DNA from: Lactimicrobium massiliense
Lineage (GTDB): Bacteria > Bacillota_I > Bacilli_A > Erysipelotrichales > Erysipelotrichaceae
Length of the DNA: 64,000 nt
Direction of reading: 5' to 3'
Assembly (NCBI RefSeq): GCF_900343155.1
Contig: NZ_OUNG01000005.1
Span: 1-64,000, forward strand
Positions 1 through 64,000 of the stretch are shown one piece after another (positions within the stretch are counted from its first letter, which is position 1; each line of letters opens with the position of its first letter). Both the position numbers and the translations under genes were made by a program. Under the pieces are notes generated by a model. The model ran no database searches. It was given only the letters and a program-made list of their open reading frames with translations, and had not been told where the DNA came from.

Positions 1-125
1 AGAAGCTTGTGGCACTTCCAATTGAAAATCTCAGTATGAATCGTGAAATAGATATTGTTTATCCAAATGGTTTTGAACATATGGATATTCTAAAAAAAAT
101 TTCTGCAATTTATCATGAACAATGA
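1..125 (+). CDS. C-terminal end of a gene cut by the window edge, possibly LysR-type regulator
   Basis: Frame 3 is open from the window edge to a TGA at 123-125, giving about 40 residues (KLVALPIENL...). The pattern LVALPIE followed by a re-entrant strand (REIDIVYP) and a terminal helix resembles the end of the effector-binding domain of LysR-type transcription regulators. Only the tail is visible, so the family call is a guess. Its position just upstream of a sugar transporter operon would suit a regulator of that operon. Confidence 0.45.
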   Translation, partial: KLVALPIENLSMNREIDIVYPNGFEHMDILKKISAIYHEQ

Positions 126-183
126 AATGGCTTAATTTACAGCAATTATGAACTTGTTATTTGAACAGTGTCAAAAATAGCAG

Positions 184-212
184 TTGCATTTCCATAATGA
201 AAGCGCTTAAAT
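184..212 (+). promoter_or_regulatory. Possible sigma-A promoter of the sugar ABC operon
   Basis: TTGCAT at 184-189 and TTAAAT at 207-212 are separated by exactly 17 bases, about 80 bases before the first operon gene. Both hexamers are imperfect. The -10 overlaps the cre-like palindrome, the arrangement expected for catabolite repression. This is inference from spacing only. Confidence 0.35.
198..211 (+). promoter_or_regulatory. cre-like (CcpA/LacI-type) operator
   Basis: TGAAAGCGCTTAAA agrees with the Firmicute catabolite responsive element consensus at nearly every position, including the central CG and the flanking TGAAA half-site. It lies in the only intergenic region upstream of the sugar transporter operon. 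Carbon catabolite repression by CcpA is therefore the likely role. A dedicated LacI-family regulator could use the same kind of site. Confidence 0.6.
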
Positions 213-293
213 AGGCCTAGTAGGATTAGACATTGAGTTATCTCTCTCAGAAATATAAAGAAACTTAGACATAAATACACGGGGGGGAAGAAA

Positions 294-968
294 ATGAGCA
301 AAATGAATCAGAAAGATGACAGTCCTGTTTTCAGCAAGCTGCAGTTAATCGCAAATCTGATGATTTTAAATGTGCTGTGGCTGCTCTGCTCACTTCCGAT
401 TGTGACAATAGGCGCCAGTACGGCAGCATTGAATTATACATGCATTAAAATGCGTAGAGACGAAGGGGAGAGCATTGTCAGAATGTTCTTTCACAGCTTC
501 AAGACAAATATTCGTCCTGCTCTGATTCTGGGGACCGGCTTTCTGGCCGTATTGATTATTCTGACTGCCGGTTTCATCCAGACCCTTGGTGCCATCAATG
601 CCGGAAAAACAGTATCTGTCGTATTTGCAGTATTAATTGTTGTGCTGTTATTCTGCTGGCTGGTCTACTTCACATATGTATTCATGACCTTAAGCAGATT
701 TGACAACACGATCTTCCGTACATTAACCAACAGCATGTACTTTGCTCTACATAACTTCATCTCAACATTGAAAATACTCGGCATAGAATCATTCGGATTA
801 ATCATTATTCCTCTGTTTCTGTGGCGCTTCATACCAGCATTATTTGTCATCGTTCTGATGATAGGCGTACCAGTTACAGCCTACATCATTTCCAAAGAAT
901 TCAATGACGTGATATTTGCTGAATATATCCCGGAGCCTTTCGATCAGGCAGTACCATCACAAATGTGA
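294..968 (+). CDS. yesL: DUF624 (YesL-like) membrane protein
   Basis: A 224-residue integral membrane protein with about five or six hydrophobic segments. The N-terminal pattern LIANLMILNVLWLLCSLPIV, followed by TIGAST and a charged KMRRDEG loop, is the signature I associate with DUF624/YesL. YesL-like genes commonly sit in operons with Lpl/Ytc-type oligosaccharide ABC transporters, as here, but their biochemical role is not established. A purine-rich site (GGGGGGGAAG, 281-290) precedes the ATG. The gene heads the operon, and its stop lies about 40 bases before the receptor lipoprotein gene. Confidence 0.8.
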   Translation: MSKMNQKDDSPVFSKLQLIANLMILNVLWLLCSLPIVTIGASTAALNYTCIKMRRDEGESIVRMFFHSFKTNIRPALILGTGFLAVLIILTAGFIQTLGAINAGKTVSVVFAVLIVVLLFCWLVYFTYVFMTLSRFDNTIFRTLTNSMYFALHNFISTLKILGIESFGLIIIPLFLWRFIPALFVIVLMIGVPVTAYIISKEFNDVIFAEYIPEPFDQAVPSQM

Positions 969-1009
969 TGATCCATATGCAATGCTTTAATCATTTAGGA
1001 GGAAAGTTT

Positions 1010-2680
1010 ATGAAAGGCATTATCAAAAAGACGCTGGCAGTTGCTCTGCCGGCCGCCATGCTCATGTGCGGCTGCAGCAGCGGCAGCACATCCGCTTCAT
1101 CCGGATCCTCATCAACGGAAACGACAAAAGTTGAAATCCCGAAATCCGATGTCGTAAAAGGTGAAACCGATCAGGAGACCTATCCGATCAGCGATGAAAA
1201 GATCACGCTGACAATGTGGTATCCGATGGCCGGATCCATGGGCAACCTCGCCGACTTCAACGATGGTGAATTCTGGCAGTGGCTGGAAGACAAGACCAAC
1301 ATTCACATTGAATTCATTGTTCCGCCGGCTGGATCCGAAGCTGAATCATTCAATCTCCTGTTCACATCTGACAATCTGCCTGACATTATTTACAACCAGG
1401 TAGACCAGCAGTCCTACCGTGACGGTATGGATGCCTGCATTGATGACGGCTACGTTGTCGATATGTCACAGTACCTTGATATCGCACCTAACTACGTCAG
1501 CTGGCTCAACAGTATTGACGGCGTCGATAAGAACGTATTCACCGACTCCGGCAAGATGTATGGCATGTGGGGATTCTGGGACAATATGGAAAACGGCTAT
1601 GCTGACCAGGGCCTCTCCATCCGCAAGGACTTCCTTGATAAAGTAGGCATGGATGTTCCTAAAACATATGATGATTGGGAAAAGGTTCTGACCGCATTCA
1701 AAGATCAGCTTGGCATTGAAGCACCGCTCTATACTTCCAAGTATGGTATCGATAATGGTGAATTCATGGCCGGCTATGGCGTAGCTCCATACTTCTACCA
1801 GCATGATGGCCAAATCAAGTACGGACCAATGGAAGACGGCTATAAAGATTATCTGACCATGATGCATGACTGGTATGAAAAGGGACTGCTTGATCCTGAC
1901 TTCTCTACCAGACAGTCCAGTGGCATTACAGCTGATAGCGATATGATTTTGAACGACAAGGTCGGCGCACTGGTAGACTATGGCACACGTATGACGGATG
2001 CCTATATTTCCAGAGGTGCAACAAATCCTGATTTCTGGGCAGTCGCAGCTCCACAGCCGAAGAAGAGTGCTGATTCTGCAGATCCTGCATGGCGCATGGT
2101 TTCCGGCAACTACATGAATATGCTGAATGTCTGCACATTGGTCAATGCCAAGAGCGAACATATCAAGGAAGCCATCAAGTGGCTGGATACATTCTATGCA
2201 AAGGATGTTTATCTGAATGCAAACTATGGTATCGACAGTGAAGAGGGTGTTGTCTGGAATGCTGATCCTAAAGATGGTCACCGCATCGGCAACTATGACT
2301 TCCGTTACCACAACCCGGATGGACTTGATTCTGCAACAGTTGCTGTGAAGTACTGGGCAAAGAATCCTAACATCCGTGTAGAAGCAGCTCAGATTGAGCA
2401 GATGCCTAAGGAAAGATCTGCTGCATATCCGATCTGGTCCAAGTATGAACCAACCGATTTCATTCCGACAACCTGCACAATGACGGCTGATGAGAATACA
2501 GAATATTCCAATCTGTATGTTGAAATTGAATCGTATGTTCAGGAAAACAATGTCAAGTTCATCAATGGTGAGCGATCCCTCGATGAATATGATGATTACA
2601 GAAATACTCTGAAAGACATGGGTATTGACCGCTGCATTGAGCTCCGTCAGGCAGCATTAGACCGTTATAACGCTAGATAA
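1010..2680 (+). CDS. Sugar ABC transporter substrate-binding lipoprotein (LplA/YtcQ-like)
   Basis: Exported receptor of an oligosaccharide importer. I place the start at 1010 rather than the upstream in-frame ATG at 965 because AGGAGG lies at 998-1003 and a classical lipoprotein signal follows (MKGIIKKTLAVALPAAMLMC, lipobox Cys at about residue 20). The product has 556 residues, near the size of LplA/YtcQ-type receptors. A Ser/Thr linker is followed by an extracellular solute-binding fold rich in W, Y and D. It precedes two permeases of the same system, so the proteins should work as one importer. The sugar cannot be read from sequence; complex polysaccharide fragments are usual for this family. 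Confidence 0.85.
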   Translation: MKGIIKKTLAVALPAAMLMCGCSSGSTSASSGSSSTETTKVEIPKSDVVKGETDQETYPISDEKITLTMWYPMAGSMGNLADFNDGEFWQWLEDKTNIHIEFIVPPAGSEAESFNLLFTSDNLPDIIYNQVDQQSYRDGMDACIDDGYVVDMSQYLDIAPNYVSWLNSIDGVDKNVFTDSGKMYGMWGFWDNMENGYADQGLSIRKDFLDKVGMDVPKTYDDWEKVLTAFKDQLGIEAPLYTSKYGIDNGEFMAGYGVAPYFYQHDGQIKYGPMEDGYKDYLTMMHDWYEKGLLDPDFSTRQSSGITADSDMILNDKVGALVDYGTRMTDAYISRGATNPDFWAVAAPQPKKSADSADPAWRMVSGNYMNMLNVCTLVNAKSEHIKEAIKWLDTFYAKDVYLNANYGIDSEEGVVWNADPKDGHRIGNYDFRYHNPDGLDSATVAVKYWAKNPNIRVEAAQIEQMPKERSAAYPIWSKYEPTDFIPTTCTMTADENTEYSNLYVEIESYVQENNVKFINGERSLDEYDDYRNTLKDMGIDRCIELRQAALDRYNAR

Positions 2681-2694
2681 ATTCGCTTCATCCT

Positions 2695-2732
2695 AGGAGC
2701 AGTGAGGTGATCTCTCTGCTCCTTCCATTTTT
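2695..2732 (+). terminator. Hairpin between receptor and permease genes (partial terminator or mRNA stabiliser)
   Basis: AGGAGCAGTGAG at 2695-2706 pairs with CTCTCTGCTCCT at 2711-2722 (one mismatch) around a 5-base loop and is followed by TCCATTTTTA. This intercistronic hairpin position is common in ABC importers, where it keeps receptor mRNA more abundant than permease mRNA. The T-run is interrupted, so leaky termination or 3' end protection is more likely than a full stop. Confidence 0.55.
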
Positions 2733-2749
2733 ATATAAGGGTTTCCATT

Positions 2750-3691
2750 ATGACAAAAGATATAACTAAAACAAAAAAGAAAAGTTTTGGCCAGAGACTG
2801 AAGAAAGATTTCAAGGATCACTGGGAACTGTATCTGATGGCTCTGCCAGTCGTTATTTATTTCCTTTTATTCAACTATCTGCCAATGGCCGGAATTGTCA
2901 TGGCCTTTCAGAAGTACAGCATGCGCAAGGGCATTTTTGGAAGTGGGTGGGTCGGCCTGCAGAACTTCCAGCGCTTCTTCTCTTCTCCTAACTTCTGGAG
3001 ATTACTGAGAAACACTCTTCTGATCAGCTTCTACGGCCTTCTGTTCTCATTCCCGCTGCCGATTGTATTTGCATTATGCCTGAATGAAGTCAGAAATGCC
3101 AAGTTCAAGAAGTTTGTCCAGACAGTATCCTATCTTCCATACTTCATTTCTGTCGTCGTTGTCGTTTCCATTCTCTTTGATTTTGGTAAATCAAATGGCT
3201 TGTTTACAATCATTGCTGAAAAATTCGGATGGACTGGCGACGCAGTCATTTCTTCACCAAAGTGGTTCCGTACATTGTATATCGGATCAAACCTCTGGCA
3301 GCATCTTGGCTATAATTCCATTATTTTCATTTCAGCTCTTGCGGCCATTGATCCTACCTTATACGAAGCAGCCCGCATTGACGGTGCCAACCGCTGGCAG
3401 CAGACGCTTCATGTGACCCTGCCGGGCATTTCTTCAACAATTGTCGTATTACTGATACTGCGTCTTGGTCAGATCATGGGAGTGGGCTATGAAAAGATCA
3501 TCCTGATGTATGGTCCATCCACCTATGAAACAGGTGATGTTATTGCAAGTTACGTTTATCGTATGGGTCTTCTGAATTCAGACTATTCATACTCCACGGC
3601 AGTCAACCTGTTCAATTCTGTCATCAATCTGATCGTGCTTACAGTTGCCAACTTGATCAGCCGCAAGGTCAATGAGACCAGCATCTGGTAA
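2750..3691 (+). CDS. lplB: Sugar ABC transporter permease (LplB-like)
   Basis: A 313-residue permease with a cytoplasmic basic N-terminus (KTKKKSFGQRLKKDFKDHW) and about six transmembrane helices. The EAA loop that contacts the ATPase is clear (EAARIDGANRWQQTLHVTLP, about residues 205-224). It matches the MalF-class permeases of the carbohydrate uptake transporter 1 family, LplB/YteP type. It lies downstream of the receptor and 11 bases before the partner permease, so one polycistronic mRNA is likely. RBS-like TAAGGG is seen before the ATG. Confidence 0.88.
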   Translation: MTKDITKTKKKSFGQRLKKDFKDHWELYLMALPVVIYFLLFNYLPMAGIVMAFQKYSMRKGIFGSGWVGLQNFQRFFSSPNFWRLLRNTLLISFYGLLFSFPLPIVFALCLNEVRNAKFKKFVQTVSYLPYFISVVVVVSILFDFGKSNGLFTIIAEKFGWTGDAVISSPKWFRTLYIGSNLWQHLGYNSIIFISALAAIDPTLYEAARIDGANRWQQTLHVTLPGISSTIVVLLILRLGQIMGVGYEKIILMYGPSTYETGDVIASYVYRMGLLNSDYSYSTAVNLFNSVINLIVLTVANLISRKVNETSIW

Positions 3692-3702
3692 AGGAGGCTG
3701 TT

Positions 3703-4584
3703 ATGAATAAGCGCACTAAAGGTGAAAAAATATTTTCCATATTCAATACCATTATTCTGTCATTACTATGTGTGATATTCCTGCTGCCGATCTGGCATGT
3801 TGCCATGGGATCCATCAGCGATCCGCTTCAGGTTGCTGCTCACAGCGGACTGTTTCTGAAACCATTGGGAACACCAACTCTTGGCGGATACAAGCTGGTC
3901 ATGCAGAATTCAAACATTCTGCGCTCCTATGGAAATACCATCCTCTATGTTGTTGTTTCGACATTTATCGGATTGGTTCTGAATATTCTGGCTGCCTATA
4001 TTATGTCCAGAAAGAATCTGATGTTCGGCAAGGCATTCTCCAAGATGGTTGTATTCACCATGATCTTCAACGGAGGACTTGTTCCAACCTTCATCGTCAT
4101 GAATAAGCTCGGCCTTTACAATACACGCTGGGCAGTCATTCTTCCTGGTGCCTTAACGGCATTCAATATCATTATCATGCGTACATCCTTTATGGATATA
4201 CCAGAAGAAATGATTGAGTCAGCCCGCATTGACGGGGCAGATGATGCCAAGATTCTGACCAGAATTATTCTGCCGGTCAGTAAGGAAATCGTTGCAGTTA
4301 TCGTATTGTTCTATGCTGTTCAGCATTGGAATGAATGGTTCAACGCATCGATTTACCTGCAGGACAGAAGCTTATGGCCGCTGCAGCTTGTACTTCGTGA
4401 AATCGTTCTTCAGTCAACTGAAAACAGTATTGTTGCTGATGCAAGTGGTGAAGATGTCATGATCTACCGACCGCTCATCAAATATGCAACAATTATGATT
4501 TCCATCATTCCTATGATGATTCTGTATCCATTTGTACAGAAATACTTCGTAACCGGTGTCATGGTCGGCTCTGTAAAAGGTTAA
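3703..4584 (+). CDS. lplC: Sugar ABC transporter permease (LplC/YtcP-like)
   Basis: The second inner-membrane subunit, 293 residues with six predicted helices and the MalG-class EAA motif ESARIDGADDAKILTRIILP near residue 173. The C-terminus VTGVMVGSVKG, with a terminal glycine, is typical of YtcP/LplC proteins. The AAGGAGG ribosome site lies directly before the ATG, 11 bases after the lplB stop. With LplB it forms the translocation pore, and the ATPase 76 bases downstream presumably energises it. Confidence 0.88.
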   Translation: MNKRTKGEKIFSIFNTIILSLLCVIFLLPIWHVAMGSISDPLQVAAHSGLFLKPLGTPTLGGYKLVMQNSNILRSYGNTILYVVVSTFIGLVLNILAAYIMSRKNLMFGKAFSKMVVFTMIFNGGLVPTFIVMNKLGLYNTRWAVILPGALTAFNIIIMRTSFMDIPEEMIESARIDGADDAKILTRIILPVSKEIVAVIVLFYAVQHWNEWFNASIYLQDRSLWPLQLVLREIVLQSTENSIVADASGEDVMIYRPLIKYATIMISIIPMMILYPFVQKYFVTGVMVGSVKG

Positions 4585-4604
4585 TTTAGTTAAATAAAGC
4601 CAGT

Positions 4605-4641
4605 AGACCATTTCATGGTCTCATAATCCGCAGACATGCGG
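4605..4641 (+). repeat. Twin small hairpins between permease and ATPase genes
   Basis: AGACCAT-TTC-ATGGTCT (4605-4621) and CCGCA-GACA-TGCGG (4628-4641 region) form two tight stem-loops in tandem with no T-run. They are unlikely to terminate transcription. They could mark an mRNA processing or stability site that sets the ATPase level, since an ATPase of this class often serves several transporters. Confidence 0.45.
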
Positions 4642-4660
4642 GGCAAAAGGAGAAAATAAT

Positions 4661-5863
4661 ATGGCTTCAGTAGAATTAAAACATATCACCAAGGTTTATC
4701 CAAATACGGAAAAGACCAGTAAGAGAAAACGCAGAAAAGAAGAAAAAGAAGAGAAAAAGCATAATCTGAAAGTCACCGAAGAAGGTGTGCTTGCTGTTGA
4801 TGACTTCAATCTTTCCATTCAGGATAAGGAATTCATTGTTCTGGTAGGACCTTCCGGATGTGGCAAATCCACAACCCTGCGCATGGTCGCAGGACTTGAG
4901 GAAATCACAAGAGGTGATCTCTATATCGATAAAAAACGCATGAATGATGTTGCGCCGAAGGACAGAGATATTGCGATGGTATTCCAGTCCTATGCCCTCT
5001 ATCCGCATATGACGGTCAGAGGAAACATGGAATTCCCGCTGAAATTAAGAAAGGTACCGAAAGATGAAATCAACCGCAAGGTAAATGAAGCAGCGGAAAT
5101 ACTGGGCATCACAGAATACCTTGACCGCAAGCCGAAGGCACTGTCAGGCGGGCAGAGACAGAGAGTTGCCATCGGACGGGCAATTGTCAGAAATCCGAAA
5201 GTTCTCTTGATGGATGAGCCATTATCCAATCTTGACGCGAAGCTGAGAAACCAGATGCGTGCAGAGATCATCAAATTAAGACAGAAGATCAATACGACCT
5301 TCATTTATGTTACGCATGACCAGACGGAAGCAATGACACTGGGTGACCGTATTGTTGTCATGAAAGACGGCGTCATCCAGCAGGTAGGAACACCACAAGA
5401 AGTTTACAGCCATCCGTTAAATATTTTCGTGGCCGGCTTTATTGGTGTACCACAGATGAACTTCTATGATGCAAGGCTTATCAAAGACGGAGACAAATAC
5501 TCCGTACAGGTTGAAAATGCCATGATTGAACTTTCCAAAGACAAAGAGGAAAGATTAGCAAGCGAGCATGTTGAATCACAGAATGTTACCGTTGGTGTGC
5601 GTCCGGAACATATTGAACTCAAAGGCGATCCGGATAAGATGATCAAGGCAACCGTTGATGTCAGTGAGATGATGGGATCTCAGATTCATCTTCATGTCAA
5701 TGCCATGGGCAAGGATGGCATCATCATCGTAGATACGATGGGCCTGAATGAAAGACAATTCTCCATCGGTGAGGAAATTGATTTCACTTTCCCGGGCGAA
5801 GTAGCTCATGTATTTGGAAAAGACGGAAGAAACCTCGAGTTTCCTGCCGCAACAAATAACTGA
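4661..5863 (+). CDS. Carbohydrate ABC importer ATPase (MsmX/UgpC-like)
   Basis: Cytoplasmic ATPase of 400 residues. Walker A GPSGCGKST is at 63-71, the Q-loop at about 109, signature LSGGQ at 161-165, Walker B VLLMDEP at about 181-187, and the switch H lies in THD near 215. A C-terminal TOBE/regulatory region follows (GVRPEHIEL). This is the MalK/UgpC/MsmX class that powers CUT1 sugar importers. The unusual feature is a very basic and acidic insertion at about residues 17-40 (KTSKRKRRKEEKEEKK) between the first strand and Walker A. The RBS AAAAGGAG precedes the ATG. It closes the operon except for a small membrane ORF. Confidence 0.9.
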   Translation: MASVELKHITKVYPNTEKTSKRKRRKEEKEEKKHNLKVTEEGVLAVDDFNLSIQDKEFIVLVGPSGCGKSTTLRMVAGLEEITRGDLYIDKKRMNDVAPKDRDIAMVFQSYALYPHMTVRGNMEFPLKLRKVPKDEINRKVNEAAEILGITEYLDRKPKALSGGQRQRVAIGRAIVRNPKVLLMDEPLSNLDAKLRNQMRAEIIKLRQKINTTFIYVTHDQTEAMTLGDRIVVMKDGVIQQVGTPQEVYSHPLNIFVAGFIGVPQMNFYDARLIKDGDKYSVQVENAMIELSKDKEERLASEHVESQNVTVGVRPEHIELKGDPDKMIKATVDVSEMMGSQIHLHVNAMGKDGIIIVDTMGLNERQFSIGEEIDFTFPGEVAHVFGKDGRNLEFPAATNN

Positions 5864-5879
5864 AGGCTGAGGAATACTT

Positions 5880-5984
5880 ATGATGGTTCTTCTGACCATA
5901 CTGCTTGCCGCTTTGATCGCAGCTAAAATCATTTGTGCAGTCTGGTATCAGAAGAATGAAAAGGAAGTGAATCATTCTGAATGA
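5880..5984 (+). CDS. 34-residue single-pass membrane peptide, hypothetical
   Basis: ATGATGGTT... encodes 34 residues: a hydrophobic helix MMVLLTILLAALIAAKIICA followed by a polar tail VWYQKNEKEVNHSE. It starts 17 bases after the ATPase stop, with CTGAGG as a weak ribosome site, and ends 11 bases before the operon terminator. Being enclosed between the last operon gene and its terminator favours a real gene. I do not recognise a family. It might be a small accessory subunit of the importer, but that is inference. Confidence 0.45.
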   Translation: MMVLLTILLAALIAAKIICAVWYQKNEKEVNHSE

Positions 5985-5995
5985 GGCAGACGCAG

Positions 5996-6027
5996 GATGC
6001 TGTATATCAACAGCATCTTTTTCTTTT
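5996..6027 (+). terminator. Intrinsic terminator of the sugar ABC operon
   Basis: GATGCTG (5996-6002), an 8-base loop, CAGCATC (6011-6017) and then TTTTTCTTTT. It is a canonical rho-independent terminator just after the last operon ORF. Confidence 0.9.
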
Positions 6028-6137
6028 GTATTATAAGAATTTCAATTCGGGTTTTTGAATATGTGAAATCAACAGAAAAGATCACAAGCATATCAAGGCA
6101 TAATAAAAGAGTCATAAATATAGTGATGGAATGAATA

Positions 6138-6308
6138 TTATTGTTTTTTGAAATGATAGGAATCTTTGCGATACATATTGCTTAGGCAGAAAGGGCAGAG
6201 ATGATGATCTTCATAATGATCTGGATCGTCATCCAAATAACGATATAAGTCCAAATCTTCTTGAGTGACTTCCTTTCTAAAGAAAAGCGCCCATCTCTGG
6301 ACGCTTGA
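6138..6308 (-). pseudogene. Orphan open frame with a Cys-x2-Cys motif, likely gene remnant
   Basis: The minus strand is open for about 56 codons ending at 6138. It contains EDLDLYRYLDDDPDHYEDHH, then CPFCLSNMYRK. No ATG or ribosome site precedes it and an in-frame stop sits at 6309-6311, so this is probably the tail of a gene truncated beside the ISL3 element. The acidic stretch and half zinc knuckle look like coding sequence, not noise. The family is unknown. Confidence 0.3.
6279..6306 (-). terminator. Minus-strand terminator-like hairpin next to the ISL3 left end
   Basis: Reading the minus strand, AAGCGTCC-AGAGAT-GGGCGCTT is followed by TTCTTT. It lies just outside the ISL3 inverted repeat and would stop transcripts leaving the transposase gene. 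It falls inside the orphan frame at 6138-6308, which argues that this frame is no longer expressed as a gene. Confidence 0.6.
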
Positions 6309-6315
6309 TTATTTT

Positions 6316-6338
6316 GGTTCAGTCCTAATTCCTGTTGA
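6316..6338 (+). repeat. Left terminal inverted repeat of the ISL3 element
   Basis: It pairs with 7941-7963. Including four outer T bases, 22 of 27 positions agree between the two ends when the right end is reverse-complemented. Confidence 0.75.
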
Positions 6339-6354
6339 TAGATGTACCCAGAGG

Positions 6355-7848
6355 TCATGAGAATTTCCTGCTGGCATCAATGATCTTCAGGAAGAAATAT
6401 TCATCATCTGGATAGCCGTATCCTTTGCGTCTCAATGTTTTTATCATCTGGTTGGTTCCTTCAACTTTGCCGGATGAGATATGGACTCTTGCATGAGAGA
6501 TAATTCCTTTCATGTGTTCCTCAAGCAGCTTGGCAAACCATATGAAATGCTTGTTCTCTGTTGCTTTGCAGGTGCGTATGATCCGGTTAATATGAATCTT
6601 CATGCCTCTTTCGCTATTTGCTCTGTATGCTTTATCAAGCTGTTCCTTTACCAGATCCATGGTGAAGAACAGCTTGTTTTCATCCAATAGCTTCTTGTAT
6701 TCTTCTTCAATGCCTGCTTTCTGCTTCACCTCCGGCTTCTTGAACAGATCGCTTCCACGGGCAATGGTTTTGCCCGCTTTGGCATCTTTTTCCTTCTGCT
6801 TTCTTGTTTCAGCACTTGTCATCAGAACATACTTAGAGCCTTTGAGAGCTTTGGCAGCTTCTGTATTGCCTTCTTCTATCAGGCGCTTCTGTTCCTCTTT
6901 ACGGACTTCTGATACCACCTTGTCATTGAAGTTTTTGATCAGATGGAAATGGTCATAGACAATATCCAGCCATTCACAGCGATCTTTAAAGGCTTCTTCA
7001 AAGTCACTGTTCATATCACAGGCCACTGCCTTCACGTTCTTCATCCAGTCGATGCCGACCCAGTCAATAAAGTCATATACAGTCTGTTTCTTCTTGCCAT
7101 AGGCAAGGTACAGCACATGTCCGCTCTTCAGGTCCATGATCAGCGTAGCGTATTTATGGCCTTTATGAAGAAGAAATTCATCAATGCCAAGATACTCCAG
7201 GCATTCTGCAGGCTTCTTCAGTTCCTTGCCTTCACCATTAACGGTATACAGTTCCTGAAGGCGCTTCTTATCGATCTCCTTGACTGTATTCTTGCTTAAA
7301 CCGGTAATGATGGATATTTCCTTCATTGTCAGTCCAAAGCGAAGCAGATCGCGTGTATAGTTCTCAAGAGCAGCTGTAATCAGATGTCCCTGAGCCTTGA
7401 AATCTAATGGTTCTGTATAAGTACTGACCGGACAGTTCTTATTCTGGCAGAGTGCTCTCTGCTTGGATACAACAATATGAGTATAGATACCTCCCATAGG
7501 AATGTGTTTCAAGTCAACCTCAGTTGTGCCGTTATACACCGTTTCCTGGCCACAGCAACTGCAGTAGATCGGCTGTCCGTTCAGACGATTCAGCTTTCCC
7601 TTAAAGAAGTATTCAGTGACACTGCGCCTGGCAGTTCTGGATGATGTGCCCACAGAGATCTCTTTAACGGCCGTTTCCGGCATACCAACCTGGGTAAAGG
7701 ATGGCAGACCTGATGAGAATGTTAAAATGCCACTCTGGAGTTGCACATCAGAAATTGAATCAATCAGATCATGTGCATCAGAGCGCAGATCGTCTGATCT
7801 TGTATCAATTAATTCTCCCTGAATAAGCGGCTGTGTGTTAACATTCAT
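6355..7848 (-). CDS. ISL3-family transposase
   Basis: A 497-residue full-length transposase. The N-terminal zinc-finger region carries CSCCGQ and CQNKNCP (zf-ISL3). A helix-turn-helix follows (MKEISIITGLSKNTVKEIDK). The DDE catalytic core is visible: D in IDEFLLHKGHKYATLIMDLK, D in VACDMNSDFEEAF, and the late E in SSGKVEGTNQMIKTLRRKGYG. Length and motif order fit ISL3 enzymes, and no frameshift is seen, so the element may still be active. It reads toward the sugar operon and ends at a hairpin terminator just outside the element. Confidence 0.93.
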   Translation of the reverse strand: MNVNTQPLIQGELIDTRSDDLRSDAHDLIDSISDVQLQSGILTFSSGLPSFTQVGMPETAVKEISVGTSSRTARRSVTEYFFKGKLNRLNGQPIYCSCCGQETVYNGTTEVDLKHIPMGGIYTHIVVSKQRALCQNKNCPVSTYTEPLDFKAQGHLITAALENYTRDLLRFGLTMKEISIITGLSKNTVKEIDKKRLQELYTVNGEGKELKKPAECLEYLGIDEFLLHKGHKYATLIMDLKSGHVLYLAYGKKKQTVYDFIDWVGIDWMKNVKAVACDMNSDFEEAFKDRCEWLDIVYDHFHLIKNFNDKVVSEVRKEEQKRLIEEGNTEAAKALKGSKYVLMTSAETRKQKEKDAKAGKTIARGSDLFKKPEVKQKAGIEEEYKKLLDENKLFFTMDLVKEQLDKAYRANSERGMKIHINRIIRTCKATENKHFIWFAKLLEEHMKGIISHARVHISSGKVEGTNQMIKTLRRKGYGYPDDEYFFLKIIDASRKFS

Positions 7849-7940
7849 ATGGATCTCCTATCTTGTATGTTTGGGTACACACAATTATACGAGATCCATT
7901 TTTATATTCGTACTATATCTCCATCCCACATGGCGTCATA

Positions 7941-7963
7941 TCAACAGGTTTTGGGATTGAGCC
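7941..7963 (+). repeat. Right terminal inverted repeat of the ISL3 element
   Basis: TCAACAGG...GAGCC, the inverted partner of 6316-6338. It lies about 93 bases upstream of the transposase ATG, which leaves room for the element's own promoter on the minus strand. Confidence 0.75.
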
Positions 7964-8369
7964 AAAAAAATTCGCAGTTATCGGGCGTGGTTGGGGTAGG
8001 GTGCGGATATAGGGGACATGCCCCCCATATAGGAGACAAAGAAAAAGAACAGCTGCCAACCACATGGGAACTTAATCCAAGCATGGGACAGTTGTTCTTT
8101 CTAACTTTCTAACTTAGATATAGCAGAATCATGGTGAAAGCCAAGCACTCATAAGATTGCTTTTCTTGTGGTCAGGTGATCAGACCTTAAACAGTGATGA
8201 GCATTGCAGCCGTTTCACATGAGCATGTCGTCTTAATGTGTATCACTAGGGTATACTCAATTGATTCATACAAAGTTGTGTTTCACAATATGGTTTAATA
8301 TAATTCATATGATACATATATGTTTCATGTAATATTTATACTCTATTGAAATATACGGGGGTCTCTGAA
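7964..8369. other. Gene-free stretch between ISL3 and a serine recombinase gene
   Basis: No supported gene. It contains a GGGGACATGCCCC mini-palindrome near 8012-8026 and a larger inverted repeat, AAGAACAGCTG near 8046 against CAGTTGTTCTT near 8090-8099, with a loop of about 30 bases. A/T-rich palindromes lie in front of the recombinase. Nothing else is recognisable. Confidence 0.5.
8310..8327. promoter_or_regulatory. Palindrome upstream of the recombinase gene, possible res/crossover or operator site
   Basis: TGATACATATATGTTTCA is an 18-base palindrome with one mismatch pair, 43 bases before the recombinase start. A second small palindrome, TTGTGTTTCACAA, lies near 8274-8286. Resolvase/invertase binding sites are typically imperfect palindromes placed next to their gene, so a res-like or autoregulatory site is plausible. 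It is unproven. Confidence 0.4.
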
Positions 8370-8951
8370 ATGAAGATAGGATATTGCCGATGCAGTACCA
8401 TTGATCAAAACACGGCAAGACAAGAGAAGATATTGAAGGATTTAGGCTGCGAAAAGATCTATACAGATATGGTTTCTGGCAAAAGCAGAGATCGGCCAGG
8501 CTTACAGGAAATGTTAAGCTTCATTCGTGAAGGTGACATCCTTTATGTTGAATCAATTTCACGTCTTGCAAGATCGACGCATGACCTTCTGGATATCATT
8601 GATGAGTTGCAACAGAAAAAGGTATCTTTTGTGTCAGAGAAGGAAAGGATTGATACTAATACTCCACAGGGGCAGTTTATGCTAACTGTTTTTGCTGCAA
8701 TGGCAGAACTGGAGCGGTCTCAAATCCGACAGCGCCAAGCTGAGGGAATTGCGATTGCCAAAAAGGAAGGAAAATATAAAGGTAGGCAACCAAAAGCTAT
8801 CGATTATATTCTTTTAGAAGAATTGTATGAGAAATGGAAGAGAGGCGAAATCACTCAGAAATATATGTGTTCAAAGCTAAATGTAAGCAGAGCAACATTG
8901 TTCAGAATCATTAAGAAAAGGTATCGCTCTTCTATCAGCTCTTTCAAGTGA
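8370..8951 (+). CDS. Small serine recombinase (resolvase/invertase family)
   Basis: Site-specific recombinase of 193 residues. I place the start at ATG 8370 (ACGGGGGTC upstream), since the product then begins MKIGYCRCSTIDQN, with the catalytic serine at about residue 9. Further hallmarks are the DMVSGKSRDRPGLQEML loop, YVESISRLARS and AAMAELERSQIRQRQAEGI. The C-terminal helix-turn-helix is GEITQKYMCSKLNVSRATLFRIIKK. The size fits a Tn3-type resolvase or Hin-type invertase. Its substrate is not evident: no clear inverted pair flanks a promoter nearby. It may be a remnant of a transposon whose transposase is gone. Confidence 0.9.
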   Translation: MKIGYCRCSTIDQNTARQEKILKDLGCEKIYTDMVSGKSRDRPGLQEMLSFIREGDILYVESISRLARSTHDLLDIIDELQQKKVSFVSEKERIDTNTPQGQFMLTVFAAMAELERSQIRQRQAEGIAIAKKEGKYKGRQPKAIDYILLEELYEKWKRGEITQKYMCSKLNVSRATLFRIIKKRYRSSISSFK

Positions 8952-9155
8952 TGTGTTCCTAAGTTGAACATATGCTCTTAAAGCTCTATGAGCTGATTTT
9001 TAAAAGCCCTCCATTAACTTGTGTGTTCGAGGATCATCCCGCATACTTGTTATTGGCCTTGAATTTACAATCTAAACGCAACAGATAAGAAAGGCAGCTC
9101 AGAGTGTCTTGATACAATGAAGTTTGTAAAGATGACATTGAGAAAAGAGACTATT

Positions 9156-9331
9156 ATGTACTGCCATCATCATCTTACACTGGAAGAACGTGAACAGATC
9201 ATGAAATATTTAGTTCTCAGGAAAACTGTCACAGAAATAGCGACAGAGCTTCACCGGTCCAAATCAACGATCTCACGGGAAATAAAGCGAAACAGCAGTG
9301 ATTCGGAATACCGCCCATCAGTGGCTGAATA
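9156..9331 (+). pseudogene. N-terminal fragment of an IS30-family transposase
   Basis: The frame from ATG 9156 reads MYCHHHLTLEEREQIMKYLV, then a helix-turn-helix, TVTEIATELHRSKSTISREIKRNSS. This is the typical IS30 N-terminal DNA-binding domain. Homology stops at about YRPSVAEY, where the terminal repeats of the IS21 element begin. The DDE catalytic part is absent from the window, so the gene is dead. The IS21 insertion, or a deletion made by it, explains the break. Confidence 0.75.
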
Positions 9332-9525
9332 TTCCGGTCATCCTAGGGCCAGTGTTCCGGATCTTCAAGGCCGTTTGTCCGGAGTGTCAAGGCCGGGCAA
9401 AAATTACCAGTCAATTTCGGCACCGAAGTCCTGCGTTCCGGAGTTGTAAGGCCACCCTCATGCATGTGAAACCCGGCTTGTTTTATTCCAAGTCGGGTTT
9501 CGCCGTCTATCCGGGTTGGTGAATG

Positions 9526-10257
9526 TCAGTCATTTCTGGTTCGCATTGACTTGTCTCCAAGGATCATGATCCGCTCTGCGCATGCTGTGAGTCGGTCCAT
9601 GATTGCTTCGGCAACTGCGCCACTTCCGAGACGTTCTCTCCAGCCGTCCTCTGTGTACTGAGAGCCGACAATCGTTGCACTATGCCGGTATCTTCCTTCA
9701 AGGACTTCAAGGATCTGTTCACATTGTCCTTCTTTGACAGGATAGAGGAGCCAGTCGTCAATGATTAGAAGGTCTCTGGAGTGGTATTTCTTCAGTAGCT
9801 TTTCATATTCTCCTTCCATCTTTGCACGCTCAATTTCATTGAACAGTTCCGGCATTCGAATATACAGAACTTTATAGTTCTGCTGACAGGCTCTGTTTCC
9901 TAACGCTGCCAAAATATAAGTCTTGCCTGCGCCGGTGGCACCAGTTACCAGAATGTTTTTGGGTTTATGAATATACTGGTTCGTTGCCAGAGCCGTGATT
10001 TGATTGCGGTTAAGATTACGGTCCTGGTAATATTTAATACCTTCGATTACCGCATTTGAATCAGGAAAATGTGCTTCCTTTATCCTTCTGCTCAGTCGCC
10101 GGTTATCTCTGGAATCCATCTCTGCATCCACAAGGAAAGATAAGCGTTCATCGAACGTCATATCCATGATACCGGGCACTGAATCCTGTGTTTCATAGGC
10201 AGCAGCCATAGTCTTCAGATGAAGCTTTCTGAGTTTATCAAGAGTTGACTGGTCCAT
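9526..10257 (-). CDS. istB: IS21 helper ATPase IstB
   Basis: AAA+ transposition helper of 243 residues that binds DNA and stimulates the IstA transposase. The P-loop GATGAGKTYILAALG is at about 105-119, with Walker B DLLIIDDW near 163. The N-terminal LRKLHLKTMAAAYE is usual for IstB. Its ATG overlaps the istA stop (TAATG at 10255-10259), so the two are translationally coupled. It appears complete. Confidence 0.93.
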   Translation of the reverse strand: MDQSTLDKLRKLHLKTMAAAYETQDSVPGIMDMTFDERLSFLVDAEMDSRDNRRLSRRIKEAHFPDSNAVIEGIKYYQDRNLNRNQITALATNQYIHKPKNILVTGATGAGKTYILAALGNRACQQNYKVLYIRMPELFNEIERAKMEGEYEKLLKKYHSRDLLIIDDWLLYPVKEGQCEQILEVLEGRYRHSATIVGSQYTEDGWRERLGSGAVAEAIMDRLTACAERIMILGDKSMRTRND

Positions 10258-11792
10258 TAGTGTTTGCCTCCGTAGTACTCGTTTCCACGGACAATGGCAT
10301 GAGATTCCGGATGCACAGCTTCCTGGTCAGGCTCGCCTTGATAGTGCTCAAGGATTAACTTAATATCCTTGTAGCGGGGAACAGTGATAACAGATAAGGC
10401 CTTGGCACAGGTCTTTTCTAACCGCTCAGGGGTGTATTTGTCTGCGAATTTCAGGATGGACATGCAGGCGTTATATCCCTGTTCTTCAACTTTGTAGGAT
10501 TTCAGAAGCTGATCGATTACCTCGTATACAGATGGGCCGATAGATTCTGCCCACTTGCGGAAGCGGTCTCCGCTCCAGTCCAGAGCCTTTTTGTGGTTTG
10601 CGGGCATGTGCTCCGGATTTGTTGAATACTGGCCAGGATGACCGTATAAACGTGGATGAGAAGCGATTCTGGAATCGTCCAAATAGATATCGACCTTATA
10701 TTTCGAAATGCGTGCGCGTACCTTCTGATGAATATAACGGAACGGAACGCTGTAGTACATACGATCAACGGCGATGTGATAATTCAGCTGAACAGTGGCA
10801 GTTTTCCATATCCCATACTCATACGGCTCACGTGGCAGGCTGTGAAGAAGGGGCTTCTCAATTGTCATGAATTCTTCAAGCCGAGAACCTTCCCGTTTTT
10901 CGAACTTATCCGCATTGAATTGGTTCAGATATTCCCGGCATAATTTGCCTGCTTCGGAGAAGCTTCCGGGTTTCTGCTTATATAATCGTGCAATGATCTT
11001 TGAAGTGAGTTTACCTACCGTTCCTTCCACGGATGCCTTGGCTTTCGGAGTCCTCACCGGCGCAGCCAGGATGGCGGTGTCATAGTAATCTGCCATTTCC
11101 CGGTAGCTGGGGTTTTCAACCCAGTCGCCCATTTCCGGGTGAGAAAGAATACCAGTCTTGAGATTGTCACAAAAGAGGATAGGAGTAACACCGCGGAAGA
11201 ACTCATACATATTCACATGAGCCCCGATCCAGTTCTCCAACTTCATATCCGGAAGGATCTCCGCATAAGCGTACTGACTATAAGGAAGAACCGCAACGAA
11301 CATATACCCGTAAGTAACTTCCCCGGTATCCGGATCTGTGATAGGTACTTTCGTCCCCGCCCAGTCAACTTCGATCCGCTCTCCTGGCTTATGCTGTTTA
11401 TGCATAGTGGCATTATTGACCGTGGCTTCCCGCGCAAACAATTCACAGAACTGAGAGTACTGATAGGGAATTCCTCCTGTCGCCTGCACCTCTTTGACGT
11501 AGTCTTCCCAGAGGACCTTCTTAGTCATGCCGGGAATACGATCATAGTCCTTGAGCATTTCGTTAAAGTCCGGCTTTACCTGAATAGACTCCTGTTTCTT
11601 CCTTGGAAAAAGCGTTTGGTGAATCTCGTCTTCACTCTTGTCTTTCACCTCCTCCCATTGCAATTTCAGTGAAGACGACGCTTGTCGGACAGCAGCCACA
11701 GAATCCCTGCCAACGTGAAGCTGGCTGGCGATCTGTCTGCCCGATAGTCCTGTGGTTGATAGAAGCCGCAGGATCTCCTTGTACTTTGACAT
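10257..11792 (-). CDS. istA: IS21 transposase IstA
   Basis: DDE transposase of 511 residues. An upstream in-frame ATG at 11822 exists, but the start at 11792 has AAGGAGG at good spacing and gives MSKYKEILRLLSTTGLSGRQ with an N-terminal helix-turn-helix. Catalytic residues are D in GERIEVDWAG, D in PILFCDNLKTG and E in KAKASVEGTVGKL. The Mu-transposase-like C-terminal beta region is present. Full length and undisturbed, it could be functional together with IstB. Confidence 0.93.
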   Translation of the reverse strand: MSKYKEILRLLSTTGLSGRQIASQLHVGRDSVAAVRQASSSLKLQWEEVKDKSEDEIHQTLFPRKKQESIQVKPDFNEMLKDYDRIPGMTKKVLWEDYVKEVQATGGIPYQYSQFCELFAREATVNNATMHKQHKPGERIEVDWAGTKVPITDPDTGEVTYGYMFVAVLPYSQYAYAEILPDMKLENWIGAHVNMYEFFRGVTPILFCDNLKTGILSHPEMGDWVENPSYREMADYYDTAILAAPVRTPKAKASVEGTVGKLTSKIIARLYKQKPGSFSEAGKLCREYLNQFNADKFEKREGSRLEEFMTIEKPLLHSLPREPYEYGIWKTATVQLNYHIAVDRMYYSVPFRYIHQKVRARISKYKVDIYLDDSRIASHPRLYGHPGQYSTNPEHMPANHKKALDWSGDRFRKWAESIGPSVYEVIDQLLKSYKVEEQGYNACMSILKFADKYTPERLEKTCAKALSVITVPRYKDIKLILEHYQGEPDQEAVHPESHAIVRGNEYYGGKH

Positions 11793-11999
11793 AAAAAACC
11801 TCCTTTCGTACAAGTGAGGCAATCAGCCTCATCGTCATTATAGAAAGAAGGTTTCTTAAGGAATCCTGACAAATCTGCGTGGCCTTAGAGGTCCGGAATC
11901 ACATCAAATCAGTCTTTGAAAAAGTGGCCTTGGTTTCACCGGAAACCCGGCTTCGCCACATCGGTATATTCAAGTGGCACAGGTAAATTATGTGCAAAG

Positions 12000-12191
12000 G
12001 CTAAAGAGAAGGCACTCAACGTTGCTCTCAACAAGATCACAGGCCGCTGGGATGATACAAAGCTTGCTGATCTGTTTGATCAGAGGGATCCGGATGACCT
12101 GAAGCTCACCGGTTTCGATGATGATGAGCTGTCTGATCTGTTTGACAGCAGCAAGCACATCGAGACCGTCTGTCTACTAACACATTCTTGA
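12000..12191 (+). pseudogene. Fragment of a ParB-like/DNA-modification methylase protein
   Basis: KEKALNVALNKITGRWDDTK, then LADLFDQRDPDDLKLTGFDDDELSDLF, is the conserved stretch between the ParB nuclease fold and the next domain in ParB/methyltransferase proteins of conjugative elements and phages. Neither the upstream part nor the methyltransferase domain is present. The IS21 right end truncates it on the left, and the C-terminus degenerates into HIETVCLLTHS and a stop. It shows that the site was once part of a conjugative or phage-like element. Confidence 0.6.
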
Positions 12192-12664
12192 AGAAAAAGG
12201 GCTGAAAAAGCCTGATTTACTGGGGTTTCTGTCACCGGGAGCAGAGCGTGCTCGGTGTGATGGAAGCCCTCTTTTTATGTCTGAGGGAACTGGTCAGGAG
12301 CAGTGGCGTGGCTACGATTTTACTATTTCAGAAAACGAGTAAACGATTTTACTATTTGGGGTTGGTCGAGACTATGAGTTTATTGATGAAAAGAAAGAAA
12401 GCGGCGGCAGCGGAGTGATGCGTTCAATGCCATGTTGAACGGCATCAAGAATATCTGCGGAAATATATTGACGGATATCAAGTGAAGCTGGTCAGTGCTA
12501 CAAGCTAAGGGAGGTTGTGGGAGGTGAGCTTTGTGCTGAAGAAATTTTAGATTTCGCAACCAGCTTTAACATTTCAGAGGTATAAATGTTCGGTTTGATT
12601 GGTAGACATGGGTATACCTTGCAATTAAAATAATGTTAAAATAAATTGCAAAAGTGAGAAATAC
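12192..12664. other. Degenerate gene-free stretch
   Basis: No supported ORF. Long-range pairing AGGGCT (near 12199) with AGCCCT before CTTTTTAT (near 12273), enclosing a GAGCA-GAGCG-TGCTC hairpin, could act as a terminator for the broken ParB-like gene. ACGATTTTACTATTT occurs twice about 32 bases apart (near 12313 and 12345). Translated scraps such as GYDFTISENE and LCAEEILDFATSFNISEV suggest decayed coding sequence. Confidence 0.4.
12619..12651. promoter_or_regulatory. 8-bp inverted repeat in front of the acyltransferase gene
   Basis: TTGCAATT (12619-12626) and AATTGCAA (12644-12651) form an exact inverted repeat around an A/T-rich centre, 14 bases before the next start codon. It is well placed as an operator. 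The XRE-AbrB regulator encoded in the same two-gene unit is the obvious candidate to bind it. Confidence 0.4.
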
Positions 12665-13753
12665 ATGAGGAAATACTACTTAGACAATATCAGATGGGTA
12701 ACTGTAGTTTTGGTTGTCATTTATCATGTGATTTACATGTATAATGGCGAAGGCATTCTCGGAGGAGCTGGAAAGATTACTTCTCTTGATATGCAGTATT
12801 ATGACATTTTCCTATATGCGGTCTATCCATGGTTTATGCTTCTGTTATTCCTTGTATCGGGAATATGCTCCAGATATTATCTGGACAGTCACACCGCAAA
12901 GGAATTTGCGAAAAACAGGACAAGGAAGCTGCTTATTCCCTCTACCGTAGGACTATTTGCGTTTCAGTTCATCCAGGGATATGTCAGCATGTCAATAAGC
13001 AACGCTTTTGATTCCATGCACGAAGTGCCTGCCGTGATCAAGTATTTCATTATGGTGTTAAGCGGAACGGGAGTTCTGTGGTACATACAGCTGCTTTGGC
13101 TATTTTCGATGGTTCTTCTTCTCGTCATAAAAATAGATAAGGACAGGCTGTGGAAATTGGGTGGAAAGGCTAACTTCATAGCGATACTTTTGATGGCTCT
13201 TGTAATATGGGGAGCAGCGCAGATTCTTAACACGCCGATTGTTGTGGTTTATCGGTTTGGATATTACGGAGCTGCTTTCTTGCTTGGCTACTTTGTGTTT
13301 TCACATGATGAGGTAATTGCGACACTGAAAAAATATTTTGTATTGCTGCTTGTTCTTGGTGTAGGTGTTGGAACAGCCTTCTGCATCATGTACTTTGGTG
13401 ACAACTATGCGGAAGCCCCTATCAACAGATCGATCCTGTTTACAGTTTTCGGATGGTTTGCAAGCATGGCGATTCTTAGCGGTGCAGCAAAGTATGCTGA
13501 TAAGCAAAACGCTTTTACGATATGGATGAGTAAAAACAATTTTGGGTTATATGTATTTCATTACCTTGGGATATCAACAGCAGCCCTGCTTCTTGGAAAA
13601 CCAGGTAATCTTCCGACAACTATGATTTATATTATCAGCTTGATTGCAGGCTTTGTGGTGGCATATGCCTTGAATGCCGTAATCTCCAGAATACCATTCT
13701 TCAGATGGGCGGTGCTCGGAATAAAGAAAGAGAGAAAAAACGATGTTTCATGA
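12665..13753 (+). CDS. Acyltransferase family 3 membrane protein
   Basis: A 362-residue multi-pass membrane protein with about ten hydrophobic helices. The start MRKYYLDNIRWVTVVLVVIYHVIYM carries the DNIR...H pattern of acyltransferase family 3 (OafA/YrhL-type), enzymes that O-acetylate surface glycans or other acceptors. The C-terminus is basic (GIKKERKNDVS). Its last 11 bases overlap the next gene, an XRE-AbrB regulator, so the two are probably co-transcribed. Acceptor and donor cannot be inferred. Confidence 0.8.
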   Translation: MRKYYLDNIRWVTVVLVVIYHVIYMYNGEGILGGAGKITSLDMQYYDIFLYAVYPWFMLLLFLVSGICSRYYLDSHTAKEFAKNRTRKLLIPSTVGLFAFQFIQGYVSMSISNAFDSMHEVPAVIKYFIMVLSGTGVLWYIQLLWLFSMVLLLVIKIDKDRLWKLGGKANFIAILLMALVIWGAAQILNTPIVVVYRFGYYGAAFLLGYFVFSHDEVIATLKKYFVLLLVLGVGVGTAFCIMYFGDNYAEAPINRSILFTVFGWFASMAILSGAAKYADKQNAFTIWMSKNNFGLYVFHYLGISTAALLLGKPGNLPTTMIYIISLIAGFVVAYALNAVISRIPFFRWAVLGIKKERKNDVS

Positions 13754-14174
13754 CAATCTGATAACACTTAGAAAAATGAAAAATATGACGCAGGAAGATA
13801 TAGCTGATATAGTTGGCGTTTCCCGGCAGTCTGTAGCAAAGTGGGAAACCGGAGAAACTGTTCCTGATTTGGACAAGTGTAAAAAACTTGCGGAAATATT
13901 TGAAGTGTCGCTTGATGATCTGGCCAATTATAAATCGGAGGATAGCATGGGGATGCCGCTTCCACCAAAAGGAAAACATCTCTTCGGAATGGTAACTGTA
14001 GGTGATAAAGGGCAGATTGTGATTCCTGCTAAAGCAAGAAAGATATTTGAGATTTCACCTGGAGATCAGTTGGTGGTACTTGGCGATGAAAGACAAGGAC
14101 TTGCTATCATGAAATCAGAAAGCATCTTAGCCTTTGCCGATGCAGTCAGGAACGGAACGGTAGTACAGGAATAG
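13743..14174 (+). CDS. XRE-family regulator fused to an AbrB-like domain
   Basis: A 143-residue DNA-binding protein with two domains. An N-terminal HTH_3 spans residues 1-60 (LRKMKNMTQEDIADIVGVSRQSVAKWETGETVPDL). A SpoVT/AbrB swapped-hairpin domain spans about 78-125 (MVTVGDKGQIVIPAKARKIFEISPGDQLVVLGD). This fusion is common beside transporter or membrane-protein genes in Firmicutes. It overlaps the acyltransferase gene by 11 bases and likely represses its own operon, perhaps through the TTGCAATT inverted repeat upstream. Confidence 0.85.
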   Translation: MFHDNLITLRKMKNMTQEDIADIVGVSRQSVAKWETGETVPDLDKCKKLAEIFEVSLDDLANYKSEDSMGMPLPPKGKHLFGMVTVGDKGQIVIPAKARKIFEISPGDQLVVLGDERQGLAIMKSESILAFADAVRNGTVVQE

Positions 14175-14228
14175 ATAACGAGGCAATGGATATGTTCCTG
14201 ACCGCGTTTATGTGAACAGGCGCAGGGA

Positions 14229-14486
14229 ATGATTATCTATTTCGTTGACTCGTGCCAGCCGTTTTCATCAACTGACAGGATGGTAAAACACCTTAACGAG
14301 CTTGCTGGATCACTTAAGGATCATGAGAAGGCTGTTTTTCTGCAGGTTTTCCAGTATCGTATAAAAGAAAAGATGGAACGTCTGAGGTCAATGCACTATG
14401 AGGAGGTGTCACAAACCTTCAGGAATGCTGCGAAGGCAGGCGTTGAATTTTGGGAGTTCAGCTGGATTTCAGACCGGAGGGGGTAG
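14229..14486 (+). CDS. Hypothetical 85-residue protein
   Basis: A small, mostly helical and charged product (LNELAGSLKDHEKAVFLQVF, then RIKEKMERLRSMHYEEVSQ) ending just before a terminator hairpin. GCAGGGA precedes the ATG as a weak ribosome site. I recognise no family. The region 14175-14228 upstream looks decayed, so this could also be the C-terminal piece of a longer mobile-element gene. Confidence 0.4.
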   Translation: MIIYFVDSCQPFSSTDRMVKHLNELAGSLKDHEKAVFLQVFQYRIKEKMERLRSMHYEEVSQTFRNAAKAGVEFWEFSWISDRRG

Positions 14487-14520
14487 CGGCATTTCTTTGA
14501 GGCGCTTCCGCTATTTTTTA
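14484..14520 (+). terminator. Putative terminator before the DUF5677-like gene
   Basis: TAGCGG at 14484-14489 pairs with CCGCTA at 14508-14513 and is followed directly by TTTTTT. The loop is long (18 bases), but the T-run and position support an intrinsic terminator isolating the following two-gene module. Confidence 0.55.
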
Positions 14521-14570
14521 GGACAATAAATGTAAAAATCGGTAGCAGTCAAGATGAAAGGTAAAAGGCA

Positions 14571-16046
14571 ATGAGACATAGCAAATTATCTGAGCATACC
14601 TTTAAAAAGGGGAAATTTATAGCTCCAATAAATACATTGCCATTGATGCATGAACTTGAAGACGAGAAGTCATGGACCTATGGTCGTATGCCAGAGTATC
14701 TTTGGATTGGCTTAATTTTGAAATATTACGGACGAGATGAAGGACTGAAAAAGTCTTATGGAATAATTTCTACATTACATAAATTGGCTCCCGATCTATA
14801 TACCGCACGATTGTCTCAGATACTAAAACTTAACATAGATATTCAAAAGAGATTTTTTGATTACATCATTGACATCGGGGCTAAAGAAGCACTTGTACCA
14901 TTAACTATTTTCCTTACGGCAAGCAAGGCACCTATTTTTGCTGAGTGTTTTTACTGTTCCGATCAGAGCGTTGAGGATAGGTGCGAATCGCTAATTCAAA
15001 CAATGCGTGACATAATGGATCATCAATCCGATGAATCAACTGATATTAGGTTTGTGGCCCTCTATTTCAATTTGCTTTCGGGAAAAGTGCATCTTCTAAA
15101 AGAGCAGGTGGATTTGTTGGCTGTTTATCCAACATCTCAACACACTGATGAAATAATGCGAATGGCTCGTCCCTTGGTACGTTCTCTTGAGATGATGATT
15201 TTGACTTTTGAGAAAGTTGACTCTATATATTTAAAGGAATTTTGGAGGTGTGTAAGCGAAATGACAGATTGCAGTGTATTTGCTATTGAATTTCCAGAGG
15301 AAAAAAGAAATATTACTGCATATATGGAAAAACTGTATGAAGTTTTTGCGTATCTTTCAGAATTATTTATAACAACTAATCCGCTTGACGAAAAAATGAG
15401 TGTTTTACTTGGCATTGCTACATATTCGTATAAGCGGCTAAAAGAAATTTATGAGCATCAATTGTTTAATTCTATCTCTGGTAGAAGTTGTGTACGTGTC
15501 CTGATAGAAGACTATATTATGATGAAATATCTCGTTAAAAACGAAACGTCTCACGATAATATATGGCGTGATTACCAGCTGTACGGCATTGGCTTGTATA
15601 AGTTGGTTTTAGAAAGGCATAGAGAAAGTGACGTTTCAGACGAATCGCACTTTGATGAAAAATTTGTCGAAGCGTTAGTTAATGAATTCAAAGGTGAAGA
15701 ATTCATTGATATGGACACCAAATACTTCGATAAGCAAAACATAAGGATCAAGGCAGAAAGTGTTGATGAAAAAAATCTTTATGGCCTATATTATGACTAC
15801 GATTCTTCTTTTGAACATGGATTGTGGGGAGCCATTCGTGAATCTTCCCTGTTGAAATGTAACAATCCGGCGCACAAATATCATTGTGTCCCGGATATTG
15901 ATGATAAAACAAGGTTGAAAACAGTTTTACCAGATTGTGTTATGGTTATGAACAAAACCATATCTTTTTTGAACGAGCTTTATGGTATCCCAGAACAGTT
16001 GTTAAATGAGGTAGTAAATTTTGAAATCGAACCTATTATTGAATAA
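14571..16046 (+). CDS. DUF5677-like protein, first gene of an uncharacterised two-gene module
   Basis: A 491-residue protein, apparently soluble and all-helical. The C-terminal half carries a pattern I associate with DUF5677: SISGRSCVRVLIEDYIMMKYLV, an interposed YQLYGIGLYKLVLERHRES and YYDYDSSFEHGLWGAIRES before a CNNPAHKYHCVPD segment. DUF5677 proteins are uncharacterised and frequently occur in mobile and defence regions. The N-terminal ~250 residues are unfamiliar. AAAGGTAAAAGG precedes the ATG. The next gene overlaps its last 26 bases, so the two products are probably made together. Base composition is A/T-rich compared with the housekeeping genes, suggesting transfer. Confidence 0.65.
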   Translation: MRHSKLSEHTFKKGKFIAPINTLPLMHELEDEKSWTYGRMPEYLWIGLILKYYGRDEGLKKSYGIISTLHKLAPDLYTARLSQILKLNIDIQKRFFDYIIDIGAKEALVPLTIFLTASKAPIFAECFYCSDQSVEDRCESLIQTMRDIMDHQSDESTDIRFVALYFNLLSGKVHLLKEQVDLLAVYPTSQHTDEIMRMARPLVRSLEMMILTFEKVDSIYLKEFWRCVSEMTDCSVFAIEFPEEKRNITAYMEKLYEVFAYLSELFITTNPLDEKMSVLLGIATYSYKRLKEIYEHQLFNSISGRSCVRVLIEDYIMMKYLVKNETSHDNIWRDYQLYGIGLYKLVLERHRESDVSDESHFDEKFVEALVNEFKGEEFIDMDTKYFDKQNIRIKAESVDEKNLYGLYYDYDSSFEHGLWGAIRESSLLKCNNPAHKYHCVPDIDDKTRLKTVLPDCVMVMNKTISFLNELYGIPEQLLNEVVNFEIEPIIE

Positions 16047-17148
16047 AATTCAATTGATCCAATCTGAATATAAGACACTACTCGCAGCTTTGCTGCCGAA
16101 ATTAAAAAGCCACCATGCTCCGGAAGCGTTAGATGAAATCAATCTGTTTTGGCTTCGTCATATTGAGGAAGTACAACTATATCTAAAGTCTTGGTTTCCG
16201 GGTAAAAACAGTTATGTATTTACGGCCGCAACCTATATGGATTTTGATGATAATGAGCATTTACCCTTTTTGATAATTGGAGAAAAGCATGTTCTTGATG
16301 ATCCATTGATCAGATATTCAACAATGCAAACCAAAATGCCAGAAGGAAAAAATGCAGAATTTCTGTATAAGCAAATTGGAGTGACGGCGGAAGATAATCT
16401 GAAGCTGTTAGAAAATGTTCGTGAAGAAATTCTCATATTGCCATTGAGGCTTCTTAACCAGTCAAATGACCATAATTCACTCTATAAGGCTGGTGAACAA
16501 GCATTCATAAGTCTTTTTAATGGAATCAATAGTCTAAATGACTATTTTGTAAAGTGTAACAGCATCGAAGATATTGTTCGCTTTGCTCGTGAAGACATTG
16601 GAAGATTGATAATGTTTTCCGAAGATGATGATTCCACACTTCCGTTGGAAGAGCGATTTAGAATAGCATCATCACAGACACAATACATGATTGATGCGAA
16701 TAAATCAGACTCGTATAATTTCTTTATACTTGTATTTGGATGTATACAACAAGCGATAGATGTTATTGTGTCATGCGTAGAATATGGGTGTATTCCATAT
16801 ATTAGATATCCTGTTTCGCTTCATTATATTTCTTTGCTGTCGGAAAGTATGTCAGATATAGAGCAAATAACATTACTTCGATTCAAAATGAGTGTGGCTT
16901 TTGCTGTTCATCATCTTTGTGATAAGGATAGGCTTGGAGAGGTTTGCTTAGAAGAGTTTTTAAAAAAGAACCGGATGTATAACTTTAATGAAAAGCTGAT
17001 CAGCACTCTAACCGTACATAATATTAATGAGAGCAATTTCTTAGGACATTCAATTGGCCAATTGGTAATTGATGAGTTGGAAAAATTCTATGACTTTCTG
17101 AGTAAAGAAGATAGTGTTGTTTTGGCAGAAAATCAGCCGAGCAATTAA
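16021..17148 (+). CDS. Unrecognised 375-residue partner protein with a TTG start
   Basis: The frame opens with TTG at 16021, preceded by GAGGTAG, and overlaps the DUF5677-like gene by 26 bases. The product is predicted helical, with no signal peptide or clear transmembrane span (a modest hydrophobic stretch FFILVFGCIQQAIDVIVSCV is near residue 240). The N-terminus LLNKIQLIQSEYKTLLAALL, and TYMDFDDNEHLPFLIIGEKH near residue 75, look structured, but I do not recognise a domain or catalytic motif. Tight overlap implies a complex or toxin-immunity style pairing with the first gene; this is inference. A GC-rich hairpin covers its stop codon. Confidence 0.6.
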   Translation: MKSNLLLNKIQLIQSEYKTLLAALLPKLKSHHAPEALDEINLFWLRHIEEVQLYLKSWFPGKNSYVFTAATYMDFDDNEHLPFLIIGEKHVLDDPLIRYSTMQTKMPEGKNAEFLYKQIGVTAEDNLKLLENVREEILILPLRLLNQSNDHNSLYKAGEQAFISLFNGINSLNDYFVKCNSIEDIVRFAREDIGRLIMFSEDDDSTLPLEERFRIASSQTQYMIDANKSDSYNFFILVFGCIQQAIDVIVSCVEYGCIPYIRYPVSLHYISLLSESMSDIEQITLLRFKMSVAFAVHHLCDKDRLGEVCLEEFLKKNRMYNFNEKLISTLTVHNINESNFLGHSIGQLVIDELEKFYDFLSKEDSVVLAENQPSN

Positions 17149-17162
17149 CAACTGCCCGGCTG
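17134..17162 (+). terminator. GC-rich hairpin over the module stop codon
   Basis: CAGCCGAGCA (from 17134) pairs with TGCCCGGCTG (to 17162). No strong T-run follows immediately (TATATTTT is about 12 bases later). It may terminate weakly or protect the 3' end of the two-gene mRNA. Confidence 0.4.
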
Positions 17163-17182
17163 ATCGTGTACCCTATATTTTG

Positions 17183-17275
17183 TTATTCTTCCATAACCTC
17201 TAACATCATCTTGGCACCCAGCTTAAAGCTAATATCCAGCTGTTTTTCTGTATCAATTGATGATTTGTTGTTAGA
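17183..17275 (-). pseudogene. Truncated C-terminus of a small mobile-element protein (DUF6809-like)
   Basis: The minus strand encodes SNNKSSIDTEKQ, then LDISFKLGAKMMLEVMEE and a stop. This resembles the end of small DUF6809-type proteins common in conjugative elements and prophages. The upstream part is replaced at 17276 by insertion-sequence end repeats. It is a scar of a lost neighbour. Confidence 0.45.
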
Positions 17276-17376
17276 GCCGGGCGGAATGGGCCATTTTACG
17301 CAGGGAGAAAACGGCCAATTTCAGTCGAAAGAAAAGGGCCAATACTGAAGTGAACCCCCTAAGTTGGACAACAACC
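17276..17376. repeat. Stacked insertion-sequence end remnants
   Basis: Three spaced copies of a GGCCA(A)T-type motif (AATGGGCCATTTT, AACGGCCAATTT, AAGGGCCAATAC) look like the multiple terminal repeats of an IS21-type element different from the intact one. They are followed by TGAACCCCCTAAGTTGGACA, which resembles an IS3-family end. No transposase remains. The remnants truncate genes on both sides. Confidence 0.5.
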
Positions 17377-18312
17377 AGAGAATACCTTGCCGGTGGGACA
17401 ACGACCAGCATTGCAGCGGGCTTAGAACGAGATGGAATTCTCAACGGTGCCAAGAACAAGAAATGGCATGGAACCAATATTGAGCAGATCCTGAAGAATG
17501 AGAAATACATGGGTGATGCTCTACTGCAGGAAACATATACTGTTGATCTTCTCGAGAAGAAAAGAGCAGCAAATCATGGCGAAGTTCCACAATACTATGT
17601 CAAAGATAGCCATGAGGCGATCATACCAGAACAGACCTTCCTGGAAGTTCAGGCGGAAATTGCGAGACGCGCAGCAATGAGAAAGGAAACAAACGGAAAA
17701 TGCTGCTATACATACAAGAATGCACTGAAGAATGTTCTGGTTTGCGGAAGCTGCGGCAGTCCATACCGGAGGCTTACCTGGAAAGCACATGGCCAGCTGC
17801 TTTACAGATGGAAATGCAGAACAAGAGTGCAAAATGGGTTGAAGGCTTGTGATGGGCCGATCCTTCATGAGGATGATCTTCAGAATGCTGTGGTGCAGGC
17901 CATCAAACAGACCATCTGCAATCCGGATGAAGAATATGAAAAACTACAAAATGATATCCTTACTGAAATAAGTGATGGAAATTCCAAGGAGCTCAAAGAG
18001 ATTGATGCTGAATTGACGGAGCTTCAGCAGCAGGTGGTTAAGAAGGTAAACAACAACGATGAATTCAACAATCTGGTTGAACGAATTCAGGAGTTGAGAG
18101 ATCGCAAAGCTCAGCTGACTCAGCAGCAAGCATTGAATGATGGCAACCTGGACCGCATCAAAAAGCTCCGGGAGAAGTTGAAATTAGAAAAAGATAATAC
18201 ACTGGCTTATGATGACCTGCTGGTGCGTGACTTCATTGAGAAGATTGAGGTGTTTCCAGATAAGCTGATCTTTACGATGAAAGCCGGGATGAAAACTGAA
18301 GTGGAGATCTGA
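17377..18312 (+). pseudogene. Large serine recombinase lacking its catalytic domain
   Basis: The open frame starts inside the Recombinase domain (YLAGGTTTSIAAGLERDGIL, NIEQILKNEKYMGDALLQ). It continues through the zinc-ribbon (CGSCGSPYRRLTW ... WKCRTR), a coiled coil near residues 200-280, and a C-terminal beta segment (FIEKIEVFPDKLIFTMK). The N-terminal resolvase domain with the catalytic serine is missing, replaced by insertion-sequence ends. It cannot catalyse recombination and marks a second, older element separate from the intact recombinase at 35.6 kb. Confidence 0.85.
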
Positions 18313-18451
18313 AGAAAATTGCGACTATTCTGCGGGGAACGGTCTCTTTTTCTTGTGGTAGCAGGTTATTGATAATGATAGAATTTATCTAATTAATCAG
18401 TTGCGCAAGCAGCTAATATCAGTTCCTGATAATAGGGGAGAAAAGAAACTT

Positions 18452-19591
18452 ATGAATGAGATTGAAAAGGCTGACGCTGATGTTGAATTAGTGGATATAA
18501 CTGAAGATGAGATTCCTAAGAATTACTACAAAGTTTCTGTCAATGATTTATCATCACTCGGATTAGCAGGCGATTCATTACAAAAGTTTATTCAAACCGG
18601 AGTTAAGCCGGGTGGTGAAGGAATCTATAAAGTTACATTTCCAGAAGGTTTTGACGGATCATTATCTCATTTTAAGAATGAAGATGCTTATCTGGGATCA
18701 GGAATAAAAGATGGAAAAATGGCACAAGCGCGTTTACGTCAGGTGACATTTGATCCAATGGAAACTTTTATGGCTTTTGCCTTAATGAATATTCAACATA
18801 AGCTAAATGAAATATCCGAAGTGCAACACGAGATACTTGATTTTCTCTATGCGGAAAAAGAATCGGAACTGTCAGGCGATTTGAAACTTCTGGATCAGGT
18901 GCTAGATGACTATAAATATAATTGGAACGATGACGAGTCTGTTAAGCATGATCTGATGCAAGTCGCTGCGGTAAAAAAAGATGCATTATCAAGTGTTGAT
19001 TTATATAAGTCACAAATAAATGAAATAAAAAATGCTCCCATCCTGCCTCATCCAATGATTGCTGCAAATAAACAAATTGTAAAAATGCAGAGATTTATGC
19101 AGAATTACCATTCTGCAATTTACATACACGCATACTCAATTTATATAGAAGATCTTTTACTAAAGAAATTTGATGCTGCAAATATTTCTAATGTTAGAGA
19201 TCGCATAGAAAATGAAGCAGAAGATTACAGAGAGTTTATTCAGGAATGCTTCGACTGGATTGACAAGTATCTTTCCTCATCGATCGACTATGCTATCGGC
19301 CCGGCTTATAGAGGATTTGACAAAGTATATGAGAGTGTTCTCAAGCGCATCCCATCTCAATTTGATTTTGATAAATTATTTGCAGGAGATCATGACAGAT
19401 TTCTTTCCGTTGACGAGCGATTAAAAAAATCTGAGCACGATAAAAATAGTGGCGTTAATGTATTTGCTGACGCCTTGAGTGAAATAGATTACGTAAAACA
19501 AAATCAGCTGCAAATGTATATTAAGGGAAACAATATGTATATTCCTTACGAGCTGGTAGAAAACACTCATACTGATGACAAAGATGATTGA
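18452..19591 (+). CDS. Unrecognised 379-residue protein of a candidate two-component module
   Basis: I choose ATG 18452 because AGGGGAG lies at 18434-18440; an upstream in-frame start at 18401 has none. The acidic N-terminus (EKADADVELVDITEDEIP) is followed by about 60 residues of mixed structure. A conserved-looking segment, FDPMETFMAFALMNIQHKL, then leads a long helical body with HPMIAANKQIVKMQRFM and coiled-coil-prone stretches. No transmembrane span or enzyme motif is visible. From memory, similar proteins occur unnamed across Firmicutes. A 27-residue membrane peptide with a strong ribosome site follows 13 bases later, suggesting a joint function. Confidence 0.6.
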   Translation: MNEIEKADADVELVDITEDEIPKNYYKVSVNDLSSLGLAGDSLQKFIQTGVKPGGEGIYKVTFPEGFDGSLSHFKNEDAYLGSGIKDGKMAQARLRQVTFDPMETFMAFALMNIQHKLNEISEVQHEILDFLYAEKESELSGDLKLLDQVLDDYKYNWNDDESVKHDLMQVAAVKKDALSSVDLYKSQINEIKNAPILPHPMIAANKQIVKMQRFMQNYHSAIYIHAYSIYIEDLLLKKFDAANISNVRDRIENEAEDYREFIQECFDWIDKYLSSSIDYAIGPAYRGFDKVYESVLKRIPSQFDFDKLFAGDHDRFLSVDERLKKSEHDKNSGVNVFADALSEIDYVKQNQLQMYIKGNNMYIPYELVENTHTDDKDD

Positions 19592-19604
19592 TGGAGGTTG
19601 ACAT

Positions 19605-19688
19605 ATGCTTGGAATGATAACGACTGCAATTCTTGTTTTTATCATATGGGCTATAGTGAAATTCATTAAAAGCAAGCTTAATTTATAA
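19605..19688 (+). CDS. 27-residue single-pass membrane peptide with a strong ribosome site
   Basis: ATG 19605 is preceded by GGAGG at 19593-19597 with 7-base spacing. It encodes 27 residues: a hydrophobic helix (MITTAILVFIIWAIV) ending in a basic tail (KFIKSKLNL). The start lies 13 bases after the 379-residue protein gene. A TM helix plus positive tail is the usual look of small membrane toxins or of small anchors/effectors in two-gene systems. No homologue is recognised. Confidence 0.6.
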   Translation: MLGMITTAILVFIIWAIVKFIKSKLNL

Positions 19689-19762
19689 GCCCAGCAAAGG
19701 ATATTTTCCCGCAGACAGTGGTACCCATAGATTTGTTTCCTTGAACTACCAAGATGCAAAAA

Positions 19763-19812
19763 GTGAGCAGTTAAGAGGTCTCGGGGCACGTTGAGACAGT
19801 GGTTCTGCTCAC
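19763..19812. repeat. Nested inverted repeats
   Basis: GTGAGCAG (19763-19770) pairs with CTGCTCAC (19805-19812), and inside them GTCTC (19778-19782) pairs with GAGAC (19793-19797). The fold is strong for a 50-base non-coding stretch. It may be a structured RNA, a recombination site or an insertion-sequence end; no further assignment is possible. Confidence 0.45.
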
Positions 19813-19865
19813 CAGGCAGTAATACAGAAGTATCGGATTTTGGCTTAAATAAAGGCTTTTTTGAG

Positions 19866-19909
19866 ATCCCCATTTTTCTCATCATTGAGAAAAATAGAGG
19901 TCTTTTTTG
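19866..19909 (+). terminator. Intrinsic terminator of the 379-residue protein/peptide unit
   Basis: ATTTTTCTCA-TCAT-TGAGAAAAAT (19872-19895) is a perfect 10-base stem, followed within a few bases by TCTTTTTTG. It sits about 180 bases after the small membrane peptide gene. Confidence 0.7.
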
Positions 19910-19918
19910 ATTGCGAAG

Positions 19919-20026
19919 GAATTGCGGTCGGTACTGTAATGGCAGAACTGCGATTTCGGGCAAAAACAGGGTCGCAGAATAGCTAAACTGCGATTTTTCC
20001 GGGTTGTGACAACTTAACTGCGACTA
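19919..20026. repeat. Repeated AACTGCGAT-type motifs, probable insertion-sequence end remnant
   Basis: AACTGCGATTT occurs at 19946 and 19986 and AACTGCGAC at 20016, with AATTGCGGTCG near 19919 and an inverted GTCGCAG near 19972. Regular spacing of short repeats suggests the ends of an IS21-like or related element whose genes are gone. An array of regulator-binding sites upstream of the symE-like gene is the alternative. Confidence 0.4.
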
Positions 20027-20142
20027 TGACAAAAAAGGGTATTTTCACCAGAAACATCATCCGGTATACTCAAATTATCAAAACTCCTCCGTGGGATCAT
20101 CATTGCTTCAGACTAATTATTATATGAAGGAGGAGAGTTGAA

Positions 20143-20346
20143 ATGTCAGAAACACGCAAAGTGAAAGTTTATTCGGCATTATCGGTACGTGGTAAAAAAG
20201 ACTACTGGTATAACAACAGATATGTCTATGTCCCGCAGATCCGACTACAGGGTGATTGGTTGAAGCAATATGGCTTTAATGAAAACACTCCGCTCAATGT
20301 CCAGTGTGATGATGGAAAACTGACAATCACAGTGAGACAGGACTAA
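20143..20346 (+). CDS. symE: SymE-like toxin
   Basis: A 67-residue protein whose second half (YVYVPQIRLQGDWLKQYGFN, then TPLNVQCDDGKLTITV) matches the SymE/AbrB-like swapped-hairpin pattern: IRLxGxWL, aromatic-G-F, V and a final G-x-L-x-I strand. In Escherichia coli SymE is an SOS-induced, RNA/nucleoid-targeting toxin repressed by an antisense RNA and encoded beside the hsd restriction genes. Here it also lies just upstream of a type I restriction locus. AAGGAGGAGAG precedes the ATG. An antisense RNA equivalent to SymR was not identified. Confidence 0.75.
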   Translation: MSETRKVKVYSALSVRGKKDYWYNNRYVYVPQIRLQGDWLKQYGFNENTPLNVQCDDGKLTITVRQD

Positions 20347-20351
20347 AGAAA

Positions 20352-20387
20352 GAGCAGTAGATGGGTAATGATCCCAGTCTGCTGCTC
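20352..20387. terminator. Shared hairpin terminator between convergent genes
   Basis: GAGCAGTAGATGGG pairs with CCCAGTCTGCTGCTC (one G-U pair and one bulge) around a short loop. On the minus strand it is followed by TTTCTTT, and on the plus strand by a weaker T-rich stretch. It separates the symE-like gene from the convergent HTH gene. Confidence 0.65.
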
Positions 20388-20405
20388 ACTTTGTGTTTAT
20401 GAGAA

Positions 20406-21068
20406 TTATTCTTCTCCTTCATACTTTTTGATGATTTCATTAATCCGGTCAACTGATCTGCTGACAGTGGACTGCGACATACCGAGCTCTTCAGCAATTT
20501 CGGTTACCGTATCCATCCAGATAAAGTAACGAACGAAGATGTCAACGTGTCGAGTTGTCTTCTGGACAGCCTTCGGATGGAGCTTGTTGTACTGAATATT
20601 AACAAAATCCATCCGATGAAGCTCATCTTTGATATCTTCTTGCTCAATATAGCCCATGGCTTCTCTTTCAGTGTCATTTGATCCAGGCGAGTCGAAGTCG
20701 ATGATTTCGCCGTCGTCATCTGTTGTGCAGAGATCGGAAAAGTTGCTTGTGTCTTTTGCACGCCGCTCATTATATGAAATCTCTTTCTTTATGGCCTTGA
20801 TATTCTGCTCTGACTTTCCTGATTCTTCGATAAAGAAGAAGCTGAGAATGGTTGTACCGCTGAACTTGTGCTTCATCACAAATCTTGGATCAAGATGCAG
20901 CTGCTTGATGGATTCTTTTGAATACAGCGGATAAGGGGTGAAGGAGAAACCTTCAGGTGCTGAATTCAGGTCTACTTTACCGTTCTTCTTGAAGTTGAAT
21001 TTATAATCATCATTTGCTGTTGCTAAGAAACCGTTGTCGTTAAGCTGTGCATTAATTTTGTCTTTCAT
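20406..21068 (-). CDS. Sigma-70 region 4/HTH-like regulator of a mobile element
   Basis: A 220-residue protein. I set the start at 21068 (MKDKINAQLNDNGF), preceded by CTGGAGGACAAC, rather than the longer frame to 21188, which would read through a terminator hairpin. The C-terminus HVDIFVRYFIWMDTVTEIAE, then ELGMSQSTVSRSVDRINEIIKKY, is a helix-turn-helix of the sigma region 4 type. The middle (SYNERRAKDTSNFSDLC) has the style of mobile-element sigma-like proteins. It may direct transcription of island genes. A strong hairpin terminator in its leader implies regulation by attenuation. Confidence 0.6.
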   Translation of the reverse strand: MKDKINAQLNDNGFLATANDDYKFNFKKNGKVDLNSAPEGFSFTPYPLYSKESIKQLHLDPRFVMKHKFSGTTILSFFFIEESGKSEQNIKAIKKEISYNERRAKDTSNFSDLCTTDDDGEIIDFDSPGSNDTEREAMGYIEQEDIKDELHRMDFVNIQYNKLHPKAVQKTTRHVDIFVRYFIWMDTVTEIAEELGMSQSTVSRSVDRINEIIKKYEGEE

Positions 21069-21110
21069 GTTGTCCTCCAGTGCGGTGCTCCGGACTGAAG
21101 GAGTGGCAAT

Positions 21111-21175
21111 GAAAAAGAGCATGACTGACCAGATCAGAACGGAATTAACCGCTTTGAAATCGGCCAGCCATGCTC
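21111..21175 (-). terminator. Leader terminator (attenuator) upstream of the sigma-like gene
   Basis: On the minus strand GAGCATGGCTGGCC (21175-21162) pairs with GGTCAGTCATGCTC (21130-21117), a 14-base stem allowing two G-U pairs, with a 31-base loop, followed by CTTTTT. It lies between the probable promoter and the ATG at 21068, so it can switch transcription off. The ligand or factor is unknown. Confidence 0.65.
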
Positions 21176-21293
21176 GTTGACTGGACACTTGTTTTATTCA
21201 GTTGTGAACCATCAATTTATTCGAGCCATCGCTGTGCACCGGGATGAATGGGTTGATGATTGAGTAGTTTTACGCCGTGCTCAGGGCAAATTT

Positions 21294-21349
21294 GTAGAAA
21301 CAAAAAGACGGCCGGACACACCTCAAGAGAGATGTGATGCCGGCCGTCT
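21294..21349 (-). terminator. Strong terminator of the 62-residue protein gene
   Basis: AGACGGCCGGC and GCCGGCCGTCT form a GC-rich stem (21306-21349), followed on the minus strand by TTTTTGTTTC. It is one of the clearest terminators in the island. Confidence 0.9.
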
Positions 21350-21400
21350 AGCAGCTCTGAATGGCTATATAATGATTACGGTAGATGATGAACCGTTGTT

Positions 21401-21589
21401 TTAATATTTGTGTGAAACGGCGATAACTGTTCCATTGGAAGAGTTGAACATAAATTTTGTTTCTAAACGAGTATGAGGGTTTCGAATTGTGATGCAATGA
21501 TGCTCGGGATACCAGATCCCTTCAAGTTTTCCGCGTCGAATGCCGTCGGGTGATGCTGATCTAAGTTCTACAGATTTTTCAATATTTTC
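21401..21589 (-). CDS. Hypothetical 62-residue protein divergent from the restriction operon
   Basis: The start at 21589 has a good ribosome site (GGAGGTGAAG) and gives MENIEKSVELRSASPDGIRR. The product looks like a small beta-rich fold (LEGIWYPEHHCITIRNPHTR, then a TVIAVSHKY end). It is transcribed away from the S-like gene at 21750 across a 160-base region that holds two copies of a 19-base direct repeat, so the two sides may share regulation. I recognise no family. A small controller of the restriction locus is possible but unproven. Confidence 0.55.
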   Translation of the reverse strand, partial: ENIEKSVELRSASPDGIRRGKLEGIWYPEHHCITIRNPHTRLETKFMFNSSNGTVIAVSHKY

Positions 21590-21603
21590 CATCTTCACCT
21601 CCG

Positions 21604-21622
21604 TGTAATTTAATCGAAATAC
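21604..21622 (+). repeat. Direct repeat copy 1 in the divergent promoter region
   Basis: TGTAATTTAATCGAAATAC; the second copy at 21680-21698 differs at one base. Placed between divergent genes, the pair looks like an operator. Confidence 0.55.
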
Positions 21623-21679
21623 TTTTATGAACATAATTTCATTTTATATAGTTAAGCAGTTCTGTCGATGGCTTGAAAC

Positions 21680-21698
21680 TGTAATTTAATCAAAATAC
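21680..21698 (+). repeat. Direct repeat copy 2 in the divergent promoter region
   Basis: TGTAATTTAATCAAAATAC, 76 bases (about seven helical turns) from copy 1, so both copies lie on nearly the same face of the DNA. It lies 52 bases before the S-like gene start. Confidence 0.55.
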
Positions 21699-21749
21699 AT
21701 AAATGTTTGAAAAAGTTTATGCTAAAATGGTCTTGACGGAGGAGTAAAT

Positions 21750-22334
21750 ATGCTGATATCAGAACTCTGCGAGAGCATAAGGGCTGGGGGGCAAACCGCA
21801 AGATTAGCCACGGCCGATGAAGGTGATGCTCCAGGGTACTATGTATATAATATGGATCATTTAGAATCTGACTTATTTCAGTCTGATGAACCAGAAGACC
21901 TAACAAAAATAAATCGTATATGTACTCCAGATGAAGTGCTGACGACAAATACCGGTGACTTGATTTATTGCTTGATGAATCAAACTGCAGTGATTGTGCA
22001 AGAAAAACATAGTGGGTTCCTTCTAACCCCCAACTACATAAAATTGACCACAAGCTGGATGATCAATAAAAAATATCTGCTGTTCGTTTTGAATTGCAGT
22101 GAGGACATAAAGAATCAAATCGGTAAAGGCAGCGGAGTTTCCGTTGCAAAAAGAACATCTATGAAGTCTTTGCTTGATGTGCAGATTGATCATCTGCCGG
22201 ATTTAAAAATGCAGGAAACAATCGGCAATACATATTATCAACAACTGCATGTTTCATATTTGAGGGAGAAATCAAAGCAATTAAAGGAACAGTTTGTTAT
22301 TGGGGCCTTAAGAAAAGCTGCTGGCATTAACTGA
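21750..22334 (+). CDS. Single-TRD HsdS-like specificity protein
   Basis: A 194-residue protein resembling one half of a type I specificity subunit. The N-terminal target-recognition-like region contains VLTTNTGDLIYCLMNQTAVI and YIKLTTSWMINKKYLLFVLN. It ends with a conserved-region-like helix (LPDLKMQETIGNTYYQQLHV, then YLREKSKQLKEQFVIGALRK). Half-size S proteins can dimerise to recognise palindromic sites or act as alternative or inhibitory subunits. GACGGAGGAG precedes the ATG. It lies 17 bases upstream of hsdR, in the same operon as two full hsdS genes. Confidence 0.6.
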   Translation: MLISELCESIRAGGQTARLATADEGDAPGYYVYNMDHLESDLFQSDEPEDLTKINRICTPDEVLTTNTGDLIYCLMNQTAVIVQEKHSGFLLTPNYIKLTTSWMINKKYLLFVLNCSEDIKNQIGKGSGVSVAKRTSMKSLLDVQIDHLPDLKMQETIGNTYYQQLHVSYLREKSKQLKEQFVIGALRKAAGIN

Positions 22335-22351
22335 CAAAGAAGGTAAACATA

Positions 22352-25300
22352 ATGGCAAAAACGAGTGAAAGTACGAAAAAGGAAGCGGAATTTGAGCAAG
22401 ACTTAATCAATTCTCTATGCTCTGGAAAGACCGGACCAACTGCATATGGCGGCTACCGCAAAAAACTCTGGACATATCGTGACGATCTGAAAACAACAGC
22501 AGATTTATGGCAGAACTTTGCTGATATTCTTTATCGGAACAATCAGGACAAGTTGGATCATCCACTTAGCATCACAGAGTTTGATCAGGTTAAGAAGATC
22601 ATCAATGGGCTAACTACCCCATTCAAAGCGGGACAATTTCTATATGGCTACAATGGTGTATCCCAGGTGGAAGTTGATCTGGATGATGGCAGGCATGTGT
22701 TTCTTACCGTTTTTGACCAGAGTCAGGTTGGAGCAGGAAATACAGTTTATGAAGTTGCAAATCAGATCGAACGCCCTGCAATAATTCCTGGTAAGAAAGA
22801 CAGACGCTTTGATGTAACGCTTTTAATCAATGGCTTACCAATTGTGCAGATTGAACTTAAGGCCGAGAAAATTGATGTAAATGATGCTCTGAACCAAATG
22901 CATAACTATATGGATGAGCTGCAGTATACGGATATTTATTCAACGATACAGATCCTTGTGGCTATGACACCATATGACTGCAAATACATGGCCAATACAA
23001 CATCTGATAGATTTAATAAGGACTTTGCCTTCAGATGGCAGCGCCGTAGTGATAACGGCAATGTTTATAAATGGCAGGAGTTTGCAGACCTGTTCCTTTC
23101 AATCCCGGCGGCACACCGGATGTCCACTACCTATATGATTCTGGATGGAACCAGAAACGAGGAAGGGCTGAAGGTTATGCGGCCGTATCAGGTTTACGCA
23201 ACTGAGGCTGTCATTGAATCCATCAAACAAAAGGTCTCCCTAGATATGGGAGTTGAGAAGCTCGGCTATATTTGGCATACGACTGGATCAGGAAAGACCA
23301 TCACCAGCTTTAAAACAGCATGGCTTGCAACCAGACTTCCGGGTGTAGACAAGGTGGTCTTTGTTGTTGATCGTAAACAGTTAACCCGTCAGACATTTGA
23401 AAAGTATCGGGCTTATGATCCGGAGTACGTAAATGATGATGATGTCGGCAAGATCTCTGATGTACATAACACAACAGAATTAGCTAATAGACTGAAATCA
23501 AAGAGAAACGACATAGTGGTGACCACAACCCAGAAGCTTTACAATCTTGTGAAGCGTAAGACATTCAAGTCACCTGAGAAGAACATAATATTTATCGTTG
23601 ATGAGGCACACCGTTCTACGAATAGTGATAAGTTTGCTGAAATTCAGAATGCATTTAAGCGCTCTGGATGGATCGGGTACACGGGAACACCGACCTTTGA
23701 TACAGAAGACGGCGGCAGACCAACTAAGGATGTTTTTGGTGAGCCATTACATGAATATACAATTCGTGAGGCAATAGAAGACAGTAATGTTTTAGGCTTT
23801 AAGGTCGACTTTGAAGATACCATTCCTGAAACAGTTCTGTATGATGAGATCCTCCCGAAAATGTATAAGGATCAGCATCCCGACTGGACAGAAGAACAGA
23901 TCTCATATGCAATTGGTCATCTGACTCCAGATCAAGTCGAGAATGATAAACTTTCGCATGTTTACGATAATTATCAGCCGCATGTTGAAGCAGTCGTTAA
24001 AGACATATTTTCAAAATGGAAGAACCGCTCCAATGATGGCGAATACAATGCTCTCTTAACTACACACGTATCTGTTGGTTCAAGTATCAAGATGGCCTTG
24101 ATGTACTATGACGAAATTCAGAAGGTTAACCATGAACATGAGAAAACAGGGGAGACTGTGCTCAAGACGGCCATCCTTGTAACAGAGGACGATACAAATA
24201 GCGATGATATGATGAGTAACAACAAGGGACTGGAAGAGGCCGTCACTGATTACTCACAGTTGTTTGGTACGCATTTTGATATGAGAAATTACAACGGTTA
24301 TAAAGAAGATGTAGTTTCTCGTCTTGATAAGAGTGCGGATGATGGCAATTATCTGGATCTGTGTATTGTGGTCAATCAGCTGCTGACCGGTTTTGACGCA
24401 CCTGGTTTAAATACAATTTATGTAGATAGAGTTCTTCACGGGGCTGGTCTGATTCAGGCATACTCTCGTACTAACCGTATTGAAAATATGCAGGATAAAC
24501 CATGGGGACAGGTTGTTAATTACCGTTGGCCGAAGCAGAGTGAGAATGAAATGAATCTGGCACTGACCAAGTATTCTAATAAGGAAAATGCTCATATCAC
24601 TTATGGCGATCAAGGAAAATTAATCGATGATAACATTCTGGCTAAGCCTTTCAAAGAAGTACTGAATGAAACAAAATTGCTTGCATCAGAGCTTCGTGTA
24701 TTGACGAAGAATTTTGATCATATTCCGACAGATGATGAAGATAGAAATATCATGCTGGAGAAGCTGCAGAAATATAATTCGAATCTTTCAAAGCTGAAAC
24801 AGTACCCGTTAAAGGAAAATGAAGATGGCACAGTGGAAGGATATGATTATGAGCATCCGGAGAAGCTCATCCATGATATTGGTTTGACCGAGGATGAGAG
24901 CAAGATTCTTTCAACTTCCCTTACAAATGAACTGAAGAGGGTAATTGGTAAAAAGCAGAACATACCGCCGTCTGACGTTGATCTGACAGTTGTCCATCTC
25001 AAAGAAGTGCACGTTGATTATAAATACCTGACTGAGCTCATCGAAAAGCTGATGAAAGAAGTTCACAACGATGAGATGAAGAAGGCACAAGAGACCAGAG
25101 ATAAGATTCGTGAATTTGCGTCCAGTCTGGAGAATCCAGAATTTGCAAAGGCAGTTAGGCAGGCAGCTGATGCTATTTACGAAAAGCTGTATCCTTCTAA
25201 CAATGCTCTAGTAGTGATTAATAACAATAATGGTACAGATGTAAATAAGGTGATTCAGGAAGCACAGACAGCGTCCGTTCATAAGATGGTTCTTGATTTC

Positions 25301-25546
25301 CGTAATAAGTGGGGAATCACAGATGTTATTTCCAGTGATGATTTCTTGCGGCTGATTGCAAATCATGATTATGGAGAGCAGGATCTTGATGAAGCAGGGA
25401 AGATGAATGACATCATTTATCGGGGGTCGCTTGTTTATCAGGAAATGTCTACTGATGATGAAGTAAAGGCACTCAGACGTTTAAAGTATAGAAATGCTCT
25501 GCGTCAGGCAATTTATGATTTTGCAAATGAATATGTAATGGAGTAA
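22352..25546 (+). CDS. hsdR: Type I restriction endonuclease, R subunit
   Basis: DNA-translocating restriction subunit of 1064 residues, full length. The N-terminal PD-(D/E)xK nuclease is visible (D154 in RRFDVTLLI, E168 and K170 in IVQIELK). An SF2 motor follows, with TGSGKT at 311-316, DEAH at 417-420 and TGTP soon after, then a C-terminal helical region that binds the methylase. It cuts foreign DNA far from unmethylated target sites. AAGAAGGTAAAC precedes the ATG. The hsdS genes start five bases downstream. No defects are seen. Confidence 0.95.
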   Translation: MAKTSESTKKEAEFEQDLINSLCSGKTGPTAYGGYRKKLWTYRDDLKTTADLWQNFADILYRNNQDKLDHPLSITEFDQVKKIINGLTTPFKAGQFLYGYNGVSQVEVDLDDGRHVFLTVFDQSQVGAGNTVYEVANQIERPAIIPGKKDRRFDVTLLINGLPIVQIELKAEKIDVNDALNQMHNYMDELQYTDIYSTIQILVAMTPYDCKYMANTTSDRFNKDFAFRWQRRSDNGNVYKWQEFADLFLSIPAAHRMSTTYMILDGTRNEEGLKVMRPYQVYATEAVIESIKQKVSLDMGVEKLGYIWHTTGSGKTITSFKTAWLATRLPGVDKVVFVVDRKQLTRQTFEKYRAYDPEYVNDDDVGKISDVHNTTELANRLKSKRNDIVVTTTQKLYNLVKRKTFKSPEKNIIFIVDEAHRSTNSDKFAEIQNAFKRSGWIGYTGTPTFDTEDGGRPTKDVFGEPLHEYTIREAIEDSNVLGFKVDFEDTIPETVLYDEILPKMYKDQHPDWTEEQISYAIGHLTPDQVENDKLSHVYDNYQPHVEAVVKDIFSKWKNRSNDGEYNALLTTHVSVGSSIKMALMYYDEIQKVNHEHEKTGETVLKTAILVTEDDTNSDDMMSNNKGLEEAVTDYSQLFGTHFDMRNYNGYKEDVVSRLDKSADDGNYLDLCIVVNQLLTGFDAPGLNTIYVDRVLHGAGLIQAYSRTNRIENMQDKPWGQVVNYRWPKQSENEMNLALTKYSNKENAHITYGDQGKLIDDNILAKPFKEVLNETKLLASELRVLTKNFDHIPTDDEDRNIMLEKLQKYNSNLSKLKQYPLKENEDGTVEGYDYEHPEKLIHDIGLTEDESKILSTSLTNELKRVIGKKQNIPPSDVDLTVVHLKEVHVDYKYLTELIEKLMKEVHNDEMKKAQETRDKIREFASSLENPEFAKAVRQAADAIYEKLYPSNNALVVINNNNGTDVNKVIQEAQTASVHKMVLDFRNKWGITDVISSDDFLRLIANHDYGEQDLDEAGKMNDIIYRGSLVYQEMSTDDEVKALRRLKYRNALRQAIYDFANEYVME

Positions 25547-25550
25547 TGGC

Positions 25551-26738
25551 ATGAGTGAAGGCAAAGAAAAAAGAAAAATTCCGAAAGTTAGATTTCCTAG
25601 CTTCACTGATGATTGGGAACAGCGTAAGTTCTCTGAAATAGCGCAGAGAGAGTCCACTGCTAAGAAATCATCGACAGATTTTCCGAGCGTAGAATATGAA
25701 GACGTTGTATCAGAGGTTGGCATTTTAAATAAGGATGTCAGGCTCAAAGAAACTCAAAAAACAGGTATCGGTTTTGACGGAAGTCAGGTTCTATATGGAA
25801 AGCTCCGTCCCTATCTACACAACTGGTTAAGCCCCGATTTTTGTGGCGTTGCAGTAGGTGATTGGTGGGTTTTGAAGCCTGTTAATGTTGATAAGAGTTT
25901 CCTTTTTCGGCTGATTCAAACAGAAAAATTTGATGACATTGCAAACCAGTCATCGGGGTCAAAAATGCCTCGCGCGGATTGGAATCTTTTATCAAATACT
26001 GAGTTTATGGTACCAGCAGAAATAGAGGAAGAGAGGAAAATTGGTCAGTATTTCTCTGAACTCGACCACCTTATTACCCTTCATCAGCGTAAGTTGGATG
26101 ATCTGAAAGAGCTGAAAAAAGGTATGCGACAAAGGCTTTTTCCAAAGGATGGCAAGAATATTCCTGATCTCAGGTTTCCTGGCTTTAATGGTGCATGGGA
26201 AAGACATACGCTCAATGATGTTGCTAAATACCGAAATGGTAAAGCTCATGAAAATGATATAGATGCCGCAGGAGCTTATGTCGTTGTGAATTCTAAGTTT
26301 GTATCTACAAATGGTGCTGTTCAAAAATTTTCGAATAAACAAATAGAACCATTATTTAAAAATGAAATTGCATTCGTTTTAAGTGATGTTCCTAATGGAA
26401 GAGCAATAGCAAGAACATTTCTAGTGGATAAAGATAATACTTATACACTCAATCAGCGTATAGCTGGAATTACACCATTGAAAAATGCAGATCCATATTT
26501 CTTGTATATTCTGATGAACCGCAATCCGTATTTTTTGAAATTTGATGATGGTGTTAAACAGACAAATTTGTCAGTAAAAGATGTGATGCAGTTTGTATCA
26601 TTTTATCCTACTTATGAAGAACAAAAGATCATTGGTAAATATTTTGAAAATTTAGATAATCTTTTATTACTTCAGCAAAAGAAAATTAATGACTTGCTGG
26701 AGCTGAAAAAGGGGCTATTACAGCAAATGTTTGTTTAA
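25551..26738 (+). CDS. hsdS: Type I specificity subunit 1
   Basis: A 395-residue two-TRD specificity protein. Each half starts with a conserved hook (VRFPSFTDDWEQRKFSEIAQ near residue 12; LRFPGFNGAWERHTLNDVAK near 205). Each ends with the spacer helix (HQRKLDDLKELKKGMRQRLF; QQKKINDLLELKKGLLQQMF). The TRDs between these sections read the two half-sites of the DNA target. The gene follows hsdR by five bases and is followed by a second hsdS. The segment encoding FTDDWEQRK is repeated almost exactly in that second gene, allowing exchange of TRDs by homologous recombination. Confidence 0.92.
   Translation: MSEGKEKRKIPKVRFPSFTDDWEQRKFSEIAQRESTAKKSSTDFPSVEYEDVVSEVGILNKDVRLKETQKTGIGFDGSQVLYGKLRPYLHNWLSPDFCGVAVGDWWVLKPVNVDKSFLFRLIQTEKFDDIANQSSGSKMPRADWNLLSNTEFMVPAEIEEERKIGQYFSELDHLITLHQRKLDDLKELKKGMRQRLFPKDGKNIPDLRFPGFNGAWERHTLNDVAKYRNGKAHENDIDAAGAYVVVNSKFVSTNGAVQKFSNKQIEPLFKNEIAFVLSDVPNGRAIARTFLVDKDNTYTLNQRIAGITPLKNADPYFLYILMNRNPYFLKFDDGVKQTNLSVKDVMQFVSFYPTYEEQKIIGKYFENLDNLLLLQQKKINDLLELKKGLLQQMFV
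25600..25629 (+). repeat. 30-bp direct repeat in hsdS1 (partner at 27412-27441)
   Basis: GCTTCACTGATGATTGGG and the following bases through CAGCGTAAGT are identical in both hsdS genes. In hsdS1 the repeat opens TRD1; in hsdS2 it opens TRD2. Confidence 0.85.
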
Positions 26739-26756
26739 TCGGAAAGGCGAGAAATA

Positions 26757-27989
26757 ATGTCAAAAGTTGAAATAAAAAATCATCGCATTCCGAATATCAG
26801 GTTTCCTGATTACCACGACGAATGGAAATCATATGCGATGAAGGAACTCTATATTCAAAGAAATGAGCAGGGAAATAGTTTGCTTCCTATTCTGTCAGTT
26901 TCAATTCATACGGGTGTTTCTGACGGTGAGCTAGATCCTGATTCGTTGGGAAAGCAAGTTAGGCGAAGTGAAGACAAGTCAAAATACAAGCACGTATATT
27001 CAGGTGACCTAATTTTCAATATGATGCGAGCATGGCAAGGCGCCATTGGCGTTGCTAAAAACGAGGGGATGGTAAGTCCAGCGTATATATCAGCGATTCC
27101 AAATGATGAAGTGTATCCGCCATTTATGAATTATCTCTTTCAGCGGAAAGACATGATAGATCAAATAAATAATTTGTCATATGGAGTGACAGACTTCAGA
27201 AAGAGGCTTTATTGGGACTCTTTTGAGAAGGTAAAGTGTATGCTGCCATCCATAAATGAACAAAAGGATATTACTGATTTCTTTGAAAAACTTGATCACA
27301 GTATTTCAATAAATGAGAAAGACATAGAAGACTGGAAGGTACTGAAAAAATGCTTATTACAGAGAATGTTTCCTAAAGAAGAAAAAACGGTACCTGAAAT
27401 CCGATTCCCTGGCTTCACTGATGATTGGGAACAGCGTAAGTGTGGAGATGTTTTGACAGAACGAAACATTCAGCATCCTCAAAGCAATGAATATCCTTTG
27501 GTGTCATTTACTGTTGAAAACGGTGTAACACCCAAGACAGACAGATATGAGAGGGAACAGTTAGTAACAGGCGATAAAGCAGCAAAAAAGTATAAAGAGA
27601 CTCGCCTTAATGATATTGTTTATAATCCAGCAAATTTGAAGTTTGGAGCTATAGCGCGTAATAAGTATGGAAATGCTGTTTTTAGCCCGATTTACGTTAC
27701 TTATGAAGTTGATGAGCAAATCGCACTTCCAGCCTTTGTTGAAATGTTTGTGACTAGAGAAAGCTTTATTCAAAATGCACTTCAGTATCAGCAAGGCACT
27801 GTTTATGAAAGAATGTCTGTCAACACAGATGACTTTGCAAACTTGGAAATAATGTTGCCATCGAAAGAAGAACAGTATCAAATTGGTGAATTGTTTGCTT
27901 CTCTTGACAACACAATTACTCTTCATCAACGTAAGTTGAATGACCTGAAAGAATTGAAAAAAGGATTACTGCAACAGATGTTTATATAA
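26757..27989 (+). CDS. hsdS: Type I specificity subunit 2
   Basis: A second, different specificity protein of 410 residues. Its halves start at IRFPDYHDEWKSYAMKELYI and IRFPGFTDDWEQRKCGDVLT, with spacer helices LKKCLLQRMF and HQRKLNDLKELKKGLLQQMF. Its TRD sequences differ from those of subunit 1, so it should direct the same HsdM and HsdR to another target. It is intact, in the same orientation and 18 bases downstream, so both could be expressed at once. Fifteen bases separate it from hsdM. Confidence 0.9.
   Translation: MSKVEIKNHRIPNIRFPDYHDEWKSYAMKELYIQRNEQGNSLLPILSVSIHTGVSDGELDPDSLGKQVRRSEDKSKYKHVYSGDLIFNMMRAWQGAIGVAKNEGMVSPAYISAIPNDEVYPPFMNYLFQRKDMIDQINNLSYGVTDFRKRLYWDSFEKVKCMLPSINEQKDITDFFEKLDHSISINEKDIEDWKVLKKCLLQRMFPKEEKTVPEIRFPGFTDDWEQRKCGDVLTERNIQHPQSNEYPLVSFTVENGVTPKTDRYEREQLVTGDKAAKKYKETRLNDIVYNPANLKFGAIARNKYGNAVFSPIYVTYEVDEQIALPAFVEMFVTRESFIQNALQYQQGTVYERMSVNTDDFANLEIMLPSKEEQYQIGELFASLDNTITLHQRKLNDLKELKKGLLQQMFI
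27412..27441 (+). repeat. 30-bp direct repeat in hsdS2 (partner at 25600-25629)
   Basis: The second copy, direct orientation, about 1.8 kb from the first. A further near-identical pair codes for the HQRKL(D/N)DLKELKKG spacer (near 26081 and 27924). Recombination across these would delete or exchange recognition domains. Confidence 0.85.
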
Positions 27990-28004
27990 CGAAAAGGAGA
28001 CATT

Positions 28005-29639
28005 ATGAAAATAAACGAAATAGAAAATAATTTGTGGAGCATGGCTAATAACCTGCGCGGAAACATGGATGCTTCAGAATATAAGAATTATATTCTAGGT
28101 TTTATGTTCTACCGGTTTCTTTCTGAAAAGGAAGAAAAATATCTGGTTGATCAGAAACTTGTACAGCCAGTTGGAGATGAGTCTATTGCGGAAGCTTTCA
28201 AAACAGCAATCATTGAAGAAGGCGGCGGTGACTCTGAAGAAAAAATGGAAGAGGGCTGGAGTGATTTTGAAGAAGATCTTCTTTCAGGTCTTGGCTATGC
28301 CATCAAGCCTCAATATTTATGGGCAACAATTATCAAGGGCGTAAATGATAAAACCATTGAGCCGAGTACTTATCAGGATGCCATCACGAGCTTTGACCAG
28401 ATTGCAAAGAAGAATACCAAGGCAGAATCCGACTTCCGCGGAATCTTTAATGAGATGAATCTTGGTGCAGATCGCCTCGGCCCGACAACTGTTGAGCGCG
28501 CTAAATCACTGAGCAGAATTGTTGATTTGGTAGACAAGACACAATATGTCGGTGACAGCGGAGAAGATATCCTCGGTGAAATCTATGAATATCTCATCGG
28601 ACAGTTTGCTGCAAATGCTGGAAAGAAAGGCGGTGAATTCTATACACCACATAAAGTTTCAGAACTCATTGCTAGAATTGTTACCGATGGAAAAGAAGAA
28701 GACGGGAGTGAATTTTCTGTTTTCGATCCTGCATGCGGATCTGGATCCTTGCTGCTGACAGTCGGATCTCGACTTAATAAAGATAACAAGGTTGGTGCTG
28801 TTCAGTATTATGGCCAGGAATTAAATACCGGAACATATAACATTGGTCGAATGAACCTTCTGATGCATAACGTTATTTATCAGGATATGCATCTTCATAA
28901 TGCAGATACCCTTGGAAGAGACTGGCCGGATGGGCCAGATGCGGCGGGTGTTGATCATCCTAGAATGTTTGATGCAGTCGTTGAAAATCCACCATACTCT
29001 GCAAAATGGTCCGCTGACGAAAGTTATACCAAGGATCCAAGGTATAAGGATTTCAACGGTGCTCTTGCTCCAAAGTCAAAAGCGGACTATGCCTTCTTGC
29101 TGGATGGCCTCTACCATCTGAATAAGAAGACTGGTGTAATGGGAATCGTACTCCCACACGGTGTTCTGTTCAGAGGTGGCACTGAAGGGGAGATTCGCAA
29201 GACACTGATTGATAAAAACAATATTGATACCATCATTGGATTACCGGCAAACTTGTTCTATGGAACCAGCATTCCGACGATCATCATGATTCTCAAGAAG
29301 GATCTGAAGAATGATAGAAACATTCTGTTCATTGATGCAAGTCAAGGATTCGAGAAGGTTAAGAACAAGAATGAACTGCGTGACCAAGACATTGATAAGA
29401 TTGTAGAGACATATCGTGCTAGAAAAGATGTGGATAAGTACGCACATCTGGCAACCTATGATGAAATTGAATCGAATGACTTTAATCTGAATATTCCTCG
29501 CTATGTGGATATTACAGAAAAGGAACCGCCTGTAGATCTGGATGCTGTCCTCGCAAAGATTAAACAGGATGATATAGAAATAGATGCAGCCAGCAAGAGG
29601 ATCGACGAACAGTTACGAATTCTGAAAGTTATCAAATAA
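28005..29639 (+). CDS. hsdM: Type I DNA methyltransferase, M subunit
   Basis: N6-adenine methyltransferase of 544 residues. The N-terminal HsdM helical domain (ENNLWSMANNLRGNMDASEY) is followed by the catalytic domain with the SAM-binding motif DPACGSGSLL (241-250) and catalytic NPPY (328-331). The C-terminal helices dock on HsdS. It methylates host sites and forms the M2S core of the restriction complex. AAAAGGAGAC precedes the ATG. Gene order R-S-S-M in one operon is slightly unusual compared with R-M-S. Confidence 0.95.
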   Translation: MKINEIENNLWSMANNLRGNMDASEYKNYILGFMFYRFLSEKEEKYLVDQKLVQPVGDESIAEAFKTAIIEEGGGDSEEKMEEGWSDFEEDLLSGLGYAIKPQYLWATIIKGVNDKTIEPSTYQDAITSFDQIAKKNTKAESDFRGIFNEMNLGADRLGPTTVERAKSLSRIVDLVDKTQYVGDSGEDILGEIYEYLIGQFAANAGKKGGEFYTPHKVSELIARIVTDGKEEDGSEFSVFDPACGSGSLLLTVGSRLNKDNKVGAVQYYGQELNTGTYNIGRMNLLMHNVIYQDMHLHNADTLGRDWPDGPDAAGVDHPRMFDAVVENPPYSAKWSADESYTKDPRYKDFNGALAPKSKADYAFLLDGLYHLNKKTGVMGIVLPHGVLFRGGTEGEIRKTLIDKNNIDTIIGLPANLFYGTSIPTIIMILKKDLKNDRNILFIDASQGFEKVKNKNELRDQDIDKIVETYRARKDVDKYAHLATYDEIESNDFNLNIPRYVDITEKEPPVDLDAVLAKIKQDDIEIDAASKRIDEQLRILKVIK

Positions 29640-29671
29640 TCCATCACAGACTGATTTAAAAAGGTATTTGC

Positions 29672-31456
29672 ATGAAAACCAATGACAGAGATTTAGTGGA
29701 ATTAATGAAAGAAGTAGATAGTGGAGCAGCACAACTCCCTGATTTTCAAAGAGGCTGGGTATGGGATGATGGACGAATAAAAGCATTGATTCTCAGTGTG
29801 ATCCATAATTTTCCTGTTGGAGCAGCAATGTTTCTGGAATATGGAAATGAAAGTGTTCATTTTAAACATAAGCCGATTGAAGGTTCACCAGCTGATCCAA
29901 GTAAGGATCCTGAAGAACTGATTCTTGATGGTCAGCAGCGTTTGACTTCTCTTTACAATGCTCTTTACAGCAGAAAGCCAGTTCATACCAGAACGGATAA
30001 GGGAAAGCCGATAGAAAGATATTATTACTTGGATATCGAGAAAGCCTTAGATCCGAAGGCAGATGATGATGAAGTTGTGCATTCCATTCCTGAAACAAGA
30101 CAGCTTACTTCAGATTTTGGCCGGCATGTCGATCTTGATCTTTCTACCAGAGATCTTGAGTTCCAACATAAAATGTTCCCGCTGAATATTATTCTTGATA
30201 CATCAGAACAACAGAAATGGCAGAACGAATATTACAAGTATTATCACTATGATGGATCAGTCATTGAGCAATTTACGAATCTGTTCTCAAAGGTCATTAA
30301 TCCAACCCAACAGTATAAGATGCCCGTCATCAGTCTGGATAAAGATACACCGAAAGAAGCAGTTTGCCAGGTATTTGAAAATGTGAATACCGGAGGAGTT
30401 TCACTTACCGTTTTTGAATTGGTAACTGCAATTTTTGCCATGGACGATTTCCAACTTCGGAAGGATTGGGAAGAGCGTAAAGAGACCTGGTTCAATGATG
30501 ATCTGCTTTCCATTGTTACATCTACGGATTTCCTTACTGCCTTAACGCTTTATTCATCATTCAAGGCAGGAGGCACTGTCAGCTGTAAGAAGAAAGATGT
30601 TCTTGCACTGACGTTGGATTCCTATAAGAAATATGCTGATGACTTGTGCCAGGGATTCTCAATTGCCGGAAAGCTTCTGAAAGAAGAGAGAATCTTTTCA
30701 AGCCGTGATCTTCCATATAGCACACAGTTAATCCCGCTTGCTGCTATCTGCACAGCATTGATGGATGGAAATAAGATCAATACGGCAACGGTGAAGAATA
30801 AGGTTAAACAGTGGTATTGGTGCGGCGTATTCGGAGAACTTTATGGATCCGCAAATGAAACCAGATATGCCAACGATATCGTGCAGGTGATGAAGTGGAT
30901 CAATGAAGATGGGGATCTGCCAAAGACAGTGACAGATTTTTACTTCAATCCAATGCGTCTGCTCAGCCTGCAGTCCAGACAGTCCGCAGCATATAAGGGC
31001 GTGATGGCTTTGATTCTGAAGAACCATGCTAAGGATTTTATCTCTGGCGCAGAAATGGATTTCTCTACTTATTCTTATTCGGATGAGAAGATTGATATCC
31101 ATCATATCTTCCCGAAGGATTACTGCGTTGCACAGCATTATGACAAGCTGAAGTGGAACAGCGTTGTAAACAAGACACCAATCTCTGCCAGTAGTAATCG
31201 TGAGATCGGTGGCGTTGCACCATCTATTTATCTGACCAAGCTGGAGAAGAAGGGATCTGTATCACCGGCTGATCTGGATAGCTATGTTGAAACACACTGG
31301 ATTGATCATAATCTTTTGAGAAATGATGACTTCCAAGATTTCATCATTGAACGTGCAAAGAAACTTCTGACAGCCATTGAAAAGGCGACTGGAAGAACAA
31401 TCTCTGGCAAGGATTCTGACGAAGTACAGCAGGCATTCGGCGCTTCATTAATTTGA
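29672..31456 (+). CDS. DUF262/HNH (GmrSD-like) protein, probable type IV-like restriction factor
   Basis: A 594-residue protein. The N-terminal DUF262 domain begins LPDFQRGWVWDDGRIKALIL and carries the DGQQRLTSLY motif at 86-95 (NTPase/nicking-like, ParB-related fold). The C-terminal domain carries IDIHHIFPK near residue 475, the His-containing HNH-type signature of DUF1524. The fused GmrS-GmrD architecture cleaves modified phage DNA in characterised members; which modification is recognised here is unknown. It lies 32 bases after hsdM, so it probably belongs to the same transcript and extends the locus against phages that evade type I restriction. Confidence 0.8.
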   Translation: MKTNDRDLVELMKEVDSGAAQLPDFQRGWVWDDGRIKALILSVIHNFPVGAAMFLEYGNESVHFKHKPIEGSPADPSKDPEELILDGQQRLTSLYNALYSRKPVHTRTDKGKPIERYYYLDIEKALDPKADDDEVVHSIPETRQLTSDFGRHVDLDLSTRDLEFQHKMFPLNIILDTSEQQKWQNEYYKYYHYDGSVIEQFTNLFSKVINPTQQYKMPVISLDKDTPKEAVCQVFENVNTGGVSLTVFELVTAIFAMDDFQLRKDWEERKETWFNDDLLSIVTSTDFLTALTLYSSFKAGGTVSCKKKDVLALTLDSYKKYADDLCQGFSIAGKLLKEERIFSSRDLPYSTQLIPLAAICTALMDGNKINTATVKNKVKQWYWCGVFGELYGSANETRYANDIVQVMKWINEDGDLPKTVTDFYFNPMRLLSLQSRQSAAYKGVMALILKNHAKDFISGAEMDFSTYSYSDEKIDIHHIFPKDYCVAQHYDKLKWNSVVNKTPISASSNREIGGVAPSIYLTKLEKKGSVSPADLDSYVETHWIDHNLLRNDDFQDFIIERAKKLLTAIEKATGRTISGKDSDEVQQAFGASLI

Positions 31457-31843
31457 ACAGAAAGCCGGCGACATCAACTAATCAAATGTAGCAGGGGAAC
31501 GCAAAATCATTATTTCTTTGAAATTCAGAATAGGACAGGGCATTCTGCTTTCATTCAAATGTGCTTAAATTCAAAGAATCTGCCAGCAGATCAGAAGGCT
31601 CTCTGCGACAGAATGATTGAGATTTCTAAATCAAAGACGGCAGTGAATGGCTGGACCTGGAGAACGATCTTTAGATCTGACACAGTAGAATTTGATCCTT
31701 CTCTTTCTGAAGAGGACGTGTTTAATAAGCTTGATGGAGCATTGCAGGATGTATTACAAAAGCAAGATACATTCCTGAAAAAAATGAAGCTTTCGGATAA
31801 CTTGCTTAATCAATTAAAATCGATTCAAGAAAAAGACAAATAA
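31457..31843 (+). pseudogene. C-terminal fragment resembling a PD-(D/E)xK-type nuclease
   Basis: The frame stays open in the same reading frame right after the DUF262 gene's TGA. From about 31505 it reads like genuine protein: HYFFEIQNRTGHSAFIQMCL, NSKNLPADQKALCDRMIEIS, NGWTWRTIFRSDTVEF, ending LLNQLKSIQEKDK. This matches my memory of the C-terminus of PDDEXK_4-like proteins. The only ATG (31559) lies mid-domain and has no ribosome site. Probably a deletion joined this tail to the DUF262 gene end. Readthrough of the TGA into it is a remote alternative. Confidence 0.5.
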
Positions 31844-31994
31844 AAGCAAAACAGCAGCAGGCTCATCACCCGCTGCTGAGCTTGATGACATGGAAGAAGG
31901 ATTCGTAACGGATATGATTATTGAATCTGGTAATGATTTCTGTGAGGATGATTATTGTGAGCTGGCAACACAGGATGATTTTGATAGCTTCTGA
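31844..31994 (+). other. Short acidic open frame and hairpin, probable gene remnant
   Basis: CAGCAGC (31852) pairs with GCTGCTG (31872). An overlapping open frame ends at 31994 and reads AELDDMEEGFVTDMIIESGN, then an acidic tail DFCEDDYCELATQDDFDSF. It has an internal ATG (31890) but no ribosome site. It is probably the 3' end of a lost gene; it could encode a 34-residue acidic peptide. Confidence 0.25.
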
Positions 31995-32606
31995 TTATTT
32001 TTTATAATATGTTATCTTTATAACGGCATCCTTATCAAAATTATCGTATTTTCTAGCAGAATGTCCGTTTATAGTAACATCTAACACTTTTCCGTCATAT
32101 ATATGATCAGAATATATTTTATCCACTTCAGAAACAGGCACTTCAACAAAATTAGTAAATCCTTGAATCCTTAAATCGGCTTCTAAATCCAAATAATTTT
32201 CACTCGATGTCATATTATTCGTTGGTTCTGTCAGAGTGATTTGACCAGGTTTTCGAGTGATATCGCTCTTTATATGTCTGATGCCAGAGCCAATATCAGC
32301 AATAATAAGAACAACGATTATAATTGCAACAAAAATACCATAGGCAATCCCAACTGTTTTCATGTCTCGTTTTTCTTTTCGCTCACTTATCGCTTGATCA
32401 ACGTATTTTCTTCTCGTTTCTTCTTGGCTTCTTTTAGTGCTTTCTTGTTCCTGCTTGGTATGCTCTTTTTCGATAAGGAGATCATCAATGTTGTCAACAT
32501 CAATCATCAACTTAGCTCCGCAATATTGACAGTAAAGTTGAAGATTATCTAGATCAACAGTTAGGTCTGCACCACAATTAGGACACTTTGTTTTTATAAG
32601 ACGCAT
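31995..32606 (-). CDS. Zinc-ribbon single-pass membrane protein
   Basis: A 203-residue protein starting MRLIKTKCPNCGADL. I prefer ATG 32606 because AAGGAGG is spaced 9 bases from it but only 3 from the ATG at 32612. The domain order is a zinc ribbon CPNCGADL...CQYCGAKL (8-32), a charged coiled coil (about 45-80), one transmembrane helix (AYGIFVAIIIVVLIIADIGS, about 88-107) and an extracytoplasmic domain of about 90 residues. Such zinc-ribbon/TM proteins are common but uncharacterised, and often sit in defence or phage-like loci. It overlaps in direction with another zinc-ribbon gene 14 bases upstream, forming a pair. Confidence 0.65.
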   Translation of the reverse strand: MRLIKTKCPNCGADLTVDLDNLQLYCQYCGAKLMIDVDNIDDLLIEKEHTKQEQESTKRSQEETRRKYVDQAISERKEKRDMKTVGIAYGIFVAIIIVVLIIADIGSGIRHIKSDITRKPGQITLTEPTNNMTSSENYLDLEADLRIQGFTNFVEVPVSEVDKIYSDHIYDGKVLDVTINGHSARKYDNFDKDAVIKITYYKK

Positions 32607-32620
32607 AAACATAATCCTCC

Positions 32621-33127
32621 TTAAGCGTTTGTTTTAGTATATAGTAAAGCCGCTAAAGTGAAAAAAATGAATCCAATGAGAAATGTAGTTCTATATACTA
32701 ACTTTCTGTGCTTAACTTTAATTAGCCCAAAGCCAATAACTAATGTTAATACATTGTTGAAAGCCCCAAAGGTTTCTAAAACAATAATTGTGATAGGATA
32801 TTTTGCTTTTATTGAAAGAAGCACAAACAGAAAAGCGAATATGGTCAAAATTTTATATTTCTTCGATTTCCTTTTGAAATGTTGAATTGTAATTTGATCT
32901 TCTCTATTTTCTATTTCTTCATCGGTTATTGGATTGTTAAAAAGATATTCATTTTCAGACTCAATTAAATTATCGATATCAACTTTATTATCTAATTCAT
33001 CTTCTTCTTTATCTATCGATGAATTTGTTTCATTATAAATTTTATCTAAATTAACTATTTCTTGTCCGCAAAACGGGCAAAATTTAGCATCAGAACTAAT
33101 TTTTCTTCCACAATGAGGACAATACAT
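32621..33127 (-). CDS. Zinc-ribbon multi-pass membrane protein
   Basis: A 168-residue protein beginning MYCPHCGRKISSDAKFCPFC, a classic N-terminal zinc ribbon. An acidic linker follows, then about three hydrophobic helices (ILTIFAFLFVLLSI, VLTLVIGFGLI, TFLIGFIFFTLAALL). The next zinc-ribbon gene starts 14 bases downstream, so the two are co-transcribed and probably function together at the membrane. No enzymatic motif is present. It is A/T-rich and looks acquired. Confidence 0.65.
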   Translation of the reverse strand: MYCPHCGRKISSDAKFCPFCGQEIVNLDKIYNETNSSIDKEEDELDNKVDIDNLIESENEYLFNNPITDEEIENREDQITIQHFKRKSKKYKILTIFAFLFVLLSIKAKYPITIIVLETFGAFNNVLTLVIGFGLIKVKHRKLVYRTTFLIGFIFFTLAALLYTKTNA

Positions 33128-33248
33128 AACAGAATTATATCTTAAACGAATATAATATTGTATAGTATTGTAATCAATGAGACGATGAAAATTTATCGGA
33201 TAATCTTAGAACTGAGAATATGAATTGATAAATAGGGGATGAGGAAAT

Positions 33249-33809
33249 ATGGGACTTGTTGGCGATTATGTAAAAAAGCAAATGGCACTGAAAATTGCTA
33301 ATAGCGCACTTAAAACAGCAAGTAATGCTGAGGATCTAAATCATAAAAAGAAAAAAATAGATGATAATGAAAATAAACTTACAATGAAAGGCTGGGAAGG
33401 ATCATACGAATTTTATAAGAACGCCTTTGAACGGTCTTTTTATTCAAATGGAAGCAAAAAAAAGAGCAAACTATATGACTCTCATAATCGGTATCTTGGG
33501 ATAGTTATTATTGATAAGCCATTCCTATCAAAATCTATGACTGCTGATATTACTATCGGTGAGGAAACTATTGGAATGTCATATGATAATGACGAAAGAA
33601 GAATTTCATTTGATAATAAAAAATATTCTTTGTCTCAGGATAAAAGAGGGTTTAATTTTGAAATATATGAAAATAAGAGATTGATTGGCTCAGTGAACCG
33701 CGGTTTTGTTTCTTCTAATGATGTGATTCATTTCATTGAAGACAATAATTCAGTTTTGGTTGCATTAGTTGCCATGGCAATTGATATGATCAATGAATTA
33801 TCCAGATAA
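33249..33809 (+). CDS. Hypothetical 186-residue protein, possibly LURP-one/tubby-like fold
   Basis: It starts MGLVGDYVKKQMALKIANSA with an amphipathic helical head and a Lys-rich segment (about residues 36-40). A run of short strands follows (SKLYDSHNRYLGIVIIDKPF, TADITIGEETIGMSYDN, FNFEIYENKRLIGSVNRGFV). It ends with a hydrophobic helix (VLVALVAMAIDMINELS). The repeated xxxIGxI/V strand pattern resembles LURP-one-related proteins, but the call is tentative. GAGGAAAT precedes the ATG. It is divergent from the zinc-ribbon pair, with a 120-base shared promoter region. Confidence 0.5.
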   Translation: MGLVGDYVKKQMALKIANSALKTASNAEDLNHKKKKIDDNENKLTMKGWEGSYEFYKNAFERSFYSNGSKKKSKLYDSHNRYLGIVIIDKPFLSKSMTADITIGEETIGMSYDNDERRISFDNKKYSLSQDKRGFNFEIYENKRLIGSVNRGFVSSNDVIHFIEDNNSVLVALVAMAIDMINELSR

Positions 33810-33816
33810 TAAATAT

Positions 33817-34046
33817 GTTCAAAAAGAAAATCAATGGATCAATCAAGAACAATATGAAGACATTCTGCGGCAATAAGCAGGCTTAGGGTTTATGATGCAA
33901 TAAAGAACAGGCATAACAGAGCATCTGTCAGAAATGGCAGGTGCCTTTTTGTTGTGTGCTGACAGCACACATAGACAAGGAGGTGGAGAACCATGGCAGA
34001 TCGAATCAAGGGAATCACGATTGAACTGGATGGAGATACGACGTAA
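33817..34046 (+). pseudogene. Phage tail gene remnants (chaperone end and tape-measure start)
   Basis: The frame ending at 33876 reads QKENQWINQEQYEDILRQ and a stop, in the style of a phage tail-protein C-terminus. After a GTGTGCT-GAC-AGCACAC hairpin (33954-33970) and AAGGAGGTGG, ATG 33993 encodes MADRIKGITIELDGDTT and a stop. MADRIKGIT-x-GGDTT is a familiar start of siphophage tape-measure proteins. The following bases (GCGCTCGATAAT) look like the continuation after a small deletion. A prophage once occupied this site. Confidence 0.55.
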
Positions 34047-34133
34047 GCGCTCGATAATCCGTACCTTCTTATTATCATGCTTTGTGGCTTATCTATGATA
34101 AATTGCTTGACCGTAATAAGAGACTACTAATGA

Positions 34134-34247
34134 TTAATAGCGGATTTCTGCAATCACTTCATCTATTTCGTCAAGACTTAAAGGTGTGGTTGATTTATTA
34201 TCCCGGTTCTCTTCATCCTTCTGTTTATCTTCCTGTTTATCTTCCAT
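34134..34247 (-). CDS. Small 37-residue acidic protein
   Basis: ATG at 34247 (minus strand) is preceded by GAAGGTGAGCATT and encodes 37 residues: a charged head (MEDKQEDKQKDEENRDNKS) and SLDEIDEVIAEIRY at the end. The ribosome site and ordered C-terminal helix favour a true gene. Function is unknown; small proteins of this look occur beside relaxase/recombinase regions. Confidence 0.4.
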   Translation of the reverse strand: MEDKQEDKQKDEENRDNKSTTPLSLDEIDEVIAEIRY

Positions 34248-34478
34248 AATGCTCACCTTCCCACAGTAGTGCTTTGATTGTCTAACAGCATCTTATGGTA
34301 ATAAGAAACAAAGAAAATGAAATTCTTGTATTTTTATGGTGTCTCGTTCATCCCTTAAATATTAGGATTTTTTGATAAACGTGTACTGGCAGACCACTAT
34401 ATGGGCTACCAACACATTCCGCTGAGGACTTCATTTTCTTATAGTTGAATTATCAGAAGATAAAGGAGGTTGAAGAAG

Positions 34479-34838
34479 ATGAAGCAAAACTCAGACTCTT
34501 TGCTGTTTGATGCTGATGATGCATACATTGGTCGCCGGATCAAGGATGCAAGAGAAGAGTTTGGCTTGACGCAGGAGAAACTGGGAGATGTCGTTGGAGT
34601 AGAGGCTAACTATATCAATAGGCTTGAGAATGGGAAAAAGCATGCGTCCGATCAATTGCTTCGGAGGATTGGGAAGGTCACATGTAAACCAATGAGTTTT
34701 TTCTATGGAGATGCTCCATTGCTCAAAGATTTCTCAGAAAGAGAAAAGAGGATTGTGCTGATGTTTCGCAGCGGGTCTTTATATGAGAAAGATTTGATAG
34801 AGGCTATCATGAATGATGTACTCAGTATTTCCCATTAG
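34479..34838 (+). CDS. XRE-family transcriptional regulator
   Basis: A 119-residue regulator. The ATG at 34479 is chosen because AAAGGAGG ends 9-10 bases before it; the frame could also start at TTG 34470. The HTH_3 domain is clear: IGRRIKDAREEFGLTQEKLG, DVVGVEANYINRLENGKKHASDQ. The C-terminal part (LKDFSEREKRIVLMFRSGSL) is a short helical domain. This type commonly controls excision/transfer genes of integrative elements, and a recombinase operon lies 0.5 kb downstream. Confidence 0.85.
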   Translation: MKQNSDSLLFDADDAYIGRRIKDAREEFGLTQEKLGDVVGVEANYINRLENGKKHASDQLLRRIGKVTCKPMSFFYGDAPLLKDFSEREKRIVLMFRSGSLYEKDLIEAIMNDVLSISH

Positions 34839-34979
34839 CTGATATTACTCATCTCAGATTTCTTGTTTAACGTTCGATGCTATGAAAGATTGTGAATTTT
34901 TCAATTGAATTGATCTAAATCAAAGGAATCTACTTAAGACTATAGTTACCAGGATATCCTAGATAGATCTTTGAAAACT

Positions 34980-35346
34980 TAATAAAACACATCAGATACA
35001 TCCCTGCACGGGCTATTGCAGCCAGCCAAAGGAACCATACGCGAGGACCTTTATGTGAAGAACTATATCAAAAAGAGAGCGATTAATTTGCCGTTCTAAA
35101 ATGTCGGATCGTTTCCGGCAAGGCGATGAAACGTGCAGCAATAATGGTACTTCTGTCCAGTCACAGCCCTGGGTAACCGGGATAAAGCAATGAGGGCAGT
35201 TCGGAGAGATCCTCGGGAGGGTGAGATGCCCATGGAGCGGTAAACGGTCCGCCATCTGATGAGTAGTTGAAATAAGGTTATTCATGAGATTGTAGAATGA
35301 AAGTTTATATAAGGGAGCTGTTGTACTAATGACAGTTCCTTTTTTC
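34980..35346 (+). ncRNA. Candidate structured non-coding RNA ending in a terminator
   Basis: About 365 bases without a supported ORF, clearly richer in G and C than its surroundings. It has several complementary pairs: TTGCCG/CGGCAA near 35091-35143, GCCCT/AGGGC near 35168-35196, GGG/CCC near 35217-35231 and GCGG/CCGC near 35236-35250. It ends at an intrinsic terminator (35314-35346) that otherwise has no gene to terminate. I do not recognise an Rfam family. The plus strand is assumed from the terminator direction. A decayed group II intron or HEARO-like RNA was considered but no diagnostic element was found. Confidence 0.4.
35314..35346 (+). terminator. Intrinsic terminator before the SHOCT-like/recombinase operon
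   Basis: GGAGCTGT (35314-35321) pairs with ACAGTTCC (35332-35339) and is followed by TTTTTT. The flanks carry a near repeat, AGAATGAAAGTTTATAT at 35294 and AGAATGAAGGTTTATAT at 35352, so the following gene's leader seems partly duplicated. Confidence 0.8.
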
Positions 35347-35360
35347 TAGTCAATGGAAGA

Positions 35361-35546
35361 ATGAAGGTTTATATGAAAGCAAAAAATGAAAAATTAATTC
35401 GTTACTCAATTCAGCTTATTTATCTTGCAAGATTGTTGGAATCTAAGCTGATCAATGATACAGAATTTTCGCTCATAAAGAAACAGCTAATGAGAGATTA
35501 CAGTATTACATCCGACATCCTTGCTAGAAATGATAGTGTCCCTTAA
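35361..35546 (+). CDS. Small SHOCT-like protein preceding the recombinase
   Basis: A 61-residue protein (alternative start at 35373) with KLIRYSIQLIYLARLLESKL, INDTEFSLIKKQLMRDY: a short helical hairpin of SHOCT type. Proteins of this size and sequence style regularly sit just upstream of large serine recombinases in Firmicute integrative elements, as here (24 bases). Role unknown, perhaps a recombination directionality or regulatory factor; this is inference. A terminator upstream separates it from the candidate RNA. Confidence 0.65.
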   Translation: MKVYMKAKNEKLIRYSIQLIYLARLLESKLINDTEFSLIKKQLMRDYSITSDILARNDSVP

Positions 35547-35570
35547 GGTTTCATTGAAAGGAAGATATTT

Positions 35571-37322
35571 ATGTCAGGAAAAGTTGATATTATTAAGGCC
35601 GATCCTTCTAATTCTATTAGAAGAAGTGGAAAGACAATTAATCGAAAAAAGGTAGCAGCATATTGCCGTGTTAGCACTGATCACGAAGATCAGAAAACAA
35701 GCTATCGTTCTCAAGTTGAATACTATACGGATTTAATTGAAAAGAATCCAGAATGGACACTGGCTGGTATATATGCGGATGAGGGAATTACTGGTACTCA
35801 GGTTACTAAGCGTGAGGAATTTCTGAGAATGATACAAGCGTGTTGTGAGGGAGAGATTGATATGGTAATCACTAAATCAATTTCCCGCTTCGCACGAAAT
35901 ACACTTGATACTCTGAAATATGTGCGAATGCTAAAAACCAAAAATATCGCTGTTTATTTTGAGGATGAGAAAATCAACACCCTATCAATGGATGGGGAAC
36001 TTTTGCTGGTTGTTCTTAGTTCAGTTGCACAGCAAGAGGTTGAAAATATTTCTGCTAATGTAAGAAAAGGTCTTGCAATGAAGATGTCACGAGGTGAGCT
36101 CGTTGGAACCCCAAAAGCATTCGGATATGATTACGATGAAGAAACGAAGCAAATTTCTATTAATCCGGAAGAAGCAGAAATTGTAAAATATATTTTTCAG
36201 CGATATGTAGAGGGGGCTGGAAGTAGAGTAATATCGCATGAGCTCGCCGATAAAGGCGTTAAGGCACCATATGGGTCTACAAGATGGTCTGAATCAACAA
36301 TTCTCAGAATGATTAGAAATGAAAAATATACAGGGGATTTGTTGCAAGGAAAGACATTTACCTTTGACCCAATTACAAAACGTCGCTTACTAAATCAAGG
36401 AGAAGCTGATCAGTATTATCTAAAAGATCATCATGAAGCAATTATTTCAAGGGAGTTATTTGACCAGGCACAGTATGTTCTGAAGAGAAGAGCTGAACCG
36501 CTGCATAATCCAATGGTAAACCAACGTGATTACCGTACACTCTATTCTAGGAAACATGCTCTAAGTGGAATGATTCGATGTGGCTTTTGTGGAGCTACAT
36601 TTTCGCGCAGACAATGGCATTCAAATACCAAATACGAAAAAATAATGTGGTCTTGCTCGACTTTGGCAAGATTTGGTAGAGTTTATTGCCCTGAAACAAA
36701 ACAAATTGAGGAGGCAGCTATAACATCTGCTTTTGTGGAATCATATAAGATTATTACTCAGGATAATCAAGATGTTTTACAAGAATTCCTTGATCGAACT
36801 GAGCATGTTCTGAACACCAAACATTCTGACAAGAGTAATGTGGCCTTACAACAGCAAATTTCGAACTTGAAAACAAAAATGAACAAACTGGTTGATTTGC
36901 GCTTAGAAAATAATGTTGATAATGACACCTACCTGAAAAAGAAAAAAGAGATTGAATATCGTATAAAGCGTGCTGAAGCACAGTTAACATCAGCAGAGGA
37001 TGCGAAGATAGAAAGACAAGCTTTAAAAAAACGTATTTCTTCTATGAGGAAAATGCTTAAAGATGGCTGTATCATAAAGGAATTTGATCGTCAAGTATTT
37101 GAAAGTATTGTTGATTATGTAATTATCGGCGGTTATGATGATCAAGGAAATGCTGATCCGTTCAAGATCACATTTGTCTATAAAACTGGTATTGAGGACA
37201 ACAAGGATATTCAGCAATTTAAGCCAAAGAGAATGAACGTGGCAAAAAGATTGCAATCAAAAGTTCAATTTGAGAGTAATGAATTGCCGTCGTCTCTAAG
37301 CTCTGACAGTCGCGAGTTATGA
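35571..37322 (+). CDS. Large serine recombinase (integrase) of the island
   Basis: A complete 583-residue large serine integrase. The resolvase domain has catalytic Ser35 in AAYCRVSTDHEDQ and ITKSISRFARNTLD. The Recombinase domain includes AFGYDYDEETKQISINPEEA and RMIRNEKYTGDLLQGK. The zinc ribbon is CGFCGATFSRRQW...WSCSTL. A coiled coil (about 405-490) and an FESIVDYVIIGGYD-type C-terminal follow. AAAGGAAGATATTT precedes the ATG. It lies at the extreme right edge of the accessory region, where such integrases normally sit, and its stop codon overlaps the ATG of the first type VII cluster gene. It is the likely agent of island integration. Confidence 0.93.
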   Translation: MSGKVDIIKADPSNSIRRSGKTINRKKVAAYCRVSTDHEDQKTSYRSQVEYYTDLIEKNPEWTLAGIYADEGITGTQVTKREEFLRMIQACCEGEIDMVITKSISRFARNTLDTLKYVRMLKTKNIAVYFEDEKINTLSMDGELLLVVLSSVAQQEVENISANVRKGLAMKMSRGELVGTPKAFGYDYDEETKQISINPEEAEIVKYIFQRYVEGAGSRVISHELADKGVKAPYGSTRWSESTILRMIRNEKYTGDLLQGKTFTFDPITKRRLLNQGEADQYYLKDHHEAIISRELFDQAQYVLKRRAEPLHNPMVNQRDYRTLYSRKHALSGMIRCGFCGATFSRRQWHSNTKYEKIMWSCSTLARFGRVYCPETKQIEEAAITSAFVESYKIITQDNQDVLQEFLDRTEHVLNTKHSDKSNVALQQQISNLKTKMNKLVDLRLENNVDNDTYLKKKKEIEYRIKRAEAQLTSAEDAKIERQALKKRISSMRKMLKDGCIIKEFDRQVFESIVDYVIIGGYDDQGNADPFKITFVYKTGIEDNKDIQQFKPKRMNVAKRLQSKVQFESNELPSSLSSDSREL

Positions 37323-39439
37323 ATCACTGGAATCTGCCATTGCTTCAAATGCACAGAACATGCAGCAGTAAACTGACCGTTTTGCTTTGTACCGCATTGC
37401 TGGCAGCAGGATGCCAGCGTGCAGGGATCAAGACGATGACCATCGGGGAATGGATGCATGAAATTTCACAGCAGGCAGGCCTATCTGCAAGTGCGGAAGA
37501 AACACCATATTTTGTAAACGTAACAGTAGATTCAGCCTATTTTGCGCCCATCCAGTCAGCAGCTGATTTCGGCATTCTGCAGACAGAATATGGCATTGAT
37601 CCTGATGCCGACTTATCCCGGCAGTGGGCTGCCTATACGATGGTGAATCTTCTTGGCGAATCCCTTGCAGATACATCACAGCTGCGGGATGTTTCCGCAT
37701 CTCCATTTGCGCAGCATTGCGAAACTGCTGTGCAGCTTGGTCTGATGAATGCCGATGCAAAACACCGCTTCTATCCAGATCGGGTCATGTCGCAGCAGGA
37801 AGCACTCGCACTGCTGGCGGATGTCGTGCAGAAGATCAATGATCCATCTTTGACCGCAAAGGAAAAGATTGTGACTGCCGCAGATGCACAGGTGGCAAGA
37901 ATTGATCCGCTTTCTTTTGATGAACAGAGCGGCATCATCCTTTTAGCCCCAACGGACGGTATCGCGCCAGGCAGTATGGTGTCATGGGTGGATGAAGATG
38001 GACAGGAATATGTATATGAAGTTCATGATGTCTCCATAGATGGTCCGCAGATGGCACTGCACGCGGCACCGGCAGATCCGGGCTGTTACAGTGATGAGGT
38101 ACAGCTGGAAGGGGAAGATACCATTGACTTTTCCAAGGCAGAAATACTGGAGGATCCGGATGATGATACAGCATCCATCCAGGATCCTTTTCTTTCTCCG
38201 GTATCCATCCATCAACTGCAGCGGCAGAAGACAATCCATGGCTATACCGTTGTATGGTCGGCCACTTCCAGCGGCATTACCGCTTCTGTTTCCAAAGCTC
38301 TTGGCCCTGGTGCAGAGGCAAGTGCAAGGCTGCGGCTGAATGGCATTAAGGTCAAATACAAATGGTACAGCCAAAAGGATGATGTCAAGAATGCCTTCTT
38401 CCGTCTGTCAGCCCATACAGAAGAATCCCTGCAGGTCAAAGCAGGCAGCTATAAAACGCTATATGGTGACTTCAGTACTCTGAAAGCAGCTGACTTTCCG
38501 TCTGCACTTTCCGGCTTTCTGAAGGAAAAGAAAGAAATGGTGGAAACCGAGATTCCGATCTGCACCATTCGGGTTCCTGTCAGCGGCTCCTCCACAGTAA
38601 CCATCAAGGCAAAGCTCTTTCTGCGGCTTTTTACCAGTGGCAAGGTTCAGCTGACATTAAGCCAGAATCATGTCATGGGCATGGAAGCACGCAATGGTAG
38701 CGTCCGCGCCATCCGTGAATTTGATCATGATCAGAATGCTTTGATAAAAGCGGATTCCGGACTGACTGGCAATGTGCGTTTCTCTCTGGATTTCATGAAA
38801 CAGCAGCTGATGGATATCAGTATGGAAGCAGGGGCAAAGGCACTTGTTTCAGCAACCATGCATCTGTTTGACGAAGAAGGAAAAATGGAAAGTACTACTT
38901 CACAATACGATGCGGATGTAACAGAGGAGCTTGCCCAGGGCAATCCAGATGTCCTGGTATGCACGGATATCAATGCCTACTGGCTTCTGAAACTGCATCT
39001 GAATTCATCCTCTTCACTGCTTGGCAGACTTGGCTTCGGCAAAGATCTGTCGATTCTGGATGGAGAGAATGCATCCATATTCCCTCATGGCAGAAAGCAT
39101 ATGGAAAACTGGCAGTTTGTTGATCGATGCTCACGCACCAGCCGCAAAGAAGTAATTCAGAAAGACAGTATTGCCGTCAGAGAACGGATCCAGCTGGCTT
39201 CTTATGCCAGAGCCGTCGGTGTTGGTGAAACGGTACCAATTGAGATTACAGGCCTGCCAAAGGGATATGCAAAGAAAGATCTTGTTTATTCATGTGCAGA
39301 TTCCGCAATTGCAGCAGTTTCCAAGGATGGCATCATTACCGGGATACAGCCTGGCAGCACAGAAGTGACAGTATCCACCAGTGATGGCAAATACAAGGTA
39401 CAGCTTTCTGTGCTTGTGCCATCTTCATCCGCACTATGA
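37319..39439 (+). CDS. Lipoprotein with SLH-like and Big2 domains, type VII cluster
   Basis: Up to 706 residues. The lipoprotein signal is clear (SSKLTVLLCTALLAAGC). The start may be ATG 37319, which overlaps the recombinase stop (ATGA), or ATG 37349 (MHRTCSSK), which gives a more standard signal peptide; neither has a good ribosome site. An SLH-like region (DFGILQTEYGIDPDADLSRQ ... FYPDRVMSQQEALALLADVV) binds cell wall in known proteins. A long beta region and a C-terminal bacterial Ig-like (Big2) domain (DSAIAAVSKDGIITGIQPGS) follow. The EssC-like gene overlaps its end by four bases, tying it to the secretion cluster. Confidence 0.7.
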   Translation: MNHWNLPLLQMHRTCSSKLTVLLCTALLAAGCQRAGIKTMTIGEWMHEISQQAGLSASAEETPYFVNVTVDSAYFAPIQSAADFGILQTEYGIDPDADLSRQWAAYTMVNLLGESLADTSQLRDVSASPFAQHCETAVQLGLMNADAKHRFYPDRVMSQQEALALLADVVQKINDPSLTAKEKIVTAADAQVARIDPLSFDEQSGIILLAPTDGIAPGSMVSWVDEDGQEYVYEVHDVSIDGPQMALHAAPADPGCYSDEVQLEGEDTIDFSKAEILEDPDDDTASIQDPFLSPVSIHQLQRQKTIHGYTVVWSATSSGITASVSKALGPGAEASARLRLNGIKVKYKWYSQKDDVKNAFFRLSAHTEESLQVKAGSYKTLYGDFSTLKAADFPSALSGFLKEKKEMVETEIPICTIRVPVSGSSTVTIKAKLFLRLFTSGKVQLTLSQNHVMGMEARNGSVRAIREFDHDQNALIKADSGLTGNVRFSLDFMKQQLMDISMEAGAKALVSATMHLFDEEGKMESTTSQYDADVTEELAQGNPDVLVCTDINAYWLLKLHLNSSSSLLGRLGFGKDLSILDGENASIFPHGRKHMENWQFVDRCSRTSRKEVIQKDSIAVRERIQLASYARAVGVGETVPIEITGLPKGYAKKDLVYSCADSAIAAVSKDGIITGIQPGSTEVTVSTSDGKYKVQLSVLVPSSSAL

Positions 39440-42400
39440 TCATCCTGCAGGAAGAAAACGGCCGTCTTTCTGCGATGCACAGTGAAGGACGCAGCCATCC
39501 TCTGCAGTTGTTTGGCAGATGGGTTCTGCTCTGGCAGCTGCAGGATGAAGAAGCCATGCGCCTGCCTGCAGATATCAATGAAGTCATACACGAAAAGCTT
39601 CTGCACAGAAGACATCTGGTCTTTCAGTACAAAGAACAGACATCCTCGCTTTCTCTGTATGAGGGAAATGGATATGGCAGCTATGTCAAATATGCCCTGG
39701 ATAACAGCATTGTGACGATTGGCTCAGCCGTGGAAAATGATGTTTATCTGCAGGATGAGCATCTTCTTCCTTCGCAGTTTCAGATTCATCTGCTCACACG
39801 CAGGATTTATGCTGCGGATGGCACGCAGAAGGCATTTCTCAATGGCAGACAGATGGAAAGAGAAGAATCTTTTACAGACGGGATGGTGATGCAGATTCTG
39901 AATCTAAGGATCATCCTGTCTGCCTCTTTCCTGATGATCAATCAGGGGCCGAATATTTTCTGTTCCCTGGATGCTTACCATCCGGATTGTCACGTGCATA
40001 TGATCCGTGATCTGCAGCCGCTGCATTTTGTACGCAGTGTGTTTCCAGATACCGGAATGATGTGTGAAGGGATCGAAGCACCAAGGAAACAGGAGATTGC
40101 AGCAGAAGAGGGAAGGCCTTTGTTTTTGATGATGGGACCGCCGCTGATGATGGCAGTTGGTGCGTTCACCATGGGCAGTCTGAGTGCTTGGAACAGTTAT
40201 CTTGACGGACGTTCCTGGCAGCAGGTTCTGCCAATGATATTGCTGCCAGGACTGATGGCAGTCAGCACACTGCTGTTTACACCATTAAACCGGCTGTATG
40301 AGATCAGAAAACGGAAAAAACAGCTCAAAAGATGTGAAGAAGCGTATCAAAGCAGCTGCCTCACCATGATTGCACAATGGGAAGACCAGGCGCAGAAATA
40401 TCAGGACATGTGTGATGCTCTGTGGCCATCTCCCTGCTATCTGCATAAAGATATTGATCAGCTGCGCCATCTTTCGTGCCTTGATCCGCTGGATCAAAGA
40501 TTCTGGCTTGTGCACTGCGGTATGAGAGAGAATCACGTCCAGTGCTCTGAAGCTGCCATCCAAACTGCACTGCGGCAGAGGATTCCGAATATTCCTTTTG
40601 TTTTTTCAATAGACGAAGGAATGACACATATCCAAGATGAAAGTCCGGAAAAGACAATTCAGAACAGTATTCTGCTGCAGCTGCTGTGCCGCCACAGTCC
40701 CAAAGATCTTTCCCTGATCTTTGTTCTTCAACATCCCGATGATTTTCCATCTGCCATGATGATTCCACATGCCCGTTACAATGGCAGACGGATGATCATG
40801 TCATTGGAAACCTATGAAAGCAAAGGCATTCAGATTGAAGACAACAGAACTGCTTTGCTCATATGCTTTGCACAATGCGAAGTGTCCATGCAGGGAAAGC
40901 GCATGCTTGTCTTTTCAAATGTATTTCAGCCTGAGGCAGACCGTGTGCTACAGTATGATAACTGCCGCGGCCAGCTGATTGAGCGTTGTCATCAGCAGGT
41001 GATTCCATTTGTATCACCAGCCTGGAATGGGCTTGATCTGCTGAGAATGAGCAGTGCCATGGCATGGGGAAACCTGACAGACAATCTTCAGGAGAAAAAG
41101 ACATTTCTGGAAATTCATGGCATGCAGGAAGTACGTGAAGCAGACATCGTTGCACGCTGGCAGAACAATCACGCTTCACGAAATCTGAAAGCTGTGATCG
41201 GATCAAAAGGACAGCGGCGCATTATTCTGGATCTGCATGAACACCAGGATGGGCCGCATGGCCTCATTGCCGGAACAACCGGGTCCGGCAAGAGTGAACT
41301 GATCCTGACAATGTTATTGTCGCTGGCCGTAACCTATTCCCCGCAGGATGTGCAGATAGGCATCATCGATTTTAAAGGAAATACGATCGCACAGGCACTG
41401 ACGATGCCGGATGGCAGGCTGATTCCGCATGTGGCAGGTGTTCTTTCCAATCTCGAAGCACATCATGCCCAAAGAGCCATTGTCTCGCTGCAGAATGAAT
41501 GCCTGAACAGGCAGAAACTGTTTGTTAGACTGCATGAGAAAACAGGTGAAAATATCAATGACCTGGATGCCTACCGCATGGCATGGAAACCGGAAACAAA
41601 CCTGCCGTATCTTGGCCATCTGGTTGTGGTCATTGATGAGTTTGCCCAGCTTAAACAGGAGATGCCGGCTTTTATGGATGACCTGATCGCCATGGCACGA
41701 ATCGGCAGATCACTTGGTATTCATCTGATTCTGTCAACCCAGAAACCAGCTGGTGTCATCAATGATCAGATCTGGGCAAATACCCGCTTTAAAATCTGTC
41801 TGCGTGTCATGGATGAACAGGATTCAAGGGAAATCATCAAAGATCCCTGTGCGATCAGTCTGGGTTTACCTGGCGGCTTCTATCTGAAACGGGATCAGAA
41901 GCTTGTCAAGGGTCAGGCAGGCTATGTCAACGGCCCATGTGCCAATACAAAAGATGGGATCCAGCAGCTTTCCATCTTTGGCAATGCAGTGGCAGAAAGC
42001 CGGCACCATCCAATTGTCTCCGAGCGTATGCTGGTCCTGAGTGCGCTTGCAAAAGCAAAGAAAGAAACCGGGATGCAGGCAGAGCAGCTTTGGCTGGATG
42101 AGCCTGGAAAACTGACAGCCCGTGATATTAAAGGCAGACATGTCATTGGGATCCTGGATGATTACTGGCACCGTGTCCACCGTCCGTATCTGCGTCAGGA
42201 AATGATGGCAGTCTTCAGCGAACAGGCGAAAAGTACAGATGCCTTCTTCGAACTGCTTGTTTACAAATGCTGTCTGGATGCAGGCACAGAAGAAATCTAT
42301 GTCATTGCCGGCAAGCAGGATACAGGCCGCTATGACAAGTGCAGACGCCTTTCTGGCGTAATTGACTGCCAGGATGAAGACCGCCTGCTTCTTCTGCACC

Positions 42401-43263
42401 ATCATCTGGAACAAAACAAGACAAAGGCAGTTCTGTTGATCAAAGATTACCGCATGTTAGCTGCCGGCAGTATCAAAACACAGGAACTGCTGCACCGCTG
42501 GATCCAGCACCATGCCCAGATGCATCTGTCACTATGCATCTTTGCATCGAATGCATCCATCGTGCAGTATCAGGATCTGCTTTGCTTTTCACAAAGAATT
42601 GTACTTGGCTGTTCCAGCCGCCAGGAAGCAGCCACAATCTTTGAAATGCCGGTTGGTGAACTGCCGGCAAAAGAAGGCAGGGCGTGGGTGATCGACGAGG
42701 ATCACCTGCTGCAGATCAGCTGGCCGCAGGTGGACGAACACCTGCATTCAGATCGAAACGCACCATGGCTTCTGCCATCCATGCCTGCGCATATCAAACC
42801 GTCACTCTGTCATGAAAAGGGAATTGCCATTGGCATTTCCTGCAAAGACTATCAATGGAAACTTTCACCAGAAGATAAACTTTTGATCGTAACAGCACTG
42901 TCACCAGACAATGCACAGAATTTTCTGCGTGCACTGCAGCAGCAGAAACTGCCAGTGGCCTTTGGCTATAAGCAGTTAGGCGGCATGATCCATGGCATTG
43001 TTTTTGTGACGCTGCCTGAGATTGTCAGATGTGTGCCGGACATGTACACCATCCTGTTTGTCGGTCCTGGTCTGAAACATCAGTACACACTGCATGCAAA
43101 GATTGAAGAGGATCTGCGCAAAGAGGAAGGCATGCTGTTTCGCAATGGAAGCTATGAAAAAATCCGCCTGATTGAAGCGGATGATGAAGAACAAAAGGAG
43201 GAAGCCGATGCCACAGCAGATTACCGTGTTTCTCTTTGTTGCAATCATGCAGAAATGGTATGA
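39436..43263 (+). CDS. essC: EssC/YukB-like FtsK/SpoIIIE ATPase of a type VIIb secretion system
   Basis: A 1275-residue membrane ATPase. The FHA-like N-terminal region (about 80-165; TIGSAVENDVYLQDEHLLPS) is followed by two transmembrane helices (about 231-290), then FtsK/SpoIIIE modules. The first module has Walker A GTTGSGKSEL (about 613) and Walker B VVVIDEFAQL (about 731), with RIGRSLGIHLILSTQKP. The second and third modules are degenerate (no GKS; LIVTALSPDNAQNF near 1155), as is usual for EssC. It pulls WXG100-type substrates across the membrane in the known systems. It is shorter than typical EssC (about 1480), mostly in the C-terminal modules. It overlaps both neighbours. Confidence 0.88.
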   Translation: MIILQEENGRLSAMHSEGRSHPLQLFGRWVLLWQLQDEEAMRLPADINEVIHEKLLHRRHLVFQYKEQTSSLSLYEGNGYGSYVKYALDNSIVTIGSAVENDVYLQDEHLLPSQFQIHLLTRRIYAADGTQKAFLNGRQMEREESFTDGMVMQILNLRIILSASFLMINQGPNIFCSLDAYHPDCHVHMIRDLQPLHFVRSVFPDTGMMCEGIEAPRKQEIAAEEGRPLFLMMGPPLMMAVGAFTMGSLSAWNSYLDGRSWQQVLPMILLPGLMAVSTLLFTPLNRLYEIRKRKKQLKRCEEAYQSSCLTMIAQWEDQAQKYQDMCDALWPSPCYLHKDIDQLRHLSCLDPLDQRFWLVHCGMRENHVQCSEAAIQTALRQRIPNIPFVFSIDEGMTHIQDESPEKTIQNSILLQLLCRHSPKDLSLIFVLQHPDDFPSAMMIPHARYNGRRMIMSLETYESKGIQIEDNRTALLICFAQCEVSMQGKRMLVFSNVFQPEADRVLQYDNCRGQLIERCHQQVIPFVSPAWNGLDLLRMSSAMAWGNLTDNLQEKKTFLEIHGMQEVREADIVARWQNNHASRNLKAVIGSKGQRRIILDLHEHQDGPHGLIAGTTGSGKSELILTMLLSLAVTYSPQDVQIGIIDFKGNTIAQALTMPDGRLIPHVAGVLSNLEAHHAQRAIVSLQNECLNRQKLFVRLHEKTGENINDLDAYRMAWKPETNLPYLGHLVVVIDEFAQLKQEMPAFMDDLIAMARIGRSLGIHLILSTQKPAGVINDQIWANTRFKICLRVMDEQDSREIIKDPCAISLGLPGGFYLKRDQKLVKGQAGYVNGPCANTKDGIQQLSIFGNAVAESRHHPIVSERMLVLSALAKAKKETGMQAEQLWLDEPGKLTARDIKGRHVIGILDDYWHRVHRPYLRQEMMAVFSEQAKSTDAFFELLVYKCCLDAGTEEIYVIAGKQDTGRYDKCRRLSGVIDCQDEDRLLLLHHHLEQNKTKAVLLIKDYRMLAAGSIKTQELLHRWIQHHAQMHLSLCIFASNASIVQYQDLLCFSQRIVLGCSSRQEAATIFEMPVGELPAKEGRAWVIDEDHLLQISWPQVDEHLHSDRNAPWLLPSMPAHIKPSLCHEKGIAIGISCKDYQWKLSPEDKLLIVTALSPDNAQNFLRALQQQKLPVAFGYKQLGGMIHGIVFVTLPEIVRCVPDMYTILFVGPGLKHQYTLHAKIEEDLRKEEGMLFRNGSYEKIRLIEADDEEQKEEADATADYRVSLCCNHAEMV

Positions 43264-43462
43264 ATGCAGGGTGAACCGTTCCATGAATTTTCAGAGTGTA
43301 TTTACGGCTTTGATTGAGATGAATGCCAGGGAAGATGGCTGGCAGTTTGCACAGAGCAGACCGCTTGCCGTTTATGAATATGCCAGCGGCCGAGAATGTG
43401 ATACAGATATATCGCTGTCAGCCTGCGGGGTAATGGACGGCATGTCATTTCTGCTTTTCTAA
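43208..43462 (+). CDS. YukD/EsaB-like ubiquitin-fold protein
   Basis: An 84-residue protein whose start lies inside the essC gene; AAAGGAGGAAGCC precedes ATG 43208. The pattern (MPQQITVFLFV, a helix SMNFQSVFTALIEM, a strand RPLAVYEYASG and a final SACGVMDGMSFLLF) matches the ubiquitin-like YukD/EsaB fold, with the closing L/CGVxDG turn. YukD/EsaB is an accessory or regulatory component of type VIIb secretion. Normally it precedes EssB and EssC; here it follows EssC, and EsaA/EssA/EssB and WXG100 are not in the window. It converges with the radical SAM gene (four-base overlap of stops). Confidence 0.65.
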   Translation: MPQQITVFLFVAIMQKWYECRVNRSMNFQSVFTALIEMNAREDGWQFAQSRPLAVYEYASGRECDTDISLSACGVMDGMSFLLF

Positions 43463-44289
43463 TCAAAGCGGTGATGAAAGGAACAATGCTGGCAATATGA
43501 CTCAGTCAGCATATTGCGCCGGATCCCGTTCACCATATTCACATAGCGCTTTGAAGCAAGCAGCGCATCAAGAGAAGCATCATGCAGATTGCCAAAAGCA
43601 ATATTGCCATCATAGTCAAGACAGCAGGGAACAAGCGTGCCATCAGCCAGAACGCCAATCTGATCCACTGCACCATGACAGCGGCCCTTTATACTGCTTT
43701 CAGCGTTCTGCTGTCCCGGCCAGGTAAATGCATTGTCAAAATCAACGTACACATGCGGCATGATCTGATAGTTCGCATTGCGCACAGATGGCACAAAGGA
43801 ATAGTGATCCTGCAGATACTGCAGGATCTTTTGGGCATTGTCATGATGCAGTGCATCATCCCGCCAGAACCGGATTTCAACAGTTGGATGGCCCTCAGTA
43901 CTTGCCTGATTCATGACTCTTCGTATCTGCTGGATCAGATCTGACGGATCTGTATTCTGATACGGTACCGACTGCAGGGATATGGACAGTTTGCGCAGTG
44001 AAGAATGCGATAAAAGATCCGGATGCATGTACAGCAGACTGCCATTGGTCACAACCTGCACCTTCATTGCATGATCATCACAGATCGCCATGATCTGATC
44101 AAAATCTGGATGCAGCAAAGGCTCACCCTGGACATGCAGGTAAATATAATCGGTATATTTCTTCACCTGCGGAAGAAGGGAGGCAAAAAAGTCAGGTGAC
44201 ATTCTTGCAGGGCGACGGTGATGATGGGCACAGAATGCACAGGATAAATTACATTGATTGGTAATCTCAAGATAGACGCGTTTGATCAT
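43459..44289 (-). CDS. Radical SAM/SPASM domain protein
   Basis: A protein of about 277 residues starting MIKRVYLEITNQCNLSCAFC, with the CxxxCxxC cluster motif. I choose the start at 44289 because the conserved strand begins there; in-frame starts upstream (44298, 44331) add only unconserved residues. A SPASM-like region follows (CHGAVDQIGVLADGTLVPCC ... YCQHCSFHHRF). Such enzymes generate a 5'-deoxyadenosyl radical and often modify peptides or proteins. No obvious precursor peptide gene is adjacent. No ribosome site is seen, but TATAAT lies a few bases before the start, suggesting a very short leader. Confidence 0.85.
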   Translation of the reverse strand: MIKRVYLEITNQCNLSCAFCAHHHRRPARMSPDFFASLLPQVKKYTDYIYLHVQGEPLLHPDFDQIMAICDDHAMKVQVVTNGSLLYMHPDLLSHSSLRKLSISLQSVPYQNTDPSDLIQQIRRVMNQASTEGHPTVEIRFWRDDALHHDNAQKILQYLQDHYSFVPSVRNANYQIMPHVYVDFDNAFTWPGQQNAESSIKGRCHGAVDQIGVLADGTLVPCCLDYDGNIAFGNLHDASLDALLASKRYVNMVNGIRRNMLTESYCQHCSFHHRFD

Positions 44290-44316
44290 GAGCACCATTA
44301 TAACAGCGGAAACAGA

Positions 44317-44341
44317 CAAAAAAAGAGGCACATGCCTCTTG
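44317..44341 (-). terminator. Terminator of the lysine-type ABC importer operon
   Basis: On the minus strand AAGAGGCATGTGCCTCTT is followed by TTTTTTGTC. It is compact and strong, just after the ATPase gene stop. Confidence 0.9.
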
Positions 44342-44346
44342 TTGAA

Positions 44347-45084
44347 TCAGTTGTGGATAAAGCTGCGCAGGAAGTTCTTTGTAATTTCACTGTCAGGATT
44401 CTGGAACAGCTTTTCAGGCGTTCCCTGTTCCTCAATAATACCGTTGTTCATGAACACAACCCGGTCAGAAACATCTCTGGCAAAGGACATCTCATGCGTT
44501 ACCACAATCATCGTGAGTCCTTCCTTGGCAAGATCCTTCATAACATTGAGAACCTCACCAACCATTTCCGGATCCAGAGCACTTGTCGGCTCATCAAAAA
44601 GCATCAGCTTGGGATCCTGACACAGAGCACGGGCAATTGCCACACGCTGCTTCTGACCGCCGGAAATCTGTCTGACATCTGCCTTGGCAAAGTCGGCCAT
44701 GCCAACTTTGTCCAGCAGTGCCATTGCTTTTTCCTCAGCCTCTTTGCGGGATCTGTGCAGCACCTTCATCTGCGGCTTGACACAGTTTTCCAGTACATTC
44801 ATGTTGTTGAACAGATTGAACTGCTGGAAGCACATGCCGACCTTGGCGCGGTAGGCATTGACATTCTTTGTCTTGAGAATATCATTGCCAAACACTTTGA
44901 TCACGCCGCTGTCCGGCTTCTCCAGCAGATTGATACAGCGCAACAGGGTAGACTTACCAGAACCGGAACGGCCGATCAGGCAGACAACTTCACCTTCATT
45001 GACATTGAAATCAATGCCCTTCAATACTTCCAGACTGCCGAAGCTCTTATGAATATCCTGGATTTCAACTAACGGTTCACTCAT
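44347..45084 (-). CDS. Polar amino-acid ABC importer ATPase (probably lysine)
   Basis: A 245-residue GlnQ/ArtM-class ATPase. Walker [10 protein letters not shown] is at about 36-44, signature [15 protein letters not shown] near 137, Walker [15 protein letters not shown] near 159, and the H-loop in VVTHEMSF. It is full length. Its ATG overlaps the permease stop (ATGA), indicating translational coupling. With the permease and receptor upstream and the L-box riboswitch in front of the operon, the substrate is most likely lysine. Confidence 0.92.
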
Positions 45085-45860
45085 TTCAGGGCTCCTTTTT
45101 CTGTTGTCTTGCGTCTTGCCAGTTTGATGCTTTCAGGTGAAGTATCACTCATTGGCAGTGTCATTTTGCTGCCTTTGTTCATATGCTTTTCAATTGCATT
45201 GAGAATTACGGTCGCAATCAGGTTGAGGATGAGATAGATCATTGCCTCAATGAAGTACGTTTCTGTAAAGTGGAAGGTTGTTCCGGCAATAGACTTCGCC
45301 TGGAACATCAGCTCGGTGATGGAGATAATCATCAGGACCGAAGAATCCTTGATGTTGACAATCAGCTCATTGCCAATGGCAGGGAAGGCATTGCGTACTG
45401 CCTGGGGAAGCACAACCGAAATCATGGTCTGTGCATTGGACATACCCAGTGATCTTGCTGCTTCTGTTTGACCGGGATCCACGGCCTGAATGCCAGAACG
45501 GATGATTTCTGCCATATAGGCACCGGTATTGATCGAAATAACCGTTAATGCTGCCTGCAGTGCTGTCCAGTTGAAGACATGCAGCAGGGCATAATAGAAG
45601 AACAGAGCCTGAACCATCATTGGTGTTCCACGGAAGATGGTGATGTAGATGTTGGCCAGAATATCGAAGAATTTTTTGACGAAACGGGCAGGTTTTGGTG
45701 TTGTGTAATCCGGTTTCACTGCCCGCAGGCCGCCAACAAGCAGACCAAGAAGATAACCGCATACTGTACCAACGATGGCTACTAACAACGTAGTGCGGAT
45801 GCCAAGCAGCAGGCTGGACCAGTAAGTCCTCAGAATATCAATGACGTTTTGAATAAACAT
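45081..45860 (-). CDS. Polar amino-acid ABC importer permease (probably lysine)
   Basis: A 259-residue HisM/GlnP-type permease with about five helices. The EAA-type motif is [20 protein letters not shown], followed by [20 protein letters not shown]. The N-terminus [20 protein letters not shown] and the [13 protein letters not shown] segment are family-typical. The C-terminal tail ([20 protein letters not shown]) is basic and cytoplasmic. AGGAAG precedes the ATG. Its stop overlaps the ATPase start, and the receptor gene ends 20 bases upstream. Confidence 0.92.
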
Positions 45861-45879
45861 GAATACTTCCTGCTAACTT

Positions 45880-46731
45880 TTAGTCCTGGGATGCCGGCTG
45901 GTTCTTGACAGCCGTCTCCATCATCTGTTCACGCTCATCATCGGAAATGGTATCCAGAGCACTCTGCAGAGAATCCAGCAGATCCTTGTCATCCTTGCGT
46001 ACAGCAACAGATACGGACGCATCCTTATCAGCACCCGTAAAGCCCTTGCCATCTTCGAAGGTAATGTATGTCAGATCCGGATTTGCCTCAACAACACCCT
46101 TGGCAACCGGCAGCTCAGATGTCACGGCATCCACAGCACCAGACTGCAGTGCCTGAATAGCAGCCGGGAAGGTCTCAGCACCAGGCTGATGCTGAACATT
46201 CGGAATCTGATCAATGATTGTATCGTACAGTGTGTTCAGCTGGCCAATGACCTTCTTGCCAGAGAAGTCTTCCAGCGATGTGGCATTGGCAAGATAGGAA
46301 TCCTTCTCAACAATGATCACTTCAGTAGAAACATAATACGGTGTTGTGAAGGCAACTTCCTGTTCACGCTCCTCAGTATCTGTCATACCAGCGATGATGG
46401 CATCAATCTGATTGTTCTGCAGAGACAGAATCAGGTTGTCCCAGTCAAGCTTGACGATCTTGACCTGCTTGTTGGTCTTTTCCGCAAGCTTTTCCGCCAT
46501 CATGACATCATAGCCATCGCAATAGTCAACACTTGTAATCTGCTGGGAAGTATCGGTCTTCTCAGTGGTTGTCCAGTTATACGGTGCATAGTTGCACTCC
46601 ATGCCTACGCGGAGTGTATTCGCATCAGCACTTGCAGAAGCAGATGCAGCCGCAGCGGAACCAGAACCGCAGCCGGCCAGCATGACGGCACATAATGCAG
46701 AAACAGAAACAGAGCGAATTGCGTTTTTCAT
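45880..46731 (-). CDS. Amino-acid-binding lipoprotein of the importer
   Basis: A 283-residue receptor with a lipoprotein signal (MKNAIRSVSVSALCAVMLAGC, acylated Cys about 21) and an Ala/Ser-rich linker. A periplasmic-binding-protein type 2 fold follows: LRVGMECNYAPYNW..., FDVMMAEKL-like YDVMMAEKLAEKTNK, QIDAIIAGMTDTEEREQEVA and GAVDAVTSELPVAKGVV. GGGAGGAAAAAA precedes the ATG. It is the first gene behind the lysine riboswitch. The acidic pocket residues needed to confirm a basic ligand cannot be judged by eye. Confidence 0.9.
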   Translation of the reverse strand: MKNAIRSVSVSALCAVMLAGCGSGSAAAASASASADANTLRVGMECNYAPYNWTTTEKTDTSQQITSVDYCDGYDVMMAEKLAEKTNKQVKIVKLDWDNLILSLQNNQIDAIIAGMTDTEEREQEVAFTTPYYVSTEVIIVEKDSYLANATSLEDFSGKKVIGQLNTLYDTIIDQIPNVQHQPGAETFPAAIQALQSGAVDAVTSELPVAKGVVEANPDLTYITFEDGKGFTGADKDASVSVAVRKDDKDLLDSLQSALDTISDDEREQMMETAVKNQPASQD

Positions 46732-46742
46732 TTTTTTCCTCC

Positions 46743-46948
46743 CGAATAAGAAAACCGTATGCTATTACACACACGGTTTATTTACATCCGGTAAGTAATA
46801 GCGCCTCTTCTTGCGAAGGAGTGGCTGAGATGTTTTCCCAGCCCCCACGCTGCATGCCTGCCAGCATACACGTTCGGCGGTGATTGCCTTTCACTCCATT
46901 CACAGCCCGCCGGCTCCCGGAGTTACTCATCTGCACCGCAACCTCTAT
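46743..46948 (-). promoter_or_regulatory. Lysine riboswitch (L box) with terminator
   Basis: Minus strand. The aptamer starts at about 46948 with AGAGGTTGCGGTGCAGATGA, followed by GAGTAACTCCGGGAG. Its conserved GAAAGGCAATCACCGCCGAA core comes next. It closes with GGGGGCTGGGAAAACATCTC and AGCCACTCC at about 46818. These landmarks match the L-box consensus (AGAGGnGC, GGnnAnCnnCGCCGAA, GGCTG...CAGCCAC). Downstream, AAACCGTGTG pairs with ATACGGTTT (46752-46779) before TTCTTATTC, the expression-platform terminator. High lysine should stop transcription of the importer. Confidence 0.9.
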
Positions 46949-46965
46949 TCAGTTTTCTTGTGTAA

Positions 46966-46992
46966 AATGTAACACTGTGAAAAAAATTGTCA
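46966..46992 (-). promoter_or_regulatory. Probable promoter of the riboswitch-controlled operon
   Basis: A perfect TTGACA (46992-46987 on the minus strand) is followed after 15 bases by TACATT. The spacing is slightly short, but it sits immediately upstream of the L box, leaving about 15 bases of leader. Confidence 0.5.
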
Positions 46993-47078
46993 ACTGTCAG
47001 TTGTTATCATTTTCAGCCAAATTGGAAATCATGACATATGCACAAATGCACCCGAGGCCGGATGAATACCTGCGGATA

Positions 47079-47087
47079 TGTTATAAT
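47079..47087 (+). promoter_or_regulatory. Extended -10 promoter immediately before truB
   Basis: TGTTATAAT (TG-n-TATAAT) ends only 10 bases before the truB ATG, so the transcript would start within a few bases of the start codon. No -35 hexamer is clear, as usual for extended -10 promoters. Confidence 0.55.
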
Positions 47088-47096
47088 GGGCCCGCT

Positions 47097-47936
47097 ATGG
47101 ATGCTGTACTATTGCTCAACAAACCAGCTGGAATGACCAGCTTTGCGGCAGTCCGCAGATGCCGCAGTCTCCTGCAGGAAAAAAAGGCCGGACATACCGG
47201 CACGCTGGACCCCAATGCCACAGGACTCATGATTGTGCTGCTTGGCAGATATACAAAACTTGCACCTTACTGTATATCGAATCATAAACATTACATTGCC
47301 TCTTTTTCCTTCGGAAAAGAAACCGATACCCAGGATATCTGGGGAAACGTTCTGCAGGAGGATATACCGCAGCCTGTTTCCGATGCGCAGCTGCAAAGTG
47401 CCTGCCTTCCTTTTCTGGGCGACATTCTGCAGGTACCCCCTATGTACTCTGCAATTAAGATCAATGGTCAGAAACTGGTGGATCTGGCCCGCAAAGGACG
47501 GGAAGTAGAACGCAAGGCAAGGCCGGTGCATATCAGTTCTCTGGCCGTGACAAAAAAGGGTGACAACCTGTATCAGATGGATGCAGTTGTCTCTTCCGGT
47601 ACCTATATCCGCACCCTGATTCAGGATTACTGTCATGCACTGGGACAGATCGGGACAATGACATCGCTGCAAAGGATATCCATCGAGAATGTAAATCTGT
47701 CACAGGCAGCTGATTTTGACTGTCTGGAAAAAAGTATTGTCTCACCCAGGATGGTCATTGATCCAATGTGGCTCCAGGTGGATGGAAATCCGTATGAAAA
47801 AGAAATCCGCTGCGGTAAGCCGCTGGCGCTGGATGTGCCTTCATCCACTATTGTCCTGTGCAGCCATGATGATGTCCTGGCTGCCTATGAAAAAAAAGAA
47901 GATGGCTTGTACCACTGTCAAAGGGGGTTGTTCTGA
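47097..47936 (+). CDS. truB: tRNA pseudouridine(55) synthase
   Basis: It makes pseudouridine 55 in the T-loop of tRNAs. The frame is open further upstream, but homology begins MDAVLLLNKPAGMTS at 47097, giving 279 residues; I choose that start. The catalytic aspartate is in GHTGTLDPNATGLM, with the thumb-like VPPMYSAIKINGQKLVDLAR and SSGTYIRTLIQD motifs present. No ribosome site is visible, and an extended -10 lies 10 bases upstream, so the mRNA may be leaderless. Its stop overlaps the ribF start (TGATG), the usual truB-ribF pairing. Confidence 0.92.
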   Translation: MDAVLLLNKPAGMTSFAAVRRCRSLLQEKKAGHTGTLDPNATGLMIVLLGRYTKLAPYCISNHKHYIASFSFGKETDTQDIWGNVLQEDIPQPVSDAQLQSACLPFLGDILQVPPMYSAIKINGQKLVDLARKGREVERKARPVHISSLAVTKKGDNLYQMDAVVSSGTYIRTLIQDYCHALGQIGTMTSLQRISIENVNLSQAADFDCLEKSIVSPRMVIDPMWLQVDGNPYEKEIRCGKPLALDVPSSTIVLCSHDDVLAAYEKKEDGLYHCQRGLF

Positions 47937-48859
47937 TGCGCATTATCCGCGTAAGTCTATCAAATCTGAAGAGAAGCAGGACGCCGATGTGTGCCTGCAT
48001 CGGTTATTTTGACGGCCTGCACAAAGGCCACCAGAAACTGCTGTCAGAAACAGTTGCCATGGCAAAGCGCCACAATTGTGAAACCGGCATGATCACCTTT
48101 GATCCGGATCCCTGGGTCGTCATTAAAGGTATGCAGCACGTCCGCCATATCTCCACGATGCGCCAGCGCATGAACCTGGCTGTCAAGCTGGGCATGGACA
48201 ATATCATCCTGCTGGAATTCACCCGTGAAATGAGCGAACTGTCTCCACAGGATTTCATTGACAAAGTGCTTGGCTCTTTGAATCTGCAGGGGCTTGTATG
48301 CGGCTTTGATTTTCACTTTGCCTACAAGGGCACCGGTGATACCGAATTTCTGAAAGCACATGTCCCATATGAAGTGGAAGTGGTACCGCCGGTAGAGGAT
48401 GAACATGGCAAGATTTCCTCGACCCGCATTTCACAATGCATCACAGAAGGCAGAATGGAAGAAGCCAAACGCATGCTTGGCTATCCGTTTGCCATAGAAG
48501 GCAAAGTTGTCCATGGCCGCCACCGCGGCACCGGCATGGGCTTTCCGACTGCCAACGTGGAATTTGACGATGAATACCTGCTGCCCAAGACCGGTGTCTA
48601 TGCTGGCATTGCAACGGTTGGCCGCAAATCCTATGAAGCCATGATCAACCTTGGCCGCAATCCTACCTTCAATGATATCGACCATCTTTCACTGGAAGCG
48701 TATCTGCTTGATTTTTCCGGAGATCTCTATGACCGGCACATCAGTCTTGCCTTTTTGAAATACATCCGGCCCGAGGTCCGCTTTCAGAATAAAAACAATC
48801 TGATCATGCAGCTGGAACAGGACTTAAGGGATATCAGAGATTATTTTGACCATGAATGA
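47936..48859 (+). CDS. ribF: Bifunctional riboflavin kinase/FAD synthetase
   Basis: It converts riboflavin to FMN and FAD. The 307 residues include the nucleotidyltransferase domain (IGYFDGLHKGHQKLL, TFDPDPWVVIKG, VCGFDFHFAYKGTGD) and the C-terminal flavokinase domain (VVHGRHRGTGMGFPTANVEF, NLGRNPTF, LEAYLLDFSGDLYDRHISLAF). Both active-site signatures are intact. It is coupled to truB by a one-base overlap and overlaps the next methyltransferase gene by eight bases, forming a housekeeping operon. Confidence 0.95.
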   Translation: MRIIRVSLSNLKRSRTPMCACIGYFDGLHKGHQKLLSETVAMAKRHNCETGMITFDPDPWVVIKGMQHVRHISTMRQRMNLAVKLGMDNIILLEFTREMSELSPQDFIDKVLGSLNLQGLVCGFDFHFAYKGTGDTEFLKAHVPYEVEVVPPVEDEHGKISSTRISQCITEGRMEEAKRMLGYPFAIEGKVVHGRHRGTGMGFPTANVEFDDEYLLPKTGVYAGIATVGRKSYEAMINLGRNPTFNDIDHLSLEAYLLDFSGDLYDRHISLAFLKYIRPEVRFQNKNNLIMQLEQDLRDIRDYFDHE

Positions 48860-50174
48860 AGAATATAGAAAACGCATGCAGTCACTTCTGGGAGAGAAAG
48901 ACTGCCAGCGCTATTTTGCATTGCTGGATACTGCCCCAAGGAGAGGGTTCCGTGTCAATACACTCAAGATTGACGATGACAGCCTGTTTGCATTAACACA
49001 TCTTGAAAAAGAAAAGACCCCGTTTGCGAAAAATGGGTATTATCTGCACGGGGAAACCGGCCTTGGTGCTACCCCGGCAGCTGTAGCAGGACTGTTTTAT
49101 ATGCAGGAGCCAAGTGCTTCCGCAGCCGTCACCATTCTGCATCCTGAAAAAGGCATGAAAGTATTGGATCTTTGCGCAGCACCTGGCTCCAAAAGCACCC
49201 AGATCGCCGAGATGCTGGACAACACAGGCTTGCTTGTCTCCAATGAAATCAATACCAAAAGAGCCGGCATTCTGCTGGAAAACATCGAGCGCAGCGGCAC
49301 TGCCAATACCATGGTGCTGAACAGCGATACAAAACATACAGCCAATGCCTTTCCTGCTTTTTTTGATGCTGTGCTCTGTGATGCACCATGCTCTGGGGAA
49401 GGGATGATGCGTAAAAACGAAGAAGCGCGCAGACAATGGAGTGAGAAGCTCGTCTATGACTGTGCTTCTTTGCAAAAAGAGATCCTTGACAATGCCTATG
49501 CATGTCTGAAACCAGGAGGAAGAATGGTCTACTCGACATGCACCTTTGCACCTGAAGAAAATGAGATGCAGATTTCTGCTTTCCTGCAGCGCCACCCTGA
49601 TATGCATACAATTCCCATTGATGTACCGTTCGGCCGGCCGGCACTTGCGTGCAGCGGTCATACAGAATATGCACGCCGCATTTATCCAATGGATGGCGGC
49701 GAGGGACATTTCATCTGCCTGATGGAAAAACACGATGGTACAGAAATCTCGTCATCCACAGGACTCATCAAATCCGAGCAGCTGCCTGTCTGTGCGGCAA
49801 AATTCCTGCAGGAAAATCTGGAGAAGCCATACCCGTATATGCTTTCAGCCAGAGGCAGAATCTATGGCGGTGTCTCACCGTTTTATCAGGCGGATGGATG
49901 CCGCCTGATGCGCCATCAGGTTTTCCTTGGTGAAGAACGCAATGGGCGCTTTGAGCCTGCCCATAATCTGTTCACCTCTGCCTGGGGAAGCTTTAAGAAC
50001 AAAGTGGAACTCAGCGATGATGAGGTATGCCACTACCTGCGCGGAGAGGTTATTCCCCGTGCCATGAACAGGGGATGGTACGCTGTCTGTTTCAAAGGAT
50101 ATGTGCTGGGCGGTGCCCACAGTGACGGCAAAATGCTGAAGAACAAATATCCCAAAGCACTGCGGCTGAGGTGA
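48852..50174 (+). CDS. NSUN/RsmF-type RNA (cytosine-5) methyltransferase
   Basis: A 440-residue SAM-dependent methyltransferase of the NOL1/NOP2/Sun group. I start at ATG 48852 (MNEEYRKRMQSLLG) instead of the TTG two codons earlier. The SAM motif is LDLCAAPGSKSTQIAEML. The two catalytic cysteines are in DAPCSGEGMMRK and YSTCTFAPEENE. The C-terminal extension (GGVSPFYQADGCRLMRHQVF) resembles the RsmF/YebU PUA-like end, so an rRNA m5C target is likely. It overlaps ribF by eight bases. Confidence 0.9.
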   Translation: MNEEYRKRMQSLLGEKDCQRYFALLDTAPRRGFRVNTLKIDDDSLFALTHLEKEKTPFAKNGYYLHGETGLGATPAAVAGLFYMQEPSASAAVTILHPEKGMKVLDLCAAPGSKSTQIAEMLDNTGLLVSNEINTKRAGILLENIERSGTANTMVLNSDTKHTANAFPAFFDAVLCDAPCSGEGMMRKNEEARRQWSEKLVYDCASLQKEILDNAYACLKPGGRMVYSTCTFAPEENEMQISAFLQRHPDMHTIPIDVPFGRPALACSGHTEYARRIYPMDGGEGHFICLMEKHDGTEISSSTGLIKSEQLPVCAAKFLQENLEKPYPYMLSARGRIYGGVSPFYQADGCRLMRHQVFLGEERNGRFEPAHNLFTSAWGSFKNKVELSDDEVCHYLRGEVIPRAMNRGWYAVCFKGYVLGGAHSDGKMLKNKYPKALRLR

Positions 50175-50181
50175 TGCAGAC

Positions 50182-51552
50182 ATGGAAATGAAGTTGTTTG
50201 ATTTTATTGACGATACCATCCGGTATTACAACCTGCACAAAGCAGGCTATGAATATGTCATGGGACAATTGCAGCAGTTCTGCAAGCTGCTGTGCCAGGA
50301 TGACAAAGATGCCGTTGTCTCTCTGCAGAGCCGCATCAAGGCAGAGGATTCTCTCAAGGAAAAACTCATCCGCAATCAGTTCTATCTGCAGTGCAAAGAC
50401 GGCGAAGATGCCATTGCCCATCTGTCTGATCTGATCGGCATTACCATACAGTGCCGTTTTATCCGCAATGAAAATGAGATCTATCAGCATCTGTTCCGTC
50501 ATTTTGATCAGCCGCAAACCGGTTATGCCCACGCAAAAGAGAATGAAAACTGCTGGCTGAATCTGCGCATGCCGCAGCCCCAGTACCAGCGCAATGGCTT
50601 TACCATCTATCGTCTGGATGGCTATTATCTGTTTAATGGCACAAAGGTGAACTATGAGCTGCAGATCAAGTCCATGGTGCACAATTTCTGGAGTGATATC
50701 GAACATCAGGTTGTTTACAAGAATCCAGATTTTGTTGTATATGACCGCTTCAATAAATCCATGCTTGGCGCCATCCGGGATAATCTGGATGTTGTCGACA
50801 GACAGCTGGAAATCATGTACAACGAGATTTCGGATGAATCAAGCCGCAAGCAGATCGGCATGGATGAGAAGGGCTTCAAGGTCTTTACTGCCCAGAGCAT
50901 CAACGAACTGGTCAACCGGAAAATGATTGAGTCCGTCGGCTTCACAACGGATTTTAAAAAGTGCAGTGCCATTCTTGCGCAGTACATCTATATCCGCGAC
51001 TTTGTCAACGGCACGCACAACCGTGAGATGATGGTGGACTATCTGGAACACCTCAATTACCTGGCACAGTCAGAAATTGACTTCAAACAGGAAATCTTCC
51101 TGGAAAAACCGTATGTCAGCGAAGATGTTTTCTGCAGTAAACTCGGCACATTCTGGCAGTCTGTGATCAATACCGATTTCCAGTGGCATATCTTCTTTGC
51201 CATGCTGTTTTCCATTCAGCCCGGCAATAACTTTGAGGATATGGATGATTTTGTCCATGTGATTGAAAGGCTGCTTGTACAGCCGGGCTGGTTTGCATCG
51301 ACGTTCACTAACTATCGAGACAGAGAAAGACAGCAGACCCATGATGTGCTTCTTTCTGTACTTGCGGAAGGACTGATCAGCTGCGGTAAGGTAGACATTG
51401 TGCATGAGGACAATCTGCACAAAGTCATGGAAATCTTCCGGAAGTTTGTGAGCTTCTGTGAAGAGAAATATCCGGATTATCAAAGCTTTGCGACCAGTGA
51501 GAAAGCAGTGCGGACAACACTTTTGCATCAGATCGGCATTATTTTCCAATAG
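50182..51552 (+). CDS. RelA/SpoT-domain protein with long C-terminal extension
   Basis: A 456-residue protein. The N-terminal half is a (p)ppGpp synthetase-type domain: VVSLQSRIKAEDSLKEKLIR (substrate-binding R/K and S), HLSDLIGITIQCRFIRNENE and KVNYELQIKSMVHNFWSDIE, HQVVYKNP, close to small alarmone synthetases of the YjbM/YwaC type. There is no HD hydrolase. The additional ~220 C-terminal residues are helical and unfamiliar (SEIDFKQEIFLEKPYVSEDV; GWFASTFTNYRDRERQQTHD). Single small synthetases are normally about 210-250 residues, so the extension may be regulatory. GAGGTGATGCAGAC precedes the ATG, eight bases after the methyltransferase stop. Confidence 0.8.
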   Translation: MEMKLFDFIDDTIRYYNLHKAGYEYVMGQLQQFCKLLCQDDKDAVVSLQSRIKAEDSLKEKLIRNQFYLQCKDGEDAIAHLSDLIGITIQCRFIRNENEIYQHLFRHFDQPQTGYAHAKENENCWLNLRMPQPQYQRNGFTIYRLDGYYLFNGTKVNYELQIKSMVHNFWSDIEHQVVYKNPDFVVYDRFNKSMLGAIRDNLDVVDRQLEIMYNEISDESSRKQIGMDEKGFKVFTAQSINELVNRKMIESVGFTTDFKKCSAILAQYIYIRDFVNGTHNREMMVDYLEHLNYLAQSEIDFKQEIFLEKPYVSEDVFCSKLGTFWQSVINTDFQWHIFFAMLFSIQPGNNFEDMDDFVHVIERLLVQPGWFASTFTNYRDRERQQTHDVLLSVLAEGLISCGKVDIVHEDNLHKVMEIFRKFVSFCEEKYPDYQSFATSEKAVRTTLLHQIGIIFQ

Positions 51553-51568
51553 GTGCCTGCTGGGAAGA

Positions 51569-51577
51569 TGCTATAAT
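51569..51577 (+). promoter_or_regulatory. Extended -10 promoter of the Asp23-like gene
   Basis: TGCTATAAT (TG-n-TATAAT), 25 bases before the Asp23-like start, with AAAAAGGAG between. No good -35 is visible. Confidence 0.6.
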
Positions 51578-51602
51578 AAACAACAGAAAAAGGAGCAGTA
51601 AT

Positions 51603-51929
51603 ATGGCGCAGGATTATGTAATTCTTGACAAGAAAAATGAGAATGGAATGATTGCCATCAATAAATCGGTCTTTGAGTCGATTGCTGAGATCAGCATTGG
51701 TGATATTGAAAACGCTGTGGCAGTAAAGGAGACACGTTTCTCCAAGCCTGTATCTGTCAGAATTGATAAGGGTGAGCTGCTGGTCACGGCGGATATTAAG
51801 GTGAAGTATGGTGCCAATGTGAATGCCACGGCAGAACTGCTGCAGAATAAGATCTATGAGAATATTCTGTTTATGACCGGGTATAAGGCATCAGATGTCA
51901 CTGTGAATGTCACAGGATTCGAGATTTAA
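51603..51929 (+). CDS. Asp23/Gls24-family envelope stress protein
   Basis: A 108-residue DUF322 protein (YloU/Asp23/Gls24 group). The pattern YVILDKKNENGMIAINKSVF, ESIAEISIGDIENAV, followed by the amphipathic VRIDKGELLVTADIKVKYGA and a final DVTVNVTGFEI, is characteristic. Members associate with the membrane through partners and respond to cell-envelope stress. It has its own extended -10 promoter and AAAAAGGAGC ribosome site, so it is probably monocistronic; the infC promoter starts right after its stop. Confidence 0.88.
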   Translation: MAQDYVILDKKNENGMIAINKSVFESIAEISIGDIENAVAVKETRFSKPVSVRIDKGELLVTADIKVKYGANVNATAELLQNKIYENILFMTGYKASDVTVNVTGFEI

Positions 51930-51930
51930 C

Positions 51931-51959
51931 TTGACAAAGAGGCAGTTAACAGGTTTAAT
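51931..51959 (+). promoter_or_regulatory. Promoter of the infC-rpmI-rplT operon
   Basis: TTGACA (51931-51936) and TTTAAT (51954-51959) with 17-base spacing: a near-ideal sigma-A promoter directly after the Asp23-like stop. Confidence 0.85.
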
Positions 51960-51965
51960 AGACAG

Positions 51966-52110
51966 GTAATCTGAAAGACGGAAAGAAGAAGCACCGCTTC
52001 TCACCCGAGTATCCCATGGGATCTGGGTAGAAATGCCGAAGAAACGATTTAGGAATCCAAGGCAGGTGCGTGTATCCGTACCTGTTTTTCAGTTATATGA
52101 GGAGGTTTGC
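51966..52110 (+). promoter_or_regulatory. infC leader, probable L20-type autoregulatory region
   Basis: About 145 bases of untranslated leader with GAAG-CACC-GCTTC and ACCCGAGTATCCC-AT-GGGATCTGGGT hairpins. In Firmicutes the infC-rpmI-rplT leader is bound by ribosomal protein L20 to repress the operon; position and structure fit. I did not see a clear terminator T-run. If ATG 52033 were the true infC start, the leader would be shorter. Confidence 0.6.
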
Positions 52111-52659
52111 TTGGCAAAGTACAGAAGAAGTAACAGTAACGGTAAAAAAGGACCGGAAGACCTGGTTAACGAAGCAATTCGTTTCCGGGAAGTTCTCGTC
52201 ATTGGACCGGATGGTGAACAGCTCGGCACAATGACGCGTCGCGAGGCACTCGATAAAGCATATGACATGAATCTGGATCTTCTTTGTGTTGCACCGAATG
52301 CCAAAGTCCCGGTCTGCAAGATCCTCGACTATGGCAAGTATCACTTTGAAGCACAGAAGAAAGCCAGAGAAGCGAAGAAGAATCAGCATGTTACGGAAGT
52401 GAAGGCACTGCGTGTCTCACCGGTAATTGACCAGCATGATTTTGATACCAAGCTGGAACGTTCCAGGGCCTGGATCGAAGATGGACAGAAAGTCCGTATC
52501 GATATGAAGTTCAGAGGAAGAATGATTACCCGTCAGGAAGTCGGCCGTGAAATTATGCATAAGTTCATGGACGGTATTTCTGATATTGCAAACGTTGAGA
52601 AAGCCCCCAGCATGGAAGGCAACACAATGTCTGTTGTGTTTGCACCAAAGAAGAAATAA
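52111..52659 (+). CDS. infC: Translation initiation factor IF-3
   Basis: IF-3, 182 residues, binds the 30S subunit and checks start-codon pairing. An in-frame ATG at 52033 would add 26 unconserved residues. I prefer TTG 52111, with AGGAGG five bases before it. This yields MAKYRRSNSNGKKGPEDLVN, matching the usual short basic N-terminus before LVNEAIRFREVLVIGPDGEQ. A non-ATG start is a hallmark of infC because IF-3 discriminates against it and so controls its own level. The N- and C-domains (VDKFDTKLERSR-like DFDTKLERSRAWIEDG, IDMKFRGRM) are complete. Confidence 0.92.
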   Translation: MAKYRRSNSNGKKGPEDLVNEAIRFREVLVIGPDGEQLGTMTRREALDKAYDMNLDLLCVAPNAKVPVCKILDYGKYHFEAQKKAREAKKNQHVTEVKALRVSPVIDQHDFDTKLERSRAWIEDGQKVRIDMKFRGRMITRQEVGREIMHKFMDGISDIANVEKAPSMEGNTMSVVFAPKKK

Positions 52660-52677
52660 GGAAAAGGAGAAGTCACT

Positions 52678-52899
52678 ATGAAAGCAAAAGCAAGAAAGCC
52701 CAAGAAGATCAGAATGAAGACAAAGAAGACCTTCGCAAAGCGTTCTAAGATTACCGGCAGCGGCAAGCTCGCTACAAGCCACAACTACATTTCGCATTTT
52801 GCAGCTAACAAGACTCACAAGCAGAAGATGCATCTGAGAAAGCGTACAACTGCAAATAAGACAGATTTCAAGCGTGACAAGCAGCTGCTGCAGGGTTAA
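52678..52899 (+). CDS. rpmI: Ribosomal protein L35
   Basis: A 73-residue, strongly basic protein: MKTKKTFAKRSKITGSGKLA, then HFAANKTHKQKMHLRKRT. The N-terminus carries about 11 additional basic residues (MKAKARKPKKIR) compared with the common MPKxKTHRGAAKRF start; ATG 52678 is preceded by AAAGGAGAAG, so the extension appears to be translated. Middle gene of the conserved infC-rpmI-rplT operon, 18 bases after infC. Confidence 0.93.
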   Translation: MKAKARKPKKIRMKTKKTFAKRSKITGSGKLATSHNYISHFAANKTHKQKMHLRKRTTANKTDFKRDKQLLQG

Positions 52900-52916
52900 T
52901 TGGAGGATAGGTAAAG

Positions 52917-53273
52917 ATGAGAGTTAAAGGATCAACACCTACACGTAATAGACGTAAGAAGGTTTTAAAGCTTGCCAAGGGTTATTTTGGCAGCAAGCAT
53001 CTGCTCTACAGAACAGCCAATGAGCAGGTCATGCGTTCCCAGCGTTATGCATTTGCTGGCAGAAAGCAGACGAAGAGAGACATGCGCAAGCTCTGGATTG
53101 CCAGAATCAACGCAGCTGTCCGTCCTTATGATCTGTCCTACAGCAAGTTCATGCATGGTCTGAAGCTGGCCAACATCAACATCAACAGAAAGATGCTGTC
53201 CGAGATCGCCATTCATGATGAGAAGGGATTCAAGGATCTGGTTGACGCATCCAAAAATGCGCTGAACGCATAA
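52917..53273 (+). CDS. rplT: Ribosomal protein L20
   Basis: 118 residues, normal length: [50 protein letters not shown]-like [20 protein letters not shown], with a conserved C-terminal RNA-binding helix. It is a 23S rRNA assembly protein and the usual repressor of its own operon through the infC leader. GGAGGATAGGTAAAG precedes the ATG. No clear terminator follows; a tRNA promoter starts nine bases later. Confidence 0.96.
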
Positions 53274-53281
53274 AAAAAAGA

Positions 53282-53310
53282 TTGCTTTCAATTTCTGTCT
53301 GTAGTAATAT
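53282..53310 (+). promoter_or_regulatory. Promoter of the tRNA-Glu gene
   Basis: TTGCTT (53282-53287) and TAATAT (53305-53310), 17-base spacing. A GNRA-capped hairpin, ACGAGG-GAAA-CCTCGT (53319-53334), begins near the expected transcript start and would form the 5' leader of the tRNA precursor. Confidence 0.6.
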
Positions 53311-53336
53311 AGGCAGGCACGAGGGAAACCTCGTAT

Positions 53337-53411
53337 GGCGAGTTGGTGAAGCGGCTTAACACACCGCCCTCTCAAGGCGGCATTTCACGGGTCCGAATCC
53401 CGTACTCGTCA
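53337..53411 (+). tRNA. tRNA-Glu (anticodon CTC)
   Basis: A 75-base cloverleaf. The acceptor stem GGCGAGT pairs with ACTCGTC (one G-U). The anticodon stem CCGCC/GGCGG carries loop CTCTCAA (anticodon CTC), and the T arm is ACGGG-TCCGAAT-CCCGT. Body sequence is close to other bacterial tRNA-Glu genes. CCA is not encoded. It lies near gltX, its charging enzyme. Confidence 0.93.
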
Positions 53412-53417
53412 CTGAAT

Positions 53418-53442
53418 AGATTCCGCAAGGAATCTTTTTTTG
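53418..53442 (+). terminator. Terminator of the tRNA-Glu gene
   Basis: AGATTCC-GCAA-GGAATCT followed by TTTTTTT, starting seven bases after the tRNA. Confidence 0.93.
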
Positions 53443-53682
53443 TATTCTCTGTTATTATGCATAAGCAAAAAAACCGGCTTTTCAGAGGGTGCTGAAAAAG
53501 TGCGGTTATCAAATAGCCGATTATGCATCACTCATTAACCTATGAGCTGCTTGGACACAGACATTCAATCCAAAATGATAAGCGCGTAATCCTAATCAAT
53601 GATTATGCGCTTTTTCTTCACATTTTGGTTGAAATACATGCATGCATGGTATACAATGTGTCTATACTCCGGAGGTGTCTTT

Positions 53683-55179
53683 ATGCTCAGAATGATTGAT
53701 ATGCCCCAGTTGGATCTTGGCTCTTATAACGAGCTCTATGATATTCTGATCCCTGGAGATAACTTCTGGCGTCAGATGAACGAAACGATTGACTTCTCTT
53801 TTGTTGCTAAAGAAGTTCAGAACAACTACAGCGACTGTATGGGCAGAACTGCAGCTGATCCGGTACTGCTGTTCAAATATCTGCTTCTTAAGACCGCACG
53901 CAAACTCAGTGATCGTGATCTGATTGAAAGAGTCCGATATGACATGGAAATGAAATACTTTCTGGGCTACAGGCCTGAAGAAACTGAATTCATTGATCCG
54001 AGCCTGCTTACCAAATTTCGCAGAACCAGACTCAAGGATACCGATCTGCTGAATGTGCTGATTGGCAAGACTGTTGAAATCGGGAAGAAGAAAGGAATTA
54101 TTCACGATCACGAAAAGATCATCGTTGATTCCACTCATACCAATGCACTCTACCAGCATATTTCTCCGCGTGAGGAACTGATCAGGCGGGCAAAGGAACT
54201 GAGAAAGTCTGTATATGCAGCGGATGAAACCATGAAGGACAGAATGCCGAAGAAGCGGGAAAGCAGCGGTCTTCTGGAGGATGAAATCGAATACTGCAAG
54301 GAACTGCTGGATCTGATCGCTTCAGATGAGCGGCTTCAGAAGATACCGGATATCCAGGAACGTCTCAATTACCTGAAAGAAGGAGTTGAAGACACGAGAG
54401 AACAGCTGGAATTTTCCAGAGATCCGGATGCGAAAGTGGGACATAAGACTGCAGACACTTCCTTCTTCGGGTATAAGACGCATATTGCCATGACCACGGA
54501 CAGAGTCATTGTGAGTGCAGCAGTGACAACCGGAGAGAAACATGACGGAAAGCAGGCGGCAGATCTGATTGAGAAAGCAGAAAACGCAGGAGTAACCGTA
54601 GACGCTCTGATTGGTGATGGCGCATATTCCGAGAAAGACAATATTGAATACACCTCAGAAAAAGGAATTAAGCTGGCATCAAAGCTGAGTGAGAATGTTC
54701 TGCATGGAAGCCGGGAGAAAGAGTTTGAGTTCAACAAGGATGCCGGGATGTATGTATGCCCGGCAGGACATATGGCAGTCAGAAAAAGCAAAGGCGGTCA
54801 GGAGAAAGCAGCGAATGGTTCTGATACAAAAGTAGTTACCTATTTCTTCGATGTAGAGAAATGCAGAAACTGTCCTTTGCGAAACGGCTGTTACAAGGAA
54901 GGTGCGAAGTCTAAAATCTACTCGGTAAAGATCAAATCAGATACGCATATTGCTCAGATGGATTACATGAAATCAGATGAATTCAGAGAACTATATGCTG
55001 AGCGATACAAGATCGAGGCTAAGAATGCGGAACTGAAGCAGACCCTCGATTATGGAAATGCCCATGCGTGCGGAATGAGCGGAATGACGATACAGGCAGC
55101 AGTATCGATTTTTCTTGTGAACCTGAAGAGGATAAAAACACTGGAAACCAGCGTTAAGGGAGCACCAGATAAGGAATAA
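53683..55179 (+). CDS. IS1182-family transposase
   Basis: A 498-residue DDE transposase. Start at ATG 53683, with GGAGGTGTC upstream; the frame extends to 53599 but the added residues are not coding-like. The N-terminal domain includes ADPVLLFKYLLLKTARKLSD and FLGYRPEETEFIDPSLLTKF. The DDE core includes IVDSTHTNA, KTADTSFFGYKTHIAMT and IGDGAYSEKDN. It also has a cysteine-rich insertion (KCRNCPLRNGCYKEG) and the final E in YKIEAKNAELKQTLDYGNA. It is intact, so the element could still move. Confidence 0.93.
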   Translation: MLRMIDMPQLDLGSYNELYDILIPGDNFWRQMNETIDFSFVAKEVQNNYSDCMGRTAADPVLLFKYLLLKTARKLSDRDLIERVRYDMEMKYFLGYRPEETEFIDPSLLTKFRRTRLKDTDLLNVLIGKTVEIGKKKGIIHDHEKIIVDSTHTNALYQHISPREELIRRAKELRKSVYAADETMKDRMPKKRESSGLLEDEIEYCKELLDLIASDERLQKIPDIQERLNYLKEGVEDTREQLEFSRDPDAKVGHKTADTSFFGYKTHIAMTTDRVIVSAAVTTGEKHDGKQAADLIEKAENAGVTVDALIGDGAYSEKDNIEYTSEKGIKLASKLSENVLHGSREKEFEFNKDAGMYVCPAGHMAVRKSKGGQEKAANGSDTKVVTYFFDVEKCRNCPLRNGCYKEGAKSKIYSVKIKSDTHIAQMDYMKSDEFRELYAERYKIEAKNAELKQTLDYGNAHACGMSGMTIQAAVSIFLVNLKRIKTLETSVKGAPDKE

Positions 55180-55215
55180 TCCTTTATGACCGCACGATAT
55201 TCCATTGAAAAGAAG

Positions 55216-55251
55216 AAAATCCCGGCCAGTATCAAAACCGGTCAGGATTTT
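55216..55251. terminator. Hairpin at the right end of the IS1182 element
   Basis: AAAATCC pairs with GGATTTT, and inside it CCGG pairs with CCGG. T-rich sequence follows on both strands (GGATTTTCTTCTTTT on the minus strand). It probably ends the transposase mRNA and may also replace the disrupted gltX terminator on the opposite strand. Confidence 0.6.
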
Positions 55252-55319
55252 CATCCAAAATTCCGTTTACAACCCCACTTTGTCAGCAGCCTCGCTTTTC
55301 AGCCAGTTTTACTAACTCA

Positions 55320-56798
55320 TTAAGCCTGTTCAGCCGTTTCCTTTTCCAACTGTGCAATGGAAAGATCCAGACGGCGCAGCGTTTCTTTCTTACCAAGAAT
55401 CTCGGCAATTTCAATCGCACCGCCAGGAGTAAACTGTTTGCCTGAAATGGCAAGACGCAGCGGGAACAGCACCTGTCCATTCTTCAGACCCATCTGCTTT
55501 GGCAATGCAAGCAGTACTTCGTGCAGATGATCCTGTGTCCAGTCTTTCTCATCAATCTTCTCCAGAGCCTCTTTTGCGGCTTTCAGAGAAGTCAGAGATA
55601 CCGGCAGTGTTGTCTTCATCTTCTTGTTCACATACAGATCTGTACTGAAGGAAGGGAAGACATCAAAGAAATCGACCATCTCCGGAATCTCAGTCAGTGT
55701 GTTGGCACGCTGCTGCAGAATTGCCGCAATTTTCTTACCGTCAAAGTTACCCTTGACACCCTGTTCAATATACGGCTTGACCAGCTTGTAATAGCTGTCC
55801 AGATCCATATTGCGCAGCCACATGCCATTGATCCACTTCAGCTTTTCCGGATCAAAGATGGCGCCAACCTTACCAATACGCTTCACATTGAATGCTTTGG
55901 CAAGCTCATCCAGTGTGAAGATTTCACGGTCATCCTCTGGCGACCAGCCAAGCAGGGCAATATAGTTCAGAATTGCCTCAGGCAGATATCCCTTGGCAAC
56001 CAGATCCTGGAAGGACGCATCACCATTACGCTTGGAAAGCTTATGATGCTCATCCTTCATAACCGGCGGGCAGTGAATATAGCGGGGAATATCCCAGCCG
56101 AAGGCATTGTAAATCAGATTGTACTTCGGCGTCGAAGACAGATACTCCATACCTCTGACAACATCTGTAATACCCATCAGATGGTCATCGACAACGTTGG
56201 CAAAATTATAGGTAGGGAAGCCATCACTCTTGATCAGAATCTGCTCATCCAGTGTCTCATTGTCAACTGTGATGCGGCCGAACACTTCATCATCAAAGGA
56301 TGTTGTGCCTGTTTCCGGAATGGTCTGACGAATGGTGAAAGGCTCACCAGCCGCAATCCGCTTCTCTGCTTCTTCAACGGTCAGCTTCTTGCACGGATCA
56401 TCATACTTGAAGGACTCACCGCGTGCTTCCTGCAGCTCTCTCTGGGCATTGATCATGTCCTCATCACAGAAACAATAATGTGCACCGCCCAGGCGGATCA
56501 GTTCCTTTGCATACTTCATGTACAGACCGCTCTTGACACGCTCAGACTGTACATACGGACCAACCGGACCGCCGACATCCGGTCCCTCATCATGATCCAG
56601 ATGGCACTGCTTCAATGTCTCATAAATAATATCCGTTGCGCCTTCCACAAGTCTGCCCTGATCCGTATCCTCAATACGCAGAATGAAGACACCATTCGGA
56701 TCCTTGCGTGCAACAAGATATGCATAAAGCGCAGTCCGCAGGTTGCCAATGTGCATGTACCCGGTAGGGGACGGCGCAAATCTCGTTCTAACTGTCAT
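55320..56798 (-). CDS. gltX: Glutamyl-tRNA synthetase
   Basis: 492 residues, a normal bacterial GluRS. Class I motifs are present: SPTGYMHIGN (HIGH) at about 9-18 and KLSKRNGD (KMSKS) near 253. The zinc-binding-like YCFCDE segment occurs, and the C-terminal anticodon-binding domain is complete. It attaches glutamate to tRNA-Glu and, in Firmicutes lacking GlnRS, also to tRNA-Gln for amidation. It lies between the tRNA-Glu and tRNA-Gln genes. AAAGGAGTATAAAA precedes the ATG. Its native terminator has been split by the IS1182 element. Confidence 0.96.
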   Translation of the reverse strand: MTVRTRFAPSPTGYMHIGNLRTALYAYLVARKDPNGVFILRIEDTDQGRLVEGATDIIYETLKQCHLDHDEGPDVGGPVGPYVQSERVKSGLYMKYAKELIRLGGAHYCFCDEDMINAQRELQEARGESFKYDDPCKKLTVEEAEKRIAAGEPFTIRQTIPETGTTSFDDEVFGRITVDNETLDEQILIKSDGFPTYNFANVVDDHLMGITDVVRGMEYLSSTPKYNLIYNAFGWDIPRYIHCPPVMKDEHHKLSKRNGDASFQDLVAKGYLPEAILNYIALLGWSPEDDREIFTLDELAKAFNVKRIGKVGAIFDPEKLKWINGMWLRNMDLDSYYKLVKPYIEQGVKGNFDGKKIAAILQQRANTLTEIPEMVDFFDVFPSFSTDLYVNKKMKTTLPVSLTSLKAAKEALEKIDEKDWTQDHLHEVLLALPKQMGLKNGQVLFPLRLAISGKQFTPGGAIEIAEILGKKETLRRLDLSIAQLEKETAEQA

Positions 56799-56988
56799 TT
56801 TTATACTCCTTTACCAACACGTATTTTACCGCAAACAGGCATAGATACAATCACAAAGACACTGCGTAGCTTGCGTGTTCCTGACAAACTTGTTAGAATC
56901 CTGATATCAGTACAGCGTTGGATTCATTATGTAATTTCCAAAATGCATATCATAATTAAGAGGCATATCAATGCCGGAAAGGATATCT

Positions 56989-57942
56989 ATGAGCAGAGAC
57001 ACAGAAAAGATCATGAAAGAACTCTTCGGGTATATTGAGAAAAACGGCGGTGCTGAAACGGATGAGGATTTCAGGCGCATGGCAGATCAGTTCATCATGA
57101 ATTACAACGCATCCATTCACGTTCAGCCAGGCTTGAATGAAGATACAGCCCAAACAAGTGATGACTGGATGGAGCTTGCGGAAGAGACGGATGATAAAGA
57201 TGATGCGATCCGGTATGCGCGCAATGCGCTTTCACTGGATCCGGACAATCTGGATGCCGAAACAATGATTGCATTCAATACAGATCACGAAGATGTTCTC
57301 GATAATCTTCTTGCCATGCGTAAAGTCTGTGATCATGGCGAAAAGCTGATGAAACAGCATGGCTATCTGGACAAGGATGCAGGTGAGTTCTGGATGGTTC
57401 TGGAAACACGTCCTTATATCCGTGCTTTGAATATGCGGATGGAGCTGGAAATCTCCTGCGGTATGTATAAGCTGGCAGAGGCAACCGGTGAAGAAATCAT
57501 CAGGCTCAATAACAATGACAATACCGGTGTACGTCTGGCCCTGATGAGTTTGTATGCCACAACATTGGATCAAAAACCGGCAGAAGAACTGATTGGAAAA
57601 TTCAGTGAGTATGGTCCCGACAGCGGGATGCTGTTAGCACTGTCAGCTCTGTATTTCCGCCTTGGCAATTTTGTCAAAGCAGAAGAAACACTGAGAGAAC
57701 TGCAGCACAGAAACAAAGATACCCGCCGCTTCTTCAAAGCAATCACAGACCAGAAGCTTGATGATTACCGTACGGATGAAATGTCGTGGGGATATGAACC
57801 TGGCACTATATCAGAATTGATCACCATATATGATGAATCATCGTTCTTATGGCAGTCAGAAGGGATCATCTCCTATTATCTATGGGCAGCACAGGAACTT
57901 AAGCCGCATAGGAAGACAAAGAAAAAAAGAAACTATAGATGA
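56989..57942 (+). CDS. TPR-like protein of unknown role
   Basis: A 317-residue soluble, acidic, helical protein. Start at ATG 56989 (MSRDTEKIMKELFGYIEKNG) with GGAAAGGA upstream; a nearer-upstream ATG at 56971 lacks a ribosome site. TPR-like helices include DAIRYARNALSLDPDNLDAE and MLLALSALYFRLGNFVKAEE. The region between is helical with few standard TPR signatures. The C-terminus is basic (KPHRKTKKKRNYR). Divergent from gltX. It resembles ST7/TPR scaffolds, but no function can be assigned. Confidence 0.7.
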   Translation: MSRDTEKIMKELFGYIEKNGGAETDEDFRRMADQFIMNYNASIHVQPGLNEDTAQTSDDWMELAEETDDKDDAIRYARNALSLDPDNLDAETMIAFNTDHEDVLDNLLAMRKVCDHGEKLMKQHGYLDKDAGEFWMVLETRPYIRALNMRMELEISCGMYKLAEATGEEIIRLNNNDNTGVRLALMSLYATTLDQKPAEELIGKFSEYGPDSGMLLALSALYFRLGNFVKAEETLRELQHRNKDTRRFFKAITDQKLDDYRTDEMSWGYEPGTISELITIYDESSFLWQSEGIISYYLWAAQELKPHRKTKKKRNYR

Positions 57943-57973
57943 CAGAGAATGATTTCTGCAATGATGGAACTGG

Positions 57974-58008
57974 GGAAGATGCTTGTATGCAGTATCTTCC
58001 TTTCTTTA
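57974..58008 (+). terminator. Terminator after the TPR-like gene
   Basis: GGAAGAT (57974-57980) pairs with ATCTTCC (57994-58000), then TTTCTTT. Inner bases GC-TTGTAT-GC extend the stem. Confidence 0.8.
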
Positions 58009-58058
58009 TGTATCAGTGACGGTCTGCCTAGATTTTTGTGAGAATGTAAAATACAGCA

Positions 58059-58086
58059 TTGCATTTTCGAAAACCGATGGTACAAT
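58059..58086 (+). promoter_or_regulatory. Promoter of the tRNA-Gln gene
   Basis: TTGCAT (58059-58064), 16-base spacer, TACAAT (58081-58086), about 12 bases before the tRNA. Confidence 0.65.
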
Positions 58087-58098
58087 AATATCTGCTGT

Positions 58099-58171
58099 TG
58101 GGATATAGCCAAGCGGTAAGGCAACTGGCTCTGAACCAGTCATTTCGGGAGTTCGAATCTCTCTATCCCAG
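58099..58171 (+). tRNA. tRNA-Gln (anticodon CTG)
   Basis: A 73-base cloverleaf. Acceptor stem TGGGATA pairs with TATCCCA. Anticodon stem ACTGG/CCAGT carries loop CTCTGAA (anticodon CTG). T arm is CGGGA-GTTCGAAT-CTCTC-like. The TGGG start with U1-A72 is usual for tRNA-Gln. CCA is not encoded. Confidence 0.92.
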
Positions 58172-58178
58172 CCTGAAG

Positions 58179-58210
58179 ATTCCTGAGTTATTGCTCAGGA
58201 ATTTTTATTT
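58179..58210 (+). terminator. Terminator of the tRNA-Gln gene
   Basis: ATTCCTGAG pairs with CTCAGGAAT around a 6-base loop, followed by TTTTATTTT. Confidence 0.93.
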
Positions 58211-58622
58211 TGCAAAAAAGGCTTAAATAAAGTCTTTTTCAGCTGTTTTGGTGTGAACGTGCTACAGGCGGATTTTGGAAAATTTGCTATTATTTTCTAT
58301 ATTTTGCCGAAAAATTTTGACTTTTTTTGTTTCTCTTTTTTTGCGTTTTGGTTTTTTTTGCTTTTTGTTTAAATAGATTGTCAGCACAAAACACGCATCA
58401 AAAAAGGCATCCGTCCGGGATTTCGCCCTGGATCAGATGTCTGATTTTCGTTACTTCCACGCCTGCGCGCAATTTATTCTGATCGGAACCGATGTATTGC
58501 TGGCAAGCCCTGCTGACCTCAATCATGTTTCATTCGTCTTCATTGAGCAAGATACCGAAGATGCCAGCCAGTTTCATCATTGGATTGTAAACAGTGTGAC
58601 ATGGATCCGCAGAATCGGAAAT
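58211..58622. other. T-rich gene-free stretch with a hairpin
   Basis: No supported gene. 58211-58390 is T-rich. At 58406-58441 GGCATC...TCCGGG pairs with CCCTGGA...GATGTC, and the minus strand continues into TTTTTT, so it can terminate minus-strand transcription. Open frames exist on both strands (plus 58437-58673, and a minus frame ending in RHLIQGEIPDGCLF near 58395), but none has a ribosome site. A decayed gene is possible. Confidence 0.45.
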
Positions 58623-58651
58623 TTGACACGGTTCTTTTGGTATGGTATAAT
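58623..58651 (+). promoter_or_regulatory. Strong sigma-A promoter of the ABC-F gene
   Basis: Perfect TTGACA (58623-58628), 17-base spacer, perfect TATAAT (58646-58651). Transcription would start about 58658, leaving a leader of about 135 bases. Confidence 0.92.
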
Positions 58652-58657
58652 CTTCGC

Positions 58658-58793
58658 CCGTAGAAAGGCCTGAGCAATCAGGAAGTGATAGGCATGCGCA
58701 ATTAAGTTCTGCTGGTAAATGAATTGACTCCTGGCATTTGCCCGCGTAATCTGCTGTGTTTTCAGCTTATTGTGGGAGTAGAACGGAGTGTGC
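58658..58793 (+). promoter_or_regulatory. Long 5' leader of the ABC-F gene with a tiny upstream ORF
   Basis: The leader holds a hairpin CCTGA-GCAA-TCAGG (58669-58682). Its 3' side runs into GGAAG (58681-58685), a ribosome-site-like sequence eight bases before ATG CGC AAT TAA (58694-58705, peptide MRN). Antibiotic-resistance ABC-F genes are often induced by drug-stalled ribosomes on very short leader ORFs, so attenuation control is plausible. A terminator hairpin was not found by eye. Confidence 0.5.
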
Positions 58794-60347
58794 ATGTTAC
58801 AAATCAATCATCTTACAATTATATGCCGCAGTGATCTGCGCAGTCTGGTCACTGACTTTTCTCTTACCCTGAATGAGGGTGATGTATGTGCCCTGATTGG
58901 TGAGGAGGGCAATGGCAAATCAACGCTGCTGAAATGGATGTATGATCCTTCGCTTGTGAAGGATTATGCGGATGTATCAGGATCTTTTTCCTGCTCGTTA
59001 AAGAAAGGATATCTGACCCAGATTCGAGAACATGATCCTGGCACTGTGTATGAATATCTGTGTGAGGAACCCCTGTTCTGCTATGCAGCTTCTGATGAGA
59101 TTGCCTCTGTTGCATCCAGTGTGAATCTGCCGGTAGAGATGTTCTATTCTGATCAGATGATGGATAGCTTATCCGGTGGCGAAAGTATCAAGATCCGCAT
59201 GAGCCGGCTCTTATTTTCAAAAGCACAGTTATTACTGCTGGATGAGCCTTCCAATGATTTGGACCTTGAAACATTAAACTGGCTGCAGAAATTTCTGGTT
59301 TCCTGTCCGGATCGTATCATTGTGTATGTATCGCATGATGAGGTTCTGTTGCGCCATACGGCCAACAAGATCGTGCATATGGAACTGTTAAAGGCAAAGC
59401 AGACAGCACGGATCACCGTGGCAGGATGCGGTTATGAAGACTATCTGCAGCAGCGTGCATTGAATCTGCATCATCAGGATGCTCTGGCTGTCAGTGATCA
59501 GAAGAACTATACAAAAAAGATGGAGAAGTACCAGCGGGTCCGCCAGCAGGTGGAACATGATCTGCGCAATGTGTCTCGCCAGGATCCCCATACCGGTCAA
59601 TTGCTGAAAAAGAAGATGCACAGTATCAAGGCACAGGGAAAACGGCTGGATCAGGTAAAAGAGAATATGCATCAGAAGGTGGAAACAGAAGAGGCAATTC
59701 TGTTCTGTTTTCCTGCAGACACTGCCATTCCCAATGGCCGCATGGTACTGGATCTGCATCTTTCCCAATTATGCATTGATGGACATGTGCTGGCTCAGGA
59801 TATCTCTTTGACAGTGCGCGGTCCTGCTCACCTTGCCATCATTGGCCGCAATGGCTGCGGCAAGACAACCCTGATGAAAGAGATTTATACTCAGTTGAAA
59901 GCAGATCACCGTCTGCGGATTGGCTGGATGCCGCAGAACTATGATGAGGTTTTAAACGAAGACGACACTGCCATTTCCTTTTTGTGTCCTTCTGGCAAAA
60001 AAGAGGAAGTGACACATGCCCGGCAGATGCTTGGAGCGATACGGTATACAAGTGAAGAGATGGAACGTCCGATTCGTACTCTCAGCGGCGGCCAGAAGGG
60101 TAAAATCCTTCTGCTGAAGATGCAGCTGGAACATGACAATGTCCTTCTGCTGGATGAGCCTACCCGGAACTTTTCGCCGCTTTCAGCACCTGTGATTGCC
60201 TCCACAGTGGCATCCTTTCCCGGCACGGTCATCATGGTCTCTCATGACCGCTCCTTCCTTGCCAAAACAGCCAGTCAGCTGTTCAAGCTGGATCTACATG
60301 GTCTGCACCCATGTGATCTGGCGGTACTGGCGGACAGTGACGATTGA
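58794..60347 (+). CDS. ABC-F family ATPase, possible ribosome-protection factor
   Basis: A 517-residue protein with two ABC ATPase domains and no membrane span. Domain 1 has GEEGNGKST (Walker A), SLSGGESIKIRMSRLLF and LLLLDEPSNDLD. Domain 2 has GRNGCGKTT, TLSGGQKGKILLLKMQL and VLLLDEPTRNFSP. The linker (about 225-300) is helical and basic, as in ABC-F antibiotic-target-protection proteins. ATG 58794 follows CGGAGTGTGC; the frame could start at GTG 58788. Drug specificity cannot be read. Domain 1 is shorter than in housekeeping ABC-F factors such as EttA-like proteins, favouring the resistance-type group; this is inference. Confidence 0.85.
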   Translation: MLQINHLTIICRSDLRSLVTDFSLTLNEGDVCALIGEEGNGKSTLLKWMYDPSLVKDYADVSGSFSCSLKKGYLTQIREHDPGTVYEYLCEEPLFCYAASDEIASVASSVNLPVEMFYSDQMMDSLSGGESIKIRMSRLLFSKAQLLLLDEPSNDLDLETLNWLQKFLVSCPDRIIVYVSHDEVLLRHTANKIVHMELLKAKQTARITVAGCGYEDYLQQRALNLHHQDALAVSDQKNYTKKMEKYQRVRQQVEHDLRNVSRQDPHTGQLLKKKMHSIKAQGKRLDQVKENMHQKVETEEAILFCFPADTAIPNGRMVLDLHLSQLCIDGHVLAQDISLTVRGPAHLAIIGRNGCGKTTLMKEIYTQLKADHRLRIGWMPQNYDEVLNEDDTAISFLCPSGKKEEVTHARQMLGAIRYTSEEMERPIRTLSGGQKGKILLLKMQLEHDNVLLLDEPTRNFSPLSAPVIASTVASFPGTVIMVSHDRSFLAKTASQLFKLDLHGLHPCDLAVLADSDD

Positions 60348-60381
60348 AATCTCTTTTGGAATACGTATGATGTAGACATGA

Positions 60382-60411
60382 GGAATCGGAGAAATACCGG
60401 TTCCTTTTCTT
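60382..60411 (+). terminator. Terminator between the ABC-F gene and the adhesin gene
   Basis: GGAATCGG-AGAAATA-CCGGTTCC followed by TTTTCTT. Confidence 0.88.
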
Positions 60412-60434
60412 GTTGTAGGAAAAAGGAGGGAAGT

Positions 60435-63400
60435 ATGCACAAGAAGTGTAAGGGAATGCTGAAAATGCTTGGTGCATTCCTGCTGCTGGGCAGTGGGATG
60501 GCACCCATCCAGGCAGAGGAGAGTCCTGATCCCATCAGCTCTTTTCCAGCTGAGCAAAGTCAGGAACAGACACTAGAACAGAACGAACATATGCTCATCC
60601 GTGCGGATGGCATCGGTACGATCCGCATTGTCAGAAGTGATGGCTCTGAAGAAGTTCTTTCTGTTTCGGACGAAGTGCCGCTGGATACTGAAATTGCCGG
60701 TGCCATGGATGAGGAAATCACAATTTATGCTGAGGGAGATGAAGGTCTTGTGACTGCCATGTGGGGCATGTTCAATAGCGATGGCAGTACAAAGACCATT
60801 GGTGATGGCATGGCTGTCAGTGAAGAGGCATCTGTTGTCTTTGGACATACAAAGATGATGCAGCTTAGCTTTGCCACCAAAGAACAATCGCAGGCATTTC
60901 ACTATGGCACTTTGCCCAGGCGAAGAAGACTGGCAAGAGCATTAGCACCATCATCGTTTGCCAATGCAAAGCAGGGTGATACCTTCACCGGCAGACTCAC
61001 ACTGTCCAATGAAGATATCTATGCCAACCGCTTCCATGTCAGCTGGCTTGATGGCGGCCTGGCAGAGATTTCTCATCTGTTTACAAACGGCGAAATCATG
61101 CTGCACTGTCTGAATCCCGGCGGCATTGGACCAACTAAAGATATTTCCGTCTATGGCATGTATGCACCAGTCTATCACACCTACCATGCCGAGATTACCC
61201 GACTGGACCGCAGCACCGGTACCATTGCCATCTCCATGTACACGGATCCGCTGCTCTCTCCGCGCGGCCGTCCGCTTACCGGATACAACAATGGTGTCAC
61301 CGTAAACTATCAGACCGTTGGCCGTACCGTGCAGTATGGCGGCGAGATTGAGCTGACCATGCCGGAAGGAAGTGCAGAAGTTGTGAAAAAAGATCCTTCT
61401 GGTGCCGGTGTTGCCGGGGCAAGACTTGGTCTGTTTCAGAAAGATCGCCTGATAGAAGAATGGATCAGCGATGGCAGTGTGCATGTTGTCAAAACCGCAC
61501 CCGGGACATATGAACTGCGTGAGCTGGAAGTACCCAGAGGCTACATCAAGGCAAAGCCTGTTACGGTTGTGGTCAATGCTGGTCAGACAGCATCCTGCCA
61601 GATGAAAGACGGCCGTTTGAAAGTTGTGAAAACGGATGCTGTGACCGGTGAGCCGTTGATTGGGGCTGTCTTTGAAGTGCGCAGGCAAGATGGCAGTGTG
61701 GCAGACAGATGGACTTCCGATGGCAGTGACCACTGGGTGGAAAATCTGGAAGAAGGGAACAGATATACACTTGTGGAGACCAGTGCGCCGCAAGGCTATC
61801 AGAGTGCACCACCGGTCACTTTTACAGCTGCTTGTGACAAAGAAATTGTGATTCCCGTTGCCAATCAGCCAAAGCGGATCCGTGTTTCCTTTTCCAAACA
61901 GGACCGCTATGATTCATCTGTCAAGCTTGCCGGGGCAGAGTTCACACTGTTCCATGAAAATGGCACGGTTGCCACCATGACAAATGGTCAGCCGGCAAGA
62001 GCGCTGACTGATGAAAATGGAAACTGTTCATTTGAACTGTATTACCACCCATCCTATACAAGCTTCTACGCTATGGAAACCAGGGCACCGGATGGCTATC
62101 TTGGCGACAATGGTGCCAGGATTGAACTGGGCAGTGCTTTGGAGCGGATTGATCATCCTGTGCACAAAGTGCTGACAAATACAGCAGACACATCCATCCA
62201 GATTCATAAGGTGGATGCCATTGCCGGCAGGGCACAGGGAGATGCCACCCTTGCCGGAGCCATCTATGATGTGTATGATGCAAAGACCAATCAGAAAATT
62301 GATGCACGCATTACTGGTACCAATCAGTTTGTAATCAAAGCGGATGGCTCATCCAACATCATCCGCGGTCTGCCGTTTGACCGTGACTACTATGCCATTG
62401 AGGCAAAAGCACCGGAAGGATATCTGCTTTCCCAAGAAAAGATCATGCTTTCTCTTTCCAAGACGGTGAAAGTTGGCAATCGTCGGTCCATTGATGCCCA
62501 GGCCAAAGAGAATCCGGTATCTGGAAAACTTGGCATCTATAAGCATTACAATAAGAAACCGGGTTCTGAGATTGATGACAAACCGGAAGAAGGCGCCGTC
62601 TTTGCAGTCGTGCTGAAAAAGTATGTCGAGCAGTATGGTTCAGTGTCAGAAGCGATCCAGCACAAGGATCAGTTTGCAGCGATGGAATATGACATCATGA
62701 CAACAGGTAAAGACGGCCGTGCCGCTTCAAAGGACCTTGCCTATGGCACCTATCTTGCCGCACAGATTCATGCCGTGGATCAGGAAGCAGAAATCTGCCG
62801 GGATGTGTATGAATTCCGTATTTCCGGCACCCAGAACAATCCGATTCAGCATGTATCCTTTACCAATGATGAAAAGGAATATGCCCTGCAATTGATCAAG
62901 ACAGATGGGAAAACCGGCAGGTATATCACGTACCGTTCGGCTGCCTTCAAGATCAAGCAGATCCAGGATGGCTCCGGCAAACCTATGAATGTCTATGTGA
63001 CCCAGAAAGTCGGCCTGCGCAATGTGGATACATTCCGAACAGCATCATCGCAGCTGTTTCTGCCAACCGGTACCATCTATGCAAGTTATGAAGAAAAGGG
63101 CACAGTCACGACGCCACTGAAAGTCAAAGCAGGCATCTATCTGATTGAGGAAGTGGAAACACCGGCAGGTTTTGTGAAAACCAGCCCGCTGCGCATTGAA
63201 GTCAAAGCATCCGGCATCAGTGAAATCAAAGAGGATGGAACCCAGATTGTACGCAGAGAGATTGTCAATCAACCGGTCTATGGTCGTCTGCATCTGCGGA
63301 AGAAAATCGAAGAGATCAAGTCGGATGTATCTCTTGTCAAGCCGCAGGATCTTTCCAAAGTCAGATTCGGCATGTACGCTGCAGATACGATCATTGATCC

Positions 63401-64000
63401 GGCAGATGGCAGTATCCTGCTGCACAAGGGCGAACTGTTCTCTTCGTTCTATCTGAACAGTGATGGCACATACCTTCTGGATCAGATCCCGCTGGGCAGC
63501 TACGATCTGAAGGAACTGGAAGCACCGGCAGGCATTCTGCTGGAGAAGAAGTCATTTCCCATTGTCATTTCACAGACGGATGAAACCACAGAGATCTATG
63601 ATGTGCAGCTCCAGGTAACCAATCAGCTGACATATCTGGAAATTGTCAAAGAAGATATGAATGGCCAGGTCTTAACTGGAGCAAAACTGTCACTGCGGCG
63701 GGCATCAGATCATCAGGAGGTTGCTGCATGGGTATCGGGCAGGGATCCCTTTGTCATCACCGGTCTTGATCCTCAGGAAACCTACATCCTGTATGAGCTG
63801 GAAGCACCAGAAGGCTATGTCCGCCTGAAAGAATTTGATGTCAGCCAGCCAGGTACGCCAGGCCGTCATCGGCTTGCGGTCAAAAACACACAGGTGACAA
63901 TCTCCAAGGAAGATCTCGGCGGCCAGGAAGTCAAAGATGCCCATATGAGCGTCATTGAAAAAGATACAGGAAAAACAGTTGATGCATGGATCAGTGACGG
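60435..64000 (+). CDS. Giant SpaA/Cna-B repeat surface protein (3' end beyond the window)
   Basis: Open from ATG 60435 (AAAAGGAGGG upstream) to the window end, at least 1188 residues. The signal peptide is MHKKCKGMLKMLGAFLLLGS...QAEE. After about 300 residues of a unique head come repeated prealbumin-like SpaA/Cna-B domains. Each opens with a Lys-rich strand (VVKKDPSGAGVAGARLGLFQ; LKVVKTDAVTGEPLIGAVFE) and closes with an E-x-x-AP-x-GY turn (ELEVPRGY, ETSAPQGY, ETRAPDGY, EAKAPEGY, EVETPAGF, ELEAPAGI, ELEAPEGY), at least seven in all. In known families these form isopeptide bonds and build pili or adhesins anchored by sortase; the anchor would lie past the window. Confidence 0.9.
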   Translation, partial: MHKKCKGMLKMLGAFLLLGSGMAPIQAEESPDPISSFPAEQSQEQTLEQNEHMLIRADGIGTIRIVRSDGSEEVLSVSDEVPLDTEIAGAMDEEITIYAEGDEGLVTAMWGMFNSDGSTKTIGDGMAVSEEASVVFGHTKMMQLSFATKEQSQAFHYGTLPRRRRLARALAPSSFANAKQGDTFTGRLTLSNEDIYANRFHVSWLDGGLAEISHLFTNGEIMLHCLNPGGIGPTKDISVYGMYAPVYHTYHAEITRLDRSTGTIAISMYTDPLLSPRGRPLTGYNNGVTVNYQTVGRTVQYGGEIELTMPEGSAEVVKKDPSGAGVAGARLGLFQKDRLIEEWISDGSVHVVKTAPGTYELRELEVPRGYIKAKPVTVVVNAGQTASCQMKDGRLKVVKTDAVTGEPLIGAVFEVRRQDGSVADRWTSDGSDHWVENLEEGNRYTLVETSAPQGYQSAPPVTFTAACDKEIVIPVANQPKRIRVSFSKQDRYDSSVKLAGAEFTLFHENGTVATMTNGQPARALTDENGNCSFELYYHPSYTSFYAMETRAPDGYLGDNGARIELGSALERIDHPVHKVLTNTADTSIQIHKVDAIAGRAQGDATLAGAIYDVYDAKTNQKIDARITGTNQFVIKADGSSNIIRGLPFDRDYYAIEAKAPEGYLLSQEKIMLSLSKTVKVGNRRSIDAQAKENPVSGKLGIYKHYNKKPGSEIDDKPEEGAVFAVVLKKYVEQYGSVSEAIQHKDQFAAMEYDIMTTGKDGRAASKDLAYGTYLAAQIHAVDQEAEICRDVYEFRISGTQNNPIQHVSFTNDEKEYALQLIKTDGKTGRYITYRSAAFKIKQIQDGSGKPMNVYVTQKVGLRNVDTFRTASSQLFLPTGTIYASYEEKGTVTTPLKVKAGIYLIEEVETPAGFVKTSPLRIEVKASGISEIKEDGTQIVRREIVNQPVYGRLHLRKKIEEIKSDVSLVKPQDLSKVRFGMYAADTIIDPADGSILLHKGELFSSFYLNSDGTYLLDQIPLGSYDLKELEAPAGILLEKKSFPIVISQTDETTEIYDVQLQVTNQLTYLEIVKEDMNGQVLTGAKLSLRRASDHQEVAAWVSGRDPFVITGLDPQETYILYELEAPEGYVRLKEFDVSQPGTPGRHRLAVKNTQVTISKEDLGGQEVKDAHMSVIEKDTGKTVDAWISD

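Follow-up and report, generated by a model that had tools for sequence, protein, structure and literature searches.

Why does an insertion sequence in Lactimicrobium massiliense sit inside the transcription terminator of gltX, with the gene itself left whole, and would its transposase select such hairpins as targets? We approached this question from the window (the whole 64,000-nt stretch of DNA that was analysed), from the second copy of the element in the same genome, and from related elements and element-free sites in other bacteria.

The insertion at the gltX terminator

The window element is an IS1182-family insertion sequence of 1,809 bp (Table 1). Its transposase reaches 336.4 bits against the NCBIfam IS1182-family model NF033551 (cut-off 270) and, at the domain level, exceeds the cut-offs of Pfam DDE_Tnp_1, DDE_Tnp_1_6 and DUF772; four relatives, 46-53% identical to it, are annotated as IS1182 family transposases. 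The ends, GAGGGTGCTGAAAAAG and GAGGCTGCTGACAAAG, are identical at 14 of 16 positions, and GCTTTTCA stands on both sides. The original prediction, an IS1182 element with intact inverted repeats and a target duplication, is thus borne out by family model, DDE domains, repeats and duplication alike; its drawn extent, up to 55316, was too long, the last position of the element being 55293 and that of the half-stem 55310. The promoter-like hexamers upstream of the transposase gene are of a kind found 5 times in the region and 3.4 times in shuffles. The uninterrupted reading frame and the 99% identity of the two genome copies suggest that the element moved recently.

Rejoining the flanks yields, on the gltX strand, AAAACTGGC-TGAAAA-GCCGGTTTT followed by TTT, beginning 9 nt past the gltX stop (written through its 3' side, AAAACTGGC-TGAAAA-GCCGGTTTTTTT). 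The hairpin with its TGAAAA loop and T-run is therefore restored on removal of the element, as had been proposed, and the gltX reading frame is indeed untouched. The 34-nt terminator piece is predicted to fold at -13.1 kcal/mol into a 10-pair stem with the loop GAAA, one pair beyond the earlier drawing, and 1 in 1000 mononucleotide shuffles folds as low; for an 83-nt piece, the minimum-energy fold is predicted to be a different one. The hairpin score at the centre of the duplication is matched by 0.44% of 914 positions in the site's own flanks (p 0.0044). Besides the 6 nt of the loop as drawn, the duplication includes 2 nt of one arm, and its centre is displaced by about 1 nt: the element does split the gltX terminator hairpin, but "exactly in the loop" overstates a duplication that takes in part of the arm.

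That the split hairpin was the gltX terminator is supported by relatives of the same genus: of the 29 examined (58 had a match), 16 have a terminator-like hairpin no more than 80 nt after gltX. By eye, the gltX terminators of these other species differ in sequence from that of the window. The gltX search returned other species of the genus and no empty site from the species itself.

Table 1. Features of the insertion and its surroundings (window positions)
Feature	Position	Strand	Remark
tRNA-Glu (CTC) gene	53337..53412	+	beyond the element, convergent with gltX
A-tract and outer half-stem of split gltX terminator (far, T-run side)	53467..53476	.	
Left target duplication GCTTTTCA	53477..53484	.	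gltX terminator loop plus 2 nt of one arm
IS1182-family insertion sequence	53485..55293	+	ends, target duplication, transposase above NCBIfam NF033551 cut-off
Left terminal inverted repeat GAGGGTGCTGAAAAAG	53485..53500	+	
Left subterminal hairpin, inward-reading, then T-run, upstream of transposase gene	53580..53612	+	-15.7 kcal/mol, 60-nt piece
Promoter-like hexamers TTGAAA-17-TACAAT, upstream of transposase gene	53629..53657	+	consensus match only
Transposase gene (tnp), 498 aa, DDE type	53683..55179	+	reading frame uninterrupted
Right subterminal hairpin, inward-reading, T-rich tail	55215..55252	-	-22.8 kcal/mol, 60-nt piece
Right terminal inverted repeat GAGGCTGCTGACAAAG	55278..55293	-	
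Right target duplication GCTTTTCA	55294..55301	.	
Near half-stem GCCAGTTTT of split gltX terminator	55302..55310	.	
gltX (glutamyl-tRNA synthetase), uninterrupted host gene	55320..56798	-	its terminator was the target

Target sites of the second copy and of relatives

Mapping further copies in the genome, the check proposed at the outset, returned a single other copy (L002), 99% identical to the window element and likewise bounded by inverted repeats with 14/16 matches and an 8-bp duplication, here GCATCTGC. The restored site, GGCGG-CATCTG-CCGCC-TTTTTT, directly follows a serine carboxypeptidase-like gene, and the element again lies within a hairpin loop with a T-run (p 0.023 against its own flanks). 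At this locus a convergent MFS transporter gene (3253-4623 of L002, minus strand) overlaps the terminator with its 3' end; its last residues are swapped, and a new C-terminal tail is read from the left end of the element. The idea that this targeting spares host genes therefore holds in the main but not throughout: gltX is intact, and the second copy alters the tail of the transporter.

Relatives came from searches at the family, order and class levels (272, 315 and 395 genomes, in overlapping sets), from plasmid records and from a scan of genome contigs. Inclusion of a site required a duplication and a transposase identity of 38% or more, and sites met more than once entered the count a single time (L169 and L170, which are the L145 and L146 sites, were not added). 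This gave 44 distinct sites, 2 from this genome and the others from relatives about 40-77% identical. Excluded were copies with no recognised duplication (L010 and L058 of G141, L012 of G076, L130 of G363), contig-end, incomplete or one-ended copies (L005, L014, L018, L084, L085, L091, L111, L114, L134, L135, L138 and others), the G001 fragments, copies interrupted by other DNA (L132+L136, L059+L063, L060+L061, L100+L099), and copies with exchanged flanks (L066 and L072 of G013). As hairpin criterion we used a score of at least 14 centred no more than 1 nt from the duplication, with positions 25-60 nt off as the null.

By this measure a hairpin is centred on the duplication at 28/44 sites versus 4.4% in the null, and one scoring at least 20 at 21/44 versus 0.8%; at 3-4 nt off centre, a score of 14 is reached at 0-7% of sites. 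An earlier scoring, which took each site's own flanks as the null, gave p<0.05 in 25/39 and p<0.01 in 22/39. Six of the excluded joins were scored separately, and three reach the threshold: L100+L099 (27), L066+L072 (18.5) and L072+L066 (25, a score for the plain join, where no duplication was recognised). The remaining three fall below it (6, 6 and 9); by eye, the hairpin of the L132+L136 join is displaced by about 2 nt. A rearrangement between the two IS copies is suggested in G013 (L066 and L072): when their flanks are cross-paired, one junction regains an 8-bp duplication and a hairpin, and the other has hairpin-like arms.

Sixteen of the 44 sites lie below the threshold. At three of them (L013, L087, L104) a strong hairpin is present with its centre displaced by 1.5-2 nt, and 13 still fail when the centre tolerance is widened to 2.5 nt: four of G141, four of G363, three of G347, and one each of G354 and G058 (L007, from a relative 77% identical). 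Outside G141, the sites weak at this wider tolerance are L007, L090, L093, L095, L101, L102, L116 (which scores 3.5 with its ends corrected by one base), L126 and L131. The G141 element, 57-58% identical, reaches the threshold at none of its four duplication sites and neither of its two interrupted copies; its duplications are 9 bp long, and three of the four sites lie within mechanically called ORFs. In a tree of the elements, G141 groups with G270, L003, L007 and the window element (100/100), its order with respect to G270 not being settled. The G141 loci (L036, L010, L053, L055, L057, L058) are a natural case in which the target preference was lost, is absent or has changed. Copies in non-palindromic sites had been named as the test of hairpin selection, and the outcome favours such selection with exceptions: both genome copies lie in hairpins, as do most of the clade sites, whereas the G141 relative shows no hairpin preference. 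Taken as a whole, the sites support a preference for target hairpins that appears strong in the clade, though not universal.

Natural empty sites show the target without the element. In Enterococcus raffinosus (E. raffinosus), five plasmids match the L146 flank, two with the element and three without; the three empty ones have GGATTGAGAAAAACTTCTCAATCC in place of the element and its 9-bp duplication GAAAAACTC, with one base different. In Priestia megaterium, 29 records match the L144 flank, and three without the element were examined (L201, L202, L203). At the site occupied in L144 by the element and its duplication GTAAAAAC, the plasmid L202 has GGAGAAGGGTAAAAACCCTTCTCC and the plasmid L203 a version of it that differs by one change; L201 is without the hairpin. 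The empty sites of E. raffinosus and of L202/L203 show that the hairpin occurs in the absence of the element and that no bases were deleted. For the Metabacillus copy no empty site was found among two records, one the copy itself and the other covering 63% of the query and ending short of the site. Together with the second genome copy and the 28 clade sites, the empty sites in two species uphold the original proposal that terminator-like hairpins are selected.

A distant clade and the hairpins inside the elements

Whole hairpins are duplicated in a distant IS1182 clade, about 21-25% identical, whose ends are CAGACTGTTGACAAA or near it (also styled the CAGACTGTTGAC clade). All 13 duplications tested are palindromic, 17-35 bp long and each at p<0.01 versus shuffles (L147, L148, L151-L154, L160, L163, L164, L019, L025, L030, L031), and two members reach 409.7 and 427.8 bits against NF033551. 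These 13 belong to 28 distant loci, among which five have 7-bp duplications and ten have none (L020, L021, L024, L028, L032, L149, L150, L161, L162, L165); these ten include loci at the end of a contig, one with a masked flank and some whose ends are unreliable. The 7-bp duplications are those of a very distant IS1182-like element (L155-L159, G002) with ends GATGCGCCCGACAAAA, unlike those of the other loci, and, by eye, no evident hairpin. In the tree, the rows with whole-hairpin duplications group together (100/100). The loop label takes six changes, with the G141, weak-site and G002 rows scattered among loop rows, and the 40%-identity loop rows L103 and L109 fall across the midpoint root; with such long branches the deep order is unsure.

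The elements also carry hairpins of their own. In the window element, both subterminal hairpins read inward; the left one is absent from a stricter consensus scan, and the right one, whose core that scan lists, faces read-through from gltX. Among 22 representative elements, inward terminator-like hairpins occur on the left in 18, on the right in 14, at both ends in 12 and at neither in 2, compared with 3-5% in shuffled ends and, in 163 inner segments, 0.6% on the plus and 14% on the minus strand. The whole-hairpin clade has them on the left in 6/8 and on the right in 8/8, partly built from the inverted repeats. The right-end hairpin of the window element may thus stand in for the lost gltX terminator, a role that its anatomy fits.

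Accounts of the targeting and known systems

From these sequence comparisons, we consider it very probable that the transposase prefers the loop of terminator hairpins and cuts there with a stagger of 8-9 bp. The target would be a bidirectional intrinsic-terminator hairpin, a loop on a short stem between an A-tract and a T-tract, with the staggered cut spanning the loop. The transposase might sense an extruded or single-stranded hairpin, or else a palindrome together with the shape of its A/T tracts, rather than base sequence. The inward hairpins of the element would shield the transposase gene from outside transcription and replace the split host terminator, so that the site would be near neutral for the host.

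An alternative that we hold to be unlikely is that the transposase responds to symmetrically placed A-tracts and T-tracts, through a bend or groove shape at a set spacing, with the hairpin only incidental to terminators, which have both tracts. The tracts are in fact the more general feature: an A-run on the left and a T-run on the right occur together at 36/44 sites versus 3.2% of 3,824 null positions, one or the other occurs at 42/44 versus 31%, and they are present at several sites whose hairpin is weak, among them L093, L126 and L131 of G363. Against this, the inner arms of a site (positions 1-5) pair with one another at 0.755, compared with 0.518 when arms are exchanged among sites (z 10.5; 0/500 shuffles equal it), and z lies at 7.6 to 10.6 over arms 1-4 to 1-6. 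Since a site's own arms pair so far above exchanged ones, the hairpin appears to count beyond the tracts, and we judged a pure A/T-tract account insufficient. Insertion could also be nearly random, selection then retaining copies in harmless intergenic places. By mechanical ORF calling, which is crude and misjudges the window site itself, 27/44 sites are intergenic and 17/44 inside ORFs (some at an ORF's last bases); both neighbours could be resolved for 23 of the intergenic sites, and 16 of these are flanked by convergent ORFs. Purging of harmful copies cannot, however, centre 28 of 44 duplications on a hairpin within 1 nt when so few sites score at 3-4 nt off, nor can it yield the whole-hairpin duplications of the distant clade; this account is highly improbable, and the centring led us to reject it.

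What is recognised might instead be transcription as it ends at a terminator, through a paused polymerase, an RNA hairpin or an R-loop, and not the DNA hairpin. The targets do resemble intrinsic terminators with T-runs, and RNA-seq showed target hairpins A to E of the related TnSha1 to be terminators (PMC4923244). Many of the sites described here, however, are symmetric palindromes flanked by a tract on each side and have a loop-centred duplication, which DNA structure explains more simply, and we give the transcriptional reading a low probability, similar to that of the tract reading. The preferred reading remains a transposase that favours the hairpin loop itself.

Group IIC introns likewise insert beside intrinsic terminator hairpins, as the window element does, but differ from it in their RNA-based mobility and in having no DDE transposase. 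Within the IS1182 family, hairpin or terminator targeting is already published: according to PMC4923244 and PMC5678879, IS1272/TnSha1 target inverted repeats or hairpins, several of them confirmed terminators, that have no primary-sequence consensus. The loop duplication described here is a variant of this behaviour. The window clade and IS1272/TnSha1 share the family and the hairpin targets; whereas IS1272/TnSha1, according to the same papers, wholly or partly delete the stem-loop and make no duplication, the window clade duplicates 8-9 bp at the loop, with no deletion at the empty sites seen. An IS1272-type transposition that replaces the stem-loop is thus ruled out by the 8-bp duplications of both genome copies and by the complete empty sites. 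Both duplicating pathways are drawn as possibilities in PMC5678879, and PMC4923244 and PMC5678879 credit palindromic targets of some IS1182 members to the Siguier 2015 review. In the open-licence PMC literature we found no loop-duplicating mode over a clade and no hairpin-duplicating clade.

Similar to the catalogued IS1182 family, the elements studied here combine an NF033551 transposase, terminal inverted repeats and a variable duplication length, for which PMC7335449 quotes an ISfinder range of 2-60 bp. In the sites compared here, two hairpin-related modes are seen, duplication of 8-9 bp at the loop and of a whole hairpin of 17-35 bp. The distant clade and the IS1272 deletion together suggest that the IS1182 family reads target hairpins, with clades differing in where they cut. 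It is about an even bet, in our estimation, that hairpin geometry sets the cut positions (at the loop, near the foot, or removing the hairpin as in IS1272), that the 2-60 bp range largely reflects the size of the hairpin part involved, and that, as many elements bring inward-reading terminators of their own, each insertion swaps or copies a host terminator, making terminators a safe harbour.

If this is true, the family would provide a DDE transposase guided by the structure of DNA instead of its sequence, its clades cutting the hairpin at different places, and the odd spread of IS1182 duplication lengths would be accounted for. The close outlier G141, which lacks the preference, would make the target determinant mappable by comparison of transposases. 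It would also hint at a way in which certain IS elements last in a genome, altering where transcription stops but doing host genes little harm.
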